Below are positions 1 to 64,000 of a stretch of 64,000 bases of DNA, in pieces. The stretch is taken from the NCBI GenBank assembly GCA_029782355.1, contig JAKOUY010000031.1, positions 1 through 64,000 on the forward strand. Direction: 5' to 3'. Below the pieces are notes generated by a model. It ran no database searches. It was not told the DNA's origin and was given only the letters and a program-made list of their open reading frames with translations. A program made the translations under genes and the position numbers. Every line of letters begins with the position of its first letter. Positions within the stretch are counted from its first letter, which is position 1. The DNA comes from Actinomycetes bacterium. GTDB lineage: Bacteria; Actinomycetota; Acidimicrobiia; Acidimicrobiales; Ilumatobacteraceae.

Positions 1-208
<208 letters not shown>

Positions 209-218
209 GCTGAGCACC

Positions 219-533
219 ATGGCACAGAGCATCCGCATCCGTCTCAAGGCGTTCGACCACGAGATCATCGATACCTCGACCCGCAAGATCGTCGAGACCG
301 TCACCCGCACGGCGGCGACCGTCCGCGGTCCCATCCCCCTGCCCACCGACAAGCACCGCTACACGGTGATCCGTGGGCCGCACATCGACAAGGACTCCCG
401 CGAGCACTTCGAGATGCGCGTCCACAAGCGGCTGATCGACATCATCGATCCCAACGCCAAGACCATCGACAGCCTGCAGCGCATCGAGCTGCCGGCCGGC
501 GTGGACATCGAGATCAAGATCCAGAACGTCTGA
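219..533 (+). CDS. rpsJ: Ribosomal protein S10
   Basis: The 104-residue product has the S10 landmarks: the [18 protein letters not shown] start, GPIPLPT, the [17 protein letters not shown] loop and the VDIEIKI end. S10 sits in the 30S head and is also the NusE factor in antitermination. The ATG at 219 gives the normal length; a longer reading frame open upstream overlaps tuf and is not needed. In most bacteria S10 begins the operon that continues with rplC. Here a strong hairpin follows at 540-576 and rplC is about 8.5 kb away, so rpsJ appears to be the last gene of a tuf transcript. Confidence 0.97.
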
Positions 534-539
534 CGGCAC

Positions 540-576
540 CCGACGCCGGCAGACGGGAGCCGTCAGCCGGCGTCGG
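540..576. terminator. Long hairpin between convergent rpsJ and M23 lipoprotein genes
   Basis: The arms CCGACGCCGGC (540-550) and GCCGGCGTCGG (566-576) are perfect inverted repeats. Between them GACGG/CCGTC (552-556, 560-564) pairs again around a 3-nt loop, giving a nearly continuous 16-bp stem. It starts 6 bp after the rpsJ stop and overlaps the last codons of the convergent gene. There is no U-run, as is common in GC-rich actinobacteria. It is probably a bidirectional terminator. Confidence 0.75.
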
Positions 577-1396
577 CCACCGAGCCGGCGGGCATTGCCC
601 CGGCAGCCTCGGCGCAGGCGTTCGGCTCGGCCAGCTGCGCCAGGGCGACGGCGTCGGCCGGCGAACGCTGCTCGCCGTTGCGCCACGCCGTCAGGAAGTC
701 CTGCGGCCAGACCTTGCCGCGACGAACCGCCCACTCGCTGGTGGGGCACATCCACGAGAACCCGACATGGGTGTGGCAGGCGCTGTTGCGGGCGTTGCCG
801 GTCTGGCCCATCACCCCGAGCACCGTTCCCGGATCGAGGCGCGTGCCGGGTCGGACCGCCACCGAATCGAGATGGGCGAAGTAGTACCGCACCCCATCGA
901 CGCCCTGCATCGAGACGAACTTGCCACCCCGGGTCGCCGGGTCGTTGACCGTCGGATCCCAGTGGTCCTCGGTGCTGACCTCGGCCACCACCCCGCTGGT
1001 CGGGGCGACGACGGTGGCCCCGCAGCCGAAGACGTCGATGGCCGGATAGTCGTGGTGGGTGGAGCCGAAGCTGACCCGCTTGCCGGTGAACGGGAACGTG
1101 TACACCGGCGTGATCGGCACGGTCGGGGCGAGGGTGCCGGCGGTCGTGGCAGTGCCCGTGTCGTGCGCACCGGTGGTACGGGGAGGCGGGCCGGTCGTGG
1201 CCGGCGCCGGAGCGGTCACGGTCGTGGAGCGGCTGACGATCGACGGCGGCGCCGACGCCGTCGAGGGTCGGGACGGTTCGGCCGACGTGCGATCCGACGA
1301 GCAGGAGCCCAGTGCGAGGGCCAGACCCAGCGGCACGACGAGACCGGCCGATCGCCCGATACGGCGGCGGGTGGCTCGCTCGGTGCTCGGGCCCAT
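563..1396 (-). CDS. Lipoprotein with M23 (LytM-like) peptidase domain
   Basis: The 277-residue protein starts with a basic stretch and a hydrophobic segment ending in a lipobox (LALGSC, Cys about residue 32), so it should be a lipid-anchored exported protein. A Ser/Thr/Pro/Ala-rich linker runs to about residue 100. The C-terminal half is an M23-type domain: THHDYPAIDVFG supplies a His and an Asp zinc ligand, and CHTHVGF gives the His-x-His pair. M23 enzymes cleave peptidoglycan cross-bridges or stem peptides; the substrate here is not predictable. The ATG at 1396 sits 6 nt after a TATGGT -10 element, so the mRNA is probably leaderless and shares its promoter region with the divergent gene at 1414. 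Confidence 0.8.
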   Translation of the reverse strand: MGPSTERATRRRIGRSAGLVVPLGLALALGSCSSDRTSAEPSRPSTASAPPSIVSRSTTVTAPAPATTGPPPRTTGAHDTGTATTAGTLAPTVPITPVYTFPFTGKRVSFGSTHHDYPAIDVFGCGATVVAPTSGVVAEVSTEDHWDPTVNDPATRGGKFVSMQGVDGVRYYFAHLDSVAVRPGTRLDPGTVLGVMGQTGNARNSACHTHVGFSWMCPTSEWAVRRGKVWPQDFLTAWRNGEQRSPADAVALAQLAEPNACAEAAGAMPAGSVADAG

Positions 1397-1413
1397 CGGA
1401 TTACCATACGGTC
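1397..1413. promoter_or_regulatory. Symmetric bidirectional leaderless promoter
   Basis: Only 17 bp separate the two divergent ATG codons. The plus strand reads TACCAT (1402-1407), 6 nt, ATG. The minus strand reads TATGGT (complement of 1403-1408), 6 nt, ATG. The two TANNNT -10 elements overlap by 5 bp in the palindrome TACCATA/TATGGTA and are equally spaced from their start codons, so transcription in both directions would start at or next to the A of ATG. Confidence 0.75.
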
Positions 1414-2490
1414 ATGATCCGGCGACGGGGGCGCACCATGGTGCTGCCCGTGGTGGCCATGCTGGTGGGAACCCTCGGTCAGACGGCTGCCGCCACCACC
1501 CTGCCGGCCACCTCGTGCGCGATGACCCCCGTGCCGCCGGCGGGATCACTGACCATCGTCCGTGACGGCCAGGTGCTCGAGCTCGACGGCGGCGTCGAGC
1601 GCTGCCTGCACCGGATCGGCCCCGACGAGGCCGGCCGGCCGGTGTGGTCGCCGGACGGGACCCGCCTGCTGCTGAACCCGGCCAGGATGCTGGCCGCCGA
1701 TGGCACGGTGGCGGACACCGGCTACCTGACGGCCAACGCCGGGGTGCACTGGTCGATGCCCACCGGCAAGTCGTTGATCGCCCCGGCCGTCAAGGATGGC
1801 CGTCTGCTGAAGCGCCTGGCCGGGAACGCCGCCAGCCGCCTGGACATCACCTTCGCCGAGCCGACCGATGCGGTCGCCTACCACCCGGCCGGCACGCACA
1901 TCTTCGCGTCCGGTGTCGGCCCACAGGGTCCGGGCCTGTACCTGGCGACGAATATCGGCAGGTCGCCGCGACTGCTCGCTGCGCTCCAGGACCCGGCGTC
2001 GCGCATCACCGAGATCGCCGCTCCGGTCGATGGCGCCTCGGTGGTGTTCGTCCACGACCACGGCGACCTGTCGCACCTCCATCGGCTGAGCCTGCCGGAC
2101 CTGACGTTGACCGATGCCGTGACCACTCCGTCGAAGCTCTCCCACGTGGTGCTCCTGGCGAGTGGTGACGTCGCCGTTCGCCAGGGGGACTGCGCCGGAC
2201 CGGGGACCACGGTGGTCAGCCGGGTCGACGGCTCGACACTCGACCTCGCCGGGGTGCTGCCCAGCACCTCCGTCCTGCCCGTCGGTGAGCTCGGCGGGCT
2301 GCTGGTGGTCGAGGTCCGTGATCCGGCGGTAGGTTGTGCCGGACCGGCCAGCGTGGCTCTCGTCGACCTGAACACCGAGCCACCGACGACGTCGACGGTG
2401 GCAGAGCTGGTCGACGCCGCCGCGGTCCGAGCGCCGACCCCGGCGGTGGGCGAGCTGCCGGGAGACATCAACTCCCAGGCGCCTGGTTGA
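1414..2490 (+). CDS. Secreted protein with TolB-like propeller motif, function unknown
   Basis: The product has 358 residues. The N-terminus (MIRRRGRTMVLPVVAMLVGTLG, then an Ala-rich cleavage region) is a signal peptide. A WSPDG motif near residue 70 (GRPVWSPDGTRLLL) is typical of TolB/WD40-type beta-propeller blades, and the rest is rich in short beta-prone segments with several scattered Cys that could pair outside the cell. No catalytic motif was recognised. The ATG at 1414 is chosen because it lies 6 nt after a TACCAT -10 element, which predicts a leaderless transcript. It is divergent from the M23 lipoprotein and may act with it in the envelope. Confidence 0.6.
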   Translation: MIRRRGRTMVLPVVAMLVGTLGQTAAATTLPATSCAMTPVPPAGSLTIVRDGQVLELDGGVERCLHRIGPDEAGRPVWSPDGTRLLLNPARMLAADGTVADTGYLTANAGVHWSMPTGKSLIAPAVKDGRLLKRLAGNAASRLDITFAEPTDAVAYHPAGTHIFASGVGPQGPGLYLATNIGRSPRLLAALQDPASRITEIAAPVDGASVVFVHDHGDLSHLHRLSLPDLTLTDAVTTPSKLSHVVLLASGDVAVRQGDCAGPGTTVVSRVDGSTLDLAGVLPSTSVLPVGELGGLLVVEVRDPAVGCAGPASVALVDLNTEPPTTSTVAELVDAAAVRAPTPAVGELPGDINSQAPG

Positions 2491-2554
2491 TGAGCGTGCT
2501 GCGGGCCCGGTCGGGCCCACCTCCCGCCACCACCCGATCGAGCTGCGTCCGTCG

Positions 2555-3541
2555 ATGATCGTCGACTGCGCCCACTACTGCGCCGGTGCCCGCCAAGGGG
2601 GCGTCCTGAGCATCGCCGAGGCCGGAGAGGTGGTCCGTGGCGTGCGTGCCGGCGAGCCCGCCGACGGCTTCGTCTGGCTCGGCCTGCGGACGCCGTCGCA
2701 CGAGGAGATGGCCGAGGTCTGCCGGGCGTTCGGGTTCCAGGTGGACATCGACGAGCTGCTCTCGCCGCACCGCCGGGCCGTGTTGTCGCGCTCGGGCAAC
2801 CTCAGCGTGCTCCACCTGCGCACCGCGGAGTACGACGACGCCGCCGAGGAGGTCACCGTGGGCGAGCTGACCCTGGTGGCGGAACCGCGATTCCTGGTCA
2901 CCATCCGGTACGGCGACGCCTCACCGCTGTCCCACGCCCGTGGCGAGCTGGAGCACCAGCCCGACCTGCTGGACGAGGGGGTCACCTCGGCCGTCGTCAC
3001 CGTCGTCGGGGCGGTGATCGAGTCGTACCGCCCGGCCCTCGACGGCTTCGAGAAGGACGCCGTGGAGGTCGAGCGCGAGGTGCTGTCCGAGAGCCGGCAG
3101 CGCCCGGTGCGCCGGCTGCTGAACCTGTCCCGCCAGGTGCGCGAGCTGCATCTGGCCGTCGAAGCGATGGAGGAGCCGCTGGTCCAGCTGGCCCGCCACC
3201 GCCATCTGGGATGGACGGGGGCGACCCTCGACGAGCTGCGCCTGTCGATCTCCCTCGTCCAGCGGGTGGTCGCCCGCACCGAGTCGCTCGCCGGGCTCCT
3301 GGCCTCGGCGCACTCGGCGAACATGGCCCAGGTCTCCGCCCAGCAGAACGACGACATGCGCCGGATCTCGGCCTGGGTGGCCATCGCCGCGGTGCCGACG
3401 ATGATCGCTGGGATCTACGGGATGAACTTCGACTCGATGCCCGAGTTGCGCTCCCGGTGGGGCTATCCGATCGTGCTGGCGGTGATGGTCACCGCGTGCG
3501 TGCTGCTGTACCGCTCGTTCCGCCGTCGCGGTTGGCTGTGA
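2555..3541 (+). CDS. corA: CorA-family divalent cation (Mg2+/Co2+) transporter
   Basis: The 328-residue protein has the CorA layout: a cytosolic alpha/beta N-terminal domain, a long charged helix (about 150-240) and two C-terminal transmembrane helices. The first ends in the signature YGMNF (GMN pore motif, about residue 294) and the second (YPIVLAVMVTACVLLY) is followed by a basic tail. CorA proteins form pentamers that admit Mg2+ and sometimes Co2+ or Ni2+. The gene ends 10 bp from the convergent OB-fold gene. It belongs to a block of ion-transport genes between rpsJ and rplC. The promoter was not identified. Confidence 0.9.
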   Translation: MIVDCAHYCAGARQGGVLSIAEAGEVVRGVRAGEPADGFVWLGLRTPSHEEMAEVCRAFGFQVDIDELLSPHRRAVLSRSGNLSVLHLRTAEYDDAAEEVTVGELTLVAEPRFLVTIRYGDASPLSHARGELEHQPDLLDEGVTSAVVTVVGAVIESYRPALDGFEKDAVEVEREVLSESRQRPVRRLLNLSRQVRELHLAVEAMEEPLVQLARHRHLGWTGATLDELRLSISLVQRVVARTESLAGLLASAHSANMAQVSAQQNDDMRRISAWVAIAAVPTMIAGIYGMNFDSMPELRSRWGYPIVLAVMVTACVLLYRSFRRRGWL

Positions 3542-3551
3542 GCGATCGGCC

Positions 3552-3899
3552 CTAGCTCGACGCCGACCGGGGCAGCAGGGTGTACACGGGATTGACGAAC
3601 TCGAGGGTCCCGCCGCGATTGAACGCCACGCCCTCGACCAGCAGTCTCCGCCCGAGGGTGATGCCGCCGATGGCCCGCCGCCCGGTCCAGACCACCAGCG
3701 CCTTGCCGGTCGTGTCCTGCAGCGTGACCGTCAGGGCCGGGATGCCGTGGCCGGGACGGGTCTTCATCCGAGCCACCTCGCCGACGATGCGGACCCGCTG
3801 GCGGGCCTGCAACTCGCCGAGTGGCGTGACCTGACCGACCTCGACCTCGGGTTCGTCGTCGACGATCGTGCCGGACTTGCTGCGACGGAGCAGGCCCAT
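3552..3899 (-). CDS. OB-fold nucleic-acid-binding protein of the ceoBC cluster
   Basis: The 115-residue protein contains one OB-fold: VTPLGELQARQRVRIVGEV, then ALTVTLQDTTGKALVVWTGRR and a RLLVEG strand, the order typical of RecG/aspRS-like OB domains. The ATG at 3899 overlaps the TGA of the upstream gene by one base (TGATG). Small OB-fold proteins are found next to ceoB/ceoC in mycobacteria too, which supports the assignment as a conserved neighbour. Its role in potassium handling is unknown. Confidence 0.7.
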   Translation of the reverse strand: MGLLRRSKSGTIVDDEPEVEVGQVTPLGELQARQRVRIVGEVARMKTRPGHGIPALTVTLQDTTGKALVVWTGRRAIGGITLGRRLLVEGVAFNRGGTLEFVNPVYTLLPRSASS

Positions 3900-4576
3900 C
3901 AGCCCACCAGCGCCTGGCGGACGACCTGGTCGGCCTCGTCGCCCTCGCCGGACACCAGGACCAAGACCTCGTCGCCGCTCTGCAGCACGGTGTCCAGGCG
4001 GGGCACGACCACGTGACCGGCCCGGACGATGGCCACCACGGCCGACTCGCGCGGGAACCCGGCGTCGCGGATCTCCTTGCCGATCGCGGGGGAGGACTCG
4101 GCGAGGGTGACCTCGTCGAGCCGGGCCCGGCCGCCCTCGAGCGACAGCAGGCGGACCAGCGAACCGACGTTGACGGCCTCCTCGACCAGCGCGGTCAACA
4201 GATGCGGCGTGGACACCGAGACGTCGACCCCCCACATCTCGGTGAACATCCACTCGTTCTTCGGGTTGTTGACCCGGGCAACCACGCGGGGGACGGCGAA
4301 CTCCTGCTTGGAGAGCAGCGAGACGACCAGGTTGTCCTCGTCGTCGCCCGTGGCTGCGGCGACGACGTCGACCTCGTGGATGCCCACCTTGTCGAGGAAC
4401 GTCACCTCGCAGGCGTCGCCGAGGTACCAGGTGACGCCGTTGACCGGGCTGCGCTCGTCCTTGTCGCCCACCACGTTGGGGTCGTTGTCGACGATGGTCA
4501 CCTCGTGCCCGGACTGGACCAGTTGCTGGGCCATGTGCTTGCCGACGCTGCCGGCGCCGGCGATCAACACCTTCAT
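3899..4576 (-). CDS. ceoC: TrkA-type potassium uptake regulatory subunit CeoC
   Basis: The 225-residue protein has an N-terminal RCK/TrkA-N Rossmann domain (MKVLIAGAGSVGKHMAQQL, then VDND for the ribose contact), followed by a TrkA-C region (about 140-220). Such subunits bind NAD(H) or nucleotides and gate K+ transporters. Actinobacteria typically carry two adjacent single-domain TrkA proteins, CeoB and CeoC, instead of one fused TrkA. The start overlaps the stop of ceoB by one base, so the pair is translationally coupled. The partner is probably the APC-type permease immediately upstream. Confidence 0.87.
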   Translation of the reverse strand: MKVLIAGAGSVGKHMAQQLVQSGHEVTIVDNDPNVVGDKDERSPVNGVTWYLGDACEVTFLDKVGIHEVDVVAAATGDDEDNLVVSLLSKQEFAVPRVVARVNNPKNEWMFTEMWGVDVSVSTPHLLTALVEEAVNVGSLVRLLSLEGGRARLDEVTLAESSPAIGKEIRDAGFPRESAVVAIVRAGHVVVPRLDTVLQSGDEVLVLVSGEGDEADQVVRQALVG

Positions 4577-5244
4577 CAGTGCGTCCCCCCGTCGTGGTCG
4601 TGGAACATCTTGGCCAGCTTGTCGACGTCGTCGGTGGCGATCATCACGTGGACGCGGTCACCCTCCTGCAGCAGCGTCGAGCGCTCGCTGATCCGCTGGG
4701 CACCGTTGCGCGAGATGAGCACGATCTTGCCGCCCACCGCGGCCTGGATGTCGCCCGCCGACTTGCCGGCTCCTTCGGGCGGCACCACCTGCTCGACCAG
4801 CACGAACGTCGCCGAGGGGTCGGTCCAGGTCGGCTGCAGCGACTCCGGCAGCAGCTTGCGCATCACCCGTGCCGCGGTCCAGGCCACCGAGGCGACCGTG
4901 GTGATGCCGAGGCGCTCGTAGATCTGGGCCCGCTTCGGGTCGTAGATCCGGGCGACCACGTTCTCGACGCCGAAGGTCTCCCGGGCGACACGGGCGATCA
5001 TGATGTTCGAGTTGTCGCCGCTGGTCACTGCGGCGAGCGCGACGTCGGCCTGCTCGATGCCCGCTTCGCGCAGGACGTCGCGGTCGAAGCCGACGCCCTG
5101 CACCGTGGTGCCGGCGAAGTTCGGGCCGAGCCGGCGAAACGAGTCGCGCTTGCGGTCGACGACGCAGACGGTGTGCCCGTGGTCGATGAGGTCGGCGGCG
5201 ATGGTCGAACCGACCCGCCCGCAGCCGACGACGATAATGTGCAT
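4576..5244 (-). CDS. ceoB: TrkA-type potassium uptake regulatory subunit CeoB
   Basis: This 222-residue paralogue of CeoC starts with MHIIVVGCGRVGSTIAADL, a Rossmann GxGxxG NAD-binding motif, followed by VDRKRDSF. The C-terminal part (about 135-215) is the TrkA-C ligand-binding domain. It ends in HDHDGGTH, a His-rich tail not needed for the fold. The ATG has a good Shine-Dalgarno, AGGAGA, 6 nt upstream, which lies in the 9-bp gap after the permease gene. Permease-ceoB-ceoC-OB thus looks like one operon read on the minus strand. Confidence 0.88.
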   Translation of the reverse strand: MHIIVVGCGRVGSTIAADLIDHGHTVCVVDRKRDSFRRLGPNFAGTTVQGVGFDRDVLREAGIEQADVALAAVTSGDNSNIMIARVARETFGVENVVARIYDPKRAQIYERLGITTVASVAWTAARVMRKLLPESLQPTWTDPSATFVLVEQVVPPEGAGKSAGDIQAAVGGKIVLISRNGAQRISERSTLLQEGDRVHVMIATDDVDKLAKMFHDHDGGTH

Positions 5245-5253
5245 TCCACTCTC

Positions 5254-7122
5254 CTAGAACGTGATGTCGCCGGTCTCGGCCATGTGCGTGGGCACGGAGA
5301 CGACGACGGTGTGCGGCCGGTACAGCAGCTTGGCCTTCAAGGTCAGTGCGCTGCTGTTGTGCAGCCATTGGGTCTTCCACGACGTCACCAGCTCGGGGAT
5401 GATCACCGTGATGATGTCCCCCTCCTGCTCGGCGTCGAGCTCGTCGATGAACGCCAGGATCGGCTTGGCCAACTCCCGGTAGGGCGAGTACACGGCATGG
5501 AGGTCGATGTCGATGCCGTACGCCGCCCACTGACGCTCGAGCTCCTTGCGCTCCTCGTCGTCGCTGACCACCGTGACGGCCATCAGCCGATCGGGGTTCA
5601 GCGACTTGGCGTAGGTCAGGCCGTGCAGCACGCTCTTGTTCAGCCCGCCGACGAGCACGACCATGGTGTGGGTCTCGCGCGGCGCCCGGTAGTCGGGGGC
5701 GGCCACCACGGCGGCCTGGCTCTTGGCGTAGTGCCGGCCGATCGACTTGAACACGAGCACCATGATCGGGATCAGCGCCGCCGGGATCCAGGCCCCCTCG
5801 GTGAACTTGGAGACCACCACGATCAGGGCGATCGCCCCGGTGGCCAGGGCGCCGATGGCGTTGATGACCGCGCCGATCTGCCAGTGCGGTTCGCGCTCCT
5901 TGAAGTGGTGGACCACCATTCCGGTCTGGCTGAGGGTGAACCCGGTGAACACCCCGAAGGCGTACAGCGGGATCAGGGCGGAGATGTCGCCGTTGAACAC
6001 GACGATGAGCAGGGTGGCCACGCCGGCCAGGAACAGCACGCCGTTGCTGAACACCAGCCGGGCGCCGCGGTTGAAGAACTGGCGGGGGAGGAAGCCGTCG
6101 CGAGCGATGATCGAGGACAGGCGGGGGAAGTCGGCGTAGGCGGTGTTGGCCGCCAGGATCAGCACGGCGAACGTGGCGATCATCAGCATCCAGAACAGGA
6201 CGTTGCGCCCACCGAACAGGTACTCGCCGAGCAGACCGAGCCCGTTGCCGTCGGTGTCAGCGCGGTACGGGCGCAACCGCGACGCCAGGTAGGCGACGCC
6301 GAGGAAGCACCCGCCGAGGATGGTGGCCATCCAGGTGAGGGTGGTGGAGGCGTTCTTGGCCTCCGGCTTCTTGAACGCCGGCACCCCGTTGGAGATCGCC
6401 TCGACGCCCGACAGGGCCACCGCTCCGGACGAGAACGCCCGGGCCAGCATGTACAGCCCGAGACTGCCGGTCTGCTTGGACAACTCGGCAGCGTCCGTGC
6501 TCAGGATCTTCTCCGGGATCGGCCCGACGTGCTGGATCAGGATCCGGTAGAGCCCGGTCCCGATGAGGATCAGCACCATCAGGATGTAGAAGTACGTCGG
6601 TCCGGCGAAGGCCGCACCGGACTCCTTGACGCCACGCAGGTTGACCACGGTCATCAGCACCACACAGGCGACGCACAACGGCACCGCCCAGCTGTGATCG
6701 AGCTGGAACGCGGTGCGGATGGCCAGCACGCCACCGGCCACCGACACGGCAACGGTGAGGATGTAGTCGACGAGCAGTGACGCGCCGGCCACCAATGAGG
6801 GCACCTCGCCGAGGTTCTCCCGGCTGACGATGTACGCCCCGCCGCCCGACGGGTAGGCGTGGATCGTCTGGCGGTAGCTCATCGCCACGATGGCCAGCAG
6901 GACGGCCACGACGATGGCGATCGGGAACACCGAGCGGAAGGCCGTCGGGCCGACCTTGGCCTGCAGCAGGATGACGACCATGATCTCGTCGACCGCGTAG
7001 GCGGTGGACGAGATGGCGTCGGAGGCGAAGACCGGCAGGGCGATCTTCTTGCTCAGCCGCTGGTGGTGCTCGTCCGCGCTGGAGATCGGCTTGCCGATGA
7101 GGATCTGTTTCAGGCGTCCCAT
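5254..7122 (-). CDS. APC-family permease, KimA-like potassium transporter
   Basis: The 622-residue protein has an APC-superfamily core: about 12 hydrophobic helices to residue 460, then a cytosolic tail of about 150 residues. The N-terminus (ISSADEHHQRLSKKIALPVFASDAISSTAYA) is characteristic of the KUP/KimA-like branch. In Bacillus, KimA is a high-affinity K+ importer controlled by c-di-AMP. Here the gene is followed directly by the TrkA-type regulators ceoB and ceoC, so K+ transport is the likely job, although amino-acid transport cannot be excluded from sequence alone. A TAGCGT -10 element lies at 7144-7149, giving a short leader of about 15-20 nt without an obvious Shine-Dalgarno. Confidence 0.8.
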   Translation of the reverse strand: MGRLKQILIGKPISSADEHHQRLSKKIALPVFASDAISSTAYAVDEIMVVILLQAKVGPTAFRSVFPIAIVVAVLLAIVAMSYRQTIHAYPSGGGAYIVSRENLGEVPSLVAGASLLVDYILTVAVSVAGGVLAIRTAFQLDHSWAVPLCVACVVLMTVVNLRGVKESGAAFAGPTYFYILMVLILIGTGLYRILIQHVGPIPEKILSTDAAELSKQTGSLGLYMLARAFSSGAVALSGVEAISNGVPAFKKPEAKNASTTLTWMATILGGCFLGVAYLASRLRPYRADTDGNGLGLLGEYLFGGRNVLFWMLMIATFAVLILAANTAYADFPRLSSIIARDGFLPRQFFNRGARLVFSNGVLFLAGVATLLIVVFNGDISALIPLYAFGVFTGFTLSQTGMVVHHFKEREPHWQIGAVINAIGALATGAIALIVVVSKFTEGAWIPAALIPIMVLVFKSIGRHYAKSQAAVVAAPDYRAPRETHTMVVLVGGLNKSVLHGLTYAKSLNPDRLMAVTVVSDDEERKELERQWAAYGIDIDLHAVYSPYRELAKPILAFIDELDAEQEGDIITVIIPELVTSWKTQWLHNSSALTLKAKLLYRPHTVVVSVPTHMAETGDITF

Positions 7123-7195
7123 ATGTTGCCGGAGGGCGAGATGACGCTATCCCAGCGCTGGGCCGGTCGCGTCAATCCCATCGGCCGTTCCCCGG

Positions 7196-8170
7196 TCAGC
7201 TGAGCCGGGCTGGTTCGTGACCGTGGTCGTCGGGTTGCGGGCGCCGCAGGCTGAACACGATGGCCGCGGTGAGCAGGGCGACGATGATGCCGAGGGACAC
7301 GAAGGTGTTCATGTGCCACCAGTGCGACACGGACATCTTCAACCCGACGAAGATCAGGATCGCCCCGAGCCCGTGGGAGAGGTAGTGGAACCGCTCGCGA
7401 GCGTCCGCCAGCAAGAAGTACATCGCTCGCAGCCCGAGGATGGCGAAGGCGTTGGACGAGAACACCAGGAAGGTCTCGTGGGACACCGCCAGGATGGCCG
7501 GCACGGAGTCGACGGCGAAGATCACGTCGGTGATCTCGACGACCACGAGGGCGGCCAGCAGCGGGGTGGCAGCTCGCCTGCCATCGATCCGAGTGAAGAA
7601 CCGCTGCCCGTCGAGCTGCTCGCTGACCGGCATGACCCGGCGAAGCAGTCCGAGCCCGCGTGCCGACTCGTCGTGGCCCTCGTCGGCCCGGTGGCGGATG
7701 ATCTTCAGCCCGGTGTAGACGAGGAACAGGCCGAACACGAGCAGCAGCCACCAGAACTTCGAGATCAGTGCCGTGCCGAGGACGATGAAGATCGCCCGGA
7801 ACACCAACGCCCCGAAGATGCCCCAGAACAGCACCCGGTGCTGATACTTCACCGGGATCGCCATCGTGGTGAAGAGCAGCGCCCAGACGAAGACGTTGTC
7901 GATGCTCAACGACTTCTCGATCAGGTACCCGCTGATGTACTCGCCGAAGGCCGCCCGACCGAACGTCGCCGCGACGATGCCGGCGAAGGCCAGCCCGCAG
8001 GCCACCCAGATCAGGGTCTCGGTGAGCGCCTCGCGGGTCGAGGGCGGGTGGGGGACTCGGTGGCGCCACAGGTCGACGGCCAGCATGACGGCGATGGCGG
8101 CGAGCAGGGCCAACCAGGCCCACAGGGGGACATCGAGGTTGACGAACGAGTCGCGGGAGGCACTGAGCAT
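7196..8170 (-). CDS. TerC/Alx-family membrane protein, probable Mn2+ exporter
   Basis: The 324-residue protein has about nine hydrophobic segments and the TerC hallmarks EKSLSIDNVFVWALLF and VVEITDVIFAVDSVPAILA, whose acidic residues in membrane helices are thought to bind metal. TerC/Alx proteins export manganese in several bacteria. The ATG at 8170 gives the usual length, with AAGGA 7 nt upstream. The gene sits downstream of a yybP-ykoY-type riboswitch (8225-8325), an RNA class that senses Mn2+ and commonly controls terC-family genes, so manganese-induced expression is strongly suggested. Confidence 0.9.
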   Translation of the reverse strand: MLSASRDSFVNLDVPLWAWLALLAAIAVMLAVDLWRHRVPHPPSTREALTETLIWVACGLAFAGIVAATFGRAAFGEYISGYLIEKSLSIDNVFVWALLFTTMAIPVKYQHRVLFWGIFGALVFRAIFIVLGTALISKFWWLLLVFGLFLVYTGLKIIRHRADEGHDESARGLGLLRRVMPVSEQLDGQRFFTRIDGRRAATPLLAALVVVEITDVIFAVDSVPAILAVSHETFLVFSSNAFAILGLRAMYFLLADARERFHYLSHGLGAILIFVGLKMSVSHWWHMNTFVSLGIIVALLTAAIVFSLRRPQPDDHGHEPARLS

Positions 8171-8196
8171 CGGAGGTTCCTTTCGACTGGCATGGC

Positions 8197-8216
8197 CCGG
8201 GGCGCGCACGCCCCGG
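8197..8216 (-). promoter_or_regulatory. Hairpin in the terC expression platform
   Basis: CCGGGGCG and CGCCCCGG form a perfect 8-bp stem around a 4-nt loop, between the riboswitch aptamer and the terC start codon. It could act as the terminator or ribosome-access switch of the riboswitch. There is no U-run, so the mechanism is open. Confidence 0.5.
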
Positions 8217-8224
8217 CGGACAAT

Positions 8225-8325
8225 CGAAGGTCTTGCCGCCCGCAGTGCGGGGGACGGGCCGGGTGGTGGACCACCGTGCTGACGACCTCGTCCTCGGGTT
8301 GGTTCCCGAGGGCTACTCCCCTTCG
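8225..8325 (-). ncRNA. yybP-ykoY (manganese) riboswitch upstream of terC
   Basis: Read on the minus strand, the RNA begins CGAAGGGGAGTAGC (from 8325) and ends GGCAAGACCTTCG (to 8225). These are the two conserved blocks of the yybP-ykoY family: GGGGAGUAGC in the first internal loop and GCAAGACC at the 3' side. The ends CGAAGG and CCTTCG close the P1 stem perfectly. A CTCGG/CCGAG hairpin and a GTCAGCACG segment, resembling the family's second loop, lie between. A TAGGGT -10 element at 8352-8357 puts the transcription start near 8345. Known members bind Mn2+ and turn on exporters. Recognition here is by eye from the consensus. Confidence 0.85.
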
Positions 8326-8363
8326 GACCCGGTCTCCCGGGTCGACCGGCAACCCTACCACGT

Positions 8364-8690
8364 CGCCCCCGCCCTCCCGCGCCGTCCACGTGACGCCTGG
8401 TGGTCCCCATGGGCGCGGTCGGTCCCGCCCGTGCAACATTCCGCGCCCATGGGGGCGGTCGGTGCCGCCCCGCCCGCTTGACGCCTGGTGGTCCCATGGG
8501 TCCCGTCGGTCCCGCCCCTGCAACATTCCGCGCCCATGGGGGCGGTCGCCCCCGCCCTCCCGCGCCGTCCGCCTGACGCCTGGTGGTCCCATGGGCGCGG
8601 TCGGTGCCGCCTCGCCCCGGCTGACGCCTGGTGGTCCCGTGGGTCCCGTCGATCCCGCCCCTGCAACATTCCGCGCCCATGGGGGCGGGT
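8364..8690. repeat. Composite interspersed repeat cluster
   Basis: Three repeat types are shuffled in this gene-free stretch. Type A, beginning TGACGCCTGGTGGTCCC, occurs at 8391, 8479, 8574 and 8622 and is about 39 bp long. Type B, beginning TGCAACATTCCGCGCCCATG, occurs at 8432-8458, 8519-8545 and 8662-8688. Type C, a CCGCCCTCCCGCGCCGTCC block, precedes the A copies at 8391 and 8574. The order is C-A-B, A-B, C-A, A-B. Both A and B contain CCATGG-centred palindromes. All copies are in one orientation, and no reading frame with protein-like composition covers them. Confidence 0.8.
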
Positions 8691-8812
8691 GGTGGCGTGG
8701 ACCGGGTCTGGCGGGGTGGCCGGGAGCGGGTCTGGCGAGGTGGCGGGGAGCGGGGTGGCGCGGGACTGGGGTGGCGCGGGACTGGGGTGGCGCGGGGAGG
8801 AGACGGGCGCAG
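8691..8812. repeat. G-rich tandem repeat tract
   Basis: The plus strand is a run of short G-rich units such as GGTGGCGCGGGACTGG (two perfect tandem copies around 8753-8785, then a partial copy) and GGGTCTGGCG variants at about 8703 and 8728. Many GG and GGG runs are close enough to allow G-quadruplex folding on the plus strand. It lies immediately upstream of the rplC promoter. No gene is seen here. Confidence 0.6.
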
Positions 8813-9019
8813 TTGGCAGGGGTGGGCGGGCGCGATAGGCTTTCCCACTTGTGCGTCGGGGGCTTCCCGGCGTGTCGAACCTGGGTCCGTGTGCGCCCCA
8901 CACCGGGGGACCGCACGGCGAACACATATGCCCGGTGCTCCGTGCGGCTCGTCCGCCGGAGCACTTGTGCGTCACACCACCGCCCGGCCCGCCGGGCACG
9001 ACCGGAAAAGGCTGCCGCC
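8813..9019 (+). promoter_or_regulatory. Promoter and long leader of the rplC (S10/spc) operon
   Basis: TTGGCA (8813-8818), a 17-bp spacer and TAGGCT (8836-8841) form a good sigma-70-type promoter, with a start near 8848 and a leader of about 170 nt. The leader contains a CCCC/GGGG hairpin inside CCGTG/CACGG (about 8887-8928) and a perfect GTGCTCCG/CGGAGCAC stem (8935-8942, 8957-8964). The 12-mer CACTTGTGCGTC occurs twice (8846-8857 and 8962-8973). A structured leader of this size suggests ribosomal-protein autoregulation, for example by L4, but no known leader class was matched. GGAAAAGG precedes the rplC ATG. Confidence 0.65.
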
Positions 9020-9655
9020 ATGGCACTACAAGCGATCGTTGGCGAGAAGCTCGCCATGAGCCAAGTGTGGGTCGACGACAAAGTCGTCCCCGTCACGGTG
9101 CTCCGCGTCGAGCCGGCGCGCATCGTGCAGGTCAAGACCACCGAGCGCGACGGCTACACCGCCCTGCAGGTCACCTACGGCACCAAGGATCCCAAGAAGC
9201 TCACCAAGCCCGAGGCCGGGCACTTCGCCACCGCCGGCGTCGAGCCGGGCCGCCGCCTCGTGGAACTGCGCCTCGACTCGGTCGACGGCTTCGAGGTCGG
9301 CCAGGAGATCACCGTGGACACCATCGCCCAGGGCACTCGCGTCGACGTGACCGCCGTCAGCCGGGGCAAGGGGTTCGCCGGTGGGATGAAGCGGCACAAC
9401 TTCGCCGGTCAGGGCGCCAGCCACGGCAACCACAAGCATCACCGCGCACCGGGTTCGATCGGCTCCTGCAGCTTCCCCGGCCGGGTGTTCAAGGGTCTGC
9501 GGATGGCCGGGCACATGGGTCACGAGCAGGTGACCACCCTCAATCTCGAGGTCGTCCAGGCCGACACCGAGCGCAACCTGCTGCTGGTCAAGGGTTCGGT
9601 CCCCGGACCCAACGGCGGCGTCGTCATCGTCCGCAACGCGGTCAAGGGGAAGTGA
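9020..9655 (+). CDS. rplC: Ribosomal protein L3
   Basis: The 211-residue protein matches L3 throughout: MALQAIVGEKLAMSQVW at the start, the central GKGFAGGMKRHNFAGQGASHGNHKHHRAPGSIG loop that reaches toward the peptidyl-transferase centre, and SVPGPNGGVVIVRNAVK at the end. The Gln in the GQGASHG loop is the residue methylated by PrmB in many bacteria. The first gene of this ribosomal cluster is L3, not S10. It is followed 2 bp later by rplD. Confidence 0.97.
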   Translation: MALQAIVGEKLAMSQVWVDDKVVPVTVLRVEPARIVQVKTTERDGYTALQVTYGTKDPKKLTKPEAGHFATAGVEPGRRLVELRLDSVDGFEVGQEITVDTIAQGTRVDVTAVSRGKGFAGGMKRHNFAGQGASHGNHKHHRAPGSIGSCSFPGRVFKGLRMAGHMGHEQVTTLNLEVVQADTERNLLLVKGSVPGPNGGVVIVRNAVKGK

Positions 9656-9657
9656 GC

Positions 9658-10995
9658 ATGGCCTCCGTCACCGTCAAGTCCGTGTCCGGCAAGGACGCCG
9701 GCACCATCGAGCTCGACGAGGCGATCTTCGGCGTCCAGCCGAACGTGCCCGTCATGCACCAGGTCGTCACGGCCCAGCTGGCCGCCCGGCGGGCCGGCAC
9801 GCAGTCGACCAAGACCCGCGCCGAGGTGTCCGGCGGCGGCAAGAAGCCGTTCAAGCAGAAGGGCACCGGCAACGCCCGCCAGGGCTCGACGCGTGCCCCG
9901 CACTTCAGCGGTGGCGGCGTGGCCCTCGGGCCCAAGCCCCGCTCCTACGCTCAGAAGACCCCGAAGAAGATGGTCCGCCTGGCGCTGCGCTCGGCGCTCA
10001 GCGATCGGGCCAACGGCGGCAAGATCGTCGTCGTCGACGAGTGGGGCTTCGCCGCCCCGAAGACCAAGGACGCCCTGGCCGCCCTGGCCAAGCTCGGCGT
10101 GACCGGCAAGGCGCTGGTGGTGGTCGACATCGACGACACCAACACGATCAAGAGCTTCCTGAACCTCCCCGAGGTCCAGCTCATCGAGCGGGCCGAGCTG
10201 AACGCCTACGACGTGCTGTGCAGCGACGTGGTGGTGTTCTCCCGGGCCACGTTGCCCACCGCCGAGGCGAGCGAGTCGAGCACCGCTCGTCCCCGCCGCA
10301 CCGCAGCGGCCCCCGCCGCCAGCGCCGATTCTCCCGCCAAGCCGACTCCGCGCCCGACCAAGGCCGCAGCCGCGCCGGCCGCCGCAGCCGTGCCGGCTGC
10401 CGACGATGCGCCGGCCGCCCCGCAGGCCTTCGCCGCCACCGCCACCACCGAGCAGCACGACGCCCCCGAGGCCAAGCCGGTGCCGGCTGGTGCCGTGGCC
10501 GCCAACGAGGACGGATCGTCGCCCGACCCGGCCTACACGATCAAGGGCAACGGCGACTCCGGTCTGTACCACCGGCCGGGGACGGCGTTCTTCAACCGCA
10601 CCGTCGCCGAGTTCTGGTTCCGCTCCGAGGCCGATGCCGAAGCGGCCGGCTTCCAGCTGCCACCGAGCCAGCGTGGTGATGCCGCCGGCACCAGCGAGGG
10701 CGTCCACGCCCTGGCCGACATCGCCGACGCCCCCGACGAGCCGTCAGCCGAGCGCATCGGTGACGGCACGGGCACGCTGCCGAAGGGTGCGGTGGCCGCG
10801 AACGAGGACGGCACCTCGCCGTACACGACCTACACGATCAAGGGCAACAGCGACTCGGGCTACTACCACCGCCCGGGGACGCCCTTCTACGAGCGGACCA
10901 AGGCCGAGTTCTGGTTCAAGACGGAGGAGGCTGCCCGCGAGGCCGGCTTCGAGCTGCCGCCCAGCCAGCGCGACGAGGCTGACAAGGAGAACTGA
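9658..10995 (+). CDS. rplD: Ribosomal protein L4 with two extra C-terminal domain repeats
   Basis: Residues 1 to about 200 are a normal L4, including the [23 protein letters not shown] exit-tunnel loop. The gene then continues without a break to 445 residues, more than twice the usual length. An Ala/Pro/Thr-rich linker (about 205-275) leads to two copies of a domain of about 62 residues (276-338 and 374-437). Both copies read [15 protein letters not shown], a Tyr-His-Arg-Pro-Gly-Thr segment, RT-AEFWF and AGF-LPPSQ. L22 carries a third copy. The repeat resembles the small YHxPxC domain related to the Ada metal-binding fold, but with Thr in place of Cys. L4 fusions of this kind are, as far as I recall, typical of Acidimicrobiia; their role is unknown. 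Confidence 0.95.
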
Positions 10996-11285
10996 TGAAG
11001 GACCCGCGCGACATCATCCTCGCTCCGATCGTCTCGGAGAAGAGCTACGCCCTGATCGAGCAGGGCGTGTACACGTTCCAGGTGCACCCGTCGGCCACCA
11101 AGCCGGAGATCCACGACGCCGTCGAGGCCATCTGGGGCGTCACCGTCACCAACGTCAACACCATGAACCGCAAGGGCAAGGCGACCCGGGCGCGGCGCAA
11201 GGGCCGTGCCGGTTCCAAGCCGGACACCAAGCGGGCCATCGTCACCCTGGCAGCGGGCAACGAGATCCCGCTGTTCGAGAACTGA
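10995..11285 (+). CDS. rplW: Ribosomal protein L23
   Basis: The 96-residue protein shows the L23 landmarks [31 protein letters not shown] and [12 protein letters not shown], with the basic extension [22 protein letters not shown]23 lines the polypeptide exit and is the docking point for trigger factor and SRP. The ATG overlaps the TGA of rplD by one base (TGATG), so it is translationally coupled to the long L4. Confidence 0.97.
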
Positions 11286-11292
11286 GCAGCTC

Positions 11293-12132
11293 ATGGCCAT
11301 TCGCACTCGCAAGCCCACCAGCGCCGGTCGTCGGTTCCAGACCAGCAGCGACTTCTCCGAGATCACCTCGACGACGCCGGAGAAGCGCCTGCTGACCTCG
11401 AACCCGAAGAGCGGCGGGCGCAACACCTACGGCCGTAAGACCTCCCGTCATCGCGGCGGCGGGCACAAGCGGCAGTACCGGATCATCGACTTCAAGCGGA
11501 TCAAGGACGGCGTCACGGCCCGCGTCGCCACCATCGAGTACGACCCGAACCGGACCTGCCGCATCGCCCTGCTGCACTACGCCGACGGCGAGAAGGCCTA
11601 CATCCTGGCGCCGAAGGGGCTGAAGGTCGGTGACCGCGTGCAGAGCGGCCACGGCTCGGACATCAAGCCGGGCAACGCCCTGCCGCTGCGGTACATCCCG
11701 GTGGGCACCACCGTGCACAACGTCGAGCTGCGCCCTGGGCAGGGCGGCAAGATCGGCCGCTCGGCCGGCATGGCCGTCCAGCTCGTGGCCAAGGACGGCG
11801 ACTACGCCACGCTGCGCATGCCGTCCACGGAGATGCGCCGGGTGATGATCGACTGCCGGGCCACCGTCGGCGAGGTCGGCAACAGCGAACACGAGCTGGT
11901 GTCGATCGGCAAGGCCGGCCGCAACCGTTGGCGGGGTGTGCGCCCGCAGACCCGTGGTGTGGCGATGAACCCGGTCGACCACCCGATGGGTGGTGGCGAG
12001 GGCCGGACGTCCGGTGGTCGCCCGCCCGTGTCGCCGTGGGGCAAGCCCGAAGGGGTGCGCACCCGCAACACCAACAAGCCGTCGCAGAAGATGATCGTGC
12101 GTCGTCGTCGCACGTCGAAGGGTCGGAGGTAA
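11293..12132 (+). CDS. rplB: Ribosomal protein L2
   Basis: The 279-residue protein has all L2 hallmarks: [17 protein letters not shown], the [15 protein letters not shown] segment, [16 protein letters not shown], and the C-terminal [23 protein letters not shown] loop whose His is close to the peptidyl-transferase centre. L2 organises the 23S rRNA core and subunit association. It is separated from rplW by 7 bp and is of normal length. Confidence 0.98.
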
Positions 12133-12135
12133 CCC

Positions 12136-12417
12136 ATGTCGCGCAGCCTGAAGAAGGGCCCGTTCGTCGACGACCACCTGCTGAAGAAGGTCGACACGCA
12201 GAACTCGGCCGGCGAGCGCAAGGTCATCAAGACCTGGAGCCGGCGCAGCACCATCATCCCGGACATGGTCGGCCACACCATCGCCGTCCACGACGGGCGC
12301 AAGCACGTGCCGGTGTACATCACCGAGTCGATGGTCGGTCACAAGCTGGGCGAGTTCAGCCCGACGCGGACCTTCAAGTACCACGCCGGCCAAGAGAAGA
12401 ACACGAAGAAGCGCTGA
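12136..12417 (+). CDS. rpsS: Ribosomal protein S19
   Basis: The 93-residue protein reads [43 protein letters not shown] and [14 protein letters not shown], the full S19 pattern. S19 lies in the 30S head near the A-site finger. It is spaced 3 bp after rplB and 3 bp before rplV in a tight ribosomal operon, and nothing is unusual. Confidence 0.98.
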
Positions 12418-12420
12418 GTC

Positions 12421-13296
12421 ATGACCGGTCCCAAGCTCAACGAGAAGAACCGCGTCGCCGGCACGCGCAGCGGCACCAAGGCCAGCGCCAAGTACCTGCG
12501 GGTCTCGGCCTACAAGGCCCGTGAGGTGCTCGACCTGATCCGCGGCCTACCGGTGCGGATCGCCGACGAGACCCTGCAGTTCACCGACCGGCACGTCTCC
12601 GACGACATCCGCAAGGTGCTGTCCTCGGCCGTTGCCAACGCCGTGAACAACGACGAGCAGGATGCCGGCGAGCTGTACGTCAAGGCCTGCTTCGCCGACG
12701 AAGGCCCGACGCTGAAGCGCTTCGCCGCCCGGGCCCGTGGCCGGGGGACGCGCATCCTCAAGCGCACCTGCCACATCACCATCGTCGTCGACCGTCTGGA
12801 GGACGAGCGCCTCGAGGTCGTCCAGGCCCGCGAGGCCAAGCGCACGGCCGCCGGTCGACGCCGCGGCGCTGCCGCCGGCGGTGCAGCCGGCCGCCGGGCT
12901 CGCGTCGAGCGCAGCCGCCAGCGTGCCGCGGCGGCCAAGGGCGGTCCGGGCGACGCCACCACGAACGCCCCCGCCGACGCCGTCACCGACGCCGACCACG
13001 GCTCGGCGGAGTCGAGCGCCGAGACGACGGCCCAGTCCTTCGCCGGCATCGCCGCCGCCGGGGACAAGCCGACCTTCGCCGGGGCGATCGAGGCCGTCGA
13101 GGACCAGGATCCGCCCGAGGGCTACACCGTCAAGGGCAACGCCCAGTCGATGCTGTACCACACCACCGACAGCCCGTACTACAGCCGGACCAAGGCCGAG
13201 TACTGGTTCCAGTCCGCCGAGGATGCCGAGGCCGCCGGCTTCAGCCTGCCCCCCAGCCTGCAGCACGACGACGCCGCCGACGAGGAGAACAAGTAA
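12421..13296 (+). CDS. rplV: Ribosomal protein L22 with a C-terminal extra domain
   Basis: Residues 1 to about 135 are L22 ([52 protein letters not shown]), the protein whose loop lines the exit tunnel. The product runs to 291 residues. A Lys/Arg/Ala-rich stretch (about 138-175) and an acidic Ala/Thr-rich linker lead to one copy (about 219-280) of the domain repeated in L4: [35 protein letters not shown]4 and L22 meet at the same tunnel constriction inside the ribosome while their C-termini reach the surface, so the shared tail may present several copies on the outside of the 50S subunit. That last point is inference. Confidence 0.95.
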
Positions 13297-13298
13297 CC

Positions 13299-14180
13299 AT
13301 GGGTCAGAAGATCAACCCGTACGGCTTCCGCCTCGGCGTCACGACCGACTGGAAGAGCCGCTGGTTCAGCGAGCGGGAGTACAAGGACTACCTCACCGAG
13401 GACTGGAAGATCCGCCGGGCGCTGATGCAGAAGCTCGAGTCGGCTGCGGTCAGCCGGATCGAGATCGAGCGCACCCGGGACAAGGTGCGGGTCGACATCC
13501 ACACCGCCCGCCCGGGGATCGTCATCGGTCGCCGCGGCGCCCAGGCCGACGAGCTGCGCGCGCTGCTGACCAAGATCACCGGCAACCCGCGCGTCCAGCT
13601 GAACATCGTCGAGATCAAGAGCCCGGAGCTCGACGCCGCGCTGATCGCCCAGGGCGTGGCCGACCAGCTGGTCAACCGCATCGCCTTCCGCCGGGCCATG
13701 AAGCGGGCCGTGCAGAACGCCCAGAAGGCCGGAGCCCTCGGGATCCGCGTCCAGTGCTCGGGCCGGCTGGGTGGCGCCGAGATGAGCCGCACCGAGTGGT
13801 ACCGCGAAGGCCGCGTCCCGCTGCACACCCTGCGCGCCGACATCGACTTCGGCGTCCGTGAGGCCCGGACCTCGTCCGGTCGGGTCGGCGTCAAGGTGTG
13901 GATCTACAAGGGCGACATCGTCCCGTACAAGTCGGCCAACGACGACAAGATCGCTCGCGAGGCGGCGATGGCCGTCGGCGAGACCAGTGGCCAGGGTCAG
14001 CCTCGGCGGGTGGTCTCCTCCTCGGCCCGACGCAAGGACGCCGACGAGGCCACCACCGAGTCGACGCCGCTCGTCAAAGAAGCCGACCCGGAGTTGGAGA
14101 AGCTGCTCGACGAGGAAGAGGAGATCGCCCGGCGGACCCATGCCGGCTCCGAGGCCCCGCACTTCCGAGGGGAGGACTGA
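13299..14180 (+). CDS. rpsC: Ribosomal protein S3
   Basis: The 293-residue protein begins [14 protein letters not shown] and contains the KH domain ([34 protein letters not shown]) and the S3 C-terminal domain ([37 protein letters not shown]). It guards the mRNA entry site and has helicase activity there. A C-terminal acidic tail of about 65 residues ([14 protein letters not shown]) makes it longer than the roughly 230-residue E. coli protein; actinobacterial S3 is often extended. Confidence 0.97.
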
Positions 14181-14182
14181 CC

Positions 14183-14599
14183 ATGTTGATGCCCCGTAAG
14201 GTCGCTCACCGCAAGCACCACCGCGGTCGCACGTTCGGCAACGCCAAGGGTGGTACCCACCTGGCGTTCGGCGAGTACGGCATCCAGGCCCTCGAGCCCG
14301 GCTGGCTGACCGCCCGCCAGATCGAAGCCGCCCGTATCGCCATGACCCGTGCCATCAAGCGTGGTGGCAAGGTGTGGATCAACGTGTTCCCGGACAAGCC
14401 GGTCACGAAGAAGCCCGCCGAGACCCGGATGGGTTCCGGCAAGGGCAACCCGGAGTTGTGGGTCGCCGTGGTCAAGCCCGGCCGGGTCCTGTTCGAGCTC
14501 AGCTTCCCGAGCGCCGAGGTGGCTCATGCCGCCCTGTCCAAGGCGATCCAGAAGCTGCCGATGCGAGCCAAGATCATCACGCGCGAGGAGGCGATCTGA
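14183..14599 (+). CDS. rplP: Ribosomal protein L16
   Basis: The 138-residue protein starts [16 protein letters not shown] and shows [37 protein letters not shown] and [19 protein letters not shown], the L16 core that contacts the A-site tRNA elbow. The ATG at 14183 is 2 bp after rpsC. Its stop overlaps the start of rpmC. Confidence 0.98.
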
Positions 14600-14817
14600 T
14601 GGCCAAGTCCACCGCCGAGCTCAACGAGCTCAGCCTCGGCGCCCTCGTCGACGAGTTGCGTGCCACCAAGCAGGAGGCGCTGAACCTGCGCTTCCGCAAT
14701 GCCACCGGTCAGCTCGAGAACAGCGCGGGCATCCGCGCCGCTCGTCGCCAGATCGCCCGTATCAACACCATCATCCGCCAGCGCGAGATCGCCGCGGCGG
14801 AGGCCGACCACAAGTAG
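14599..14817 (+). CDS. rpmC: Ribosomal protein L29
   Basis: The 72-residue helical protein matches L29 ([57 protein letters not shown]). It binds near the tunnel exit next to L23. The ATG overlaps the TGA of rplP by one base, which predicts coupled translation. Confidence 0.97.
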
Positions 14818-14828
14818 GGCAGACAGAC

Positions 14829-15116
14829 ATGGCCGACAACAACGAGACGACCTCCACCGGCACGGCGCGCACGACGCGCAAGATCCGCGAGGGACTGGTC
14901 GTCAGCAACAAGATGGACAAGACCGCGGTCGTCGCCGTGGTCGAGCGCGTCCGCCACCCGAAGTACGCCAAGTTCGTGCTGCGCACCAAGCGCCTCTACG
15001 CCCATGACGAGACCAACGACGTCAACGTGGGCGACAAGGTGCGCGTCATGGAGACCCGCCCGCTCAGCAAGAGCAAGCGCTGGCGGGTCGTCGAGGTCCT
15101 GGAGCGTGCCAAGTGA
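14829..15116 (+). CDS. rpsQ: Ribosomal protein S17
   Basis: The 95-residue protein has the S17 OB-fold: [46 protein letters not shown] and [26 protein letters not shown] Thr/Ser-rich tail of about 18 residues precedes the core. The ATG at 14829 follows rpmC by 11 bp. Its TGA overlaps the GTG of rplN by three bases. Confidence 0.97.
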
Positions 15117-15481
15117 TCCAGCAGGAGTCGCGACTGCGCGTCGCCGACAACAGCGGCGCCAAGGAAGTGCTGTGCATCAAGGTGCTCGGCGGGACCCGGC
15201 GGCGCTATGCCTCGATCGGCGACATCTTCGTCGCGACCGTCAAGGACGCCATCCCGGGTGCTGCGGTGAAGAAGGGCGACGTCGTCAAGTGCGTCGTCGT
15301 GCGCACCAAGAAGGAGAAGCGCCGCCCGGACGGCAGCTACATCCGCTTCGACGAGAACGCCGCAGTGATCATCAAGGACGATCTCACCCCGCGCGGCACG
15401 CGCATCTTCGGCCCGGTGGGCCGCGAGCTGCGCGACAAGCGCTTCATGCGCATCGTCTCCCTGGCCCCGGAGGTGCTCTGA
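15113..15481 (+). CDS. rplN: Ribosomal protein L14
   Basis: The 122-residue protein reads [27 protein letters not shown], then [35 protein letters not shown] and [26 protein letters not shown], a textbook L14. It binds at the subunit interface and is the target of the silencing factor RsfS. It begins with GTG inside a GTGA overlap with rpsQ, so it is translationally coupled. Confidence 0.98.
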
Positions 15482-15484
15482 GCC

Positions 15485-15790
15485 ATGAAACTGAAGAAGG
15501 GTGACACCGTCGTGGTGATCGCCGGCAAGGACAAGGGCCGAGAGGGCGAGATCGTCCAGGTCCTGCCGAAGGCCAACAAGGTCGTGGTCAACGGCATCAA
15601 CACCGCCAAGAAGCACGTCAAGCCGAACCGCGGCAACCAGACCGGCGGCATCATCGACCGCGACCTTCCCGTCGACGCCAGCAACGTCATGCTGGTGCAC
15701 AAGGGCAAGCCGACCCGCGTCGGGTACCAGATCCAGTCCGACGGCACCAAGGTGCGCGTCGCCAAGCGCACCGGTGAGGTGATCTCGTGA
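15485..15790 (+). CDS. rplX: Ribosomal protein L24
   Basis: The 101-residue protein contains the KOW motif ([36 protein letters not shown]) and the L24 C-terminal region with [29 protein letters not shown]24 helps start 50S assembly at the 5' domain of 23S rRNA. It starts 3 bp after rplN and overlaps rplE by 4 bp. Confidence 0.97.
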
Positions 15791-16452
15791 GCGACACCGC
15801 CACCGCAACCGTGCCGCGGCTGAAGACCAAGTACCAGGACGAGGTCCGTGGGGCGCTGAAGGACCAGCTGTCCCTCGGCAACGTCATGCAGGTCCCCAAG
15901 CTCGACAAGATCGTCGTCAACATGGGCGTCGGCCGGGCCACCCAGCAGCCGTCGCTGCTCGAGGGCGCGGTCGCCGACCTGACCAAGATCACCGGTCAGA
16001 AGCCGGTGGTCACCAAGGCCGGCAAGAGCATCGCAGGGTTCAAGCTGCGTGAAGGGCAGTCGATCGGCTGCAAGGTCACGCTGCGCGGTGACCGCATGTG
16101 GGAGTTCCTCGATCGGTTGATCGCCGTGGCCATCCCGCGCATCCGCGACTTCCGCGGCCTGCCGGCCAACAGCTGGGACGGCCGGGGGAACTACACCTTC
16201 GGGCTCAGCGAGCAGACGGTGTTCCCGGAGATCGACTACGACCGCATCGACGCGCCGCGTGGGATGGACATCACCATCGTCACCACGGCCGTCAGCAACG
16301 AGCAGGGCAAGGCGTTGCTCGACGCGTTCGGGTTCCCGTTCCAGAAGGGTGCCGACGCCGTCGCCGCCCCCACCAAGAAGAAGCGCCGCGGCCCCGTGCG
16401 TGGCGGCCCCAAGGGCGCTCCGGCCAAGCCGGCAGCGAAGAAGAAGAAGTAG
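15787..16452 (+). CDS. rplE: Ribosomal protein L5 with a lysine-rich tail
   Basis: Residues 1 to about 185 are L5 ([84 protein letters not shown]). It binds 5S rRNA and the P-site tRNA. The product is 221 residues because of a C-terminal tail of about 35 residues rich in Lys, Arg, Gly and Pro ([20 protein letters not shown], then lysines), probably an rRNA-binding extension. The GTG start lies in a GTGA overlap with rplX. Confidence 0.97.
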
Positions 16453-16467
16453 CGAGGCGAGAGACAC

Positions 16468-16653
16468 ATGGCCAAGAAGTCGTTGATCAACAAGTCGAAC
16501 GCCAAGCCGAAGTACAAGGTGCGCGGCTACACCCGCTGCCGACGCTGCGGGAGGGCCCGTTCGGTGTTCCGCAAGTTCGGGCTGTGCCGGGTGTGCCTGC
16601 GCGAGATGGCCCACGCCGGCGAGATCCCCGGCCTGACCAAGGCGAGTTGGTGA
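16468..16653 (+). CDS. rpsN: Ribosomal protein S14, type Z (zinc-binding)
   Basis: The 61-residue form reads [24 protein letters not shown] and has four Cys in two CxxC pairs (CRRC, CRVC), the short zinc-binding S14. The alternative non-zinc S14 is longer and lacks the cysteines. It lies between rplE and rpsH as in other Gram-positive spc operons. Confidence 0.98.
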
Positions 16654-16662
16654 GGAATCCCC

Positions 16663-17064
16663 ATGCTGACTGATCCCATCGCCGACATGCTCACCCGCAT
16701 CCGCAACGCCAACACGGCGATGCACGACGAGGTGCGCATGCCGTCATCGAAGCAGAAGGTCGCCCTGGCCGAGATCCTCCAGAAGGAGGGCTACATCGGC
16801 GGGTTCTCGACGGCGCCGGCCACCACCGGCCCCGGCGAGGTGCTGACCATCGCCATGAAGTACAGCGCCGACCGGCACCGGACGATCTCCGGTCTGCGGC
16901 GCGTCTCCACCCCCGGCCTGCGGGTCTACCGCAAGAGCGACGCCGTCCCGCGCGTCCTCGGCGGCATGGGGGTGGCCGTCCTGTCCACCAGCCAGGGGCT
17001 GATGACCGACCGCGAAGCGCGCCAGCGCAAGGTGGGCGGCGAAGTCCTCTGCTACGTGTGGTGA
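16663..17064 (+). CDS. rpsH: Ribosomal protein S8
   Basis: The 133-residue protein starts [17 protein letters not shown] and has [77 protein letters not shown]8 is a primary 16S rRNA binder and in E. coli the translational repressor of the spc operon. Length and context are normal. Confidence 0.98.
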
Positions 17065-17076
17065 TCGGAGGCCGCC

Positions 17077-17619
17077 ATGTCCCGAATCGGTAAAGCACCC
17101 ATCACCGTCCCGAGCGGCGTCGACGTCACCGTCTCCGGTGGCGCGGTCACCGTCACCGGACCCAAGGGAACCCTCAGCCGCAAGCTCCCCGGCGCCATCT
17201 CCGTGCGCGCCGAGGACAACCTGCTCCTGGTCGAGCGCCCCGACGACGAGCGCGAGAGCCGCGCCCTGCATGGCCTGACCCGGTCGCTCGTCAACAACAT
17301 GGTGGTTGGGGTCACCGACGGGTTCTCCCGCGAGCTGGAGATCATCGGTGTCGGCTACCGCGCCGAGGCCCAGAGTCCCACCAAGCTGCGCCTGGCACTC
17401 GGGTACAGCCACCCGGTGATGATCGACGCCCCCGAGGGGATCACCTTCGAGGTCCCGACGCAGACCCGGGTCATCGTCAAAGGGATGGACAAGGAGGTGG
17501 TCGGCCAGGTGGCCGCCAACATCCGCGCCGTCCGTCGCCCCGAGCCGTACAAGGGCAAGGGTGTCCGCTACCTCGGCGAGCGCGTCCTGCGCAAGGCCGG
17601 CAAGACCGGAAAGAAGTAG
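17077..17619 (+). CDS. rplF: Ribosomal protein L6
   Basis: The 180-residue protein has the duplicated L6 fold: [59 protein letters not shown] and the end [28 protein letters not shown]. It stabilises the sarcin-ricin loop region. It is placed 12 bp after rpsH. Confidence 0.98.
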
Positions 17620-17623
17620 TCGC

Positions 17624-17986
17624 ATGAACGTCGCACAGCAGCGTCGCCAGGGGCGGATCGTCCGTCACCGGCGGGTTCGCAAGAAGATCGAGGGCACGGC
17701 CTCGCGGCCCCGCCTGGCCGTGTTCCGCTCGAACAAGCACATCGCCGTGCAGGTGATCGACGACGAGTCCGGCCGGACCTTGGCCGCGGCCTCGACCACC
17801 GAAGCCGCACTGCGCGCCAAGAGCGGCGCCACGGTGGCGGCTGCCGGCAAGGTCGGCCAGCTGATCGCCGAGCGGTCGAAGGCCGCCGGCGTCACCCAGG
17901 TCGTGTTCGACCGTGGCGGGTTCCACTACCACGGCCGTGTCGCCGCCGTCGCCGCGGCGGCCCGTGAAGCAGGTTTGGAGTTCTGA
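17624..17986 (+). CDS. rplR: Ribosomal protein L18
   Basis: The 120-residue protein includes [52 protein letters not shown] and the end [28 protein letters not shown], which is diagnostic for L18, the main 5S rRNA binder. The ATG at 17624 is used; a longer in-frame reading overlaps rplF. The stop overlaps the rpsE start by one base. Confidence 0.97.
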
Positions 17987-18582
17987 TGCCAGCGCCCAGC
18001 AACTTTGGTGGTCCCCGCAACGAGGAGCGCGCCCCGGACCCGTCCGGGCTGCGTGAGTCACGGGTCATCCACATCAACCGCGTCGCCAAGGTCGTCAAGG
18101 GCGGCCGGCGGTTCTCCTTCACCGCGCTGGTCGTGGTGGGCGACGGCAACGGTCGCGTCGGGCTCGGCTACGGCAAGGCCAAAGAGGTGCCCCTGGCCAT
18201 CCAGAAGGGCACCGAGGAGGCCAAGAAGAACCTGTTCGACGTGCCACTGGCCGGCAGCACGATCACCCACGAGATCATCGGCATCAACTCGGCCGGTCGG
18301 GTGCTCATGAAGCCTGCCGCTCCCGGTACCGGCGTCATCGCCGGCGGCGCGGCGCGGATCATCCTCGAGGAGGCCGGCGTGCACGACGTGCTGTGCAAGT
18401 CGCTCGGCTCGTCCAACTCGATCAACGTCGCCCGGGCCACGATCAACGGGTTGCAGATGCTGCAGCGTCCGGACGAGGTGGCCGCCCGCCGCGGCCTGTC
18501 GGCCGACGAGTTCGTCCCCAAGGGCGTGCTGCGGGCCTACAACGAGCGCAAGAAGGCGGTCGCCGCCGGGGAGACGCACTGA
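17986..18582 (+). CDS. rpsE: Ribosomal protein S5
   Basis: The 198-residue protein contains [49 protein letters not shown] and [37 protein letters not shown], the double-stranded RNA-binding and C-terminal domains of S5. It lines the mRNA entry channel and affects accuracy. It is coupled to rplR by a TGATG overlap and likewise to rpmD. Confidence 0.98.
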
Positions 18583-18794
18583 TGGCCAGCTACAACGCCG
18601 ACAAGAGCTACGACGGCCCGACCCTGACCGTGCGTCAGGTGAAGAGCTGCACCCACGCCAAGCCGAAGACCCGCGGCACGATGCGCGCCCTCGGACTGCG
18701 CCGGGTTGGCGACAGCAACGTGCTGCCCGACCGCCCGGAGATCCGCGGCATGCTGGCCCGGGTTCCCCACCTCGTCGAAGTAACGGAGAAGTGA
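18582..18794 (+). CDS. rpmD: Ribosomal protein L30
   Basis: The 70-residue product has the L30 pattern LTVRQVKSCTHAKPKTRGTMRALGLRRVGDSNVLPDRPEIRGMLARVPHLVEV. An N-terminal extension of about 12 residues (ASYNADKSYDGP) precedes the core. The ATG overlaps the rpsE stop. Confidence 0.95.
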   Translation: MASYNADKSYDGPTLTVRQVKSCTHAKPKTRGTMRALGLRRVGDSNVLPDRPEIRGMLARVPHLVEVTEK

Positions 18795-18795
18795 G

Positions 18796-19290
18796 ATGCG
18801 CGTCGACGAACTGAGCCCGGCACCGGGCTCCACCACCCCCAAGAAGCGGGTTGGCCGAGGCATCGGCGGCAAGGGCGGCAAGACCGCCGGCCAGGGCACC
18901 AAGGGCCAGAAGGCCCGCGGCCGTGGCAAGGTGGCCCGCGGCTTCGAAGGTGGTCAGATGCCCCTCAAGCAGCGGGTCCCGAAGCTGAAGGGCTTCAACA
19001 ACCCGTTCCGTGTCGAGTACACCGCGGTGAACCTCGACCAGCTCGCCACGCTCGATGCCGCCGAGGTCGACCCCGACCTGCTGGTGGCCCGCGGCCTGGT
19101 CCGCCCGGGCTCCTTCGTCAAGATCCTCGCCCGTGGTGAGCTGAGCGCGGCGGTCGCCGTCCACGCCCACGCCGTGTCCAAGCAGGCCGAAGCAGCCATC
19201 ACGGCGGCAGGAGGTAGCGTCACCCTGGTGCCGCTGCCGTTCAAGCAGGGCCGCCCGCCGGTGTCCGGCAACCAGTTCACCAACCGCTGA
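18796..19290 (+). CDS. rplO: Ribosomal protein L15
   Basis: The 164-residue protein reads MRVDELSPAPGSTTPKKRVGRGIGGKGGKTAGQGTKGQKARG, then GFEGGQMPLKQRVPKLKGFNN. This glycine-rich, basic N-terminal extension threads into 23S rRNA. The C-terminal globular part ends in GGSVTLVPLPFKQGRPP. It starts 1 bp after rpmD and is followed by a 50-bp gap before secY. Confidence 0.97.
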   Translation: MRVDELSPAPGSTTPKKRVGRGIGGKGGKTAGQGTKGQKARGRGKVARGFEGGQMPLKQRVPKLKGFNNPFRVEYTAVNLDQLATLDAAEVDPDLLVARGLVRPGSFVKILARGELSAAVAVHAHAVSKQAEAAITAAGGSVTLVPLPFKQGRPPVSGNQFTNR

Positions 19291-19340
19291 CCACGACCCC
19301 GCCTCGGCGCTGATCGACCCCCTTCAGGAAGCGAGCCTGC

Positions 19341-20672
19341 GTGCTGTCGAACATCAAGAACGTGTTCAAGGTCCACGACCTGCGCAACAAGGTGCTGTTC
19401 CTGCTGGCGATGATCGCCCTGTACCGCCTCGGCGTCGCCATCCGCGTCCCCGGGATCGATCAGGACAACGTCAAGCGGTTCAAGGATCAGCTGGAGAAGG
19501 ACAACGGCGCGCTCGGGTTCCTCAACCTGTTCTCCGGCGGCGCCTTCGCCAGCTTCTCGATCTTCGCCCTCGGGATCATGCCGTACATCACGGCCAGCAT
19601 CATCATGCAGGTCCTCGGCGTGGTGATCCCCAAACTGGAGAAGCTGCAGAAGGAAGGGGCGGTAGGGCAGCGCAAGATCACCCAGTACACCCGCTACCTG
19701 GGCATTGCCATCGCCCTGTTGCAGGCCACCGCACTGACGTTCATCTTCGGCAAGGGCAACGGCAGCGCCTTCTTCGGTGCCGCCGCGCAAGCCCCGCACA
19801 TCCCGCTGCTGACCGGCAGCATGTGGCCTCGTGGCTACCTGGTGATCCTCACCCTGGTGGCCGGTACGGCGCTGTTGATGTGGATCGGTGAGCTGGTCGG
19901 CCAGCGTGGTATCGGCAACGGCATGTCGATGTTGATCATGGCGTCCGTGGTCAGCCGCTTGCCGTTCAGCTTCTACTCGATCCTCAAGGAGAAGAGCTGG
20001 GTCCCCTTCGTCGTGCTGCTGCTGGTCTCGGCAGGCATCGTCGTCGCCGTGGTTCGCGTCGAGCTCGCCCAGCGGCGGATCCCGGTTCAGTTCGCCAAGC
20101 GGGTCGTCGGCCGCCGGATGTACGGCGGGCAGAACACCTACATCCCGCTGAAGGTCAACCAGGCCGGCGTGGTGCCGATCATCTTCGCCAGCTCGGTGCT
20201 CATGCTGCCGGTGCTGATCAGCAACCTGCTCGGCTCGAACAGCGGCACCGGGTGGCGGGCCTCGATCCAGAAGTTCATCACCCGCTACCTGGTCAACGAC
20301 CGCGGCTGGTTGTACATCTCGCTGTTCGCCGTGATGATCGTGGCCTTCGCCTACTTCTACAACTCGATCGCCTTCGATCCGATCCGCCAGGCCGACCAGA
20401 TCCGTCGCCAGGGCGGCTTCATCCCCGGCATCCGCCCGGGGCCGCAGACCGAGCGCTATCTGGCCAAGGCGGTGAACCGAATCACCCTGCCCGGCGCCCT
20501 GTTCGTCGCCCTGCTGGCCATCACCCCGTACATCATCCTGTGGATCTTCGACGTCAAGAACTTCCAGTTCGCCGGCACCACCGTGCTGATCGCCGTCGGT
20601 GTGGCCATGGAGCTGATGCGCCAGATCGACAGTCAGCTGATGCAGCGCAACTATCAAGGGTTCCTGAAGTGA
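19341..20672 (+). CDS. secY: Protein translocase subunit SecY
   Basis: The 443-residue protein has ten transmembrane helices and SecY signatures: FSGGAFASFSIFALGIMPYITASIIMQVL (plug and TM2 region), GELVGQRGIGNGMSMLI and GFIPGIRPGPQTERYL. It forms the channel for Sec-dependent export and membrane insertion with SecE and SecG. The GTG start has AGGAAG upstream. Linkage to rplO and adk is the usual spc arrangement. Confidence 0.98.
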   Translation: MLSNIKNVFKVHDLRNKVLFLLAMIALYRLGVAIRVPGIDQDNVKRFKDQLEKDNGALGFLNLFSGGAFASFSIFALGIMPYITASIIMQVLGVVIPKLEKLQKEGAVGQRKITQYTRYLGIAIALLQATALTFIFGKGNGSAFFGAAAQAPHIPLLTGSMWPRGYLVILTLVAGTALLMWIGELVGQRGIGNGMSMLIMASVVSRLPFSFYSILKEKSWVPFVVLLLVSAGIVVAVVRVELAQRRIPVQFAKRVVGRRMYGGQNTYIPLKVNQAGVVPIIFASSVLMLPVLISNLLGSNSGTGWRASIQKFITRYLVNDRGWLYISLFAVMIVAFAYFYNSIAFDPIRQADQIRRQGGFIPGIRPGPQTERYLAKAVNRITLPGALFVALLAITPYIILWIFDVKNFQFAGTTVLIAVGVAMELMRQIDSQLMQRNYQGFLK

Positions 20673-20713
20673 GCGGCGCCACGCCGGTCGCGGAGCGCTG
20701 ACGGTAGGACCAC

Positions 20714-21370
20714 GTGGTCCCCGGTGCTCGACTGATCCTGCTCGGCCGCCAGGGGGCCGGCAAGGGCACGCAGTGCGCGCGGCTGTCGCGCCACTTCGTC
20801 GTCCCGCACATCTCCACCGGTGACGTGTTGCGCGCCGCGGTGCGCGAGGGCAGCGAACTGGGCCGGATGGCCAAGTCGGTGATGGACGGCGGCGGGCTGG
20901 TGGGCGACGAGATCATGGTCGGCATCGTCCGCCACCGCCTGTCGCAGACCGATGCGCAGGGACGTGGGTACATCCTCGACGGGTTCCCGCGCACGGTGCC
21001 CCAGGCGATCGCCCTCGACGAGATCACCGCCGATCGGCCGCTCGACGTGGTCATCGACCTGGAGGTGCCCAGCGAGCTGGTCCTCCAGCGGCTCTCCGCC
21101 CGGCGGGTGTGCCGGGACTGCGGGACCAACTACATCGCCACCGGCGCCGAGCATCTGCCGTGGCTGTGCGATGTCTGCGGCGGCGACGTCATGCAGCGCG
21201 ACGACGACACCCCCGAGGCCATCGGCAAGCGCCTCGACCTCTACGAGCAGCAGACCTCCCCGCTCATCGAGTTCTACGCCGAGACCGGCCGGCTGGTGGT
21301 GGTCGACGGGGTCGGCACGCCCGACCAGGTCTTCCACCGCCTGACCGACGCGGTCACCTCTCGTCGCTGA
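20714..21370 (+). CDS. adk: Adenylate kinase
   Basis: The 218-residue enzyme interconverts ATP + AMP and 2 ADP. It shows the P-loop GRQGAGKGTQ, the AMP-binding HISTGDVLRAAV, the DGFPRTVPQA motif and a LID domain with Cys pairs (CRDCG, CDVCG), so it is a long-LID, zinc-type form. The GTG at 20714 is 41 bp after secY. In many bacteria map and infA follow; here a convergent trpB2 gene lies 11 bp away and infA is at 42869, so the superoperon ends with adk. Confidence 0.97.
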   Translation: MVPGARLILLGRQGAGKGTQCARLSRHFVVPHISTGDVLRAAVREGSELGRMAKSVMDGGGLVGDEIMVGIVRHRLSQTDAQGRGYILDGFPRTVPQAIALDEITADRPLDVVIDLEVPSELVLQRLSARRVCRDCGTNYIATGAEHLPWLCDVCGGDVMQRDDDTPEAIGKRLDLYEQQTSPLIEFYAETGRLVVVDGVGTPDQVFHRLTDAVTSRR

Positions 21371-21381
21371 TCCGGCCGGGG

Positions 21382-22749
21382 TCAGCCGGCGATCACCGGC
21401 ACGCGCGACATGGCGTCGGCGACGGCCTCCTCGGACAGGTCGAGGTCGACCATCGTGCCGCTCAGGTAGGCCTCGTACGCCGCCAGATCGAGGTGTCCAT
21501 GGCCGCACAGCGCGGTCAGGATGACCTTCTCCTCCCCGGACTCCTTGCAGGCCAGCGCCTCGCGCACCGCGGCGGCGATGGCGTGGGTCGGCTCCGGGGC
21601 GGGGACGATGCCCTGGGTCCGGGCGAACTGCAAGGCCGCGGCGAAGCACTCCCGCTGGGGGATGGCGATGGCCTCGCACAGGCCGAGCTCGTAGATGTGC
21701 GACACCAACGGCGACATCCCGTGATAGCGCAGCCCGCCGGCGTGGATCGGGTCGGGGATGAAGTCGTGGCCCAGCGTGTGCATCTTCATCAGCGGGGTCA
21801 TCCCGGCGGTGTCGCCGAAGTCGTAGCGGTACTCGCCCTTGGTCAGGCTGGGGCACGCAGCCGGCTCGACGCAGCGGATCGTCGGGTTCATCGTCCCGGC
21901 CAGCTTCTCGCGCAGGAACGGGAAGGCCAGACCGCCGAAGTTTGACCCACCGCCGGTGCACCCCACCAGCACGTCGGGCACCTCGCCGAGCTTGCCGAGC
22001 TGCAGCAGTGCTTCCTCCCCGATGATCGTCTGGTGCATGAGGACGTGGTTCAGCACGCTGCCGAGGGCGTAGCGGGTGTTCGGGTCGGCCACCGCCATGG
22101 CGACGGCCTCGCTGATGGCGATGCCCAGGCTCCCTGGATGGTCGGGGTTCTGGGCCAGCAGGGAGCGGCCGTACTCGGTGACCTCGCTGGGGCTGGGATG
22201 CACGGTGGCGCCCCACACCTGCATCATCGTGCGCCGGTACGGCTTGGAGCGGTAGGACGCGGCGACCTGCCAGACCTCGCACTCCATGCCGTACTGCGCC
22301 GTGGCGAAGGCCAGTGCGGTGCCCCACTGGCCGGCACCGGTCTCGGTGGTCAGCTTGGTGATGCCTTCCTGGTGGTTGTAGTACGCCTGGGGCACCGACG
22401 TGTTCGTCTTGTGGCTGCCGCTCGGGCTGACGCCTTCGTACTTGTAGTAGATGCGCGCTGGGGTGTCGAGCAGCTGCTCGAGGCGCCGGGCGCGGAACAG
22501 CGGGCTCGGCCGCCACAGCCGGTAGACGTCGATGACCCCGCCGGGGATGTCGACGTAGCGGTCCTGGGAGACCTCTTGCATGATCAGCGCCATCGGGAAC
22601 AGCGGGGCGAAGTCGTCCGGGCCGGCCGGCTGCAGCGTGCCCGGATGCAGGGCGGGCGGGGGCGGGGAGGGCAGGTCGGGGATGACGTTGTACCACTGGG
22701 TGGGCATCTCGTCCTCGGACAGCAACACCTTGGTCACGGGTTCGCTCAT
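21382..22749 (-). CDS. trpB2: Tryptophan synthase beta-like protein, TrpB2 type
   Basis: The 455-residue PLP enzyme matches the TrpB2 branch: YYKYEGVSPSGSHKTN includes the PLP-Lys, followed by ETGAGQWGTALA, a GCTGGGSNFGG phosphate-binding loop and the GLRYHGMSPLVS segment typical of TrpB2. It would convert indole and serine to tryptophan; TrpB2 often works without a TrpA partner. No other trp gene is nearby, so a salvage or side role is possible. The ATG lies 8 nt after a TACGCT -10 element (22758-22763 on the complementary strand), giving a leaderless transcript. Confidence 0.92.
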   Translation of the reverse strand: MSEPVTKVLLSEDEMPTQWYNVIPDLPSPPPPALHPGTLQPAGPDDFAPLFPMALIMQEVSQDRYVDIPGGVIDVYRLWRPSPLFRARRLEQLLDTPARIYYKYEGVSPSGSHKTNTSVPQAYYNHQEGITKLTTETGAGQWGTALAFATAQYGMECEVWQVAASYRSKPYRRTMMQVWGATVHPSPSEVTEYGRSLLAQNPDHPGSLGIAISEAVAMAVADPNTRYALGSVLNHVLMHQTIIGEEALLQLGKLGEVPDVLVGCTGGGSNFGGLAFPFLREKLAGTMNPTIRCVEPAACPSLTKGEYRYDFGDTAGMTPLMKMHTLGHDFIPDPIHAGGLRYHGMSPLVSHIYELGLCEAIAIPQRECFAAALQFARTQGIVPAPEPTHAIAAAVREALACKESGEEKVILTALCGHGHLDLAAYEAYLSGTMVDLDLSEEAVADAMSRVPVIAG

Positions 22750-22813
22750 GGTGCGGCAGCGTAGACCGTCCGGGTTCGGGGGACGGCCGGGGCGGTCGCC
22801 GGGCCCGGCGGCG

Positions 22814-24103
22814 TCAGCGGGTGGCGACGCCGTCGACCACGACCGGGTGACCGTCGAAGATCGTGTGTCGGACCGAGCCGCGCAGCTCCATGCCGGCGTA
22901 GGGGGTGTTGCGGCTCTTGCTGGCCAGCTTGGCCGGCACCACGGTCCAGGTGGCGGCCGGATCGACCACCGCCAGGTTGGCCGGTTCGCCCGGGGTCACC
23001 GGCCGACCGTGGCGGTCGGCCAGTCCGGCGATGGCGGCCGGCTTCCAGCTCAGCGCGGCGATGATGTCCTCCAGCGGCATGTCCAGGTAGGTGAGGCTCA
23101 GGGCCAGCGCCGTCTCCAGGCCCAGCATCCCCGGTGGGGCCTGGTCGAGCGGGGCCTCCTTGGTCTCCGGGGCGTGCGGGGCGTGGTCCGTGGCGATGGC
23201 GTCGATCGTCCCGTCGGCCAGGCCGGCGCGCACCGCCTCGATGTCGGCGGCGGTGCGCAGCGGGGGATTGACCTTGAACACGGCGTCGTACCCGGCGAGC
23301 CGCTCGTCGGTCAACGTGAAGTGATGAGGCGTGGCCTCGGCGGTCACCCGCAGCCCGTCGGCCTTGGCAGCGCGCACCAGCGCCACGCTGCCCGCCGTGG
23401 AGAGGTGCAGGAGGTGCACCGGCGATCCGGTCAGGCGGGACAGCTCGATGTCGCGGTGGACCATCAGCTCCTCGGCCAGCGACGGCCATCCCGGGACGCC
23501 GAGCCGCGAGCAGCAGGCGCCCTCGTGCATGACCGCTCCCGCGGTCATCGCCGCGACCTCGCAGTGCTGGGCCAAGGTGATCCGAAGCGGCCCGGCGTAC
23601 TCCAATGCCCGGCGCATCAGCTGCGGGTCCTGGACGCCGGCCCCGTCGTCGGTGAACAGGCGGACGCCGGCGGCAGCCAGCTCGGCCAGGGGGGCCAGCG
23701 TCCGACCCTGGCGACCCACCGTGATGCATCCGCTGGGGACCACCTCGCACAGCCCGGCCCGCCGGCCCTGGGCGCGGACGAACTCGATGACGGCCACGCT
23801 GTCCTGGGCCGGGTCCGTGTTGGGCATGGCCACCACGGCGGTGAACCCACCGAGTGCGGCTGCCCGGCTCCCGGTCTCGATGGTCTCGGCTTCCTCCTTG
23901 CCGGGCTCGCGGAGGTGGACGTGGAGGTCGACGAAGCCCGGGCAGATCACGCACCCGGCAGCGTCGAGGACCACGTCGCCGGCGGCCGGGGCGATCGCCT
24001 CGTCCACCGCGGCGATCCGCCCGTCGTCGCCGATGGCCACGTCGGCCCGGCGTCGGCCGCCCTGGTCGAGCACCGTTCCGGCGGTGATGATCGTGCGTGT
24101 CAC
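22814..24103 (-). CDS. pyrC: Dihydroorotase
   Basis: The 429-residue amidohydrolase closes carbamoyl-aspartate to dihydroorotate. It has the zinc site DLHVHLREPG, a middle His in AQHCEVAA, LLHLSTAGSV and the catalytic ATDHAPHAPETK. This is the class I type found with aspartate carbamoyltransferase in Gram-positives. The start is the GTG at 24103 in a GTGA overlap with pyrB; the frame stays open upstream across pyrB but that part is a shadow. It is the last gene of pyrR-pyrB-pyrC. No carA/carB or other pyr genes are in the window. Confidence 0.95.
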   Translation of the reverse strand: MTRTIITAGTVLDQGGRRRADVAIGDDGRIAAVDEAIAPAAGDVVLDAAGCVICPGFVDLHVHLREPGKEEAETIETGSRAAALGGFTAVVAMPNTDPAQDSVAVIEFVRAQGRRAGLCEVVPSGCITVGRQGRTLAPLAELAAAGVRLFTDDGAGVQDPQLMRRALEYAGPLRITLAQHCEVAAMTAGAVMHEGACCSRLGVPGWPSLAEELMVHRDIELSRLTGSPVHLLHLSTAGSVALVRAAKADGLRVTAEATPHHFTLTDERLAGYDAVFKVNPPLRTAADIEAVRAGLADGTIDAIATDHAPHAPETKEAPLDQAPPGMLGLETALALSLTYLDMPLEDIIAALSWKPAAIAGLADRHGRPVTPGEPANLAVVDPAATWTVVPAKLASKSRNTPYAGMELRGSVRHTIFDGHPVVVDGVATR

Positions 24104-25038
24104 GCGTGTCCTTTCAGATCGGTGCCGGCACCGAGCAGGCGGAACAGCACGGCCATGCGGACGGCGACGCCGTTGGCCACCTGGTGGAGGATGACCGATC
24201 CGGGCAGCTCGCCGGGATCGACCACCATCTCCACGCCGCGGTTCATCGGGCCGGGATGCATGACCAGCGCGTGTCCGGGCAGCGCGCCGGCCCGGGCGGC
24301 GGTGAGCCCGTAGCAGGTGGAGTACTCGCGCAGGCTGGGCAGCAGCCCGTCGTCCATCCGCTCGCGCTGGACGCGCAGCAGGTACAGCACGTCGAGCTCG
24401 CCGAGGACCGAATCGAGATCGTGACTGACCTCGACCGGCCACGTCTCGACGTGGGTCGGGAGCAGGGTCGGCGGGGCGACGAGGATGACGCGGGCACCGA
24501 GCTTGGCGAAGGCGTCGACGTCGCTGCGGGCCACCCGGCTGTGCTTGACGTCGCCGACCACCGCCACGGTCAACCCGTCGAACCCGTCGCGGCGGTTGAG
24601 CCCGGTACGGATCGTGTAGCAGTCGAGCAGGGCCTGGGTGGGGTGCTGGTGCCAGCCGTCGCCGGCATTGATCACGCTGGCCGTGGTCCACGCGGTGAGC
24701 ATCTGCGGCACCCCGCTGCTGCGGTGGCGGACCACGAAGGCGTCGACGCCCATCGCCGTGATCGTCTCGATGGTGTCGCGCAGGCTCTCGCCCTTGTTGA
24801 CGCTGCTCGACGAGACGGCGAAGTTCAGCGTGTCGGCGCTCAGTCGCTTGGCGGCGGTGTCGAAGCTGGTGCGGGTGCGCGTGGAGTCCTCGAAGAACAG
24901 GCTGACGACGTTCTTGCCGCGCAACGCCGGGACCTTCGGGATCGGGCGCTGGCCGATCTCGACCATGTGATCGGTGAGGTCGAGCAGGTCGGTGATGTCG
25001 GCAGCGGACAGGTCGTCGATGGAGAGCAGGTGCTTCAC
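24100..25038 (-). CDS. pyrB: Aspartate carbamoyltransferase catalytic subunit
   Basis: The 312-residue enzyme has the carbamoyl-phosphate motif FFEDSTRTRTSF, the catalytic loop SSVNKGESLRDT, HPTQALLDCYTI and HPGPMNRGVE. It catalyses the first committed step of UMP synthesis. The start is the GTG at 25038, four bases of which overlap the pyrR stop, so the two are coupled. No regulatory subunit gene is present, as is usual when PyrR controls the operon. Confidence 0.96.
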   Translation of the reverse strand: MKHLLSIDDLSAADITDLLDLTDHMVEIGQRPIPKVPALRGKNVVSLFFEDSTRTRTSFDTAAKRLSADTLNFAVSSSSVNKGESLRDTIETITAMGVDAFVVRHRSSGVPQMLTAWTTASVINAGDGWHQHPTQALLDCYTIRTGLNRRDGFDGLTVAVVGDVKHSRVARSDVDAFAKLGARVILVAPPTLLPTHVETWPVEVSHDLDSVLGELDVLYLLRVQRERMDDGLLPSLREYSTCYGLTAARAGALPGHALVMHPGPMNRGVEMVVDPGELPGSVILHQVANGVAVRMAVLFRLLGAGTDLKGHA

Positions 25039-25547
25039 TCGATGACCACCCCATCGGCGGTGGCGGTGACGTTCTCGTCGCGCGAGGTCGGCAGGTTCTT
25101 GCCCACGTAGTCCGGGCGGATGGGCAGCTCGCGATGGCCGCGATCGACGATCACCGCCAGCTGCACGCTGCGCGGCCGGCCGTACTCGTTGAGCGCCTCC
25201 AGCGCAGCCCGCACGGTGCGCCCGGTGTAGAGCACGTCGTCGCACAGCACCACCGCTGCCCCGTCGAGGGCGAAGCCGATCTCGGTCACGCTGCCGGGCA
25301 CGATCGGGCGCAGGCCGACGTCGTCCCGGTGGAAGCTGACGTCCAGCGTGCCGATCGGCGGTGCCGCGCCGGCCGTGGCCAGCCGCTCGGCCAGCGCCTC
25401 GGCCACCCACACCCCGCCACGTTGCAGACCGACCAGCACCACGCCGTCGAGGCCGTGGTTGCGCTCGACGACCTCGTGGGCGATGCGGGTCAACGCCCGT
25501 CCGACATCGTCGGCACTCAGCACCTCGCGGCGGCGCGACCGCTCCAT
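25035..25547 (-). CDS. pyrR: Pyrimidine operon regulator PyrR (uracil phosphoribosyltransferase fold)
   Basis: The 170-residue protein has the type I PRTase motif VVLCDDVLYTGRTVRAAL and GLQRGGVWVAEAL. PyrR binds UMP and then a specific hairpin in pyr mRNA to lower expression; many also have weak Upp activity. The ATG at 25547 is chosen over a GTG two codons upstream because GAGGAG stands 5 nt before it. A PyrR-type hairpin (25557-25589) lies in the short leader and touches this Shine-Dalgarno, which indicates autoregulation of translation. Confidence 0.95.
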   Translation of the reverse strand: MERSRRREVLSADDVGRALTRIAHEVVERNHGLDGVVLVGLQRGGVWVAEALAERLATAGAAPPIGTLDVSFHRDDVGLRPIVPGSVTEIGFALDGAAVVLCDDVLYTGRTVRAALEALNEYGRPRSVQLAVIVDRGHRELPIRPDYVGKNLPTSRDENVTATADGVVIE

Positions 25548-25556
25548 CTGCACTCC

Positions 25557-25600
25557 TCACGTATGGCCTCACGGGACCATTTCACGTGACCCTCACTGTA
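25557..25600 (-). promoter_or_regulatory. pyrR promoter and PyrR-binding hairpin
   Basis: On the minus strand a TACAGT -10 element (25595-25600) predicts a start near 25588. The RNA then begins at once with TCACGT, a GAA bulge, ATGG, the loop TCCCGTGAGG, CCAT and ACGTGA (25589 to 25557). The lower 6-bp and upper 4-bp stems pair perfectly. The 5' purine bulge and the UCC-N-G-N-GAGG loop agree with the PyrR binding-loop consensus known from Bacillus and mycobacteria. The 3' strand overlaps the first bases of the GAGGAG ribosome-binding site, so bound PyrR would block translation. Confidence 0.8.
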
Positions 25601-25623
25601 GGTCCGGCACACCCCCCACCCGA

Positions 25624-25668
25624 ACTGATCATCGGATGTCGACGCCATGCCGACATTCGATGATCAGT
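25624..25668. terminator. Eighteen-base-pair hairpin at the 3' end of the FAH-family gene
   Basis: The arms 25624-25641 and 25651-25668 pair over 18 positions (17 Watson-Crick and one G-U) around a 9-nt loop, with outer sequence ACTGATCATCG/CGATGATCAGT. The stop codon of the FAH-family gene lies inside one arm. It separates that gene from the pyrR promoter and is AT-richer than its surroundings. It is likely a terminator or 3'-stabilising stem. Confidence 0.7.
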
Positions 25669-26515
25669 GAGAGCGGCGGGGCGGGCGGATGCCGCGGAAC
25701 TCCCAGTCGCCGCCGAGGGCCGTGCTCAGCACTTCCTCGCTCTCGGTGGGCTGGGCGCCACAGTCGTCGCGGATCGGGGCCGGGCCGGTGACGATGGTGT
25801 TGGTCAGCGCGCCGAGACCATCGACCTCCACGGTGACCACATCGCCCGGCTGGACCGGCCGGCTCATCGCCGGCGTGCCGCTGAAGATCAGGTCGCCGGG
25901 CAGCAGGGTGATGGTCCGGGCCAGGTCGGCGACCAGGTAGTGCATGTCCCAGGTCATCTCCGAGGTGTTGCCGTCCTGGCGGACCTCGCCGTTGACCAGG
26001 GTGCGGATCGAACGATCGTGGAAGTCCCAGTCGGTCACCAGCATCGGACCGACGGGGCACAGCGTGTCGCTGCCCTTGACCCGCAGCATCGAACCGGCGT
26101 CGGTGTCCCGGAAGTCGTGCAGGCCGTAGTCGTTGCCGATGGTGTACCCGGCGATGTAGGCCCCGGCCTCAGCAGGCGAGACGTTGCGGCACGGGCGGCC
26201 GATGACGATGACCACCTCGCCCTCGTAGTTCAGCCACTGGCATCGCTCCGGACGGACCACCTGGCCACGATGCCCGTTCAGCGCCGACGTCGGCTTGTGG
26301 AAGTAGGTCGGCGCCGGCGGCAGCGAGGTCTGGAACTCGGTCACCCGGCTGATGTGGTTGAGGTGGACGCAGAGGATCTTCGACGGCTCGGTGGGCGGCA
26401 GGTAGACCGCATCGGACTCGGCGATCCGCCGCCCGTCGGGCGCCACCAACTCCTCGCCCTCCGCGGTCACCACCGTGACCGACCCCTCCAGCAGGATGCG
26501 CGCGTACCGAGCCAT
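25664..26515 (-). CDS. Fumarylacetoacetate hydrolase (FAH)-family enzyme
   Basis: The 283-residue protein has a short N-terminal domain and the FAH catalytic domain (about 75-283), with metal-binding NYEGEVVIVIGR, GYTIGNDYGLHDFR and LLPGDLIFSGTP. The family includes hydrolases, hydratases, isomerases and decarboxylases acting on 2-oxo acids from ring-cleavage pathways, for example HpaG; the exact reaction cannot be read from sequence. The ATG is 6 nt after a TACAGT -10 element (26522-26527), a leaderless start. The MarR-type operator at 26541-26560 covers the -35 region, and the divergent gene shares it. Confidence 0.85.
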   Translation of the reverse strand: MARYARILLEGSVTVVTAEGEELVAPDGRRIAESDAVYLPPTEPSKILCVHLNHISRVTEFQTSLPPAPTYFHKPTSALNGHRGQVVRPERCQWLNYEGEVVIVIGRPCRNVSPAEAGAYIAGYTIGNDYGLHDFRDTDAGSMLRVKGSDTLCPVGPMLVTDWDFHDRSIRTLVNGEVRQDGNTSEMTWDMHYLVADLARTITLLPGDLIFSGTPAMSRPVQPGDVVTVEVDGLGALTNTIVTGPAPIRDDCGAQPTESEEVLSTALGGDWEFRGIRPPRRSH

Positions 26516-26540
26516 GACCTGACTGTAGCGTCCGTGAAAA

Positions 26541-26560
26541 ATCGTTTGGGGCCAAATGAT
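26541..26560. promoter_or_regulatory. MarR-type operator A (FAH gene / ADC-P450 operon)
   Basis: ATCGTTTGGGGCCAAATGAT is an imperfect palindrome. It lies between two divergent leaderless promoters, directly against the TAGGAT -10 (26561-26566) of the plus-strand operon and over the -35 position of the minus-strand gene, so one bound dimer could repress both. Near-identical sites are at 36987, 40956 and 41513. Confidence 0.75.
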
Positions 26561-26574
26561 TAGGATGACTGGCC

Positions 26575-27384
26575 ATGACGCACGAGTACCCCCGCGGGTT
26601 CATGTTCCCGCGCACCGCGACCGGCCGGTCGTCGCTGGTGCCGGCCCCGCCGTGGCACTACAGCGGGCAGATGCTGACCATCGAGTACCGCACCGACCCG
26701 GCAGCCGTGGCCGAACTGCTGCCGGCCCCACTGCAACCGGCCGACGACGACCCGGGCGCGGTGGCGGTCATCTGGGCCGACTGGCAGAGCTGCAGCGACG
26801 GCTTCGACGAGCTGCTCGACCCGGTGCGCAGCCAGTACCTGGAGACCTTCGTGGTGGTCCGCTGCAAGTACCGCGACCAGCACTACAGCCGGTGCGTGTA
26901 CATCTGGGTCGACAAGGACTTCGCCATGGTCCGCGGTCATCACCAGGGGTACCCGAAGAAGCTCGGCGAGCTGTACCTGACCCGCGCCGTACGCGTCGGC
27001 AAGGCCGGACCGCGCCTCGAGCCGGGCGGGCGCTTCGGCGCCACCTGCGCGGCGTACGGACGCCGGCTGATCGACGCCACGTTCACCATCACCGGCACCG
27101 CCGAGGACGCCGGGTTCGTCAACGCCCTGCCGATGCTGCACCACCGGGTGATGCCGGCCATCGAGGGCGACGGCACGGACAGCCTGCACGAGCTGGTCAC
27201 GATGCGTGGCTTCGATGCCGAGGTCGGCCCGTGCTACTCGGGCACGGCGACGCTGCAGCTGTACGACTCGCCCGTCGAGGAGCTGACCCGGCTCGCCCCG
27301 CAGGAGATGATCGGCGGGTACTGGCGGGAGGTCGGCACCTCGTGGCGGGAAGGAACCACCCTGGAACGGAGGAACCGGACATGA
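26575..27384 (+). CDS. Acetoacetate decarboxylase (ADC)-family protein
   Basis: The 269-residue protein has the ADC fold signature, including GHHQGYPKKLGEL, where the first Lys corresponds to the Schiff-base lysine of acetoacetate decarboxylase (WGFPKKLA in Clostridium). YLETFVVVRCKY supplies the acidic partner region. ADC relatives also include hydratases and aldolases, so decarboxylation is likely but not certain. The ATG is 8 nt after a TAGGAT -10 element, a leaderless start. It overlaps the P450 gene by 4 bp and is controlled by operator A. Confidence 0.8.
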   Translation: MTHEYPRGFMFPRTATGRSSLVPAPPWHYSGQMLTIEYRTDPAAVAELLPAPLQPADDDPGAVAVIWADWQSCSDGFDELLDPVRSQYLETFVVVRCKYRDQHYSRCVYIWVDKDFAMVRGHHQGYPKKLGELYLTRAVRVGKAGPRLEPGGRFGATCAAYGRRLIDATFTITGTAEDAGFVNALPMLHHRVMPAIEGDGTDSLHELVTMRGFDAEVGPCYSGTATLQLYDSPVEELTRLAPQEMIGGYWREVGTSWREGTTLERRNRT

Positions 27385-28664
27385 GCGACGTGACCAAGGG
27401 CGACTTCGGTCCGCCGGACGCCGACATCACCGATCCGGACACCTACGTGTCCGGCTTCCCCTACGCCACGTTCGAGCGCTTGCGTCGCGACGATCCGGTG
27501 AGCTGGTGGGAGTGCGCAACGGGCGAGCGCGGCTTCTGGGCGGTGACCCGCTACGACGATCTGCTGACCGTCAGCAAGCAGCCCGACCTGTTCTCCAACG
27601 CCCAGGGCGTGACCCTCGAGGACATCGAGGGCGACGACTTCCACGCTCGGCGGAACATGCTGGAGTACGACCCACCCGAGCACACCCGCTACCGCCGGTT
27701 GGTGTCCAAGCCGTTCGCCCGCCGCGAGGTGTACGCCTACGAGAACGCCATCCGCCTGCTGGCACGCGAGGTGGTCGAGCAGGCCTTGGCCGAGGGCACC
27801 GAGTTCGACTTCGTCGACCGGGTGGCCAAGCAGCTGCCGATGCGCATGCTCGGTCGCCTGCTGGGCGTGCCCGACGCCGACGGCCCGTGGCTGGTGGAGC
27901 GAGGCGACGCCCTGCTCGGCAACTTCGACCCGGAAATGACCGAGCATCCGGTGGGCATGACCGACACCGACCAGTTCAAGCACATCCCGTTCCGTTCGCC
28001 GGCGGCGCTCGACCTGTACCGGTACGCCGAAGAGCAGGCCCGGTTGCGTCGCGAGCGCCCCACCGACGACGTCATCTCCCGGTTGCTCGCCCCGACCATC
28101 GACGGCGAGCAACTGGGCGAGCGGGAGTTCAAGAACTTCTTCGTCCTGCTGGTCTCGGCGGGCAACGACACCTCTCGGTACACGATGGCCGCCGGGATGA
28201 AGGCGCTGATCGAGCACCCCGAGCAGATGGCCGAGCTCCGCGACTCGATCGGGACCGACGACGGGATGCTGATGGAGTCGGCGGTCGAGGAGATCCTCCG
28301 CTGGGGAACAGTGACGATGCACTTCCGGCGCACCGCGGTCGCCGACACCGAGTTGCGCGGCGCGCCGATCAAGGCCGGCGACAAGGTGCTGATCTGGTTC
28401 CACTCCGCCGACTACGACGCGGACCAGTTCCCCGACCCGTACCGCTTCGACATCCACCGCACCCCCAACGACCACGTCGCCTTCGGGCGGATGAGCCCGC
28501 ACCTGTGCCTCGGAGCCCAGCTGGCCCGGATGGAGATCAAGGTGCTGTTCGAGGAGCTGCTGCCACGGATCGGCGACGCCCGGTTGAACGGCCCGATCGA
28601 TCGCTTGCGCAGCAACTTCATCGGCGGGATGAAGCGGATGCCCGTGGCCGTCACCCGGGCCTGA
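27381..28664 (+). CDS. Cytochrome P450
   Basis: The 427-residue soluble P450 shows an I-helix oxygen-binding motif LLVSAGNDTSRY, the ExxR pair EEILR and the heme-binding loop AFGRMSPHLCLGAQLAR with the thiolate Cys. The loop has Met-Ser where most bacterial P450s have Gly residues. It is translated in an ATGA overlap with the ADC-like gene and so belongs to the operator A operon. No ferredoxin or reductase gene is adjacent. The N-terminal part (DPDTYVSGFPYATFERLRRDDPV) resembles CYP125/CYP124-like enzymes. The substrate is unknown; a hydroxylation step in the MarR-regulated catabolic set is the likely role. Confidence 0.93.
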   Translation: MSDVTKGDFGPPDADITDPDTYVSGFPYATFERLRRDDPVSWWECATGERGFWAVTRYDDLLTVSKQPDLFSNAQGVTLEDIEGDDFHARRNMLEYDPPEHTRYRRLVSKPFARREVYAYENAIRLLAREVVEQALAEGTEFDFVDRVAKQLPMRMLGRLLGVPDADGPWLVERGDALLGNFDPEMTEHPVGMTDTDQFKHIPFRSPAALDLYRYAEEQARLRRERPTDDVISRLLAPTIDGEQLGEREFKNFFVLLVSAGNDTSRYTMAAGMKALIEHPEQMAELRDSIGTDDGMLMESAVEEILRWGTVTMHFRRTAVADTELRGAPIKAGDKVLIWFHSADYDADQFPDPYRFDIHRTPNDHVAFGRMSPHLCLGAQLARMEIKVLFEELLPRIGDARLNGPIDRLRSNFIGGMKRMPVAVTRA

Positions 28665-28738
28665 CCCAGGTCGGCGCTGGGTGTCGGGGCGCGGTCCGTT
28701 CACCCGACGGGGTGACCGAGGGACCTAGAGTCGGCGCC

Positions 28739-29341
28739 ATGTCGGGGGACATCGATGCGGCCACGCTGCGTCGCGCCGCGCACGACGACGATGCCTTCCG
28801 CCTGATCCAGACCCGCTACGTCAACCTGCTGTGGGCCACCACCGCAGGCTTCCGCCTCGACCGCCAGACCCGCGAGGACGTCGTCCAGCTGGTCTGGCTG
28901 AAGCTCGTCCAGCACGTCGGGCGGATCCGCCAGCCGGAGCGCCTGTCGGGGTGGCTGGCGACGACGACGCGCAACGAGTGCTTGCGGATCGTCAAGGCCA
29001 GGTCGCGGTTGACCCTGAGCGACACGATGGACGCCCACCTCGCCGCCGACGATCAGTCGGTCGACACCCGGCTGGTCCGCGACGAGACGGTCCGGGCGGT
29101 GGGCGAGGCGCTGAACGAACTCGGCTCGCGCTGCCAGGCGTTGCTGCGGCTGCTGGCCGTCGATCCGCCACCGACGTACGAGGAGATCTCCGCCGCGCTG
29201 GGCATGCCGGTCCCCAGCATCGGTCCCACCCGCCAACGCTGCCTGCGGACCTTGGCCAAGCATCCGCGGATCGTCGGTATCACCGGACGGGTTCCGGGGT
29301 CAGTCCACGGACAGCCCCACCGGGACGGAGCGCACGGATGA
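28739..29341 (+). CDS. ECF-type RNA polymerase sigma factor
   Basis: The 200-residue protein has sigma region 2 (about 20-90: AFRLIQTRYVNLLWATTAGFRLDRQTREDVVQLVWLKLVQHVGRIRQPERLSGWLATTTRNECL) and a region 4 helix-turn-helix (about 120-180: GSRCQALLRLLAVDPPPTYEEISAALGMPVPSIGPTRQRCLRTL). No adjacent gene encodes a recognisable anti-sigma factor with a transmembrane helix. The ATG lies 7 nt after a TAGAGT -10 element (28726-28731). Its stop overlaps the next gene (ATGA), which leads on to a subtilase. It is probably the regulator of the protease locus. Confidence 0.88.
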   Translation: MSGDIDAATLRRAAHDDDAFRLIQTRYVNLLWATTAGFRLDRQTREDVVQLVWLKLVQHVGRIRQPERLSGWLATTTRNECLRIVKARSRLTLSDTMDAHLAADDQSVDTRLVRDETVRAVGEALNELGSRCQALLRLLAVDPPPTYEEISAALGMPVPSIGPTRQRCLRTLAKHPRIVGITGRVPGSVHGQPHRDGAHG

Positions 29342-29862
29342 GCGACGCACCACACGACGACCAGGACCTGACCGAGGATGGCTCGACCGACGTCTCGACG
29401 CCGGGCGCGGCGCTCGACGCGGTGGAGGCCGACCGGTTGCTGGTCGCGCTCGGCGAGCTGTTCGCTGCCGCCGACCCGCCACCGGCCTCGTTGATCCCGT
29501 CGCGATCCCTGCTGCGGTGGGCGTCGCCCGAGGCCGGGCTGGCCGAGTTGCTGGCCGATGCGCCAGGCCTCGCCGGCGTGCGCGGCCCCGCCGACGAGCC
29601 GGACTCGTGGCACTTCGCCATCGGCTCGACGCGCATCGAGATGAGCGTGGAGGACGGTGCCCTGGCCGGCACGATCCTCCCGTGGTCGGGCGGGTCGCTG
29701 CAGGTCGAGGTGCAGGCCGACGACGGCCACCCGGCCCCGGCGGCGCGCATCGATCAGGACGGCGACTTCTTCGTCGGCGCAGTGCCCCGAGTGCCGTTCC
29801 GGTTGCGGTTCGCCACGACCGACGAGGTCGTCGTCACCGAGTTCGTCCGGATCGCGGGCTGA
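29338..29862 (+). CDS. Small beta-rich protein of the sigma/CHAT locus, unknown function
   Basis: The 174-residue soluble protein has an acidic N-terminus, a helical segment (about 28-75) and a beta-rich C-terminal half (SWHFAIGSTRIEMSVEDGALAGTILPW, then VEVQADDGHPAPAARIDQDGDFFVGAVPRVPFRLRF), which resembles carboxypeptidase-regulatory-like or transthyretin-type sandwiches. Proteins of this look are, as I recall, common beside ECF sigma and CHAT genes in actinobacteria, but I cannot name the family. It overlaps the sigma gene by 4 bp and precedes the subtilase by 12 bp, so it may serve as the sigma factor's partner. Confidence 0.6.
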   Translation: MSDAPHDDQDLTEDGSTDVSTPGAALDAVEADRLLVALGELFAAADPPPASLIPSRSLLRWASPEAGLAELLADAPGLAGVRGPADEPDSWHFAIGSTRIEMSVEDGALAGTILPWSGGSLQVEVQADDGHPAPAARIDQDGDFFVGAVPRVPFRLRFATTDEVVVTEFVRIAG

Positions 29863-29874
29863 GAGGAGACCGGC

Positions 29875-31365
29875 ATGACCCTGTTGCGCCGCACCGTCGC
29901 TGCCGTGGTGACCCTGTGCGCCGTCGTCGTCGCCGGTGAGCTGGGGACGCGACCCGGCCTCGCCGGATCGCCCGCCGCCCCCGATGCCCAGCGGGTCACG
30001 ACGACCACGCTGCGGGTGATCCCTTCCTTCCCCTCGATCCCCTTCCCGTCGACGACTCGCCCGCCGGCCACCCATCCGCCACGCACCACGACCACGACCT
30101 CGACCACCGTGGTGGTCCGGCGGACGACGACGACTACCGCGCCAACCACGACCACCACCACGACGACACCGCCGGTGAGGGAGACCACCACCACCGTGCC
30201 CCCCGCCGAGGGCGAGGAGCCGGTGTGTGCCTACCGCAACGACCTGGTCATCGCCACCCAGGACCTGACCGCCCGGATGGGAGCGCTGGGCCTGGCGGTG
30301 CCGACCGGCGCCGACGTCCCCAACCTCGACCCCACCGCCCTGCGGCTGATGGGCCGCGGTCACGTCTACCCCTATCGGATCACCAGCGGCGCCGACCCCC
30401 TGGCGGTGGCCCAGGCGCTGGTGAGCAGCGGGGTGATCGCCGCGCCGGTGATGGTGGTGCTGCCGGCCGGGCACTGGACCTACGCCGGTGGCAACCCACC
30501 GGTCGACCTGCCGGATCCGGCACCGGTGGTGCCCGGTGCGCCGGCCAAGCCGGTGGCCATCGCCGAGATCGACACCGGCTACTCGTCGGCGGCCGGCGAC
30601 CCGGCGTGGTTGTCGGCACGGGTCAAGGCGGCCACGGCGCTGGATGGCGACAAGGCCTCGGCGGCGATGCGCGGCCACGGCAAGTTCGTCGCCAGCATCA
30701 TCACCCAGGAGCGGCCGAACAGTACGGTCACGGTCGGCGGGATCACGCCCGTGCCGGCGGCCAAGTTCACCGGAGACAGCGGCCGCCCGTTCCCCGCCGG
30801 CCTCAGCGACGTGTCCGACGAGTTGCAGGTCTGGCTGACGATGCGCCGGGTGCTCGGCACCGGCCAGCACTTCACCGCCCTGAACATGTCCGTCGGGGCC
30901 TACGCCTGCCCGCTGTCGTACGCCGGACTGGCCCTGCAGGCGGCACTGATCGACTGGTACTCGACCACCAACGGGCGGCCGATCAGCTCAGCCGCCGGCA
31001 ACCACGTCGCCGGGGAGGCCGGTCCGTTCCCGGCCTTCGTCCCGGCGCAGCTGGCTCGCACCGGCGGACCAGGGTCGACGCCGGCGTTCGAGCCGGTGCT
31101 GTGCGCCGCGCCGGTCACGTGCAAGCCGGGCCGGCTGTACGACGTGCAATCGGTCGACGAGAACGGGGCCCAGTCGGCGTTCTCCAACGCCGGGCACTTC
31201 TCCGCCCCGGGTGAGCATCTCGTGGGCGTGCGCCTCGACACCGGCACGGCCACCATCTGGAGCGGCTCGTCGTTTGCCGCGGCCGTCGTCACGGCAGCCA
31301 TCGCCGACGGGGCGGTGCTGGGCGACGGCTCGGTCACCGTGCTGCACCACGTGACGACCAAGTAG
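29875..31365 (+). CDS. Secreted subtilisin-like (S8) serine protease with Thr-rich stalk, copy 1
   Basis: The 496-residue protein has an N-terminal signal segment (TLLRRTVAAVVTLCAVVVAG), a low-complexity Thr/Pro stalk (about 41-112) and a subtilase domain. The triad is visible: Asp233 in AEIDTGYS, His268 in RGHGKFVAS and Ser466 in WSGSSFAAAVV, with the oxyanion Asn376 in SAAGNHV. The domain between stalk and Asp (about 118-210) is probably a propeptide. Cys residues at about 118, 345, 410 and 416 could form disulfides. GAGGAGA lies upstream of the ATG. It is in line with the sigma gene and paralogous to the gene at 34026. Confidence 0.87.
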   Translation: MTLLRRTVAAVVTLCAVVVAGELGTRPGLAGSPAAPDAQRVTTTTLRVIPSFPSIPFPSTTRPPATHPPRTTTTTSTTVVVRRTTTTTAPTTTTTTTTPPVRETTTTVPPAEGEEPVCAYRNDLVIATQDLTARMGALGLAVPTGADVPNLDPTALRLMGRGHVYPYRITSGADPLAVAQALVSSGVIAAPVMVVLPAGHWTYAGGNPPVDLPDPAPVVPGAPAKPVAIAEIDTGYSSAAGDPAWLSARVKAATALDGDKASAAMRGHGKFVASIITQERPNSTVTVGGITPVPAAKFTGDSGRPFPAGLSDVSDELQVWLTMRRVLGTGQHFTALNMSVGAYACPLSYAGLALQAALIDWYSTTNGRPISSAAGNHVAGEAGPFPAFVPAQLARTGGPGSTPAFEPVLCAAPVTCKPGRLYDVQSVDENGAQSAFSNAGHFSAPGEHLVGVRLDTGTATIWSGSSFAAAVVTAAIADGAVLGDGSVTVLHHVTTK

Positions 31366-31371
31366 CAGCGG

Positions 31372-33936
31372 TCACCCCCAGCCGAAGCAGGTCAGCGCGC
31401 CCGCCAGCCACCGTCCGGCGGCATCCGTCGGCGTGGCGCGCACCTCCCGCAGCGCAGCAGCGGGCCGCGTGCCGGCGGCCAGGCGACGGTGGAGCGCGCC
31501 GATCAGTTCGACCGTGGTCGGATGGTCGGGCAGCAGCGTGGCGGCGGCGAGGACGGTGGCGGTGCCGGCCCCCAGCAACGCCTCGACCAGGCCCGCCGAC
31601 TCGTCCCCGCGGAGGGCCTCCAGCGCGCCGGCGTCGCACGCCGCCAGCACCACGGTGGCCGGGGTGCGCGCCAGCTGCTCGATCTCCACGGCGACCAGGT
31701 CACCGTCGGTCATCCGCAGTTGGGCGAAGCGCCCATCGTGGGCCCGGCGCTCGCCGTGACATGCCAGGTGGAGGAGATCGGCACCGTCCAGCGCGGCGCG
31801 CAGGTCGCCGACCGTGGCGTCCGCGGTGACCGCGGCGCGATCCGCCCAGGCCGCACCGACCGCGGCGAGCTCGGCGGCGGCCGACGACAGGTCGGGGCCC
31901 CCGAGCACGGCGACGCGAGCCGGGAGCCGGGCCCCGGACCGCTCGCCGGTCAGCCAGTGGGACAGGCGATGGCTGACGGCCACCTCGGCGCCGGCCAAGG
32001 CCGGCATCGCCGCCCACGGGATCGTCGCATGCCGAGCCAGCGGGGCGACGACCACCCGATCGCCCGGGATCGGCGGGAGCAGCAGGCGCTGGAGGGCCTC
32101 GACCCGCCGAGCGACGGCGACGAGGGCGTCGCCGGTCGAGTGACCGCCACCGACCGCGAGGGCCAGCCGGCGGTAGGCGCGGGCCAGGTGGGTGGCGTGC
32201 TCGTGGATGTCGTCGAGTGCACCCAGGCGGTGGAGCTCGGCTCGGCCCCGGTGGACGACGACCGCGCCGACCCGACTGTCGAGCACGTGGTGCTGGACGA
32301 TCGTGGCCTCGCCGAACTCGCCGAGCACCAGTCGTGGCCGACGGCTGGCCGAGCGCGCCGGCCGGTGGGCGGCGCGGCGGGTCGAGGCCACGATGCGGCG
32401 CTGCAACGCCGACTGGCGGCGCAGCAGGGACGGTAGGTCCGCCGGGGAGGCCGTACGGGCGGCCACCTGCAGGGCGCGCAGCGCGGCGATGTCCTCGTCG
32501 GATCCGGCTGCCCGATGGTGTGCCGCAGGCGACCCGCTCGTCCGACACCGGTCGACCCAGCGCAGCACGTCGGCCGGCCGATGGCGTCCGAGGCGGGCGC
32601 GCAGGCCGACCTCGGCGACACCGGCCAGCTGGGCGCTGACAGCGGCGCGCAACTCGGCCGCGCCGGCCAGACGGCGGCGGTGGTCGCCGAGGTCGATGGC
32701 CCGGGCGCTGAGGCGGCGAGCGGCAGCGTCGTCGCCGCCGGCCAAGGCAGCTCGGGCTCCGACCACCAAGGTGGCCAGGCGGGCCTCGAACGGTGGGCGG
32801 ACCGGCCCCCACGGCAGGGCCGCCAACCCGACCGCGGCCCGTTGCGGCGCCCACCGCCCGAGCAGCGCCCAAGCCTGTGCGGCCCCGATCAGCTGGCCCA
32901 TCGACGCCAGCTCCTCGGCCACGGCCGCGGCCAGATCGGGGTCCGGCTGATCGCCGCCGGGTGAGGCGGCTCCGGCCAGGGCGTCGGCGGCGAGGGCCCA
33001 CCCGGACCGGTTCTGGTCGCGGAACTGGCGGGCGGCATCGGCGGCCTCCCGGGCTGCCTCGACCGTGTCGTCCTGGCCGAGCAGCGCCAGCGCCCGGTAG
33101 TAGCCGGCCTCGGCCCGCTCCAGCGCCCGGCCCTCGCCGGCGAGGCGGTCGATCGTCGCCCGACTGACCGACTCGGCCTCGGCGTACAGTCCGGCCTCGA
33201 CCAGCACCTCGCACCGGTTGACCTGGACCTCGCTGGGATCGAGACCCAACTCGACCAGTCGTTGCTCGGCGAGGCGGAAGTGGGTCAGCGCGCCGGGCAC
33301 GTCACCGGCGCGCCCGGCTGCTCGCCCGATGTTGTGCTCCATCCAGGCTGCCGACGAGCCGATGCCCAGCTCGTCGAACAACGCCTGGGCGCGGCGCAGG
33401 TCGGCCATGGCACCGCCGGCGTCGCCCCGGTCGAGTCGGATCATCGCCCGGTTGCCCAGCGTGGCGGCGACGAAGAACCGTTCGCCCGCCTCCTCGAACA
33501 GCGGCAGGCCGAGGTCGTAGGCCGCCCGCGCCTCGTCGGTGCGGCCTTCCCGGGCCATGATCGTGGCCCGCTGGAAGGCGACCTTGGCAGCCAGCAGCCC
33601 CACTGCCCCGTCGGCTGCCGCCGCCAGCGTGGCCAGGGCCCCGTCGACGTCACCGGCCATGTGCTGGGTGCCGCTCAACGTCACCATCGCCGCGGCGCGC
33701 AGGTCGGCCCGCCCGGCCCGGTCGGCGGCCCGCACGGCTCGGCCGAGCAACTCGGCGGAGTCGGCGACGGACGTCACCCAGCGGGCGGCCTCACCGGCCC
33801 CCCGCCAGCAGATCGCCTGGACGGCGCCGTCCGTCGTCGCCGCCGCCTCGGCGGCGAGCTCGACGTAGGCCCGCGGCGGCTCGCCGCGCAGCTGCTCGAC
33901 GAGGGCGACCGCATCCGCTTCGGCCAGGCCCATCAC
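31372..33936 (-). CDS. TPR-CHAT protein (caspase-like protease)
   Basis: The 854-residue protein consists of tetratricopeptide-like helical repeats over about residues 1-480, for example GDAGGAMADLRRAQALFDELG and GDVPGALTHFRLAEQRLVELG. A basic linker leads to a C-terminal CHAT domain (about 560-854). The catalytic dyad is visible as His727 in HLACHGER and Cys767 in VLAACDAG, the caspase/separase arrangement. CHAT proteases act in regulated proteolysis such as the TPR-CHAT partner of type III-E CRISPR effectors. There is no signal peptide, so it is cytosolic. It lies convergent to one subtilase and divergent from the other. The start is GTG 33936 or ATG 33933. Confidence 0.88.
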   Translation of the reverse strand: MMGLAEADAVALVEQLRGEPPRAYVELAAEAAATTDGAVQAICWRGAGEAARWVTSVADSAELLGRAVRAADRAGRADLRAAAMVTLSGTQHMAGDVDGALATLAAAADGAVGLLAAKVAFQRATIMAREGRTDEARAAYDLGLPLFEEAGERFFVAATLGNRAMIRLDRGDAGGAMADLRRAQALFDELGIGSSAAWMEHNIGRAAGRAGDVPGALTHFRLAEQRLVELGLDPSEVQVNRCEVLVEAGLYAEAESVSRATIDRLAGEGRALERAEAGYYRALALLGQDDTVEAAREAADAARQFRDQNRSGWALAADALAGAASPGGDQPDPDLAAAVAEELASMGQLIGAAQAWALLGRWAPQRAAVGLAALPWGPVRPPFEARLATLVVGARAALAGGDDAAARRLSARAIDLGDHRRRLAGAAELRAAVSAQLAGVAEVGLRARLGRHRPADVLRWVDRCRTSGSPAAHHRAAGSDEDIAALRALQVAARTASPADLPSLLRRQSALQRRIVASTRRAAHRPARSASRRPRLVLGEFGEATIVQHHVLDSRVGAVVVHRGRAELHRLGALDDIHEHATHLARAYRRLALAVGGGHSTGDALVAVARRVEALQRLLLPPIPGDRVVVAPLARHATIPWAAMPALAGAEVAVSHRLSHWLTGERSGARLPARVAVLGGPDLSSAAAELAAVGAAWADRAAVTADATVGDLRAALDGADLLHLACHGERRAHDGRFAQLRMTDGDLVAVEIEQLARTPATVVLAACDAGALEALRGDESAGLVEALLGAGTATVLAAATLLPDHPTTVELIGALHRRLAAGTRPAAALREVRATPTDAAGRWLAGALTCFGWG

Positions 33937-34025
33937 GGCGAAGTTTCGCGTATTCCGCGGCGCCCTGCGCGGTCGTTCCCCCGTCCGGGATCACCGGCAC
34001 CGATCACCACCACGGGAGCACGACC

Positions 34026-35591
34026 ATGTCCATCACCACCCGCATCACCGCCGTCACCACCGTGTTGGTGGCCGGCTGCTGCCTGGGCGCAGCCGGATCG
34101 GTTGCCGGCGCGTCGGGCGGCGGCGCCGACCCGGAGCTGTTCGGCACGACGACGACCACCCTGCACTTCGGTCCGGCACCCAAGCAGCCGATCATCTCGC
34201 TGCCGACGATCAAGTTCGTGACCACGACGACGAAGCTGCAGATCCCGATCAAGACGCTGCCCACCATCAAGGTCACCCCGACCAGCATCCACATCCCGAT
34301 CAAGACGCTGCCGTCGTTCAACCTGCCGACCACCGTTGCGCCACCCGCCGACACCGAGCCGGCCCCGCCCGCCACGGAGGCCCCGTCGACGCCGTCGGCC
34401 ACCGTCCCCCGCTTCGACAGTGGCAGCGAGCCGCTGTGCGCCTACCGGGCATCGCTGGTGGTCGCGACCAGCGATCTCACCGCCCGGGCCGCCGACCTGG
34501 CTCTGCGCCCGCCGAGCGCCGCCGACGTCAGCAATCTGGACGACACCGCCCTGACGGCCATGCACGCCGCCCACCTGTTCCCCTACGTCATCACCGATGG
34601 CACCGATCCGCTGCAACTCGTCGCCCGGCTGGGCGCCGAGGGGATCGTCGCCGCGCCGGTGTCGCTGGTGCTGCCCGCCGGGGAATGGGGCTTCTCGGCG
34701 GCCAACCCGCCGGTCGACCTGAGCACGCCCGCTCCCGACGTGCCGGGAGGGTTGAGCTCGCCGAAGCAGATCGCCGAGCTGGACACCGGCTTCAGCGCGG
34801 CAGCCGGTGACCCGACGTGGATGCGGACGCGGGTCAAGGCGGCATCCGGTCTGGACGAGGACGCCACCTCGCCGGCCACCAACGGACACGGCAAGTTCGT
34901 CGCCAGCCTGATCGCCCAGGAGCGGCCCGACGTGCAGATCACCGTGGGTGCGGCAGCGCCCGTCGACCTCGATGCGTTCGTCGGCGACGGCAAGCGTCCG
35001 GCGCCGAGCGTGGTCACCGACGCCTCCGACGAGCTGCAGCTGTGGCTCGGCATGCGCCGGCTGTTGGCGACGTCGATCCAGTTCGACGCCCTGGCCCTGC
35101 CGATCGGTGCCTACGCCTGCCCGCTGTCCACCTCCGGGCTGGTCACCCAGGCGGCGCTCATCGACTGGTACGCGGCAACCGGGGGTAAGCCGGTGGCGGC
35201 TGCGGTGGGCAATCACGTTCCGGGTGAACCGGGCCCGTACCCGGCGTTCCTCCCCGCCGGCATGGGCCGCCAGTTCGGCACGGTGTTCCAGCCGGCGTTC
35301 GAGTCCAGCCTGTGCGCCGCTCCGGTGACGTGCGTGCCGGGCCGGCTGTACGACGTGCGGTCGGTCGACGCCGATGGCCAGCCGTCGGCCTTCTCCAACG
35401 ACGGCCATGTCGCCGCCCCGGGCGAGCAGCTCGTCGGCATCCGCCTCGGCACCGCCCAGGCGACGATGTGGAGTGGCACCTCCTTCGCCACGGCGATCGT
35501 GGCGGCCGCCATCGCCGACGGTTCGCAGCCCGGCGATGGATCGGTGATCGTCGCCCAGCACGTGGTCGCTGGGCAGGTGACCGTCAACTGA
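34026..35591 (+). CDS. Secreted subtilisin-like (S8) serine protease with stalk, copy 2
   Basis: The 521-residue paralogue of the gene at 29875 has a signal segment, a stalk (about 40-128) containing the repeat IPIKTLPTIK/IPIKTLPSF, and a subtilase domain. The triad is Asp253 (AELDTGFS), His288 (NGHGKFVAS) and Ser486 (WSGTSFATAIV), with Asn396 in AVGNHV. Long identical stretches with copy 1 (GHGKFVAS, GAYACPLS, AAPVTC-PGRLYDV-SVD) show a duplication, while the stalks have diverged. The ATG has GGGAG 7 nt upstream. It is divergent from the CHAT gene, with 89 bp between the starts. Confidence 0.87.
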   Translation: MSITTRITAVTTVLVAGCCLGAAGSVAGASGGGADPELFGTTTTTLHFGPAPKQPIISLPTIKFVTTTTKLQIPIKTLPTIKVTPTSIHIPIKTLPSFNLPTTVAPPADTEPAPPATEAPSTPSATVPRFDSGSEPLCAYRASLVVATSDLTARAADLALRPPSAADVSNLDDTALTAMHAAHLFPYVITDGTDPLQLVARLGAEGIVAAPVSLVLPAGEWGFSAANPPVDLSTPAPDVPGGLSSPKQIAELDTGFSAAAGDPTWMRTRVKAASGLDEDATSPATNGHGKFVASLIAQERPDVQITVGAAAPVDLDAFVGDGKRPAPSVVTDASDELQLWLGMRRLLATSIQFDALALPIGAYACPLSTSGLVTQAALIDWYAATGGKPVAAAVGNHVPGEPGPYPAFLPAGMGRQFGTVFQPAFESSLCAAPVTCVPGRLYDVRSVDADGQPSAFSNDGHVAAPGEQLVGIRLGTAQATMWSGTSFATAIVAAAIADGSQPGDGSVIVAQHVVAGQVTVN

Positions 35592-35601
35592 GCGGCCCGT
35601 C

Positions 35602-35632
35602 GTGGGCGCCGGGCCCTGGGCCCGGCGCCCAC
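35602..35632. terminator. Perfect 31-bp inverted repeat between convergent genes
   Basis: GTGGGCGCCGGGCCC and GGGCCCGGCGCCCAC are perfect 15-bp arms around a single T. The repeat fills most of the 56-bp gap between the convergent subtilase copy 2 and the glutamine-synthetase-like gene, so it probably terminates both. Confidence 0.8.
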
Positions 35633-35647
35633 TCGGCGCGTCGCCGC

Positions 35648-36958
35648 TCAGTAGAACGGCAGGTACCGCTGCATCTCCCAGTCGGTCACGGTCTCCGGGT
35701 TCCACGCGTCGCCGGAGGCGTCACGCTGGTCGCACTCGTGCTCGCGGATCGTCACGTAGGCCTGCACCAGGTCGGGGTGCAGGCGCTGGCACAGCTCGGT
35801 GTCGGCGCGCAGCGCAGCGATCGCCTCGCGCAGGGTGTGCGGGGTGTGCCGCTCGGTGTTCGGCTCGGTGTCGCCGTCTCCCACCTGCGGCTCGCCACAG
35901 TCCAGCTCGTGCTCGACGCCCAGCATGGCCGCCTGCAGCATGACCGCCGCCGCCAGGTACGGGTTGGCGCTGCCACACGGCATGCGGTTCTCGATGCGGG
36001 TCGCCGCGCCTCGCTCGCACGGGATCCGGTAGGTGGACACCCGGTTGTCGAGTCCCCAGTTGGCCCAGTAGCCGGCCAGCAGGCCGGGGGCGAGGCGCTT
36101 GTAGCTGTTGGTCGTGGGGGCGCTGAGCGCGGCGATGCCCTCGTGGTGGGCGATCAACCCGCCGAGGCACTGGCGGGTCAGGGTGCTGATGCCGTGCTCG
36201 GCCGCGGGGTCGTCCATCGCGTTGCCACTGGCGCCGATCGGGTTGAGCGAGAAGTTGATGTGCAGCCCGCTGCCCACCAGCTCGGGATGCGGGCGGCCGA
36301 GGTAGGTGGCGCGGTAGCCGCGGGCACTGGCCAGCTCGCGGGTCATCTCCTTGCAGATGAACGCCCGGTCGGCGGCGTCGAGCGCCGGGCCGTAGCGCAT
36401 GTTCAGCTCCATCTGCCCGGGGTGGAACTCGCCCATGATCCCCTCGAGCTCCAGCTCGACCTGCTCGGCGGCGTCGAAGTAGTCGAAGGTCAGCCCGGTG
36501 CAGTCGCCACCGGTGCCGACGCCGTAGACCCGGTGCGAGGGGAGGTCGAGCGGCTTCCAACCGCCCGGCGAGTCGTCGCGCTCGAGGACGTAGAACTCCA
36601 TCTCGAAGCCCAGCATCGGTTCGTATCCGAGCTCGCGCCAGGCGTCGACGGCGTGCTTCAGGGCGGTGCGCGGCGACAGCACCAGCGGTTGGTCGTGGTA
36701 CTCCAGGTCGGCGATGACGACGTCGGTGTCGATCTCCCAGCCCGGCCGGCGGGTCTCCGCCAGCGGCACCGTCGCCAGGTCGCCGAAGCCGACGTCGGCG
36801 CCGTAGCCGTCGACCTGGAGGATGTCGCGCCACACGCTCATGGTCAGCGTGGTGACGGCGTGATGGCCATGATCGTGAATGCGTCGCTCGGGCACGTAGC
36901 GGCCGTGACTGAGGCCGTTCAGGTCGCACCACATGACGCGCAGGCGTCGATTCCCCAT
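35648..36958 (-). CDS. Glutamine-synthetase-like gamma-glutamyl-amine ligase
   Basis: The 436-residue protein has the GS catalytic domain: metal ligands in GFEMEFYVL and EFHPGQMELN, the GSGLHINFSL loop, APTTNSYKRLAPG and RIENRMPCGSANPYLAAAVML. It lacks the adenylylation-site context of GlnA, and the ENRMPCG variant points to the PuuA/GlnA3-like group that ligates glutamate to amines rather than ammonia. The ATG at 36958 is chosen because a TACCGT -10 element (36967-36972) stands 8 nt before it; an in-frame TTG further upstream falls at the edge of the operator region. Operator B covers the -35 position. A PuuD-like hydrolase gene lies just upstream. Substrate unknown. Confidence 0.85.
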   Translation of the reverse strand: MGNRRLRVMWCDLNGLSHGRYVPERRIHDHGHHAVTTLTMSVWRDILQVDGYGADVGFGDLATVPLAETRRPGWEIDTDVVIADLEYHDQPLVLSPRTALKHAVDAWRELGYEPMLGFEMEFYVLERDDSPGGWKPLDLPSHRVYGVGTGGDCTGLTFDYFDAAEQVELELEGIMGEFHPGQMELNMRYGPALDAADRAFICKEMTRELASARGYRATYLGRPHPELVGSGLHINFSLNPIGASGNAMDDPAAEHGISTLTRQCLGGLIAHHEGIAALSAPTTNSYKRLAPGLLAGYWANWGLDNRVSTYRIPCERGAATRIENRMPCGSANPYLAAAVMLQAAMLGVEHELDCGEPQVGDGDTEPNTERHTPHTLREAIAALRADTELCQRLHPDLVQAYVTIREHECDQRDASGDAWNPETVTDWEMQRYLPFY

Positions 36959-36986
36959 GGCGGGCGACGGTATCACGCCGGCCAAA

Positions 36987-37006
36987 GTCGTTTGGCCCCG
37001 AACGAT
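36987..37006. promoter_or_regulatory. MarR-type operator B (glutamine-synthetase-like gene)
   Basis: GTCGTTTGGCCCCGAACGAT matches the palindromic consensus TCGTTTGGNNCCAAACGA with one mismatch. It lies 14 bp upstream of the TACCGT -10 of the glutamine-synthetase-like gene, over the -35 position, in the 63-bp gap after the hydrolase gene. Confidence 0.7.
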
Positions 37007-37021
37007 CGCCCGGGGCTGGCG

Positions 37022-37765
37022 TCAACCGGGCGAGGGCGGGCCGACGAGCTCGTCGAGGAAGTAGCGGAACAGGACGTGGTCGCCCTCGTCGGTGATCTTC
37101 TCGGGGTGCCACTGGACGGCCAGGACGCGCCCCGACGGATCGTCGGGCTCGATCGCTTCGATCGTGCCGTCGGGCGCCCACGCCGTGGGGTGGAAGCCGG
37201 GGGCGACCCGCTCGACCGCCTGATGATGGATCGAGTTGACCGTCCGCTGGTGCGTGCCGTAGGCCTTGGCCAGGCGGGAGTGCTCGGCGATGCGCACCGG
37301 GTGGCGCTCGGCGAGGACCTCATGGGGGATCTCGCTGATCGGGCGGTGCAGGCCGTCGTCGTCGGTGGCGTCCTGATGCAGGGTGCCACCCATGGCCACG
37401 TTCAGCGCCTGGAAGCCGCGGCAGATGCAGAACATCGGCAGCCGCATGTCCATCGCGGCGCGGATGAAGGCCAGGTCACTGTCGTCGGCCGACTCGCTGA
37501 CCCCCTTGGAGAGGCCGTGGTCGATGTCGCCGTAGCGCCGGGGGTGGATGTCGTCGCCGCCGACCATCACCAAGCCGTCGAACCCGTCCAGCACGGCGGC
37601 GGCGTCAGCGGGATCGTGGTGGGGAAGCAGCACGGGGAGCCCACCGGCGTCGAGGACGGCCTGGGGGTACTCGGCGCCCAGCGTGTACAGGTCGGTCCGT
37701 TCGTTGAGGAACGTCGGCATGGTCCGTCGCCAGGTGGTCATGGCGATGCGTGGCTTGCGGAGCAC
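37022..37765 (-). CDS. Class I glutamine amidotransferase-like gamma-glutamyl hydrolase (PuuD-like, peptidase C26)
   Basis: The 247-residue protein has the C26 features: GFDGLVMVGGDDIHPRRYG, the nucleophile elbow ICRGFQALNVAMGG (Cys) and the His-Glu pair in AVQWHPEK. PuuD cleaves gamma-glutamyl-GABA to glutamate and GABA; a similar enzyme pairs with the GS-like ligase in aniline and putrescine pathways. The GTG at 37765 is 7 nt after a TAACGT -10 element (37773-37778) that overlaps the stop codon of the upstream Hsp70-like gene. It is followed 63 bp later by the GS-like gene. No MarR operator was found at its own promoter. Confidence 0.85.
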   Translation of the reverse strand: MLRKPRIAMTTWRRTMPTFLNERTDLYTLGAEYPQAVLDAGGLPVLLPHHDPADAAAVLDGFDGLVMVGGDDIHPRRYGDIDHGLSKGVSESADDSDLAFIRAAMDMRLPMFCICRGFQALNVAMGGTLHQDATDDDGLHRPISEIPHEVLAERHPVRIAEHSRLAKAYGTHQRTVNSIHHQAVERVAPGFHPTAWAPDGTIEAIEPDDPSGRVLAVQWHPEKITDEGDHVLFRYFLDELVGPPSPG

Positions 37766-37775
37766 GGGCGAGACG

Positions 37776-39989
37776 TTAGGTGCCGGGTGTCGTCGGTGGC
37801 GGGGTCGGCGCCGGGATGTACTGCGACAGGTCGACGGTGTTCAAGCCGTCGATGATCGCCGGCAAGGCCCGATCGAGCCACTGGGCGAGCTGGTCGGTGG
37901 AGACGGTGCCGAACTCGACCAGGTCGACGGCGAACCCGTCGATCTGCCACCGGGCTCGACAGTTGGACAGCGCATCGGCGAAGGTCCGGCAGTCGGTGTA
38001 CAGCACCCCGCCGCGCAGGCTGCCGATCTGCGGGTTCTGCACGGTGGTGGTCGACTCGGGCGTCGACGTGAACTGCAGGGCGCTGGCCGACGGTTCGGTC
38101 TGGGCGAACTCGAGGCGGACGTTGTCGTGGGTGCAGCTGCTCAGCGCCCACTTGTCCGTGGTCTCCGGGGCGGCCCAGACGTGGTGGTACGACGGGTCGT
38201 CCGATCGGATCAGGCCGGCCGGGGCGAAGCCGGCGTAGGAGAGCGGGTCGAGTGCGGCGGGGCAGATGGCGTTGGTGTCGTGGAACGGCTTGCCGGCCAG
38301 GGCGACGGCACCGACCCGATCGTGGGCCAGCGCGGCACCGTCGGGCATCTGCCCGGTGATCGTCGGCAGGATGACCACGCCGGCCACCTTCTCGAGGGGT
38401 TGCACCGGGATCACCGGGGCGGGCGGGCTGGTCGACGGGGCCGTCACCGGGCTGGTCTCCGGTGTGGTGGGCGGGCTGGTGACCGGTGTGCTGGGCGGTG
38501 TGCTGGGCGGTGTGCTGGCCGGCGCCGTGACTGGACTGGTGGCCGGTGGCGTCGCTGGTGTTGTGGCCGGGCTGGTGGCCGGCGGCGTGGTGCTGGGGGC
38601 GGCCGTGCGGTCCGTGCCGCGCGTGGCCAGGAAGATCCCGCCACCCGCCAGCAGGATGGCCGCCGCGGCGAGGCCGATCCAGCGTGCTCGACGTGCGCCG
38701 GCGTCCGCTGCGGCAGCCGGGCTCGGCGGGCCGCCGGGCGTGGTGGACGGTCGCGCCGGAGGCGTGAGCGGCGAAGGCGCGGCGGGCGCCATGTGCGGCG
38801 CAGCGGGCTCGGCGGCGATCGGTCCGCCCGGCGAGTGGGCCTGGCCGGGCGCGGCCGGGGACTCGCCCGGAGCCGGGACTACGGCCGGATCCCGCTCGGC
38901 GGCCGGCTGCGACTGGGCCAACCAGGCGGCGGCGCCGAGCGCCACGGACAGCTTCGGGTGGGCATCGACGGCGATCGGCCGTCCAGTGGTCGCCTGGACG
39001 GCCTCGGCCACGCCCGGAAGCATGCTGCTGCCGCCGACCAGCAGGACCCGGCTGACGTCGTCGAAGGTCAGCCCGGCGCTGTTCACGCAGCGGCGCAGGG
39101 CGTCGGTGGTCTCGGCCAGCCGGGGTCGGACGATCTCGGCGACGTCGGCTCGCGTCAACGTCGTCTCCGTCGGCGGCTGCCCGGGGATCGAGGCCGTGAT
39201 GGTGGTGCGCTCCACCCCGGACAGCGACTCCTTGGCCTCCCGGCAGTCGTCGCGCAGGCGGGCCAGCGCGGCCAGGTTGCTGGGCGACGCCGGGTCGAGG
39301 GCACCGAGCCCGCCGCCGAGTCGCTCGTCGATCACGCTCACCAGGGCGGTGTCGATGTCGATCCCGCCGAAGCGTTCGATGCCGTCGGGCTGGCCGAGCA
39401 GGGTGAATCCGTTCGCCGACTGGCGCAGCACGGACACGTCGAAGGTGCCCCCACCGAAGTCGTAGACGGCCAGGACCTCCCCGGGAGTCAGCCGGTGGCG
39501 CGTCGAGTAGGAGATCGCCGCAGCGGTGGGCTCGGGCAGCAGGCTGAGCCGGTCGGCGGAGATGCCCGCCAGCCGGGCGATCTCGCCCATGCTGGCCAAC
39601 TTGTACGGCCCGTAGTTCGCCGGGTGGGTCAGCGCGACGCGCCTCGGGGGTTGCCCCTCGCGGGCGGTGACGTAGCGCAGCACCTCGCTGAGCACCGCGG
39701 CCATCAGCGACTCGGCGCTGAACGGGGTCGAGCCGAGGATCAGCGGGGCCGGGTCGCCGAGACGCCGCTTGAACTGCCGGGCCACCCGACTCGGCAGGGA
39801 GGCGGCCAAGCGGACGGCCTGGTCCCCGACGAGCACCGCCCCGTCGGGTTGGACGACCACGACCGAGGGCACGGCCATGGTGGTGTGCCCGAGCGCCACC
39901 GGCTCGACCCGACCATCGCGGGCGATCGCCGCCGTCGTCAGTGTCGTGCCGAGATCGACCGCCAGGTCGTACTGGCCCGAGTCACTCAC
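37776..39989 (-). CDS. Membrane-anchored Hsp70-like protein with Pro/Thr linker and outer domain
   Basis: The 737-residue protein begins with an Hsp70/actin-fold ATPase (about 1-360: LAVDLGTTLTTAAIA, YDFGGGTFDVSVL, RVLLVGGSSMLPGV) but has no DnaK substrate-binding domain. A Pro/Ala linker leads to one transmembrane helix (about 436-455), then a Thr/Pro/Ser-rich extracytoplasmic stretch (463-530) and a C-terminal domain of about 200 residues with several Cys. Such proteins in actinobacteria may link an inside ATPase to an outside sensor; the function is unknown. The GTG is 7 nt after a TAGTCT -10 element (39997-40002). Confidence 0.82.
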   Translation of the reverse strand: MSDSGQYDLAVDLGTTLTTAAIARDGRVEPVALGHTTMAVPSVVVVQPDGAVLVGDQAVRLAASLPSRVARQFKRRLGDPAPLILGSTPFSAESLMAAVLSEVLRYVTAREGQPPRRVALTHPANYGPYKLASMGEIARLAGISADRLSLLPEPTAAAISYSTRHRLTPGEVLAVYDFGGGTFDVSVLRQSANGFTLLGQPDGIERFGGIDIDTALVSVIDERLGGGLGALDPASPSNLAALARLRDDCREAKESLSGVERTTITASIPGQPPTETTLTRADVAEIVRPRLAETTDALRRCVNSAGLTFDDVSRVLLVGGSSMLPGVAEAVQATTGRPIAVDAHPKLSVALGAAAWLAQSQPAAERDPAVVPAPGESPAAPGQAHSPGGPIAAEPAAPHMAPAAPSPLTPPARPSTTPGGPPSPAAAADAGARRARWIGLAAAAILLAGGGIFLATRGTDRTAAPSTTPPATSPATTPATPPATSPVTAPASTPPSTPPSTPVTSPPTTPETSPVTAPSTSPPAPVIPVQPLEKVAGVVILPTITGQMPDGAALAHDRVGAVALAGKPFHDTNAICPAALDPLSYAGFAPAGLIRSDDPSYHHVWAAPETTDKWALSSCTHDNVRLEFAQTEPSASALQFTSTPESTTTVQNPQIGSLRGGVLYTDCRTFADALSNCRARWQIDGFAVDLVEFGTVSTDQLAQWLDRALPAIIDGLNTVDLSQYIPAPTPPPTTPGT

Positions 39990-40028
39990 GGGCGCAAGAC
40001 TACGCAGTCGGCGGATCGGTCGGATGCG

Positions 40029-40910
40029 TCAGCCGCTCGTCTCCGTCTCGAACGGGCCGTCGAACCAGATGTGCACCTGGCCGGTGCCGGCCGACGATTC
40101 GTAGGCGCTGAAGAGGGTGCCCGGCGCCCGCCAGGAACGCCCGCCGAGGGCCCCGGCCAGCACCAGGTAGTGGCCGAAGTAACCCTCCGGGAAGAACGGT
40201 CGGAACTGCGGGTAGAAGTCGATCACGCCGGCGTGGTCGCCGGATTCCAGCATGGCCAGCACGTGTTCGTCGGCGGCGCGGGCCTCGGGCGTGCGGATGT
40301 GCGCCGGGTCGGCGACCTCGTGATCGGCGAACTGGCTCATCGGCCAGAAGCGGTGCGACAGCCCACCGGACCCGAGGATCACCACGTTGCGGTCGAGCTG
40401 GGCGATCGCCCGACCGAGGATCTCGCCGGCGGCCAGGAAGTCGTCGCGCTCGGCGGTCTGGCAGACGCTCATCGACACCCAGGCCTCGTCACCCTGCAGG
40501 AACGGCAGCAGATTGGTGGTGGCGTAGCGGATCGGCAGGGCCGGGTCGGCGCAGGCCAGGACGCGGGTCCGCCCGTCGGCGTCGCCGGCAGTCTGGAACG
40601 CCTCGGCCAACTCCGGATCACCGGGGATGTCATAGGCCATCTGCGACATGCCTCGCGGCAGCTCCTCACTGGTGAAGATGCCGCTTCGCCGGTGGTGGGC
40701 GGTGACGACGTGCTCGACGGTGGTGAACCAGTGGCTGTCGACGACCACCACGGTGTCGATGTCCAGCGCGTCGAACCGCTCGGCGCGCAGGCGGTGGAGG
40801 CCGTCGACCAGCGTGGTCCCCGCCGGACCGTAGATCTCGGCGAGCACGTCGGGAGCCGCGACGATGGGCGGCACGTGCGAGACGATCCCTGCACCGATCA
40901 CCTGACCCAC
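40029..40910 (-). CDS. Class III (LigB-type) extradiol ring-cleavage dioxygenase
   Basis: The 293-residue protein matches LigB/HpaD-like dioxygenases: VSHVPPIVAA near the N-terminus gives an iron-binding His, VVVVDSHWFTTVEH the second, and a GSGGLSHRFW segment the catalytic His region. These non-heme Fe(II) enzymes open catechols next to the two hydroxyls, as in homoprotocatechuate degradation. The GTG at 40910 has AAGGAGG 4 nt upstream, so this gene has a leader. It is downstream of marR in the same direction, with operator C in the 73-bp gap. Confidence 0.83.
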   Translation of the reverse strand: MGQVIGAGIVSHVPPIVAAPDVLAEIYGPAGTTLVDGLHRLRAERFDALDIDTVVVVDSHWFTTVEHVVTAHHRRSGIFTSEELPRGMSQMAYDIPGDPELAEAFQTAGDADGRTRVLACADPALPIRYATTNLLPFLQGDEAWVSMSVCQTAERDDFLAAGEILGRAIAQLDRNVVILGSGGLSHRFWPMSQFADHEVADPAHIRTPEARAADEHVLAMLESGDHAGVIDFYPQFRPFFPEGYFGHYLVLAGALGGRSWRAPGTLFSAYESSAGTGQVHIWFDGPFETETSG

Positions 40911-40955
40911 GATGCCTCCTTCGAGCGGTCGTGTGGATCCCCACGATCCACGCTG

Positions 40956-40973
40956 TCGTTTGGATCCAAACGA
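40956..40973. promoter_or_regulatory. MarR-type operator C (extradiol dioxygenase gene)
   Basis: TCGTTTGGATCCAAACGA is a perfect 18-bp palindrome and the best of the four sites. It lies between the end of marR and the dioxygenase start, 45 bp upstream of the GTG. Confidence 0.8.
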
Positions 40974-40983
40974 TCGTATCCGC

Positions 40984-41499
40984 TCAGCGGTCGTCGAGGG
41001 TGCGCAGGATGGTGCGCAGCAGGTCGGAGAGCTTGGTCCGCTCGGCGGCGCTGAGCCCGGCGGTCACCTCGGACTCGCGTTGGTTGAACACCGGCATGAT
41101 CGCATCGATCGTCCGCTTGCCGGCGCGTGTCGGACGGATGGTGAGGCGGCGCCCATCGGTGGGGTGGGCCCGCCGCTCGACCAGGCCGCGTCGCTCCAGC
41201 GTGGTCAGCACGCCGGTGAGCGTGCCCGGGGTGACGCCGGCCTCGGTGGCCAGCTCGTGAGGCTGGCGCGGACCCCAGACGCGCAGCACGAAGAGGACCA
41301 CGAAGGCGCTCCATCCGAGCTGATGGGCACGCAGCACCTGCTGCTCCATGTGGTGGCGGACGGCAGTGGCAGCCCGGAAGATGTTCGAGACCGCCAGCAG
41401 GGCGTCGAGGTCGAACGACTGCCGGCCGAACGCCGCGGTGACGTCGCGCTCGACCTGGCGCAGCGATGCATCGTCGGCGGACGAGAACGATGCGGGCAC
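40984..41499 (-). CDS. MarR-family transcriptional regulator
   Basis: The 171-residue protein has the MarR winged helix (about 60-135: [53 protein letters not shown], with the wing DGRR) flanked by dimerisation helices. The start is the GTG at 41499, 7 nt after a TATTCT -10 element (41508-41513), giving normal MarR length; the frame stays open upstream but has no support there. Operator D touches this -10, so autorepression is likely. Three matching operators elsewhere in the window suggest it controls a local regulon. The inducer is unknown. Confidence 0.87.
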
Positions 41500-41512
41500 G
41501 GCCGGCAGAATA

Positions 41513-41530
41513 TCGTTTGGGAACAAACGA
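41513..41530. promoter_or_regulatory. MarR-type operator D (marR promoter)
   Basis: TCGTTTGGGAACAAACGA keeps both half sites (TCGTTTG and CAAACGA) with an altered centre. It adjoins the -10 element of marR and lies about 50 bp upstream of the -10 of the divergent gene at 41592. Confidence 0.72.
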
Positions 41531-41591
41531 GCCGCTTGGACGGCGTCGGGCGGGTGCCAGGACCAGCGCCCGCTGAGTATCGTCGCCGCCC

Positions 41592-42698
41592 ATGAGGGCT
41601 TGCGTTGCACGATCCCGTCGCCCGATCGCCGGTGCGCTGGCGGGACTGCTCGCCGCCGCCATGGCCGCGGTGGCGCCGGCCCGGGCATCCAGCCCGCCGG
41701 CCGCATCCAGCCCGCCCGGGCCGCCACCGGCGACCAGCCCGCCATCGGGCACGGGCGTCGTCCCGGTGCCCCTCCCGCTGGCCGCGCAGCGGGCCTGCGC
41801 CGACGCCTCCGTCGAGCTGTCCGGGCTGAGCATGGCCCGCGCCGCGCTGGATCGGGTCGATCCGCGCACGGCCACGATCGGCGCGGCGCGCCCGGTGGTG
41901 ATCGCCGCGCTGTCCTGGACGATCCGGGTCGTCGACACCAGCGCCAAGGCCGTGGCCGCGGCAGCCCCGTCGGCATCGGGCACGGCGGCCACCCAGGCGT
42001 CCGCCTTCTCCACGGCGTCGGCCGACTACCTCGGCCTGCTGCACGCCGCAGCGACCAGCGCCGGATCGGCGACCACGGTGCCCGACCTGGTGGCGGTGTT
42101 CGCCGACCCGCGCTTCGAGACCTACGACCGAGCCGTCGACCTGCTCGCCACCCCGAACGATGCGCTGCGCGACGTGCTCGGCGCCGACCCGACCTGCTCG
42201 CAGTTCCTCCTCAACGTGGCCAAGATGGGCGCGGCGGCCTTCTGCCGGGCCGCCACGGTGCAGGCCAACGTGCGTGCCGAGGGTCTCCGGCGGTGGGACG
42301 CCCTCGGGCCGGCGGCGACGCTGGGCGAGGCCCGGTCGGTGGCCCAGGCGACGCTCGGTGCCGACCGCTCGATGACCACCCGCCTGCGCCTGGCCGTCGA
42401 GGCCGTCCGGGTGGCAGCCGGGCTGCCGCTCGTCCAGCGCGACGACGTCGCCCGGCAGGCCACCGCCTTCACGACCGCGGCCGACGCCGCCGTCGCAGGC
42501 ATCGCTTCGACGCTCACCGCGGTCGGCGCGGCCACCACCGTCGCCGAGGTTCGCCAGGCGCTGGCCGAGCCGGGCCTGGTCGCCCACCATCGGGCAGTGG
42601 GGCTGACCGCCCCCGAGTACATCGCCCTGGCCGACGTGCTCGGCGGGGTCCCGGAGTGCCGGATCACCGCCGAGACCCAGGCCCAGATCGCGCCCTGA
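41592..42698 (+). CDS. Secreted alanine-rich protein, function unknown
   Basis: The 368-residue protein has a signal peptide (basic start, then [20 protein letters not shown]), a Ser/Pro linker (about 33-60) and a mostly helical, Ala-rich body. Four Cys (about residues 76, 197, 217 and 361) could pair. No family was recognised. The ATG is 8 nt after a TATCGT -10 element (41578-41583). It lies between marR and the infA promoter. The operator near its promoter is probably for marR. Confidence 0.6.
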
Positions 42699-42762
42699 GC
42701 ACCGCCGGGCACGGCCGGGATCCACCTCGGCGAATCGCTGGTGCGGTACGGTGGACGGCCAC

Positions 42763-42868
42763 TTGGCGTTGGCAGCGGCGGGCGGTAGCATTGCTCCTCG
42801 GCCTTGACGGCGGTGGCGCGTGCGCACCCTCGTGTTGGCCCCAGTCCCACCGTTCCAGGAGGCCCCCT
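42763..42868 (+). promoter_or_regulatory. Promoter and leader of the infA-alpha operon
   Basis: TTGGCG (42763-42768), a 17-bp spacer and TAGCAT (42786-42791) give a start near 42798 and a leader of about 70 nt. A strong Shine-Dalgarno, AGGAGG, lies at 42857-42862. The 170-bp gap upstream of infA holds nothing else recognisable. Confidence 0.65.
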
Positions 42869-43093
42869 CTGCCGAAGCCGAAAGACGACGCCATCGTGCT
42901 CGAAGGCACGATTCAGGAGAGTCTGCCGAACGCCATGTTCCGTGTCGAGTTGGACAATGGGCACAAGGTGTTGGCGCACATCTCCGGGAAGATGCGCATG
43001 CACTACATCCGCATCCTGCCGGGCGACAAGGTCCAGGTAGAGCTGACCCCCTACGACCTCACCCGGGGTCGCATCACGTACCGCTACAAGTGA
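42869..43093 (+). CDS. infA: Translation initiation factor IF-1, with an apparent CTG start codon
   Basis: The product matches IF-1 from its second residue: [73 protein letters not shown]. This is the S1-type OB fold that occupies the A site during initiation. The only codon able to start it at normal length (74 residues) is CTG at 42869, with AGGAGG exactly 6 nt upstream. No ATG, GTG or TTG is in frame near it, and the next in-frame ATG, well inside the gene (codon 23), would remove essential strands. rpmJ follows 25 bp later. Confidence 0.93.
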
Positions 43094-43118
43094 TCAGGAA
43101 AGCAGCCGTAGGTCCCCG

Positions 43119-43232
43119 ATGAAGGTCCGTCCCAGCGTCAAGAAGATCTGTGACAAGTGCAAGGTGATCCGCCGCCACGGTCGCGTCCAGGTCATTTGTG
43201 ACAATCCCCGCCACAAGCAGCGTCAAGGCTGA
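43119..43232 (+). CDS. rpmJ: Ribosomal protein L36
   Basis: The 37-residue protein reads [37 protein letters not shown], with the zinc-binding C-x2-C and later Cys/His that define L36. The ATG at 43119 lies between infA and rpsM as in most bacteria. Confidence 0.98.
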
Positions 43233-43256
43233 GCGAGAAGGAAGCAGCGCACACCC

Positions 43257-43637
43257 ATGGCCCGTATTTCCGGTGTCGACATCCCCCGCGAGAAGCGGCT
43301 GGAGATCTCCCTCACCTACATCTTCGGCATCGGCAAGCCGACCGCCCAGAAGATCTGCGCCGAAACCGGCCTCGACCCCAACCAGCGGGTGCGTGACCTC
43401 ACCGAGGACGAGGTCAACCAGATCCGTCACTGGGTCGACGAGCACCTGACCGTCGAGGGGGATCTGCGCCGCGATGTCGCCCAGGACATCAAGCGCAAGA
43501 TCGAGATCCAGTGCTACCAGGGCGTGCGCCACCGCAAGGGGCTGCCGGTCCGTGGCCAGCGGACCCACACCAACGCCCGCACCCGCAAGGGCCCGAAGAA
43601 GACCGTCGCCAACAAGAAGAAGGCTGTGAGGAAGTAA
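43257..43637 (+). CDS. rpsM: Ribosomal protein S13
   Basis: The 126-residue protein has [60 protein letters not shown] and a Lys-rich tail, all diagnostic for S13, which bridges the 30S head to the 50S subunit. Its TAA overlaps the rpsK ATG (TAATG). Confidence 0.98.
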
Positions 43638-44035
43638 TGGCCAAGCCGAAGCCGGGCGGTCGTCGCCCCCGCAAGCGCGAGCGCAAGAACGTCGCCGTGG
43701 GCGTGGTGCACATCAAGAGCTCGTTCAACAACACGATCGTGTCGATCACCGACACCGAGGGCAACGTCATCTCCTGGGCCTCGGCCGGCGGCGTGGGCTT
43801 CAAGGGATCGCGCAAGAGCACCCCGTTCGCCGCCCAGACTGCGGCGGAGAAGGCCGCCCGGGCCGCCATGGAGCACGGCCTGCGGCGGGTCGAGGTTCAG
43901 GTCAAGGGCCCCGGCTCGGGCCGTGACACCGCCGTGCGCAGCATCCAGAACACCGGGATCGAGGTCACCTCGATCAAGGACGTGACCCCCGTTCCCCACA
44001 ACGGCTGCCGTCAGCCGAAGCGCCGCAGGACCTGA
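43637..44035 (+). CDS. rpsK: Ribosomal protein S11
   Basis: The 132-residue protein has the S11 core [51 protein letters not shown] and [14 protein letters not shown]. It sits in the platform of the 30S subunit. It is translationally coupled to rpsM by a one-base overlap. Confidence 0.98.
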
Positions 44036-44037
44036 TC

Positions 44038-44655
44038 ATGGCTCGCTACACCGGACCGAAGGTGCGCGTCTCGCGCCGCCTCGGCATCAACATCTTCGAG
44101 AACGAGAAGGGCCGCAAGGCGCTGGAGCGCCGCCCGTTCCCGCCCGGGGCCCACGGTCGCACCCGTCGGCGCAACGCCGGCAGCGAGTACCTGGCCCAGC
44201 TGCAGGAGAAGCAGAAGGCCAAGTACATCTACGGCGTGCTCGAGCGCCAGTTCCGCAACACCTACGAGGAGGCAGTGCGCCAGCAGGGCCCGACGGGCGA
44301 GAACCTGCTGCGCCTGCTGGAGCTGCGCCTCGACAACGTCGTGTTCCGCGCCGGATGGGCCTCGACCCGCCCGCAGGCCCGCCAGTTCGTCAGCCACGGG
44401 CTGATCCAGGTCAACGGCAAGCGGGTCAACATCCCCAGCTACCGGGTGCGCAAGGGTGAGGTGGTCAGCCTGTCGGCCAAGGGTCGGGGGATGATCGTCA
44501 TCCAGCACAACCTCGACGTGCTCGATCGTTCGGTGGTCGGCTGGCTGGAGACGGGCGATGGTGGCAAGCAAGTCACCGTGCGTGACCTGCCCCAGCGCGA
44601 GCACATCGACGTCCCCGTGCGCGAATCGCTCATCGTCGAGCTCTACTCGAAGTAA
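44038..44655 (+). CDS. rpsD: Ribosomal protein S4
   Basis: The 205-residue protein starts MARYTGPKVRVSRRLGI and has YGVLERQFRNTYEEAVRQQGPTGENLLRLLELRLDNVVFRAGWASTRPQARQFVSHGLIQVNGKRVNIPSYRVRKGE (S4-type RNA-binding domain). It lacks the N-terminal Cys of zinc-type S4. It is a primary assembly protein and in E. coli the repressor of this operon. Confidence 0.98.
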   Translation: MARYTGPKVRVSRRLGINIFENEKGRKALERRPFPPGAHGRTRRRNAGSEYLAQLQEKQKAKYIYGVLERQFRNTYEEAVRQQGPTGENLLRLLELRLDNVVFRAGWASTRPQARQFVSHGLIQVNGKRVNIPSYRVRKGEVVSLSAKGRGMIVIQHNLDVLDRSVVGWLETGDGGKQVTVRDLPQREHIDVPVRESLIVELYSK

Positions 44656-44688
44656 ACGCAACGTCACCAGGTTTGTAGAGGAATCACC

Positions 44689-45621
44689 ATGCTCGTCATC
44701 CAGCGTCCCACCGTCGAAGCCCTCGGCGAGGATCACCCCACGCGCCAGCGGTTCGCCGTCGGCCCGCTGGAGCCCGGCTTCGGCCACACCATCGGCAACT
44801 CGCTGCGCCGCACGCTGCTGTCCAGCATCCCCGGTGCGGCCATCGTCGCGGTGCGCTTCGACGACGCCCTGCACGAGTTCGACACCATCGCCGGGGTGGC
44901 CGAGGACGTCACCGACGTGATCCTCAACCTGAAAGACATCGTCCTCACGTCGACGGCCGACGAGGACGTCGTGCTGCGCCTCGACGTGCGTGGCCCGGCC
45001 GAGATCAGCGCCCGGGACATCAAGTGCCCGGCGGACATCGAGATCCTCAACGGCGACCTGCACATCGCCACGCTCAACGCCAAGGGCCGTCTGGCCGTCG
45101 ACCTGACGGTCGGCCGCGGCCGTGGCTACCTGTCCAGCGACCGTGAGACCCAGAACCGGACCATCGGGGTGATCCCGGTGGATGCCATCTTCTCCCCGGT
45201 CCGCCGGGTGATGTTCGAGATCGAGCCGACCCGCGTCGAGCAGAGCACCAACTTCGAGCGGCTGATCATCGACATCGAGACCGATGGCTCGATCACGCCG
45301 CGTGAGGCCCTGGCCTCGGCTGGAGCGACGCTGCGCTCGCTGGTCGACCTGGTCGCCAACCTCTCCGACGAACCGCAGGGCCTGGAGCTGGGCGAGGTGG
45401 CCAACGCGGCCATCAGCAGCCCGGACCTCGACCTGCCGATCGAGGACCTGGACCTGTCCGAGCGGCCGCGCAACTGCCTGAAGCGAGCCCAGGTCAACAC
45501 GGTCGGCGAGCTGCTGACCAAGACCGAGGACGACCTGTTGAACATCACCAACTTCGGCCAGAAGAGCCTGGACGAGGTCAAGCAGAAGCTCGATGAGCGC
45601 GGCCTGTCGCTGCGCGGCTGA
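44689..45621 (+). CDS. rpoA: RNA polymerase alpha subunit
   Basis: The 310-residue protein has the alpha-NTD assembly domain (PLEPGFGHTIGNSLRRTLLSSIPGAAI, TVGRGRGYLSSDRETQ) and the alpha-CTD (DLDLPIEDLDLSERPRNCLKRAQVNTVGELLTKTEDDLLNITNFGQKSLDEVKQKL), which contacts UP elements and activators. It is placed between rpsD and rplQ, of normal length. Confidence 0.98.
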   Translation: MLVIQRPTVEALGEDHPTRQRFAVGPLEPGFGHTIGNSLRRTLLSSIPGAAIVAVRFDDALHEFDTIAGVAEDVTDVILNLKDIVLTSTADEDVVLRLDVRGPAEISARDIKCPADIEILNGDLHIATLNAKGRLAVDLTVGRGRGYLSSDRETQNRTIGVIPVDAIFSPVRRVMFEIEPTRVEQSTNFERLIIDIETDGSITPREALASAGATLRSLVDLVANLSDEPQGLELGEVANAAISSPDLDLPIEDLDLSERPRNCLKRAQVNTVGELLTKTEDDLLNITNFGQKSLDEVKQKLDERGLSLRG

Positions 45622-45662
45622 GCATCGAGCACTGAGTCGAGCACGAGAGTCGAGGAACGACC

Positions 45663-46034
45663 ATGCCTGCCACCCCACGCCGGGCGCGCAACTTCGGCGG
45701 TGACGCCGCCCACCAGAAGCTGATGATGGCCAACCTGGCCGCGTCGCTGTTCGCTGCCGAGGTCATCGTCACCACCGAGGCCAAGGCCAAGGCCCTGCGC
45801 CCGATCGCCGAGAAGCTGATCACCAAGGCCAAGAAGGCGCAGGACGAGGGCAGCATGCGCGTCCACCGGATCCGTCAGATCCAGGGCTACCTCGGCGACA
45901 AGGAGATGACCCACAAGCTGGTCAACGAGGTGGCCCCGCGTTACTCGGAGCGCAACGGCGGCTACCTGCGGATCCTCAAGCTCGGTCCGCGCCAGGGCGA
46001 CAACGCCCCGATGGCTCGGATCGAGCTGGTCTAA
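45663..46034 (+). CDS. rplQ: Ribosomal protein L17
   Basis: The 123-residue protein shows L17 features: HQKLMMANLAASLFAAEVIVTTEAKAKALRPIAEKLITKAKK, RYSERNGGYLRILKLGPRQGDNAPMARIELV. The usual MRHRKAGRKLGR start is replaced by MPATPRRARNFGGDAAHQ. It has no extra domain, unlike L4 and L22. It ends the alpha operon and is followed by a hairpin. Confidence 0.96.
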   Translation: MPATPRRARNFGGDAAHQKLMMANLAASLFAAEVIVTTEAKAKALRPIAEKLITKAKKAQDEGSMRVHRIRQIQGYLGDKEMTHKLVNEVAPRYSERNGGYLRILKLGPRQGDNAPMARIELV

Positions 46035-46035
46035 C

Positions 46036-46077
46036 CGGCCTCGCCACACCGGCCGTTCATCCGCCGTTTTCCGGCGG
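46036..46077 (+). terminator. Terminator region after rplQ
   Basis: Two hairpins follow the rplQ stop: CCGG repeated at 46035-46038 and 46049-46052, and CCGCCG/CGGCGG (46061-46066, 46072-46077) around a T-rich loop. They probably end the alpha operon before the leaderless gene at 46104. Confidence 0.6.
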
Positions 46078-46103
46078 TTCATGCCGGCGCCTAATGTCGG
46101 CTC

Positions 46104-46721
46104 GTGCGCTTCCGGCTCATTCCCCGCGACGAGTCGTTCTATCCGCTGTTCGCCCAGCAGGCCGACTACATCGCCTCCACCGCCCGTACCCTCGCCGCGT
46201 TGGCGACCAACCTTCCCGTGGCCGAGTCGGCCGTCAAGGAGGTCCTCGACGCCGAGCGTGCCGGTGACCAGGTGACCCGGCAGATCCGCGAGCAGCTGGA
46301 GACCTCGATCGTCACCCCCTTCGATCGCGAGGACATCCAAGAGCTGTCCAACCATCTCGATGACGTGCTCGACGAGATGCGCGCCGTGGCCGACCACCTG
46401 CTGATGAACAAGGTCAAGGTGCTGATCCCCGGCGTCACCGACCAGCTCGACCTGCTGGTGCGCGCCGCCGACGCCAACCGCGAGTTGATCTCCCGCCTGC
46501 CCAACCTGCGCGACATCGGCATCGTCGGCGACGAGATCGAGCGGCTGGAGAGCGAGGCCGACGGCACCTATCGGCGGGTCGTGGCCGAGTTGTTCGGCGG
46601 CGACCACGAGGCGATGGAAGTCCTGCGGTGGAAGAACATCGTCGAGGCCATCGAGTCGGCGATCGACGCCATCGAGGACGCCAGCGACGTGGTCCAGGCC
46701 ATCGGCGTCAAGCACTCCTGA
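46104..46721 (+). CDS. DUF47/PhoU-like Pit accessory protein
   Basis: The 205-residue helical protein (MRFRLIPRDESFYPLFAQQADYIASTARTLAALA, DREDIQELSNHLDDVLDEMRAVADHL, LRWKNIVEAIESAIDAIEDASDVVQAI) is a DUF47 member. These form PhoU-like bundles and are encoded with Pit transporters, presumably as regulators. The GTG at 46104 is 6 nt after a TAATGT -10 element (46092-46097), so it is leaderless. pitA begins 17 bp downstream. Confidence 0.9.
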   Translation: MRFRLIPRDESFYPLFAQQADYIASTARTLAALATNLPVAESAVKEVLDAERAGDQVTRQIREQLETSIVTPFDREDIQELSNHLDDVLDEMRAVADHLLMNKVKVLIPGVTDQLDLLVRAADANRELISRLPNLRDIGIVGDEIERLESEADGTYRRVVAELFGGDHEAMEVLRWKNIVEAIESAIDAIEDASDVVQAIGVKHS

Positions 46722-46738
46722 GGCTGAGCGGCTGACCG

Positions 46739-47746
46739 ATGGCACTGACCCTCGTCGTCGTGGTCGTGGCGATCGCCCTGATCTTCGACTTCGTCAACGG
46801 ATTCCACGACGCGGCCAACTCGATCGCCACCGTGGTCGCCACCCGGGTGCTCAAGCCGTGGCAGGCCGTGCTGTGGGCGGCGTTCTTCAACTTCGTCTCC
46901 TTCCTGGTGCTGCCGCTCGAGGTGGCCAACGCCATCGCCAAGATCGTGTCCACCGACGTGATCTCCATCGGACTGGTCTTCGCCGGCCTGGCCGGGGCGA
47001 TCTTCTGGAACGTGCTGACGGCGTGGATGGGCTTGCCGTCGTCGTCGTCCCACGCGCTGATCGGGGGCATGATCGGCGCCGGGATCGCCAAGGCCGGTGG
47101 CCATGTGGTCAACCTGGTGACCCTGAAGAAGACCGGCGTGTTCATCATCTACTCGCCGCTGATCGGTCTGCTGCTGGCGTTCGGGTTGCTGGTCCTGGTG
47201 ATGTGGCTGGTGCACCGGATCCGCGCCAAGCGGCGGGTCAACCGGACGTTCCGCGGCCTGCAGTTGCTGTCGGCGGCGGCGTTCAGCCTCGGCCACGGCG
47301 CCAACGACGCCCAGAAGACGATGGGCATCATCGCTGCGCTCCTGATCGGTGCCAAGCACCTCGACAAGCACGTTCTCGATCACCCGGATTCGCTGCCACT
47401 GTGGATCGTGCTGTCCTGCCACGGCGCCATCGCTCTCGGCACGATGATGGGCGGGTGGCGGATCGTGCGGACGATGGGCACCAAGCTGACCAAGCTCGAG
47501 CCGATGGGCGGGGTGTGCGCCGAGACGGCTGCGGCGGCGACGTTGTTCTTCGCCAGCCACAACGGCATCCCGGTGAGCACGACGCACACGATCACCGGGG
47601 CGATCGTCGGCGTCGGCTCGGCGCAGCGGATGTCTGCGGTGCGCTGGAACGTCGCCCGGCGGGTGGTGTGGGCCTGGGTGCTGACGATCCCCGGGTCGGC
47701 GGTCGTGGCCATGGCGACCTACTGGGTGGTGGAGGTGTTGCGGTGA
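46739..47746 (+). CDS. pit: Low-affinity inorganic phosphate transporter Pit
   Basis: The 335-residue membrane protein has the duplicated Pit signature: FDFVNGFHDAANSIATVVATR in the first half and LGHGANDAQKTMGIIAALL in the second, with GLPSSSSHALIGG and GIPVSTTHTITGAIVG as the paired serine/threonine motifs. Pit carries metal-phosphate with protons. It is in an operon with the DUF47 gene and overlaps a small downstream gene by 4 bp. Confidence 0.95.
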   Translation: MALTLVVVVVAIALIFDFVNGFHDAANSIATVVATRVLKPWQAVLWAAFFNFVSFLVLPLEVANAIAKIVSTDVISIGLVFAGLAGAIFWNVLTAWMGLPSSSSHALIGGMIGAGIAKAGGHVVNLVTLKKTGVFIIYSPLIGLLLAFGLLVLVMWLVHRIRAKRRVNRTFRGLQLLSAAAFSLGHGANDAQKTMGIIAALLIGAKHLDKHVLDHPDSLPLWIVLSCHGAIALGTMMGGWRIVRTMGTKLTKLEPMGGVCAETAAAATLFFASHNGIPVSTTHTITGAIVGVGSAQRMSAVRWNVARRVVWAWVLTIPGSAVVAMATYWVVEVLR

Positions 47747-47937
47747 GCGGCCGGCGGTCCGACCCCCGAGCGGTCTTCTTCCTCCTGGCTGCCGTGGTCA
47801 GCGCCCTCCTGGTCCCGGTGCTGCCGCACGAGCCGCACAAGCCGAGCCTCGACTGGGTCGGCTGGACCCTCTGCGTGGCGTTCGTGGTCCTGGCGGTGCT
47901 GTCGTGGCTCGATCACCGCTCGCGCCTGCGTCGGTGA
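47743..47937 (+). CDS. Small membrane protein downstream of pit
   Basis: The 64-residue product starts with GTG in a GTGA overlap with pit. It has two hydrophobic segments (VFFLLAAVVSALLVPVL, residues 11-27, and WVGWTLCVAFVVLAVLSWL, about 38-56) and basic ends (SGRRSDPR, DHRSRLRR). No family was recognised. The overlap and membrane pattern support it as a real gene that may act with the phosphate transporter. Confidence 0.65.
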   Translation: MSGRRSDPRAVFFLLAAVVSALLVPVLPHEPHKPSLDWVGWTLCVAFVVLAVLSWLDHRSRLRR

Positions 47938-47966
47938 TCCCCGGCTGTCCGCCCCGCATCGCGATC

Positions 47967-48162
47967 CAGCCCCTATCGAATCGTCGGTGACGAAACCCCG
48001 CACGGCACGACGCCGGGCAGCCCCTGTCGAATCGTCAGTGACGAAACCTCGCACGGCACGACGCCGGGCAGCCCCTGTCGAATCGTCAGTGACGAAACCT
48101 CGATTCGCACCGAACGTGGCTGAGTGCCACGATGCGTGTCCTGTTTCGTCACTGACGATTCG
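47967..48162. repeat. 51-bp tandem repeats with an inverted end copy
   Basis: A 51-bp unit occurs at 47967-48017 and 48018-48068, and its first 34-35 bp again from 48069. Each holds CGAATCGTCAGTGACGAAAC (first copy with GGTGACG), whose core TCGTCAGTGACGA is itself a dyad. The same 20-mer is present inverted at 48143-48162, a perfect complement of 48079-48098, so the last stretch can fold into a hairpin with a 44-nt loop. No coding use is evident. It lies between the pit operon and truA. Confidence 0.85.
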
Positions 48163-48197
48163 CCAGGGAGGGCAACGCGGTCGGTGGCGGCGGTCTC

Positions 48198-48278
48198 GGT
48201 GGGCCTGGTGGGCCTGGTGAGCCTGGTGAGCCTGGTGAGCCCGGTGAGCCCGGTGAGCCCGGTGAGCCCGGTGCGCCC
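48198..48278. repeat. Nine-copy 9-bp minisatellite
   Basis: Nine consecutive units of GGTGAGCCY (variants GGTGGGCCT in the first two and GGTGCGCCC in the last) fill 81 bp. Changes run directionally from GGG to GAG and from T to C at the last base, as expected for stepwise slippage. It ends about 50 bp upstream of the truA -10 element. No gene covers it. Confidence 0.88.
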
Positions 48279-48340
48279 GGGCGGAACCGGGGGCGGCCGT
48301 GGGATCCGTGGCCGGTCGAGGCAGTCCTAGGCTCGGCAGG

Positions 48341-49156
48341 GTGGGGATGGCCGAGCCGACCGCAGGACCGAGCGTCGCCGGGCGCCGGGCACGGATGACC
48401 GTGGCCTACGACGGTGGTGGGTACCACGGGTTCGCCGAGAACGCCGGCGTGCGCACGGTGATGGGCGAGCTGCGCGCCGCCGTGGCGCGGGTGGTTCGGG
48501 TCGACGTGCCGCTCACCGGCGCCGGGCGCACCGACGCCGGGGTTCACGCCTGGGGGCAGGTGGTGTCAGGTGACCTGCCGGTGGGCACCGACCTGGCCGA
48601 CCTTCGCCACCGGCTCAACCGTCTGCTCGGGCCGGAGATCTCGATTCGCGCCGTGGAATGGGCTGATCGGGCTGACTTCGACGCCCGCTTCAGCGCCAGC
48701 TGGCGCCAGTACCGCTACCACGTCGACAACCACCCCGACCCCAACCCGTTCACCAGGACCACCGCCTGGCACGTCAGCGCCCCCCTGGCGCTGTGGGCGA
48801 TGAATGCCGGGTGCGATGCGCTGATCGGCGAGCACGACTTCGCCGCGTTCTGCCGCCGCCCGAAGGTGGCGCCGGGCGACCAGGCTCCGAGCCTGCGCCG
48901 CCACGTCCAGCGGGCCCGCTGGTTGGCGGTCGACGACGAGCAACGCCCGGGGTTGCTGCGCTTCGAGATCCGGGCCAACGCCTTCTGCCATCAGATGGTC
49001 CGCAGCGTCGTCGGGTTGCTGGTGCGCGTCGGTCTGGGAGCGGTCACGCCGGGCGAGGTTCGCAGCATCCTTCTGGCCGGCGACCGGGCCGCAGCCAGCC
49101 AGATCGCCCCGCCGCACGGCCTGGTGCTGTGGGAGGTGGGTTACCCGCCGTCCTGA
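48341..49156 (+). CDS. truA: tRNA pseudouridine(38-40) synthase TruA
   Basis: The 271-residue enzyme has the TruA catalytic motif [15 protein letters not shown] (Asp nucleophile), preceded by [26 protein letters not shown] and followed by [15 protein letters not shown]-like [21 protein letters not shown]. It modifies the anticodon stem of tRNAs. The start is placed at GTG 48341, 7 nt after a TAGGCT -10 element (48328-48333); an ATG two codons later is an alternative. TruA commonly precedes rplM-rpsI, as here. Confidence 0.94.
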
Positions 49157-49168
49157 ACGGGCCGCCGT

Positions 49169-49197
49169 TTGTCGATCGGCCCGCTGGCCCGTATCAT
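49169..49197 (+). promoter_or_regulatory. Promoter of rplM-rpsI
   Basis: TTGTCG (49169-49174), a 17-bp spacer and TATCAT (49192-49197) form a sigma-70-type promoter just after truA. The leader to rplM is about 60 nt. Confidence 0.65.
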
Positions 49198-49263
49198 TTC
49201 ACGGTTCCCTGGCGCGGTGCGCGGGAGCGTCGACCGGTGGTCGAGACGTCGAAAAGGTCCGAG

Positions 49264-49710
49264 ATGCGTACGTATTCCCCGAAGGCAAGTGAGATCACCC
49301 GCGGCTGGCACGTCGTCGACGCCGAGGGTCTGGTCCTCGGCCGGCTGTGCACCGAGGTGGCCCGCGTCCTGCGTGGCAAGCACAAGCCGATCTTCGCCCC
49401 CCACATGGACACCGGCGATCACGTCATCGTGGTGAATGCCGACAAGGTGGTCATGTCCAAGGGCAAGGCCGACGTCAAGCAGGTCTACCGCTACAGCGGG
49501 TACCCCGGCGGCCTGAAGCAGGAGAGCTACGCCAACCTGCTGGAGCGCAAGCCGGCCGACGCCATCCGCAAGAGCGTGGCCGGCATGCTGCCGAAGGGCC
49601 CGCTCGGTCGGCAGATGATCAAGAAGCTCAAGGTCTACGCCGGGCCGCAGCACCCCCACACCGCCCAGCAGCCGACCGTCATGGACCTGTCCGCGGCGAA
49701 GGCCCGCTGA
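49264..49710 (+). CDS. rplM: Ribosomal protein L13
   Basis: The 148-residue protein reads [72 protein letters not shown]-like [18 protein letters not shown] and [33 protein letters not shown], which is L13. It is an early 50S assembly protein. It pairs with rpsI 32 bp downstream. Confidence 0.98.
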
Positions 49711-49742
49711 CCCGAGCACGCCGAAGAAGTCGAGGAGTCACG

Positions 49743-50138
49743 ATGGCCACCAAGCCGCTCACCCAGTCCACCGGTCGCCGCAAGGAGGCAGTGGCCCGCG
49801 CCCGGCTGCGTCCGGGCAACGGCACGCACACGATCAACGGCAAGCCGTTCGACGCCTACTTCACCACGGCCATGCAGCGGATGGTCGTCACCGAGGCCCT
49901 GCGGGTCACCGAGGCGGAGACCGCCTACGACATCGACGCCACCATGCACGGCGGCGGGATCTCCGGTCAGGCCGGCGCGTTGCGCATGGCCGTCGCCCGT
50001 GGCCTGGTCGAGATCAACCCCGACGCCCGCCCGACGTTGAAGAAGGCCGGTCTGCTGACCCGCGACCCACGTCGCAAGGAGAGCAAGAAGTACGGCCTGA
50101 AGAAGGCCCGCAAGGCACCTCAGTACACCAAGCGCTGA
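49743..50138 (+). CDS. rpsI: Ribosomal protein S9
   Basis: The 131-residue protein has TGRRKEAVARARLRPGNGTHTINGKPFDAYF, GGGISGQAGALRMAVARGLVEINPDARPTLKKAGLLTRDPRRKESKKYGLKKARKAPQYTKR. The C-terminal Lys-Arg of S9 reaches the P-site tRNA anticodon. Standard partner of rplM. Confidence 0.98.
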   Translation: MATKPLTQSTGRRKEAVARARLRPGNGTHTINGKPFDAYFTTAMQRMVVTEALRVTEAETAYDIDATMHGGGISGQAGALRMAVARGLVEINPDARPTLKKAGLLTRDPRRKESKKYGLKKARKAPQYTKR

Positions 50139-50172
50139 TCGATCCGATCGGCGATCGGTCCGCCGGTTGGTG

Positions 50173-51525
50173 ATGTCCCTTCGTTTCGGCACCGACGGGG
50201 TGCGCGGCCGGGCCTTCGACGAGCTCACCACCGAGTTCGCCGAACACCTGGGTACCGCCGCGGCCGAGGTGTTGGGTGCCGGACGGTGGATCGTCGGCCA
50301 CGACCCGCGGGCCTCGAGCCCGGTGCTGGCCGCGGCCGTTGCCGCCGGGCTGGTGGCCGGCGGCGCCACGGTGCAATCGGCCGGCATGCTGCCCACCCCG
50401 GCCGTGGCGGCCATCGGTGCCGCACTCGACGTGCCGACGGCGATGATCACGGCGTCGCACAACCCCTGGTACGACAACGGCATCAAGCTGTTCGCGGCTG
50501 GCGGGCGGAAGCTGCGTGACGACGTCGAGGAGCGGATCGAGGCCCTGCTGCACGGCCGGTCGCCTGGTCCGGCCGCCGCCACGACGGACGTGCCCGGGGT
50601 CCCGTCGATCGAGTCGTTCGACGGGCGCTCGGTCTACCTCGACCGGTTGCTCGGCGGCTTCCCCGATGACTGCCTGCGCGGCCTGCGGATCGTCGTCGAC
50701 TGCGCCAACGGCGCCTTCAGCGACCTGGCGCCCGACGCGCTCGGCGCGCTCGGCGCCGAGGTGGTGGTCGTCCACGCCGAGCCGGACGGTCGGAACATCA
50801 ACGACCACTGCGGGGCCACCCATCCCGAGCATCTCGCCGAGCAGGTCGTCATCCACCAGGCAACCCTGGGGTTGGCCTTCGACGGCGACGGCGACCGGGT
50901 CATCGCCGTCGACCACCTCGGCCGGATCGTCGACGGTGACCGCCTGATCGCCATGGCGGCGCTGCACCTCAAGGACCACGGGCGGCTGACCGGCAACGCC
51001 GTCGTGGTCACGGTGATGAGCAACCTCGGCTTCCACCGGGCCATGGAGGCCGCCGGCATCGAGGTCGTCACCACGGCCGTCGGCGACCGGTACGTGCTCG
51101 AGGCGCTGGACGCCCGAGGCCTGGCGGTCGGTGGCGAGCAGAGCGGGCACATCATCTACCGCCAGTCGGCGACCACGGGCGACGGGCTGCTCGCCGGATT
51201 GCACCTGGCCCAGTTCGTCGCCGAGCATCACGAACCGCTGGCCACCGTGGCCGAGCGGGTGATGACCACCTACCCCCAGGTGCTGGTCAACGTCCGGGTG
51301 GCCGGCCGCCACCCGGCGGTGGCCGAGGAGCTGGCCACGGAGATCGCCGAGGCGGAGTCCGGGCTGGGTGACAGTGGGCGAGTCCTTCTTCGCCCGAGCG
51401 GCACCGAACCGCTGATCCGGGTGATGGTCGAGGCGCAGACGGCGGCCTTGGCACGCAGCGTGGCCGACGACCTGGCTGCGGTCGTGCTCGATCGGTTTGG
51501 GCACCAGCCGACCACCGACCGTTAG
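50173..51525 (+). CDS. glmM: Phosphoglucosamine mutase
   Basis: The 450-residue enzyme has MSLRFGTDGVRGRA, the phosphoserine loop ITASHNPWYDNGIKLF, the metal site FDGDGDRV, the sugar loop GGEQSGHIIY and the phosphate-binding RPSGTEPLIRV. It converts glucosamine-6-phosphate to glucosamine-1-phosphate for UDP-GlcNAc. The ATG at 50173 is chosen over in-frame TTG and GTG one and two codons upstream. It follows rpsI by 34 bp; the giant GlmS-like gene is two genes downstream. Confidence 0.96.
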   Translation: MSLRFGTDGVRGRAFDELTTEFAEHLGTAAAEVLGAGRWIVGHDPRASSPVLAAAVAAGLVAGGATVQSAGMLPTPAVAAIGAALDVPTAMITASHNPWYDNGIKLFAAGGRKLRDDVEERIEALLHGRSPGPAAATTDVPGVPSIESFDGRSVYLDRLLGGFPDDCLRGLRIVVDCANGAFSDLAPDALGALGAEVVVVHAEPDGRNINDHCGATHPEHLAEQVVIHQATLGLAFDGDGDRVIAVDHLGRIVDGDRLIAMAALHLKDHGRLTGNAVVVTVMSNLGFHRAMEAAGIEVVTTAVGDRYVLEALDARGLAVGGEQSGHIIYRQSATTGDGLLAGLHLAQFVAEHHEPLATVAERVMTTYPQVLVNVRVAGRHPAVAEELATEIAEAESGLGDSGRVLLRPSGTEPLIRVMVEAQTAALARSVADDLAAVVLDRFGHQPTTDR

Positions 51526-51592
51526 GATGGTGGGGCGCGGCGGCGCCGGTGCACGACGGGTGCGACGTTGATCGCCGCGCCGAGAGGACGAC

Positions 51593-52267
51593 ATGCGGTT
51601 CGTGACACGGGCGGGAGCGGCGGCGTTGATCGCCGTGCTGAGTATTTCGGCGATCGACGGTGGTGCACCGGCGGGCGCACAGCGGTTGCGCGGTCCGATC
51701 CCACCGCTGCAGGCGGTCGATCAGGCCGGCCGGCAGGTAGACGGTGTGTCCTGGAACGTCGAGGCGTGCTCCCGCCCGGCGGTGACCTTGCCGTGGAACT
51801 GCTTCACCCCGGACGGCCCGCTTCCCAAGGTGGGTTGGACCGATTGGCTGTACGACCACGTCGTCTCGACCGGTGTGGCGAGCCCGGTCGTCCTGATGAC
51901 CCTCCGGATCACCGTGACCGGCGTGCCGAAGGGCTACCGGGCTGTGTCGACCTCGATGGTGTGGAGCGCCGGGTGCGGTGCGTGGCGTTTGACCGGTCCG
52001 GACACGCCGTGCGACGCGGCGGTGCCGGCGGTGGCGTCGCGTGAGCCGATGGTGCCGATGCGGATCGTGCTGCGCAAGCTGCGCCGGGCTCCGGCGACGA
52101 CGACCACGAGTCCCGCGCCAGCCCGCCCCCGCGTGTCGGCGCCAGCGAAGCTGCCGGCCACCGGTCAGGACAGCACGCCGCTGGCCGTGGCAGCCGGATC
52201 GCTGGTGCTGATCGGCGTCGTGCTGCGCCGCGTGTCGCGCCGCGCCGCGCTCGACCGGCCGGTCTGA
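51593..52267 (+). CDS. Secreted protein with LPXTG sortase signal
   Basis: The 224-residue protein has a signal peptide (GAAALIAVLSISAIDGGAPAGA) and ends with LPATGQ (187-192), a hydrophobic segment and RRVSRRA, the classic cell-wall sorting signal, so it should be attached to peptidoglycan by a sortase. The middle domain (about 30-155), with four or five Cys and NVEACSRPAVTLPWNCFTPDG, is not recognised. A TAGGAT element lies at about 51524, and GAGAGG precedes the ATG. No sortase gene is in the window. Confidence 0.75.
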   Translation: MRFVTRAGAAALIAVLSISAIDGGAPAGAQRLRGPIPPLQAVDQAGRQVDGVSWNVEACSRPAVTLPWNCFTPDGPLPKVGWTDWLYDHVVSTGVASPVVLMTLRITVTGVPKGYRAVSTSMVWSAGCGAWRLTGPDTPCDAAVPAVASREPMVPMRIVLRKLRRAPATTTTSPAPARPRVSAPAKLPATGQDSTPLAVAAGSLVLIGVVLRRVSRRAALDRPV

Positions 52268-52282
52268 CCGGTTGCGCTGACC

Positions 52283-52310
52283 CCGGCCGGCCGGCCGCCC
52301 GACCGGCCGG
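52283..52310. terminator. GC hairpin after the LPXTG gene
   Basis: CCGGCCGG at 52287-52294 pairs with CCGGCCGG at 52303-52310 around an 8-nt loop, and further CCGGCC copies offer alternative pairing. It lies between the surface-protein gene and the leaderless giant GlmS-like gene; probable terminator. Confidence 0.5.
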
Positions 52311-52353
52311 ACGCGGCTGCCGCCCGCCGGCTTTGCCGCGTAACCTGTTCGTC

Positions 52354-55300
52354 ATGTGCGGCATCGTCGCGATCCTCTCCCGCCCGCCGAGCCGCCCGGT
52401 CCCGGACGCGGCCGATCTGCTGGCTCGTCTCGACCGCGCCGTGGCCGCCCCGCTCGGAGCCGCGGCCACCGAGCTCAGCGAGCTCGACGGTCTGCTGAAG
52501 GGCCTGCCGGGCGTGCAGGCCCTGGCCGGCCGACGGGAACTGGTGGCCGCGCTGACGGCCCGGCTCGACCAACTCGACGGGCGGGTCACCGACCGCGAGG
52601 CCGAACTCGAGCGGACCGAGACGATGACCCCCGAGGCCGTCGAGGTGGCCAATGCCGAACTGCTGGCCGTGCGCGACGGGATCTGGGCGATCCGCCGCGA
52701 CCGACTGCGGACCGCCGCCGAGGTCGATGCCTTCGCCGGTCGGGACGCCAGCTCGGGCGCCCTCGGTGGGTACCTGGCGATCCAGCAGGCGCTCTCGGCC
52801 ATCGACCGGATGGAGGTCCGCGGACGTGACTCGGCCGGGATCCACCTGTTCGTGTGGGGCCACGGGCTCGATGCCGAGCACCCCGTGCTGCAGCGTGCCC
52901 TGGAGCGCCGCGGGCGCGACCCGCTGTTCCAGAACCAGTCGATTCGCCGGACCGGCCACTGCCTCAGCTTCGTCTACAAGGCGGCGGCCGAGATCGGCGA
53001 GCTCGGCGACAACGTGCGTGCCCTGCGCGCCGCAGTGGCGGCCGACGAGCTGCTGCGCCTGGCCCTCTCGGCCGAGGGCGCTCGGTGCGCAGTGCTCGGC
53101 CACACCCGCTGGGCCAGCGTCGGCATCATCAGCGAGCCGAACTGCCACCCGGTGAACAGCGAGGAGTCCGAGACCACCGGCGGGGCCACGCCGGCCTATG
53201 CCGTGGCCGTGCTGAACGGCGACGTCGACAACCACGCCGACCTCAAGGTCGACCACCAGCTGCGCATCGCCGGCCCGATCACCACCGACGCCAAGGTCAT
53301 CCCGGCGTTGATGGCCCGCCATGCCGCCACCGCCGGCATCGACCCGGCCGAAGCCTTCCGCCGCACGGTGGCGGAGTTCGACGGCAGCGTGGCCATCGCC
53401 GCAGCAACCGCCGAGCGCCCCGGCGAGGTGTACCTGGCGTTGCGCGGCAGTGGTCAGGCGCTCTACGTCGGCATGGCCGAGGACCTCTACCTGGTCGCCA
53501 GCGAGCCCTACGGTGTGGTCGAGGAGACGGCCCACTACCTGCGCATCGACGGTGAGACGCCGTCCAGCACCGGGAGCCGCGGCCAGGTCGTCGTGCTGCG
53601 CGCCGAGCAGGCCGGCCAGCTCGACGGCGTGACCCGCCTGGCCTACGACGGCGGCCCGCTGCCCGTCGACGCCGCCGAGGTGAGCACCGCCCAGGTGACG
53701 ACGCGGGACATCGACCGTGGCGACGCCCCGCACTTCCTGCTCAAGGAGATCGGCGAGGCACCGAACAGCTTCCACAAGACCCTGCGTGGCAAGATCGTCG
53801 ACCACGACGGGGCCGTCGAGGCGGTGCTCGGCGAATCGACGCTGCCGGCATCGGTGCGCCAGCGCCTGGCCGACGGCACGATCCGGCGGATCCGGGTCAT
53901 CGGGCAGGGCACGGCGGCGGTTGCCGGTCGCAGCGCCGCCCGGCTGATCGACGCCCTGTGCGACGGAGCGCTCGACGTCGACGCGATCACCGCCACGGAG
54001 CTGAGCGGCTTCAACCTCAAGCTGGACATGAGCGACACGCTGGTCATCGCGGTGAGCCAGAGCGGGACCACGACCGACACCAACCGCACCGTCGACCTGG
54101 TCCGCAGCCGTGGGGCCGTGGTCATCGCCGTGGTCAACCGGCGCAACAGCGACCTGACCGACAAGGCCGACGGCGTCCTCTACACCAGCGACGGTCGCGA
54201 CGTGGAGATGAGCGTCGCCAGCACCAAGGCGTTCTACGCCCAGGTGGCCGCCGGCGCGCTGCTGGCCTGTGCGGTGACCGAGGCCGCCGGACTGTCCAGC
54301 GCCGCCCAGCGCGCCGCGCTGCTGACGTCGCTGCGCACGCTGCCCGATGCCATGCGAGCCGTGCTGGAGCGCCGCCCGCAGATCGCCGAGGTCGCCCAAC
54401 GCCTGGCTCCGTCGAAGCGCTACTGGGCCATCGTCGGCAACGGGGCCAACACGGTGGCGGCTCACGAGGTGCGGATCAAGCTCAGCGAGCTGTGCTACAA
54501 GTCGATCGCCTGCGACGTGACCGAGGACAAGAAGCACATCGACCTGTCCAGCGAGCCGCTGATCCTGGTGTGCGCGGCCGGGCTGCACGGCAGCACCGCC
54601 GACGACGTCGCCAAGGAGGTGGCGATCTACAAGGCCCACAAGGCCACCCCGATCGTCATCGTCAGCGAGGGTGACGAGCGGTTCGCCGCTGCCGCCGGCC
54701 TGCTGACGGTGCCCGACGTGCATCCGGAACTGGCCTTCGTGCTGTCAGCCATGGTCGGGCACCTGTTCGGCTACGAGGCCGCCCTGGCCATCGACCACTC
54801 CGCCCGCCCGCTGCGCGAGGCCCGCGAGCTGATCGAGCACGCCCTCGCCCAGTCCGCCGACGGGTCAGCCGTGCTGGCAGCCGTCCACGCCGGCATCGGG
54901 CCGATCGCCGAACGGTTCTTCGACGTGCTGCGCGCCGGCGGGTACGACGGGCATCTCGAAGCCAGCACCGCCCTCGGCGTGGTGACCATGCTGCGCGACG
55001 TGCAGAGCGCCGACCCGCTCGACGACTTCCAGCGCGAGACCGGCAAGGTGGCAACGCCGGCGGCGTTGATCGACGACCTCAACCGGGCGCTCAACCGGGC
55101 CGTCGACGAGCTGACCCGGCCGGTCGACGCCATCAAGCACCAGGCCAAGACGGTGACGGTGGGCATCAGCCGCAGCGACGAGGGGGTCCTCGATCGCCCG
55201 CTGGTGCAGGCCGTCCTCGGCGCCGGTGCCGGGCGTGACGTGCTCAGCTTCCGCACGCTCAAGGTCCTCGCCGACCTCGACCCGGCGGTCGAGTCGGTCG

Positions 55301-55743
55301 TCGGCTGGACCCGCTACCGCATCGACGGCAACCCGGCGGACACGGCGGTCATCTCGGTGGTCGAGCGCCACGGGTTGGCTCGCGAGGTCCCCAGCCGGGT
55401 CGAGCGCAACCCGCACCTGGTGGGCACCAAGCGCCGGGTGGCCACCGAACGCGAGGTGCTCGTCGCCCGCGGCCGGTCCGACGGGCGGACGGTCATCTTC
55501 GTCCCCGAGGTCAAGGCCGGCTCGTGCACCGGGATCACCCTGTTGCACGTCCGCTTCCACGACCGTCTGCCGGCCGAGGTCGTCCGGGGTGTCCTGCAGG
55601 GCTACGACCGGCGCTACGACCGCCTGGTCGACTGGGTCTCGGAGACCGAGGGCAGCTTCCGCGACAGCCTGCTTGGTGAGCTGCCGGTGGCCGACCTGCT
55701 GATCACCCCGATCAGCGACATGGCCGACCTCTGGACGTCGTGA
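52354..55743 (+). CDS. Giant GlmS-like protein: glutaminase + SIS domains + extra C-terminal region
   Basis: The 1129-residue protein starts MCGIVAIL with Cys2, the N-terminal nucleophile of glutamine amidotransferases. A helical, charged insert (about 20-135) interrupts the domain, which resumes at RGRDSAGIHLF, LGHTRWASVG and LNGDVDNHADL. Two SIS domains follow (about 510-640, with VSQSGTTTDTNRTV and SVASTKAFYAQ, and about 700-850, with KLSELCYKSIACDVTEDKKHIDL). About 270 more residues (about 860-1129) are not found in normal GlmS of about 610 residues. It probably makes glucosamine-6-phosphate from fructose-6-phosphate and glutamine, supported by nearby glmM. The ATG is 7 nt after a TAACCT -10 (52341-52346), a leaderless start. 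It overlaps acpS by 4 bp. Confidence 0.85.
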   Translation: MCGIVAILSRPPSRPVPDAADLLARLDRAVAAPLGAAATELSELDGLLKGLPGVQALAGRRELVAALTARLDQLDGRVTDREAELERTETMTPEAVEVANAELLAVRDGIWAIRRDRLRTAAEVDAFAGRDASSGALGGYLAIQQALSAIDRMEVRGRDSAGIHLFVWGHGLDAEHPVLQRALERRGRDPLFQNQSIRRTGHCLSFVYKAAAEIGELGDNVRALRAAVAADELLRLALSAEGARCAVLGHTRWASVGIISEPNCHPVNSEESETTGGATPAYAVAVLNGDVDNHADLKVDHQLRIAGPITTDAKVIPALMARHAATAGIDPAEAFRRTVAEFDGSVAIAAATAERPGEVYLALRGSGQALYVGMAEDLYLVASEPYGVVEETAHYLRIDGETPSSTGSRGQVVVLRAEQAGQLDGVTRLAYDGGPLPVDAAEVSTAQVTTRDIDRGDAPHFLLKEIGEAPNSFHKTLRGKIVDHDGAVEAVLGESTLPASVRQRLADGTIRRIRVIGQGTAAVAGRSAARLIDALCDGALDVDAITATELSGFNLKLDMSDTLVIAVSQSGTTTDTNRTVDLVRSRGAVVIAVVNRRNSDLTDKADGVLYTSDGRDVEMSVASTKAFYAQVAAGALLACAVTEAAGLSSAAQRAALLTSLRTLPDAMRAVLERRPQIAEVAQRLAPSKRYWAIVGNGANTVAAHEVRIKLSELCYKSIACDVTEDKKHIDLSSEPLILVCAAGLHGSTADDVAKEVAIYKAHKATPIVIVSEGDERFAAAAGLLTVPDVHPELAFVLSAMVGHLFGYEAALAIDHSARPLREARELIEHALAQSADGSAVLAAVHAGIGPIAERFFDVLRAGGYDGHLEASTALGVVTMLRDVQSADPLDDFQRETGKVATPAALIDDLNRALNRAVDELTRPVDAIKHQAKTVTVGISRSDEGVLDRPLVQAVLGAGAGRDVLSFRTLKVLADLDPAVESVVGWTRYRIDGNPADTAVISVVERHGLAREVPSRVERNPHLVGTKRRVATEREVLVARGRSDGRTVIFVPEVKAGSCTGITLLHVRFHDRLPAEVVRGVLQGYDRRYDRLVDWVSETEGSFRDSLLGELPVADLLITPISDMADLWTS

Positions 55744-56132
55744 ACGTCCTGGCCGGTTCGGTGCGCGGCGTCGGCGTCGACGCCTGCGAGGTCGAGCGGA
55801 TGCGCCAGTCGTTGGAGCGCACGCCCACCATCCGGACCCGGGTGTTCACGGCCGACGAGTGCGCCGATCTGGCCGGACGGGTCGATCCGGTCCCCGGGTT
55901 CGCCGCCCGGTTCGCCGCCCGCGAAGCGGTGATGAAGGCCATGGGTCTGGGGCTCGGCGCCTTCGGGTTCCACGACGTGTCCGTCCGCCGGGCCGAGAGC
56001 GGCCAGCCGAGCCTGGTCGTCGGCGGGCAGGCCGCCCGACTGGCCGAGGAGCGCGGCATCACCGACTGGTTCCTGTCCTTGACCCACACCGACTCGGTGG
56101 CCATCGCCGTCGTCGTCGCCAGCGGCCGCTGA
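55740..56132 (+). CDS. acpS: Holo-[acyl-carrier-protein] synthase
   Basis: The 130-residue enzyme transfers 4'-phosphopantetheine from CoA to ACP. It shows VRGVGVDACEVERM (metal Asp), FAARFAAREAVMKAMGLGLGAFGFHDVSV (Glu and Lys) and FLSLTHTDSVAIAVVV. The GTG start lies in a GTGA overlap with the GlmS-like gene, and its stop overlaps the next ATG, so the set is coupled. Confidence 0.93.
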   Translation: MNVLAGSVRGVGVDACEVERMRQSLERTPTIRTRVFTADECADLAGRVDPVPGFAARFAAREAVMKAMGLGLGAFGFHDVSVRRAESGQPSLVVGGQAARLAEERGITDWFLSLTHTDSVAIAVVVASGR

Positions 56133-57496
56133 TGGAGCCGGTCTACACCACCGAGCAGATGCGCCGGATCGACGCCGCGGCGCCCGAGCCGGTGGAGGTG
56201 CTGATCGAGCGCGCCGGCGCGGCCGTGGCCCGCGCCGCCCGGCGGATGCTGGGCGGGACCTATGGGCGCCGGGTCGTGGTCATCGCCGGCACGGGCAACA
56301 ACGGGGCCGACGGTCGGGTGGCCGCCCGCCTGCTGGCCCGGCAGGGGGTTGCCGTGCGCATCGTCGCAGCCAGCGCCACGCCGCGCCCGGTCACCGACGC
56401 CGACCTGGTCATCGACGCGGCCTACGGCACCGGCTTTCGTGGCACGTGGACCCCGCCGGAGGTGCGCGGCATCCCGGTCCTGGCGGTGGACATCCCGAGC
56501 GGGGTGCAGGCCGACACCGGCGCGGTCACCGGGCCGGTGCTGCGGGCGACGCGCACGGTGACCTTCCACGGCCTGAAGCCCGGGCTGCTGCTCGGTCCCG
56601 GGTCGGAGTTCGCCGGAGCCGTCGAGGTGGTCGACATCGGTCTCCCGCTCGCCCACCCGCATGCCCTGGCGGTCGGCGCCGACGGCCCGCGCCGCCTGTG
56701 GGTCACTCGCCCGGCCGATGCGCACAAGTGGCGCCAGGCGGTGCGCATCGTGGCCGGTAGCCCGTCGATGCCCGGCGCGGCCGTGCTGTGCGCCGGTGCC
56801 GCGCAACGTGCCGGCTCCGGCATGGTCCAGCTGTGCAGCCCGGGCCAGACCGTGGCCGGCGCGCCGGTCACGGTCGTCCAGCGACCACTCACCACCACGG
56901 CCTGGAGCCGTCAGGCGATGGAAGAGCTCGACCGGATCCACGCCCTCGCCATCGGTCCCGGGATGGGCCGTACCCCCGAGACGCTGGACGAGATCCGCCG
57001 CCTCGTCGCCGAGGCGCCCTGCCCGACGGTGGTCGACGGCGACGGCCTGTTCGCCCTGGCGTCCGGTGGGCCGAGCGCGCTCGACGGCCTGCGCGCCCGG
57101 ACCGCGCCGACCGTGCTGACCCCGCACGACGGCGAGTTCACCCAGCTGGCCGGCGAGCCGCCCGGCGAGGACCGCCTCGCCGCGGCCCGACACCTGGCCG
57201 AGCGCACCGGGGCCGTGGTGCTGCTGAAGGGCCCGTGCACGGTCGTCGCCGCACCGTCCGGCACCACGGTGCTGGTCACGGAGGGCGACCAGCGCCTGGC
57301 GACGGCGGGGAGTGGCGACGTCCTCACCGGCATCATCGCCGCCGGCCTGGCCGGCGGGCTGAGCCCGTTGCGTGCCGCGTTCGTCGGCGCCTGGCTGCAC
57401 GGGGCCACGCTGCGCTCCCTCCCCGCCCACGGCGTCGTCGCCAGCGACCTGATCGACGCCCTGCCCGCGGCGCTGGCGCTGGTGGCCGGCTCGTGA
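56132..57496 (+). CDS. nnr: Bifunctional NAD(P)HX epimerase / ADP-dependent dehydratase
   Basis: The 454-residue protein joins an N-terminal YjeF epimerase domain (VLIERAGAAVARAARRM, VVVIAGTGNNGADGRVAARLLARQG, AVDIPSGVQADTG) to a C-terminal ribokinase-like dehydratase (about 200-454: AGSPSMPGAAVLCAGAAQRAGSGMV, IGPGMGR, VDGDGLFALA, LTPHDGEFTQL, TAGSGDVLTGIIAAGLA). It repairs hydrated NADH and NADPH. It lies between acpS and alr, a usual actinobacterial neighbourhood. Confidence 0.95.
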   Translation: MEPVYTTEQMRRIDAAAPEPVEVLIERAGAAVARAARRMLGGTYGRRVVVIAGTGNNGADGRVAARLLARQGVAVRIVAASATPRPVTDADLVIDAAYGTGFRGTWTPPEVRGIPVLAVDIPSGVQADTGAVTGPVLRATRTVTFHGLKPGLLLGPGSEFAGAVEVVDIGLPLAHPHALAVGADGPRRLWVTRPADAHKWRQAVRIVAGSPSMPGAAVLCAGAAQRAGSGMVQLCSPGQTVAGAPVTVVQRPLTTTAWSRQAMEELDRIHALAIGPGMGRTPETLDEIRRLVAEAPCPTVVDGDGLFALASGGPSALDGLRARTAPTVLTPHDGEFTQLAGEPPGEDRLAAARHLAERTGAVVLLKGPCTVVAAPSGTTVLVTEGDQRLATAGSGDVLTGIIAAGLAGGLSPLRAAFVGAWLHGATLRSLPAHGVVASDLIDALPAALALVAGS

Positions 57497-58614
57497 GCCG
57501 ATGGGCCTGGGCGGGCATCGACCTCGACGCCGTCCGCCACAACGTCGGCGTGCTCCGGCGGGCGGCGGGCGATGCCCAGGTGTGGGCGGTGGTCAAGGCC
57601 AACGGCTACGGCCACGGCGCCCTCGACGTCGGCCGGGCGGCCCTCGACGCCGGCGCAGCCGGGTTGTGCGTGGCGCTGGTCGACGAGGGTGTCGCGCTTC
57701 GCGACGGGGGGATCACCGCGCCGATCCTGGTGCTCAGCCAGCAGCCCGACGACGATGTCGCCCGCGCCGTCCGCCACCAGCTGGCGATGACCGTGTACTC
57801 CGGCGCCGGGGTCGCCGCGCTCGAGCGAGCCGGTGCCCGCGAGCATCCGGTGCACCTCAAGGTCGACACGGGGATGCGCCGGGTGGGCGCCACGGCCGGC
57901 GCGGTGGCCGAGGTGGCCCGACGGATCGACGACTCGCCGGCGGCCCGGCTGGTCGGTCTCTGCACCCATCTGGCCGTGGCCGACGAGCCGGACGACCCTC
58001 GCACGGCGACCCAGCTCGACGCCTTCGATGCCGTGGTGTCCGACCTGGCTGCGGCCGGGCTGCGCCCGCCGCTGATCCATGCGGCCAACTCCGCCGGCAC
58101 GCTGGCTCACCCGCGCGCCCGCCACACCATGGTCCGAGCCGGGATCGCCGTGTACGGCATCTCCCCCGGCCCGGGCGTCGACCATCTGGCCGGCGAGCTG
58201 CGCCCGGTGATGTCGCTGGTGGCCCGGGTGTCATGGGTCAAGCGGGTCGAGCCCGGCGACGGGATCAGCTACGGGTTGCGCCACACCTTCGACCGCCCGA
58301 CCACGGTGGCCACGGTGCCGATCGGGTACGCCGACGGCGTGCCCCGCCGCCTGTTCCACGGTGGCGGGCAGGTCCTGATCGGCGGGCGCCGCCGCCCGAT
58401 CGTCGGCGTGGTCACCATGGACCAGCTGATGGTCGACTGTGCGGACGACCCCGTGACCATCGGCGACGAGGTCGTCCTCCTCGGGCGACAGGGCACCGAG
58501 CGGGTCACCGCCACCGAGTGGGCCGACCGCCTCGGCACGATCGCCTACGAGATCACCTGTGGCATCTCGCCGCGCATCCCGCGCATCCCGCGCCTCCCGC
58601 TCGACCGCGTCTGA
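57493..58614 (+). CDS. alr: Alanine racemase
   Basis: The 373-residue PLP enzyme makes D-alanine for peptidoglycan. It has the PLP-lysine motif AVVKANGYGHGA, HLKVDTGMRRVGA, the RAGIAVYGISPGP segment, the catalytic Tyr in ISYGLRHTF and GYADGVPR with VTMDQLMVD. The GTG overlaps the upstream stop by 4 bp. A terminator-like hairpin follows. Confidence 0.95.
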   Translation: MSRWAWAGIDLDAVRHNVGVLRRAAGDAQVWAVVKANGYGHGALDVGRAALDAGAAGLCVALVDEGVALRDGGITAPILVLSQQPDDDVARAVRHQLAMTVYSGAGVAALERAGAREHPVHLKVDTGMRRVGATAGAVAEVARRIDDSPAARLVGLCTHLAVADEPDDPRTATQLDAFDAVVSDLAAAGLRPPLIHAANSAGTLAHPRARHTMVRAGIAVYGISPGPGVDHLAGELRPVMSLVARVSWVKRVEPGDGISYGLRHTFDRPTTVATVPIGYADGVPRRLFHGGGQVLIGGRRRPIVGVVTMDQLMVDCADDPVTIGDEVVLLGRQGTERVTATEWADRLGTIAYEITCGISPRIPRIPRLPLDRV

Positions 58615-58640
58615 CCCCGTCCGCCCGGCGTCGGGGGTCA
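58612..58640 (+). terminator. Hairpin at the end of alr
   Basis: TGACCCC (58612-58618, containing the alr stop codon) and GGGGTCA (58634-58640) pair over 7 bp around a 15-nt loop, before the leaderless promoter of tsaE. Probable terminator. Confidence 0.45.
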
Positions 58641-58712
58641 CCTCGTTCGGGGTCGGCGTCGGGCCGCGGGGTGACTGGGGCGGGTGGGGTCGGTCCGTAG
58701 GCTTGATCCGCC

Positions 58713-59183
58713 ATGATCCGGATCCGGTCTCGCTCGGCGGCGCACACCGCGGCCATCGCTGCCGCGGTGGCCGGATGGTGCCGGACAGGCGACGTGATCG
58801 TGCTGGCGGGGGAGATGGGGGCTGGCAAGACGGCGTTCGCCCAGGGACTCGGTGCCGCGCTGGGCGTCGACGAGCCGGTCACCTCGCCGACCTTCGCCCT
58901 GCTGCACCGCTACGCCGGGTCAGTGGCGATGTACCACGCCGACGTCTACCGGCTGGAGACGTGGAACGAGTTGGCCGATCTCGGCCTCGGTGAGCTCGAC
59001 GACGGTGTGGTGGTGGTCGAATGGGGCGATGTCGTCGCCCCCGGACTCGGGTCGCACCTGGCGGTCACCCTCGAGCCGGGTGCGACCGACGACGAGCGCG
59101 TCCTGACCATCGCCCCCGTCGGTCCGGCGTGGGCCGGGCGGTGGGCCGACCTGGCCGGCACGGTGACCGAGGTGGCGAGGTGA
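58713..59183 (+). CDS. tsaE: tRNA t6A ATPase component TsaE
   Basis: The 156-residue P-loop protein has GEMGAGKTAFAQGLGAALG, TSPTFALLHRY and YHADVYRLE, with EWGD later, as in TsaE/YjeE. It drives the TsaB-TsaD complex during t6A37 formation on ANN-decoding tRNAs. A TAGGCT -10 element (58698-58703) stands 9 nt before the ATG, so the mRNA is leaderless or nearly so. It overlaps tsaB by one base. Confidence 0.95.
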   Translation: MIRIRSRSAAHTAAIAAAVAGWCRTGDVIVLAGEMGAGKTAFAQGLGAALGVDEPVTSPTFALLHRYAGSVAMYHADVYRLETWNELADLGLGELDDGVVVVEWGDVVAPGLGSHLAVTLEPGATDDERVLTIAPVGPAWAGRWADLAGTVTEVAR

Positions 59184-59887
59184 TGGACGGTGTCGTGCTG
59201 GCCATCGACACAGCGACCGACCGGGTCGGCGTGGCGCTCGGTGGGGCGGCCGGTCTGGCCGGCCTGGTCGAGGTGGGCGGCGGGCGGCGCCATGCCGAGA
59301 CCCTCGCCCCGGCCATCGATTGGCTGTGCCGGACGACCGGGATCGACCTGTCCGACGTCACCGCCGTCGCAGCCGACGTCGGTCCCGGCCTGTTCACCGG
59401 CATGCGCGTCGGGTTGGCGACCGCGACCACCCTGGCGTCGGCACTGGGTGTGCCCACGCTGCCGGCCTGCTCGCTGGACCTCATCGCCATGGCCGTGCGG
59501 CACACCGGACGGCGGATCGAGGCGATCCTCGATGCTCGCAAGGGGCAGCTGTTCCACGCCGCCTACGTGCCCGTCCCGGGCGGCGTGCAGCGGGTGGTCG
59601 AGCCCCGCGTGCTGAGCCTCGACGACCTGCTGGCCGACCTCGCCGCCTCGGTCGACGAGCGGTTGTGCGTCGGCGACGGTGCGGTCCGTCACGCCGAGGC
59701 GTTGAGCGTGGTGATCCGTGCCGAGCTGGCCGATGCCGCGGTCGCGGCGCCGTCGGTTGCCACCCTGGTGGACCTCGCCGGTCGTGGGGCGCTGGCTGCC
59801 GGCCCGCTGGAGCCGATGTACCTCCGCCCGCCCGACGCTCAGATCAACTGGGAGACCCGCCGCTCGGCGTCCGGGGTGACCTCGTGA
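59183..59887 (+). CDS. tsaB: tRNA t6A scaffold protein TsaB
   Basis: The 234-residue protein has the ASKHA start VVLAIDTATDRVGVALGG, RHAETLAPAIDWL and VGPGLFTGMRVGLATATTLA, typical of TsaB/YeaZ, the inactive partner of TsaD. The C-terminal part ends in EPMYLRPPDAQINWETR. It is coupled to tsaE (TGATG) and to rimI (GTGA). Confidence 0.94.
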   Translation: MDGVVLAIDTATDRVGVALGGAAGLAGLVEVGGGRRHAETLAPAIDWLCRTTGIDLSDVTAVAADVGPGLFTGMRVGLATATTLASALGVPTLPACSLDLIAMAVRHTGRRIEAILDARKGQLFHAAYVPVPGGVQRVVEPRVLSLDDLLADLAASVDERLCVGDGAVRHAEALSVVIRAELADAAVAAPSVATLVDLAGRGALAAGPLEPMYLRPPDAQINWETRRSASGVTS

Positions 59888-60411
59888 GGTCGAGCACCCG
59901 GCGGCGCCCCGTCACCCTGCGCCCGCTGCGGGCGCGTGATCTCGGCTCGGTCATGGAGATCGAGCGGGTTTCCTACCCGCGGCCGTGGAGCGAGAACGTG
60001 TTCCGCGCCGAGATCGACCGCGTCACCACCCACGCCGATCGCTACTACGTGGCTGCCACGCTCGGTCGCCGCCTGGTCGGCTACGCCGGTCTGCTCCTCG
60101 CCGTCGACGACGCCCACGTGACCAACATCGCCGTGTCCCCGGCGTACCGCCACCACGGTGTGGGTGCCCGGTTGCTGGCCGACCTGGGCGCCCAGGCCCG
60201 GCGGCGGGGGATGGCGTCGATGACCCTCGAGGTGCGGGTCAGCAACGTCGGCGCCCAACGGCTGTACGAGTCGTTCGGCTTCGAGACCGCCGGCATCCGC
60301 CAGAAGTACTACGAGAACGTCGACGACGCCCTGGTCATGTGGCGCTACGGCATCGCCGAGGCCGACTTCGCCGCCGTCCTGGCCCGTCACGGCGTGGAGG
60401 TCGACCGGTGA
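59884..60411 (+). CDS. rimI: Ribosomal protein S18-alanine N-acetyltransferase RimI
   Basis: The 175-residue GNAT protein shows TLRPLRARDLGSVMEIERVSYPRPWSENVF, TNIAVSPAYRHHGVGARLLADLGAQARRRG (acetyl-CoA loop) and LEVRVSNVGAQRLYESFGFETAGIRQKYYEN, the RimI pattern. It commonly lies between tsaB and tsaD in actinobacteria, overlapping both. Confidence 0.93.
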   Translation: MRSSTRRRPVTLRPLRARDLGSVMEIERVSYPRPWSENVFRAEIDRVTTHADRYYVAATLGRRLVGYAGLLLAVDDAHVTNIAVSPAYRHHGVGARLLADLGAQARRRGMASMTLEVRVSNVGAQRLYESFGFETAGIRQKYYENVDDALVMWRYGIAEADFAAVLARHGVEVDR

Positions 60412-61427
60412 CGGCCAGCACCATCCTCGGCATCGAGACCAGCTGCGACGAGACCGCCGCGGCCGTGGTGCGCGACGGGTCCGACGTGCTGTCGAGCGTG
60501 GTCAGCAGCCAGATCGAGCTGCACGCCCGGTTCGGCGGGGTGGTTCCCGAGGTGGCCAGCCGGGCCCACCTCGCGTCGATCAACCCGGTCATCGATCGAG
60601 CGCTGGCCGACGCCGGACTGCCGGCGGCGGCCATCGACGCCATCGCCTGCACGGTGGGGCCCGGCCTGATCGGGGCGCTGCTCGTCGGCCTGTCCGCCGC
60701 CAAGGCGCTGGCCCTCGCCTGGCGAGTGCCGTTGGTCGGCGTCAACCATCACGAAGCGCATCTGTACGCGGCCTTCCTCGAGGACCCGAGCCTGGAGTTC
60801 CCGCTCGTGGTCCTCCTGGTGTCCGGCGGGCACACGATGATCATCGAGATGGCCGGACACGGCCGCTACCGGCTGCTCGGGCGAACCATCGACGACGCCG
60901 CCGGCGAGGCCTACGACAAGGTCGCCCGGTTCCTCGATCTCGGCTACCCGGGTGGCCCGGCGATCGATCGGCTGGCCCGCCGCGGCGACCCGCAGGCGGT
61001 GGCGTTCCCGCGGGCGATGATGACCCGTGAGGGCAGCGCCGACACCCTCGACGTCAGCTTCAGCGGGTTGAAGACCGCGGTGGTCAATCACGCCCGCCGG
61101 CATCCCGGCCTGGACTCGGCCGACATCGCCGCCTCGTTCCAGGCTGCGGTGGTCGACGTGCTGGTGACCAAGACCCGCCGCGCCGCGGCCCAGGTCGGGG
61201 CGCGCGGCGTGGTGCTGGCCGGCGGGGTGGCGGCCAACTCGCAGCTGCGCGCCGATCTCGCGGCGGCGTGTCACGCCGACGGCCTCGCCTGCTTCCTACC
61301 CTCGCCGGCGCTGTGCACCGACAACGCGGCGATGATCGCCGCGGTGGGCTGGCACCGCCTGCACGCCGACGGGCCGAGCCCGCTGGACATCGGCGCCCAG
61401 CCGAACCTGCGCCTGGCGTTCGGCTGA
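60408..61427 (+). CDS. tsaD: tRNA N6-threonylcarbamoyladenosine transferase TsaD
   Basis: The 339-residue ASKHA enzyme has ILGIETSCDETAAAVV, the iron-binding HHEAH in VGVNHHEAHLYAAF, LVSGGHTMI, YDKVARFLDLGYPGGPAIDRLA and GVVLAGGVAANSQLR. It transfers the threonylcarbamoyl group to A37. The GTG start is in a GTGA overlap with rimI. It completes a four-gene t6A operon. The gene ends 16 bp from a convergent gene. Confidence 0.97.
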   Translation: MTASTILGIETSCDETAAAVVRDGSDVLSSVVSSQIELHARFGGVVPEVASRAHLASINPVIDRALADAGLPAAAIDAIACTVGPGLIGALLVGLSAAKALALAWRVPLVGVNHHEAHLYAAFLEDPSLEFPLVVLLVSGGHTMIIEMAGHGRYRLLGRTIDDAAGEAYDKVARFLDLGYPGGPAIDRLARRGDPQAVAFPRAMMTREGSADTLDVSFSGLKTAVVNHARRHPGLDSADIAASFQAAVVDVLVTKTRRAAAQVGARGVVLAGGVAANSQLRADLAAACHADGLACFLPSPALCTDNAAMIAAVGWHRLHADGPSPLDIGAQPNLRLAFG

Positions 61428-61443
61428 ACTGCCCGCTCGGCGG

Positions 61444-62343
61444 TCAGCGCCGATCGCCGAGCAACGCGCCGGCGGCGAACAGGTCGAGGTGGCCGCCACC
61501 GGCGGACTTGAACAGCGTGATCTCTGGCCCCGACGTGCGCCCCGGATGACGGCCGCTGGCCAGGTCGAACAGGTCGGCGATGTCCGCCCGCCGGCACACG
61601 CCGTCGGCCACCGGATGGCACAGGTCGCCCGCTGCGTCGATGGTGGCGGCGTGGTCGACGACCAGCGTGCTGCGGCGGACGGCGTCGTCGTCGGCCTCGC
61701 GCATCGGCGGGGAGAACCCGCCGACCAGGTCGAGGTGGGTGCCCGGTGCCAACCACTGGCCGCGCACCAGCGGAGCCGTGGCGGCCGTGGCACAGCTGAC
61801 CACCGACGCGTCGCGGCACGCAGCCTCGAGATCGGTCACCGCCGTGCCGCCCACCCGGTCCGCCAGTGCCTCGGCCTTGGCCGGGTCGCGGTTCCAGACC
61901 AGGACGGTGGCGAGGCTCGGTCGCACGGCGCGGTGGGCGTCGACCAGGTACGCCGCCAGGGCGCCCGCACCGACCATCACCAACACCTCGGCGTCCGGCC
62001 GGGCCAGATAGGTCGCCGCCATCGCCGAGACGGACGCCGTCTTCCAATAGGTCAGCTCGGTCCCGTCGATCACCGCCACCGGCGCACCGGTCGCCGCGTC
62101 GAACACGTCGACCAACGCCTGCACCGCCGGCCCGGCGGTGTTGCCGGGGATGATCGTGCAGACCTTGGCCACGACCAAGCCGGACGGGTCCCAGCCGTGC
62201 CAGGCCAGCAGGCCGCGGCCCTCGTGCTCGACGTGCACCCCGCGCACCAGCGGTGGGGGCCGGCGATGCCCGTCGATCTGGGCGGCGACCAGCGTGTGCC
62301 AGTCGGCCGTGGCGCGGATGTCGGCGGCGGAGAGGAAGCGGAT
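61444..62343 (-). CDS. Ornithine cyclodeaminase / mu-crystallin family protein (start uncertain)
   Basis: The protein has the OCD/mu-crystallin pattern: GTELTYWKTASVSAMAATYLARPDAEVLVMVGAGALAAYLVDAHRAV, an NAD-binding Rossmann segment, VVSCATAATAPLVRG and HLDLVGGFSPPMREAD. Relatives are ornithine cyclodeaminases, alanine dehydrogenases or ketimine reductases; which applies is unclear. Homologue-like sequence begins at about IRFLSAADIRA, where no ATG, GTG or TTG is in frame. A TACGTT -10 (62350-62355) stands exactly 6 nt before an ATC codon (62343), which would give 299 residues; otherwise a GTG at 62412 inside the divergent gene must be used. Confidence 0.78.
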   Translation of the reverse strand: MRFLSAADIRATADWHTLVAAQIDGHRRPPPLVRGVHVEHEGRGLLAWHGWDPSGLVVAKVCTIIPGNTAGPAVQALVDVFDAATGAPVAVIDGTELTYWKTASVSAMAATYLARPDAEVLVMVGAGALAAYLVDAHRAVRPSLATVLVWNRDPAKAEALADRVGGTAVTDLEAACRDASVVSCATAATAPLVRGQWLAPGTHLDLVGGFSPPMREADDDAVRRSTLVVDHAATIDAAGDLCHPVADGVCRRADIADLFDLASGRHPGRTSGPEITLFKSAGGGHLDLFAAGALLGDRR

Positions 62344-62366
62344 GACCCGAACGTAGCCTGACGATC
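62344..62366. promoter_or_regulatory. Overlapping divergent leaderless promoters (OCD gene / dusB)
   Basis: The minus-strand TACGTT (62350-62355) and the plus-strand TAGCCT (62354-62359) share two bases. TAGCCT is 7 nt before the dusB GTG at 62367; TACGTT is 6 nt before the ATC codon at 62343. Confidence 0.6.
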
Positions 62367-63488
62367 GTGCGCATCGGACCGATCGAGCTCGCCGCGCCCG
62401 TGGTCCTGGCACCGATGGCCGGGGTGACCAACGCCCCGTTCCGCGCCCTCTGCCGGCGCTTCGGTCCCGGGCTGCTGTACGTCAACGAGATGGTGATGGC
62501 CACCGCGCTGGTGTGGGGCAACGCCAAGACCGAGCGGATGGTCAGCTTCGCCCCCGGGGAGCAGCCGCGCAGCCTGCAGCTGTACGGCAGCAACCCGGCG
62601 ATGCTCGGCGCGGCGATCTCCCGCCTGGGCGACGGCGGGCGCGTCGACCACGTCGACCTCAACTTCGGCTGCCCGGCGGCCAAGGTGACCCGTCGTGGCG
62701 GCGGGGCCGCGGTGCCCGCCAAACCGCGCCTCCTGGCCGCCCTGCTGCGCGCCGCGGTGCGTGCCGCCGAGCCGTACGGCATCCCGGTGACCGCCAAGTT
62801 CCGCATCGGGCTGTTCGACACCATGCCGACCCACGTCCAGACCGGCCGGATCGCCGCCGAGGAGGGCCTGGCGGCCATCGCCCTGCACGCCCGCACGGCC
62901 GAGCAGCACTACGCCGGCCGGGCCGCCTGGCCGGCGATCGGCGAGCTCAAGGCTGCGGTGCAGGGGATCCCGGTGCTCGGCAACGGCGACATCTGGGAGG
63001 CCGCCGATGCCCGGGCGATGATGGCCGAGACCGGCTGCGATGGCGTGGTGATCGGCCGTGGCTGCCTCGGCCGGCCGTGGCTGTTCGGTCAGCTGATCGA
63101 GGCCCTCGCCGGCCGCCCGGTCGGACCGGCGCCGGTGCTGGGCGAGGTCCGCCTGGTGATGGCCGAGCACGGTCGGCTCCTGGCCGATCACCTCGGCGAG
63201 AACCTGGCGATGCGTGACTTCCGCAAGCACGCCGCCTGGTACCTCACCGGCTATCCGGTGGGTGGCGACATCCGCCGCCGGCTGGCCATGGTGTCGTCCC
63301 TCGCCGAGCTCGACGACCTGCTCGCCGAGCTCGATCCGCGCCTGGGTCTGGTCCCGGGTGGCCAGCGGATCCGGCGCGGGCACACCAACGGCCCGATCCG
63401 CGTCGCCCTGCCCGACGGCTACCTCGACCGCCTCGACGACGACGTCGCTCCTGACGACGGCGATCTGGTGGTGCTCAGCGGTGGGTGA
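62367..63488 (+). CDS. dusB: tRNA-dihydrouridine synthase (DusB-like)
   Basis: The 373-residue flavoprotein has VVLAPMAGVTNAPFRALCRRFG, YVNEMVMATALVWGN, LQLYGSNPAMLGAAI, VDLNFGCPAAKVTRRGGGAAV (catalytic Cys), VTAKFRIGL, ALHARTAEQHYAGRAAW and GNGDIWEAADARAMMAETGCDGVVIGRGCLGRPWLF, the full Dus pattern. It reduces uridines in tRNA D-loops using FMN. The GTG at 62367 is leaderless. It overlaps maf by 8 bp. Confidence 0.94.
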   Translation: MRIGPIELAAPVVLAPMAGVTNAPFRALCRRFGPGLLYVNEMVMATALVWGNAKTERMVSFAPGEQPRSLQLYGSNPAMLGAAISRLGDGGRVDHVDLNFGCPAAKVTRRGGGAAVPAKPRLLAALLRAAVRAAEPYGIPVTAKFRIGLFDTMPTHVQTGRIAAEEGLAAIALHARTAEQHYAGRAAWPAIGELKAAVQGIPVLGNGDIWEAADARAMMAETGCDGVVIGRGCLGRPWLFGQLIEALAGRPVGPAPVLGEVRLVMAEHGRLLADHLGENLAMRDFRKHAAWYLTGYPVGGDIRRRLAMVSSLAELDDLLAELDPRLGLVPGGQRIRRGHTNGPIRVALPDGYLDRLDDDVAPDDGDLVVLSGG

Positions 63489-64000
63489 GCCGAGCCGGGT
63501 CGTGCTGGCCTCGTCATCGCCGCGGCGGCGGGAGTTGCTCGAGCGCGTCGGCGTGCGCGTCACGGTGCGCGTCCCCGACGTGGACGAGTCGGTTCGCCCG
63601 GGCGAGCCGCCGACCGCGTACGTCGCCCGACTCGCTGCGGCGAAGGCGGCGGCGGTGCCGGCTGGGCCCGACGACCTGGTGGTCGGCGCCGACACCACCG
63701 TGGTGCTCGGCGCGCAGATCCTCGGCAAGCCGCTGGACGTCGCCGACGCCCGGCGGATGCTCGTCGCGCTGAGCGGTGGCCAGCATCACGTGCACACCGC
63801 GGTGGCGATGCGCCGCGGCTCCCAGCTGCGCACCGAGGTGGTGACCACCGCGGTGCGCCTCGTCGATCTCGACGAGGCGACGATCGACTGGTACGTCGGC
63901 GCCGACGGCGGCCCGGACGAGATCCTCGACAAGGCCGGCGCCTACGCCATCCAAGGTGCCGGGGCGGTGCTGGTGGCCGCCGTCCACGGCAGCGTGACCA
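63481..64000 (+). CDS. maf: Maf-family nucleoside triphosphate pyrophosphatase, 3' end outside window
   Basis: The visible 173 residues start RVVLASSSPRRRELLERVGV and include YVARLAAAKAAAV, VVGADTTVVLGAQILGKPLDVADARRMLVALSGGQHHVHTAVAM and AGAYAIQGAGAVLVAAVHGSVT, the Maf/YhdE motifs. Maf proteins hydrolyse dTTP, UTP or modified nucleotides. The GTG at 63481 overlaps the dusB end. The gene runs off the right edge just before its usual end. Confidence 0.94.
   Translation, partial: MGEPSRVVLASSSPRRRELLERVGVRVTVRVPDVDESVRPGEPPTAYVARLAAAKAAAVPAGPDDLVVGADTTVVLGAQILGKPLDVADARRMLVALSGGQHHVHTAVAMRRGSQLRTEVVTTAVRLVDLDEATIDWYVGADGGPDEILDKAGAYAIQGAGAVLVAAVHGSVT

Follow-up and report, generated by a model that had tools for sequence, protein, structure and literature searches.

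The 17 bp that separate two divergent start codons in the window (by which we mean the whole 64,000 nt stretch that was analysed) probably constitute a bidirectional promoter of the 18-bp class, whose single −10 element would be shared by two leaderless mRNAs and whose two directions are likely to be independent at basal activity. The complete element (positions 1394–1416, CATCGGATTACCATACGGTCATG) consists of CAT (1394–1396), the 5 nt CGGAT, TACCATA (1402–1408), the 5 nt CGGTC and ATG (1414–1416). On the plus strand the putative −10 hexamer TACCAT (1402–1407) is followed by 6 nt (1408–1413) and then by the ATG at 1414, which makes A1414 the predicted +1. On the minus strand TATGGT (1408–1403) is likewise followed by 6 nt (1402–1397) and by an ATG (1396–1394), with the predicted +1 at 1396. 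A preliminary description of this DNA had read TACCATA as a −10 on both strands, each 6 nt from an ATG across a 17 bp gap, and this is borne out by the sequence. Its proposal that both genes start at or near the first base of the ATG is supported by sequence evidence for the predicted positions 1396 and 1414. The two hexamers have five of six base pairs in common, and the predicted +1 A residues are 18 bp apart from A to A, with 17 bp between the start codons. The intergenic region in its entirety (1397–1413) is an A+T-rich island, with 7 A or T residues in 1400–1409, while the surrounding DNA has a G+C content of about 71%. The ATG at 1396 opens a minus-strand frame of 277 aa, the M23 gene, and the ATG at 1414 a frame of 358 aa, here called the plus gene; third-position G+C is high in both.

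In the reading that we favour, the 17 bp gap would act as a bidirectional promoter for the housekeeping sigma factor, with one TANNNTA serving as the −10 in both directions. A1403 would be the −11A of the plus direction and pair with the −7T of the minus direction, the converse would apply to T1407, and T1402 and A1408 would be the direction-specific −12 positions. The reciprocal −11A/−7T pairing is present at A1403/T1407 in the overlapping hexamers of opposite strands, and each predicted +1A lies opposite a −18T of the other direction (T1396 for the plus and the complement of A1414 for the minus direction). RNA polymerase would occupy TANNNTA in only one of the two orientations at any moment, no −35 being recognisable, and would initiate either at A1414 or at the A residue of position 1396; since both positions are the first base of an ATG, both mRNAs would be leaderless. 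The actual start sites, the use in two directions and mutual exclusion at 1394–1416 are all things that we infer, and the plus direction appears to have better support than the minus direction. Between 1001 and 1800 the only TANNNT sequences are the two hexamers and an overlapping TACGGT (1407–1412). A two-hexamer sigma-70 scan of 1000–1900 gave no sites, which is uninformative for this element because the scan requires a −35.

The leaderless interpretation gains from the rest of the contig. We modelled 360 genes (90.7% coding, with a model seeded on codon-position G+C) on the 392,741 bp contig that starts with the window, and counted TANNNT at offsets −40 to −1, treating each in-frame ATG or GTG as a candidate start. 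The motif occurs at −12, −13 and −14 in 31, 28 and 20 genes respectively (79 of 360), and at every other offset in 0–5 genes each, except for −15 with 9. The commonest leaderless register on the contig is thus −12, and no −35 information was found in the aligned leaderless-type set of the contig. Going by this signature, the organism, probably a member of the Ilumatobacteraceae, would make leaderless mRNAs. The same features, a TANNNT whose first T is at −12 and no −35 information, are reported for actinobacterial leaderless genes in the available parts of two papers, one placing TANNNT about 12 bp upstream (PMC3160421) and the other describing it as the common −10 of Mycobacterium tuberculosis without an identified −35 motif (PMC3898074). 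As described there, the −10 belongs to one gene at a time, whereas here one −10 would serve two genes. The plus gene has a TANNNT ending 6–8 nt before its start codon in a genome that carries the same signature, which is our criterion for a leaderless gene. A −18T is found at only 5 of the 31 other leaderless promoters of the contig compared and is not enriched; its presence at 1394–1416 therefore follows from the geometry.

Homologues of the plus-gene protein (E ≤ 1e-20) were found in 15 of 221 family genomes, the own genome included. The set of loci compared, besides the window, comprised 18 loci: 16 from other family genomes, one paralogue from the same genome and one from another family of the order. 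A candidate start preceded by TANNNT at −12 to −14 is present in 11 of these 18 loci and was not found in the remaining 7; counting in a similar way on the contig gave 79 of 360 genes. For the M23 homologues, a TANNNT at leaderless distance was seen in 6 of 17 loci, one of them with an unlikely TTG start; in the window the motif is present. A relative of the M23 gene stands divergently beside the plus-gene homologue at two of the 18 loci (G013 and G017) and in tandem with it at one (G089, also designated L042); at the other 15, the flanks that were fetched did not reveal one. On the M23 side of the two divergent relatives no TANNNT is in register, the corresponding sequences being CACACT in G017 and AACGGT in G013. 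In G013, which belongs to the same family as the window and whose locus is identical to a record from an Ilumatobacteraceae bacterium, the start codons are 22 bp apart around a TACCGTT core. This core reads TACCGT on one strand and, in the symmetric register seen in the window, AACGGT on the other, so that the M23 direction lacks its −12T. The gap in G017 measures 56 bp; TACAGT occupies precisely the −12 register of the plus-gene homologue, and at −12 for the M23 gene the sequence is CACACT. The shared arrangement is thus roughly kept in one relative and absent in another, which has separate −10s. The leaderless start of the plus gene would appear to predate the sharing of its −10.

The element had been called almost perfectly symmetric. 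This holds for its functional letters but not for the sequence as a whole: 10 of the 23 positions match the reverse complement, and these are exactly CAT, TA, TA and ATG, while over 1374–1436 the match is 28 of 63. We considered a dyad operator for a dimeric regulator and rejected it, as no inverted repeat extends beyond the start codons and the TA...TA letters; confined in this way, the symmetry is that of a promoter and an operator is not indicated. TANNNT has a built-in A−11/T−7 symmetry, and these two positions pair when the starts are 18 bp apart. It follows that, given a 17 bp gap and one hexamer, the reverse hexamer needs only A1408 in addition, and an A is the next base in 6 of the 79 leaderless-type −10s of the contig. 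Much of the symmetry at 1394–1416 therefore comes cheap, and the unusual part is the 17 bp gap together with A1408.

The motif itself is scarce. TANNNT occurs 243 times on both strands of the 392,741 bp contig, where base composition would predict about 2,334; of these 243 copies, 172 fall in the 9.3% of the sequence that is outside modelled genes. TANNNTA occurs only 8 times, about 20-fold below the base-composition prediction. Three of the eight are in the gene-less 10 kb tail of the contig. For all of the remaining five, a start codon that opens a frame of 165 aa or more is located 12 or 13 nt from the first base of the motif, and only 1402–1408 has long in-register frames on both sides. 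The contig contains 50 divergent gene pairs, with a leaderless-type TANNNT on both sides in 7, on one side in 24 and on neither in 19. A shared TANNNT (or YANNNT) is found in just one of them, the M23/plus pair, and with the first base of the hexamer left free one further pair would share. Two other divergent pairs with 34 bp gaps (G000:C19 138222–138255 and 304137–304170) form another compact divergent layout: two leaderless-type −10s (TACAGT/TACAGT and TAGCCT/TAGCGT), at offsets −13 and −14, are placed back to back without overlap on either side of a GGCCCGG core. The tail (G000:C19 382412 to end) is about 10 kb without modelled genes and has 64% G+C; an ALIL pseudoknot (an IS3-type frameshift element) at L089:7842–7949 suggests mobile DNA.

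The complete pattern CATN5TANNNTAN5ATG occurs once in the own genome (3,785,116 bases, 98% complete) and in none of 100 dinucleotide shuffles of the window. That it arose by chance and has no promoter function is very hard to believe. With 0.09 sites per genome expected from base composition such an event would be rare yet possible, and two thirds of the reverse hexamer are dictated by the forward one. However, the observed density of TANNNTA lowers the expectation to 0.004, long frames open from both ATGs, and all five copies of this roughly 20-fold depleted motif outside the gene-less tail have a start codon at leaderless distance. A second candidate in the own genome, on contig C1 with 6/6 spacing, was dropped, as a 291-aa frame (TENA/THI-4 domain) faces one of 19 aa.

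Two further explanations would retain a promoter without the shared, doubly leaderless arrangement. In one of them, which we consider unlikely, TACCAT serves the plus gene alone, giving a leaderless mRNA, and TATGGT is a by-product of the symmetry of the hexamer and a chance A; the M23 gene would then depend on a promoter within the plus gene that lacks TANNNT or uses an alternative sigma factor. The distribution among relatives is in line with this (11 of 18 plus-gene loci with a leaderless-type −10 against 6 of 17 M23 loci), as is the low cost of the reverse hexamer, since two of its three determinants come free with the spacing and A follows 6 of 79 such −10s anyway; in addition, 27% of M. 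tuberculosis starts have no TANNNT according to the available text of PMC3898074. Nevertheless, the reverse hexamer is complete, the ATG that opens the 277-aa frame follows it at the commonest leaderless distance, and no further minus-strand TANNNT occurs in 1001–1800. Leadered transcripts, with the plus gene translated from an ATG at 1438 (a 24 nt leader counted from 1414) or with promoters farther upstream that would yield normal 5′ UTRs, seem improbable. The coding-score model did place the starts at 1438 and 1219, and a G-run precedes 1438. However, this model tends to pick starts that are too short: with every candidate start allowed, the counts at −12/−13/−14 go up from 18/16/16 to 31/28/20. 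A start at 1414 retains the arginine-rich N-terminus MIRRRGR, comparable to MRRRPAG in the G017 homologue, which also has a TANNNT at −12, and 1001–1800 offers no TANNNT beyond the two hexamers and TACGGT.

The shared bidirectional promoter would closely resemble a class described in other bacteria. In the available sections of a study by Warman et al. (2026, NAR; PMC12825309), 18 bp is the most frequent spacing of bidirectional promoters; the class itself goes back to Warman et al. (2021, Nat Microbiol), as cited by later papers. For Salmonella plasmids the accessible part of PMC10268837 describes the reciprocal −7T/−11A, with the +1A yielding a −18T on the opposite strand. The likeness extends to one shared −10, the −11A/−7T reciprocity, the +1A/−18T relation and predicted starts 18 bp apart. 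The difference is that at 1394–1416 the predicted starts are the first bases of ATG codons, so that both mRNAs would be leaderless, that there is no recognised −35, and that the case is known from sequence alone. A pair of adjacent divergent genes that both have mapped leaderless starts, prpD (Rv1130) and Rv1129c of M. tuberculosis, is listed in PMC3898074 as far as available; their starts, 1254630 and 1254510, are 120 bp apart and thus belong to separate promoters. In the titles and abstract openings listed for open-access papers that combine leaderless genes with promoters of the bidirectional or overlapping divergent type, we found no shared −10 with two leaderless genes. Both ingredients, the symmetric −10 and the leaderless mRNA, are known, and the twist here is their compact combination.

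The two genes had also been proposed to be coupled by competition, polymerase being able to load in only one direction at a time. The geometry would support steric exclusion, which is stated for bidirectional promoters in the available part of PMC12825309. Coupling is unsupported in the form in which it was put. The same study reports none for the five Escherichia coli bidirectional promoters tested at basal activity: this activity was too low for competition, knock-down of one direction barely affected the other, and competition emerged upon substantial activation of one direction. Basal expression of the M23 and plus genes would probably be independent, with competition setting in only once one direction is strongly activated. 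Joining a symmetric −10 and leaderless mRNAs in so small an arrangement leads to predictions for single bases: changes at T1402 or A1408 should each act on one direction, and changes at A1403 or T1407 on both. Without a leader or a recognisable −35, the element would be a near-minimal test of two questions: whether the letters of the start codon aid promoter recognition, and whether, in bacteria other than E. coli, steric competition has any weight when expression is at its natural level.

To assess how general the arrangement is, we scanned 200 family genomes for the symmetric pattern, accepting either ATG or GTG as start codon. Matches were found in 73 genomes at the 5/5 spacing (N5 on either side, as in the window), in 68 at 6/6, 21 at 4/4, 7 at 2/2 and 53 at 8/8. 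The 8/8 shift is itself an imperfect null, because 22 of its 53 genomes share one conserved site; 10 of these have other matches too, and removing the site leaves 41 genomes (hand count). A reversed-pattern control of the genome search often gave more matches than the pattern at 5/5; as it swaps TA for AT it is unfair as a null, and shifted spacings were used instead. The excess at leaderless spacing is clear versus closer spacings and modest versus the wider one. Among the loci fetched from the scan (one per genome, a subset of the matches), frames of at least 80 aa are present on both sides in 6 of 30 at 5/5, 8 of 30 at 6/6 and 1 of 21 at 4/4, corresponding to 4, 4 and 1 distinct pairs after merging orthologues; 21 of the 30 loci at 5/5 have such a frame on one side only.

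The clearest second case of a shared TANNNTA is a divergent pair in genus g22, which encodes an uncharacterised 210-aa protein and an Acyl_transf_3 protein and has the same 17 bp gap in three genomes of three species (L060 and L065, 1501–1523; L064, 816–838). Among 14 closer loci of the 210-aa protein, these 3 retain the 17 bp gap and TA...TA, with variation in one flank and an inner base. At three of the 14, from more distant genomes, the genes of the pair are 108, 109 and 123 bp apart and an SD-like stretch precedes the ATG (by eye); at eight the stretch that was fetched did not show the Acyl_transf_3 partner. The recurrence of the same spacing in three genomes would suggest that such an arrangement arises, persists for a time within a genus and is lost when the spacing changes. 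We put forward, tentatively and as somewhat less than an even proposition, that CAT-N5-TANNNTA-N5-ATG is a self-contained 23 bp module in which the start codons double as promoter parts. Each ATG would provide its own +1A and, on the opposite strand, the −18T of its partner, so that 23 bp would accommodate both promoters along with their start sites and the translation starts of both genes, and a change at the shared core bases 1403 or 1407 would alter both genes together. Two other sites from the scan may be mentioned. A divergent pair with 6/6 spacing and a TAGTTTA core (L114, L115 and L116, 1501–1525) is present in six g4 genomes among the matches listed; the three loci inspected have one frame of 298 aa and another of at least 501 aa. 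Furthermore, 22 g4 genomes (e.g., G029:C4:31898–31926) contain a conserved CAT-N8-TAGGATA-N8-ATG in which GGAGGT immediately precedes one ATG; here a shared −10 may give transcripts with short leaders instead of leaderless ones.

The products of the two genes had been referred to as envelope proteins. This is fair for the minus-strand gene (563–1396), a predicted secreted lipoprotein of 277 aa with a Peptidase_M23 domain (PF01551, E 5.6e-11) and a lipobox-like LGSC motif seen by eye. It is plausible for the plus gene (1414–2490), whose 358-aa product is predicted to be secreted and matched no Pfam or NCBIfam family; signal-like N-termini are visible by eye in both proteins. Against solved structures the plus-gene product gave one weak match (2ojh, E 0.011), and the protein is possibly TolB/propeller-like. 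The M23 gene is convergent with the preceding rpsJ (S10; window 219–533). The sole match of the genome to ribosomal protein L3 (PF00297), a partial one, is at 9311–9568, about 8.8 kb downstream on the same contig, and the usual order of the S10 operon thus looks interrupted.
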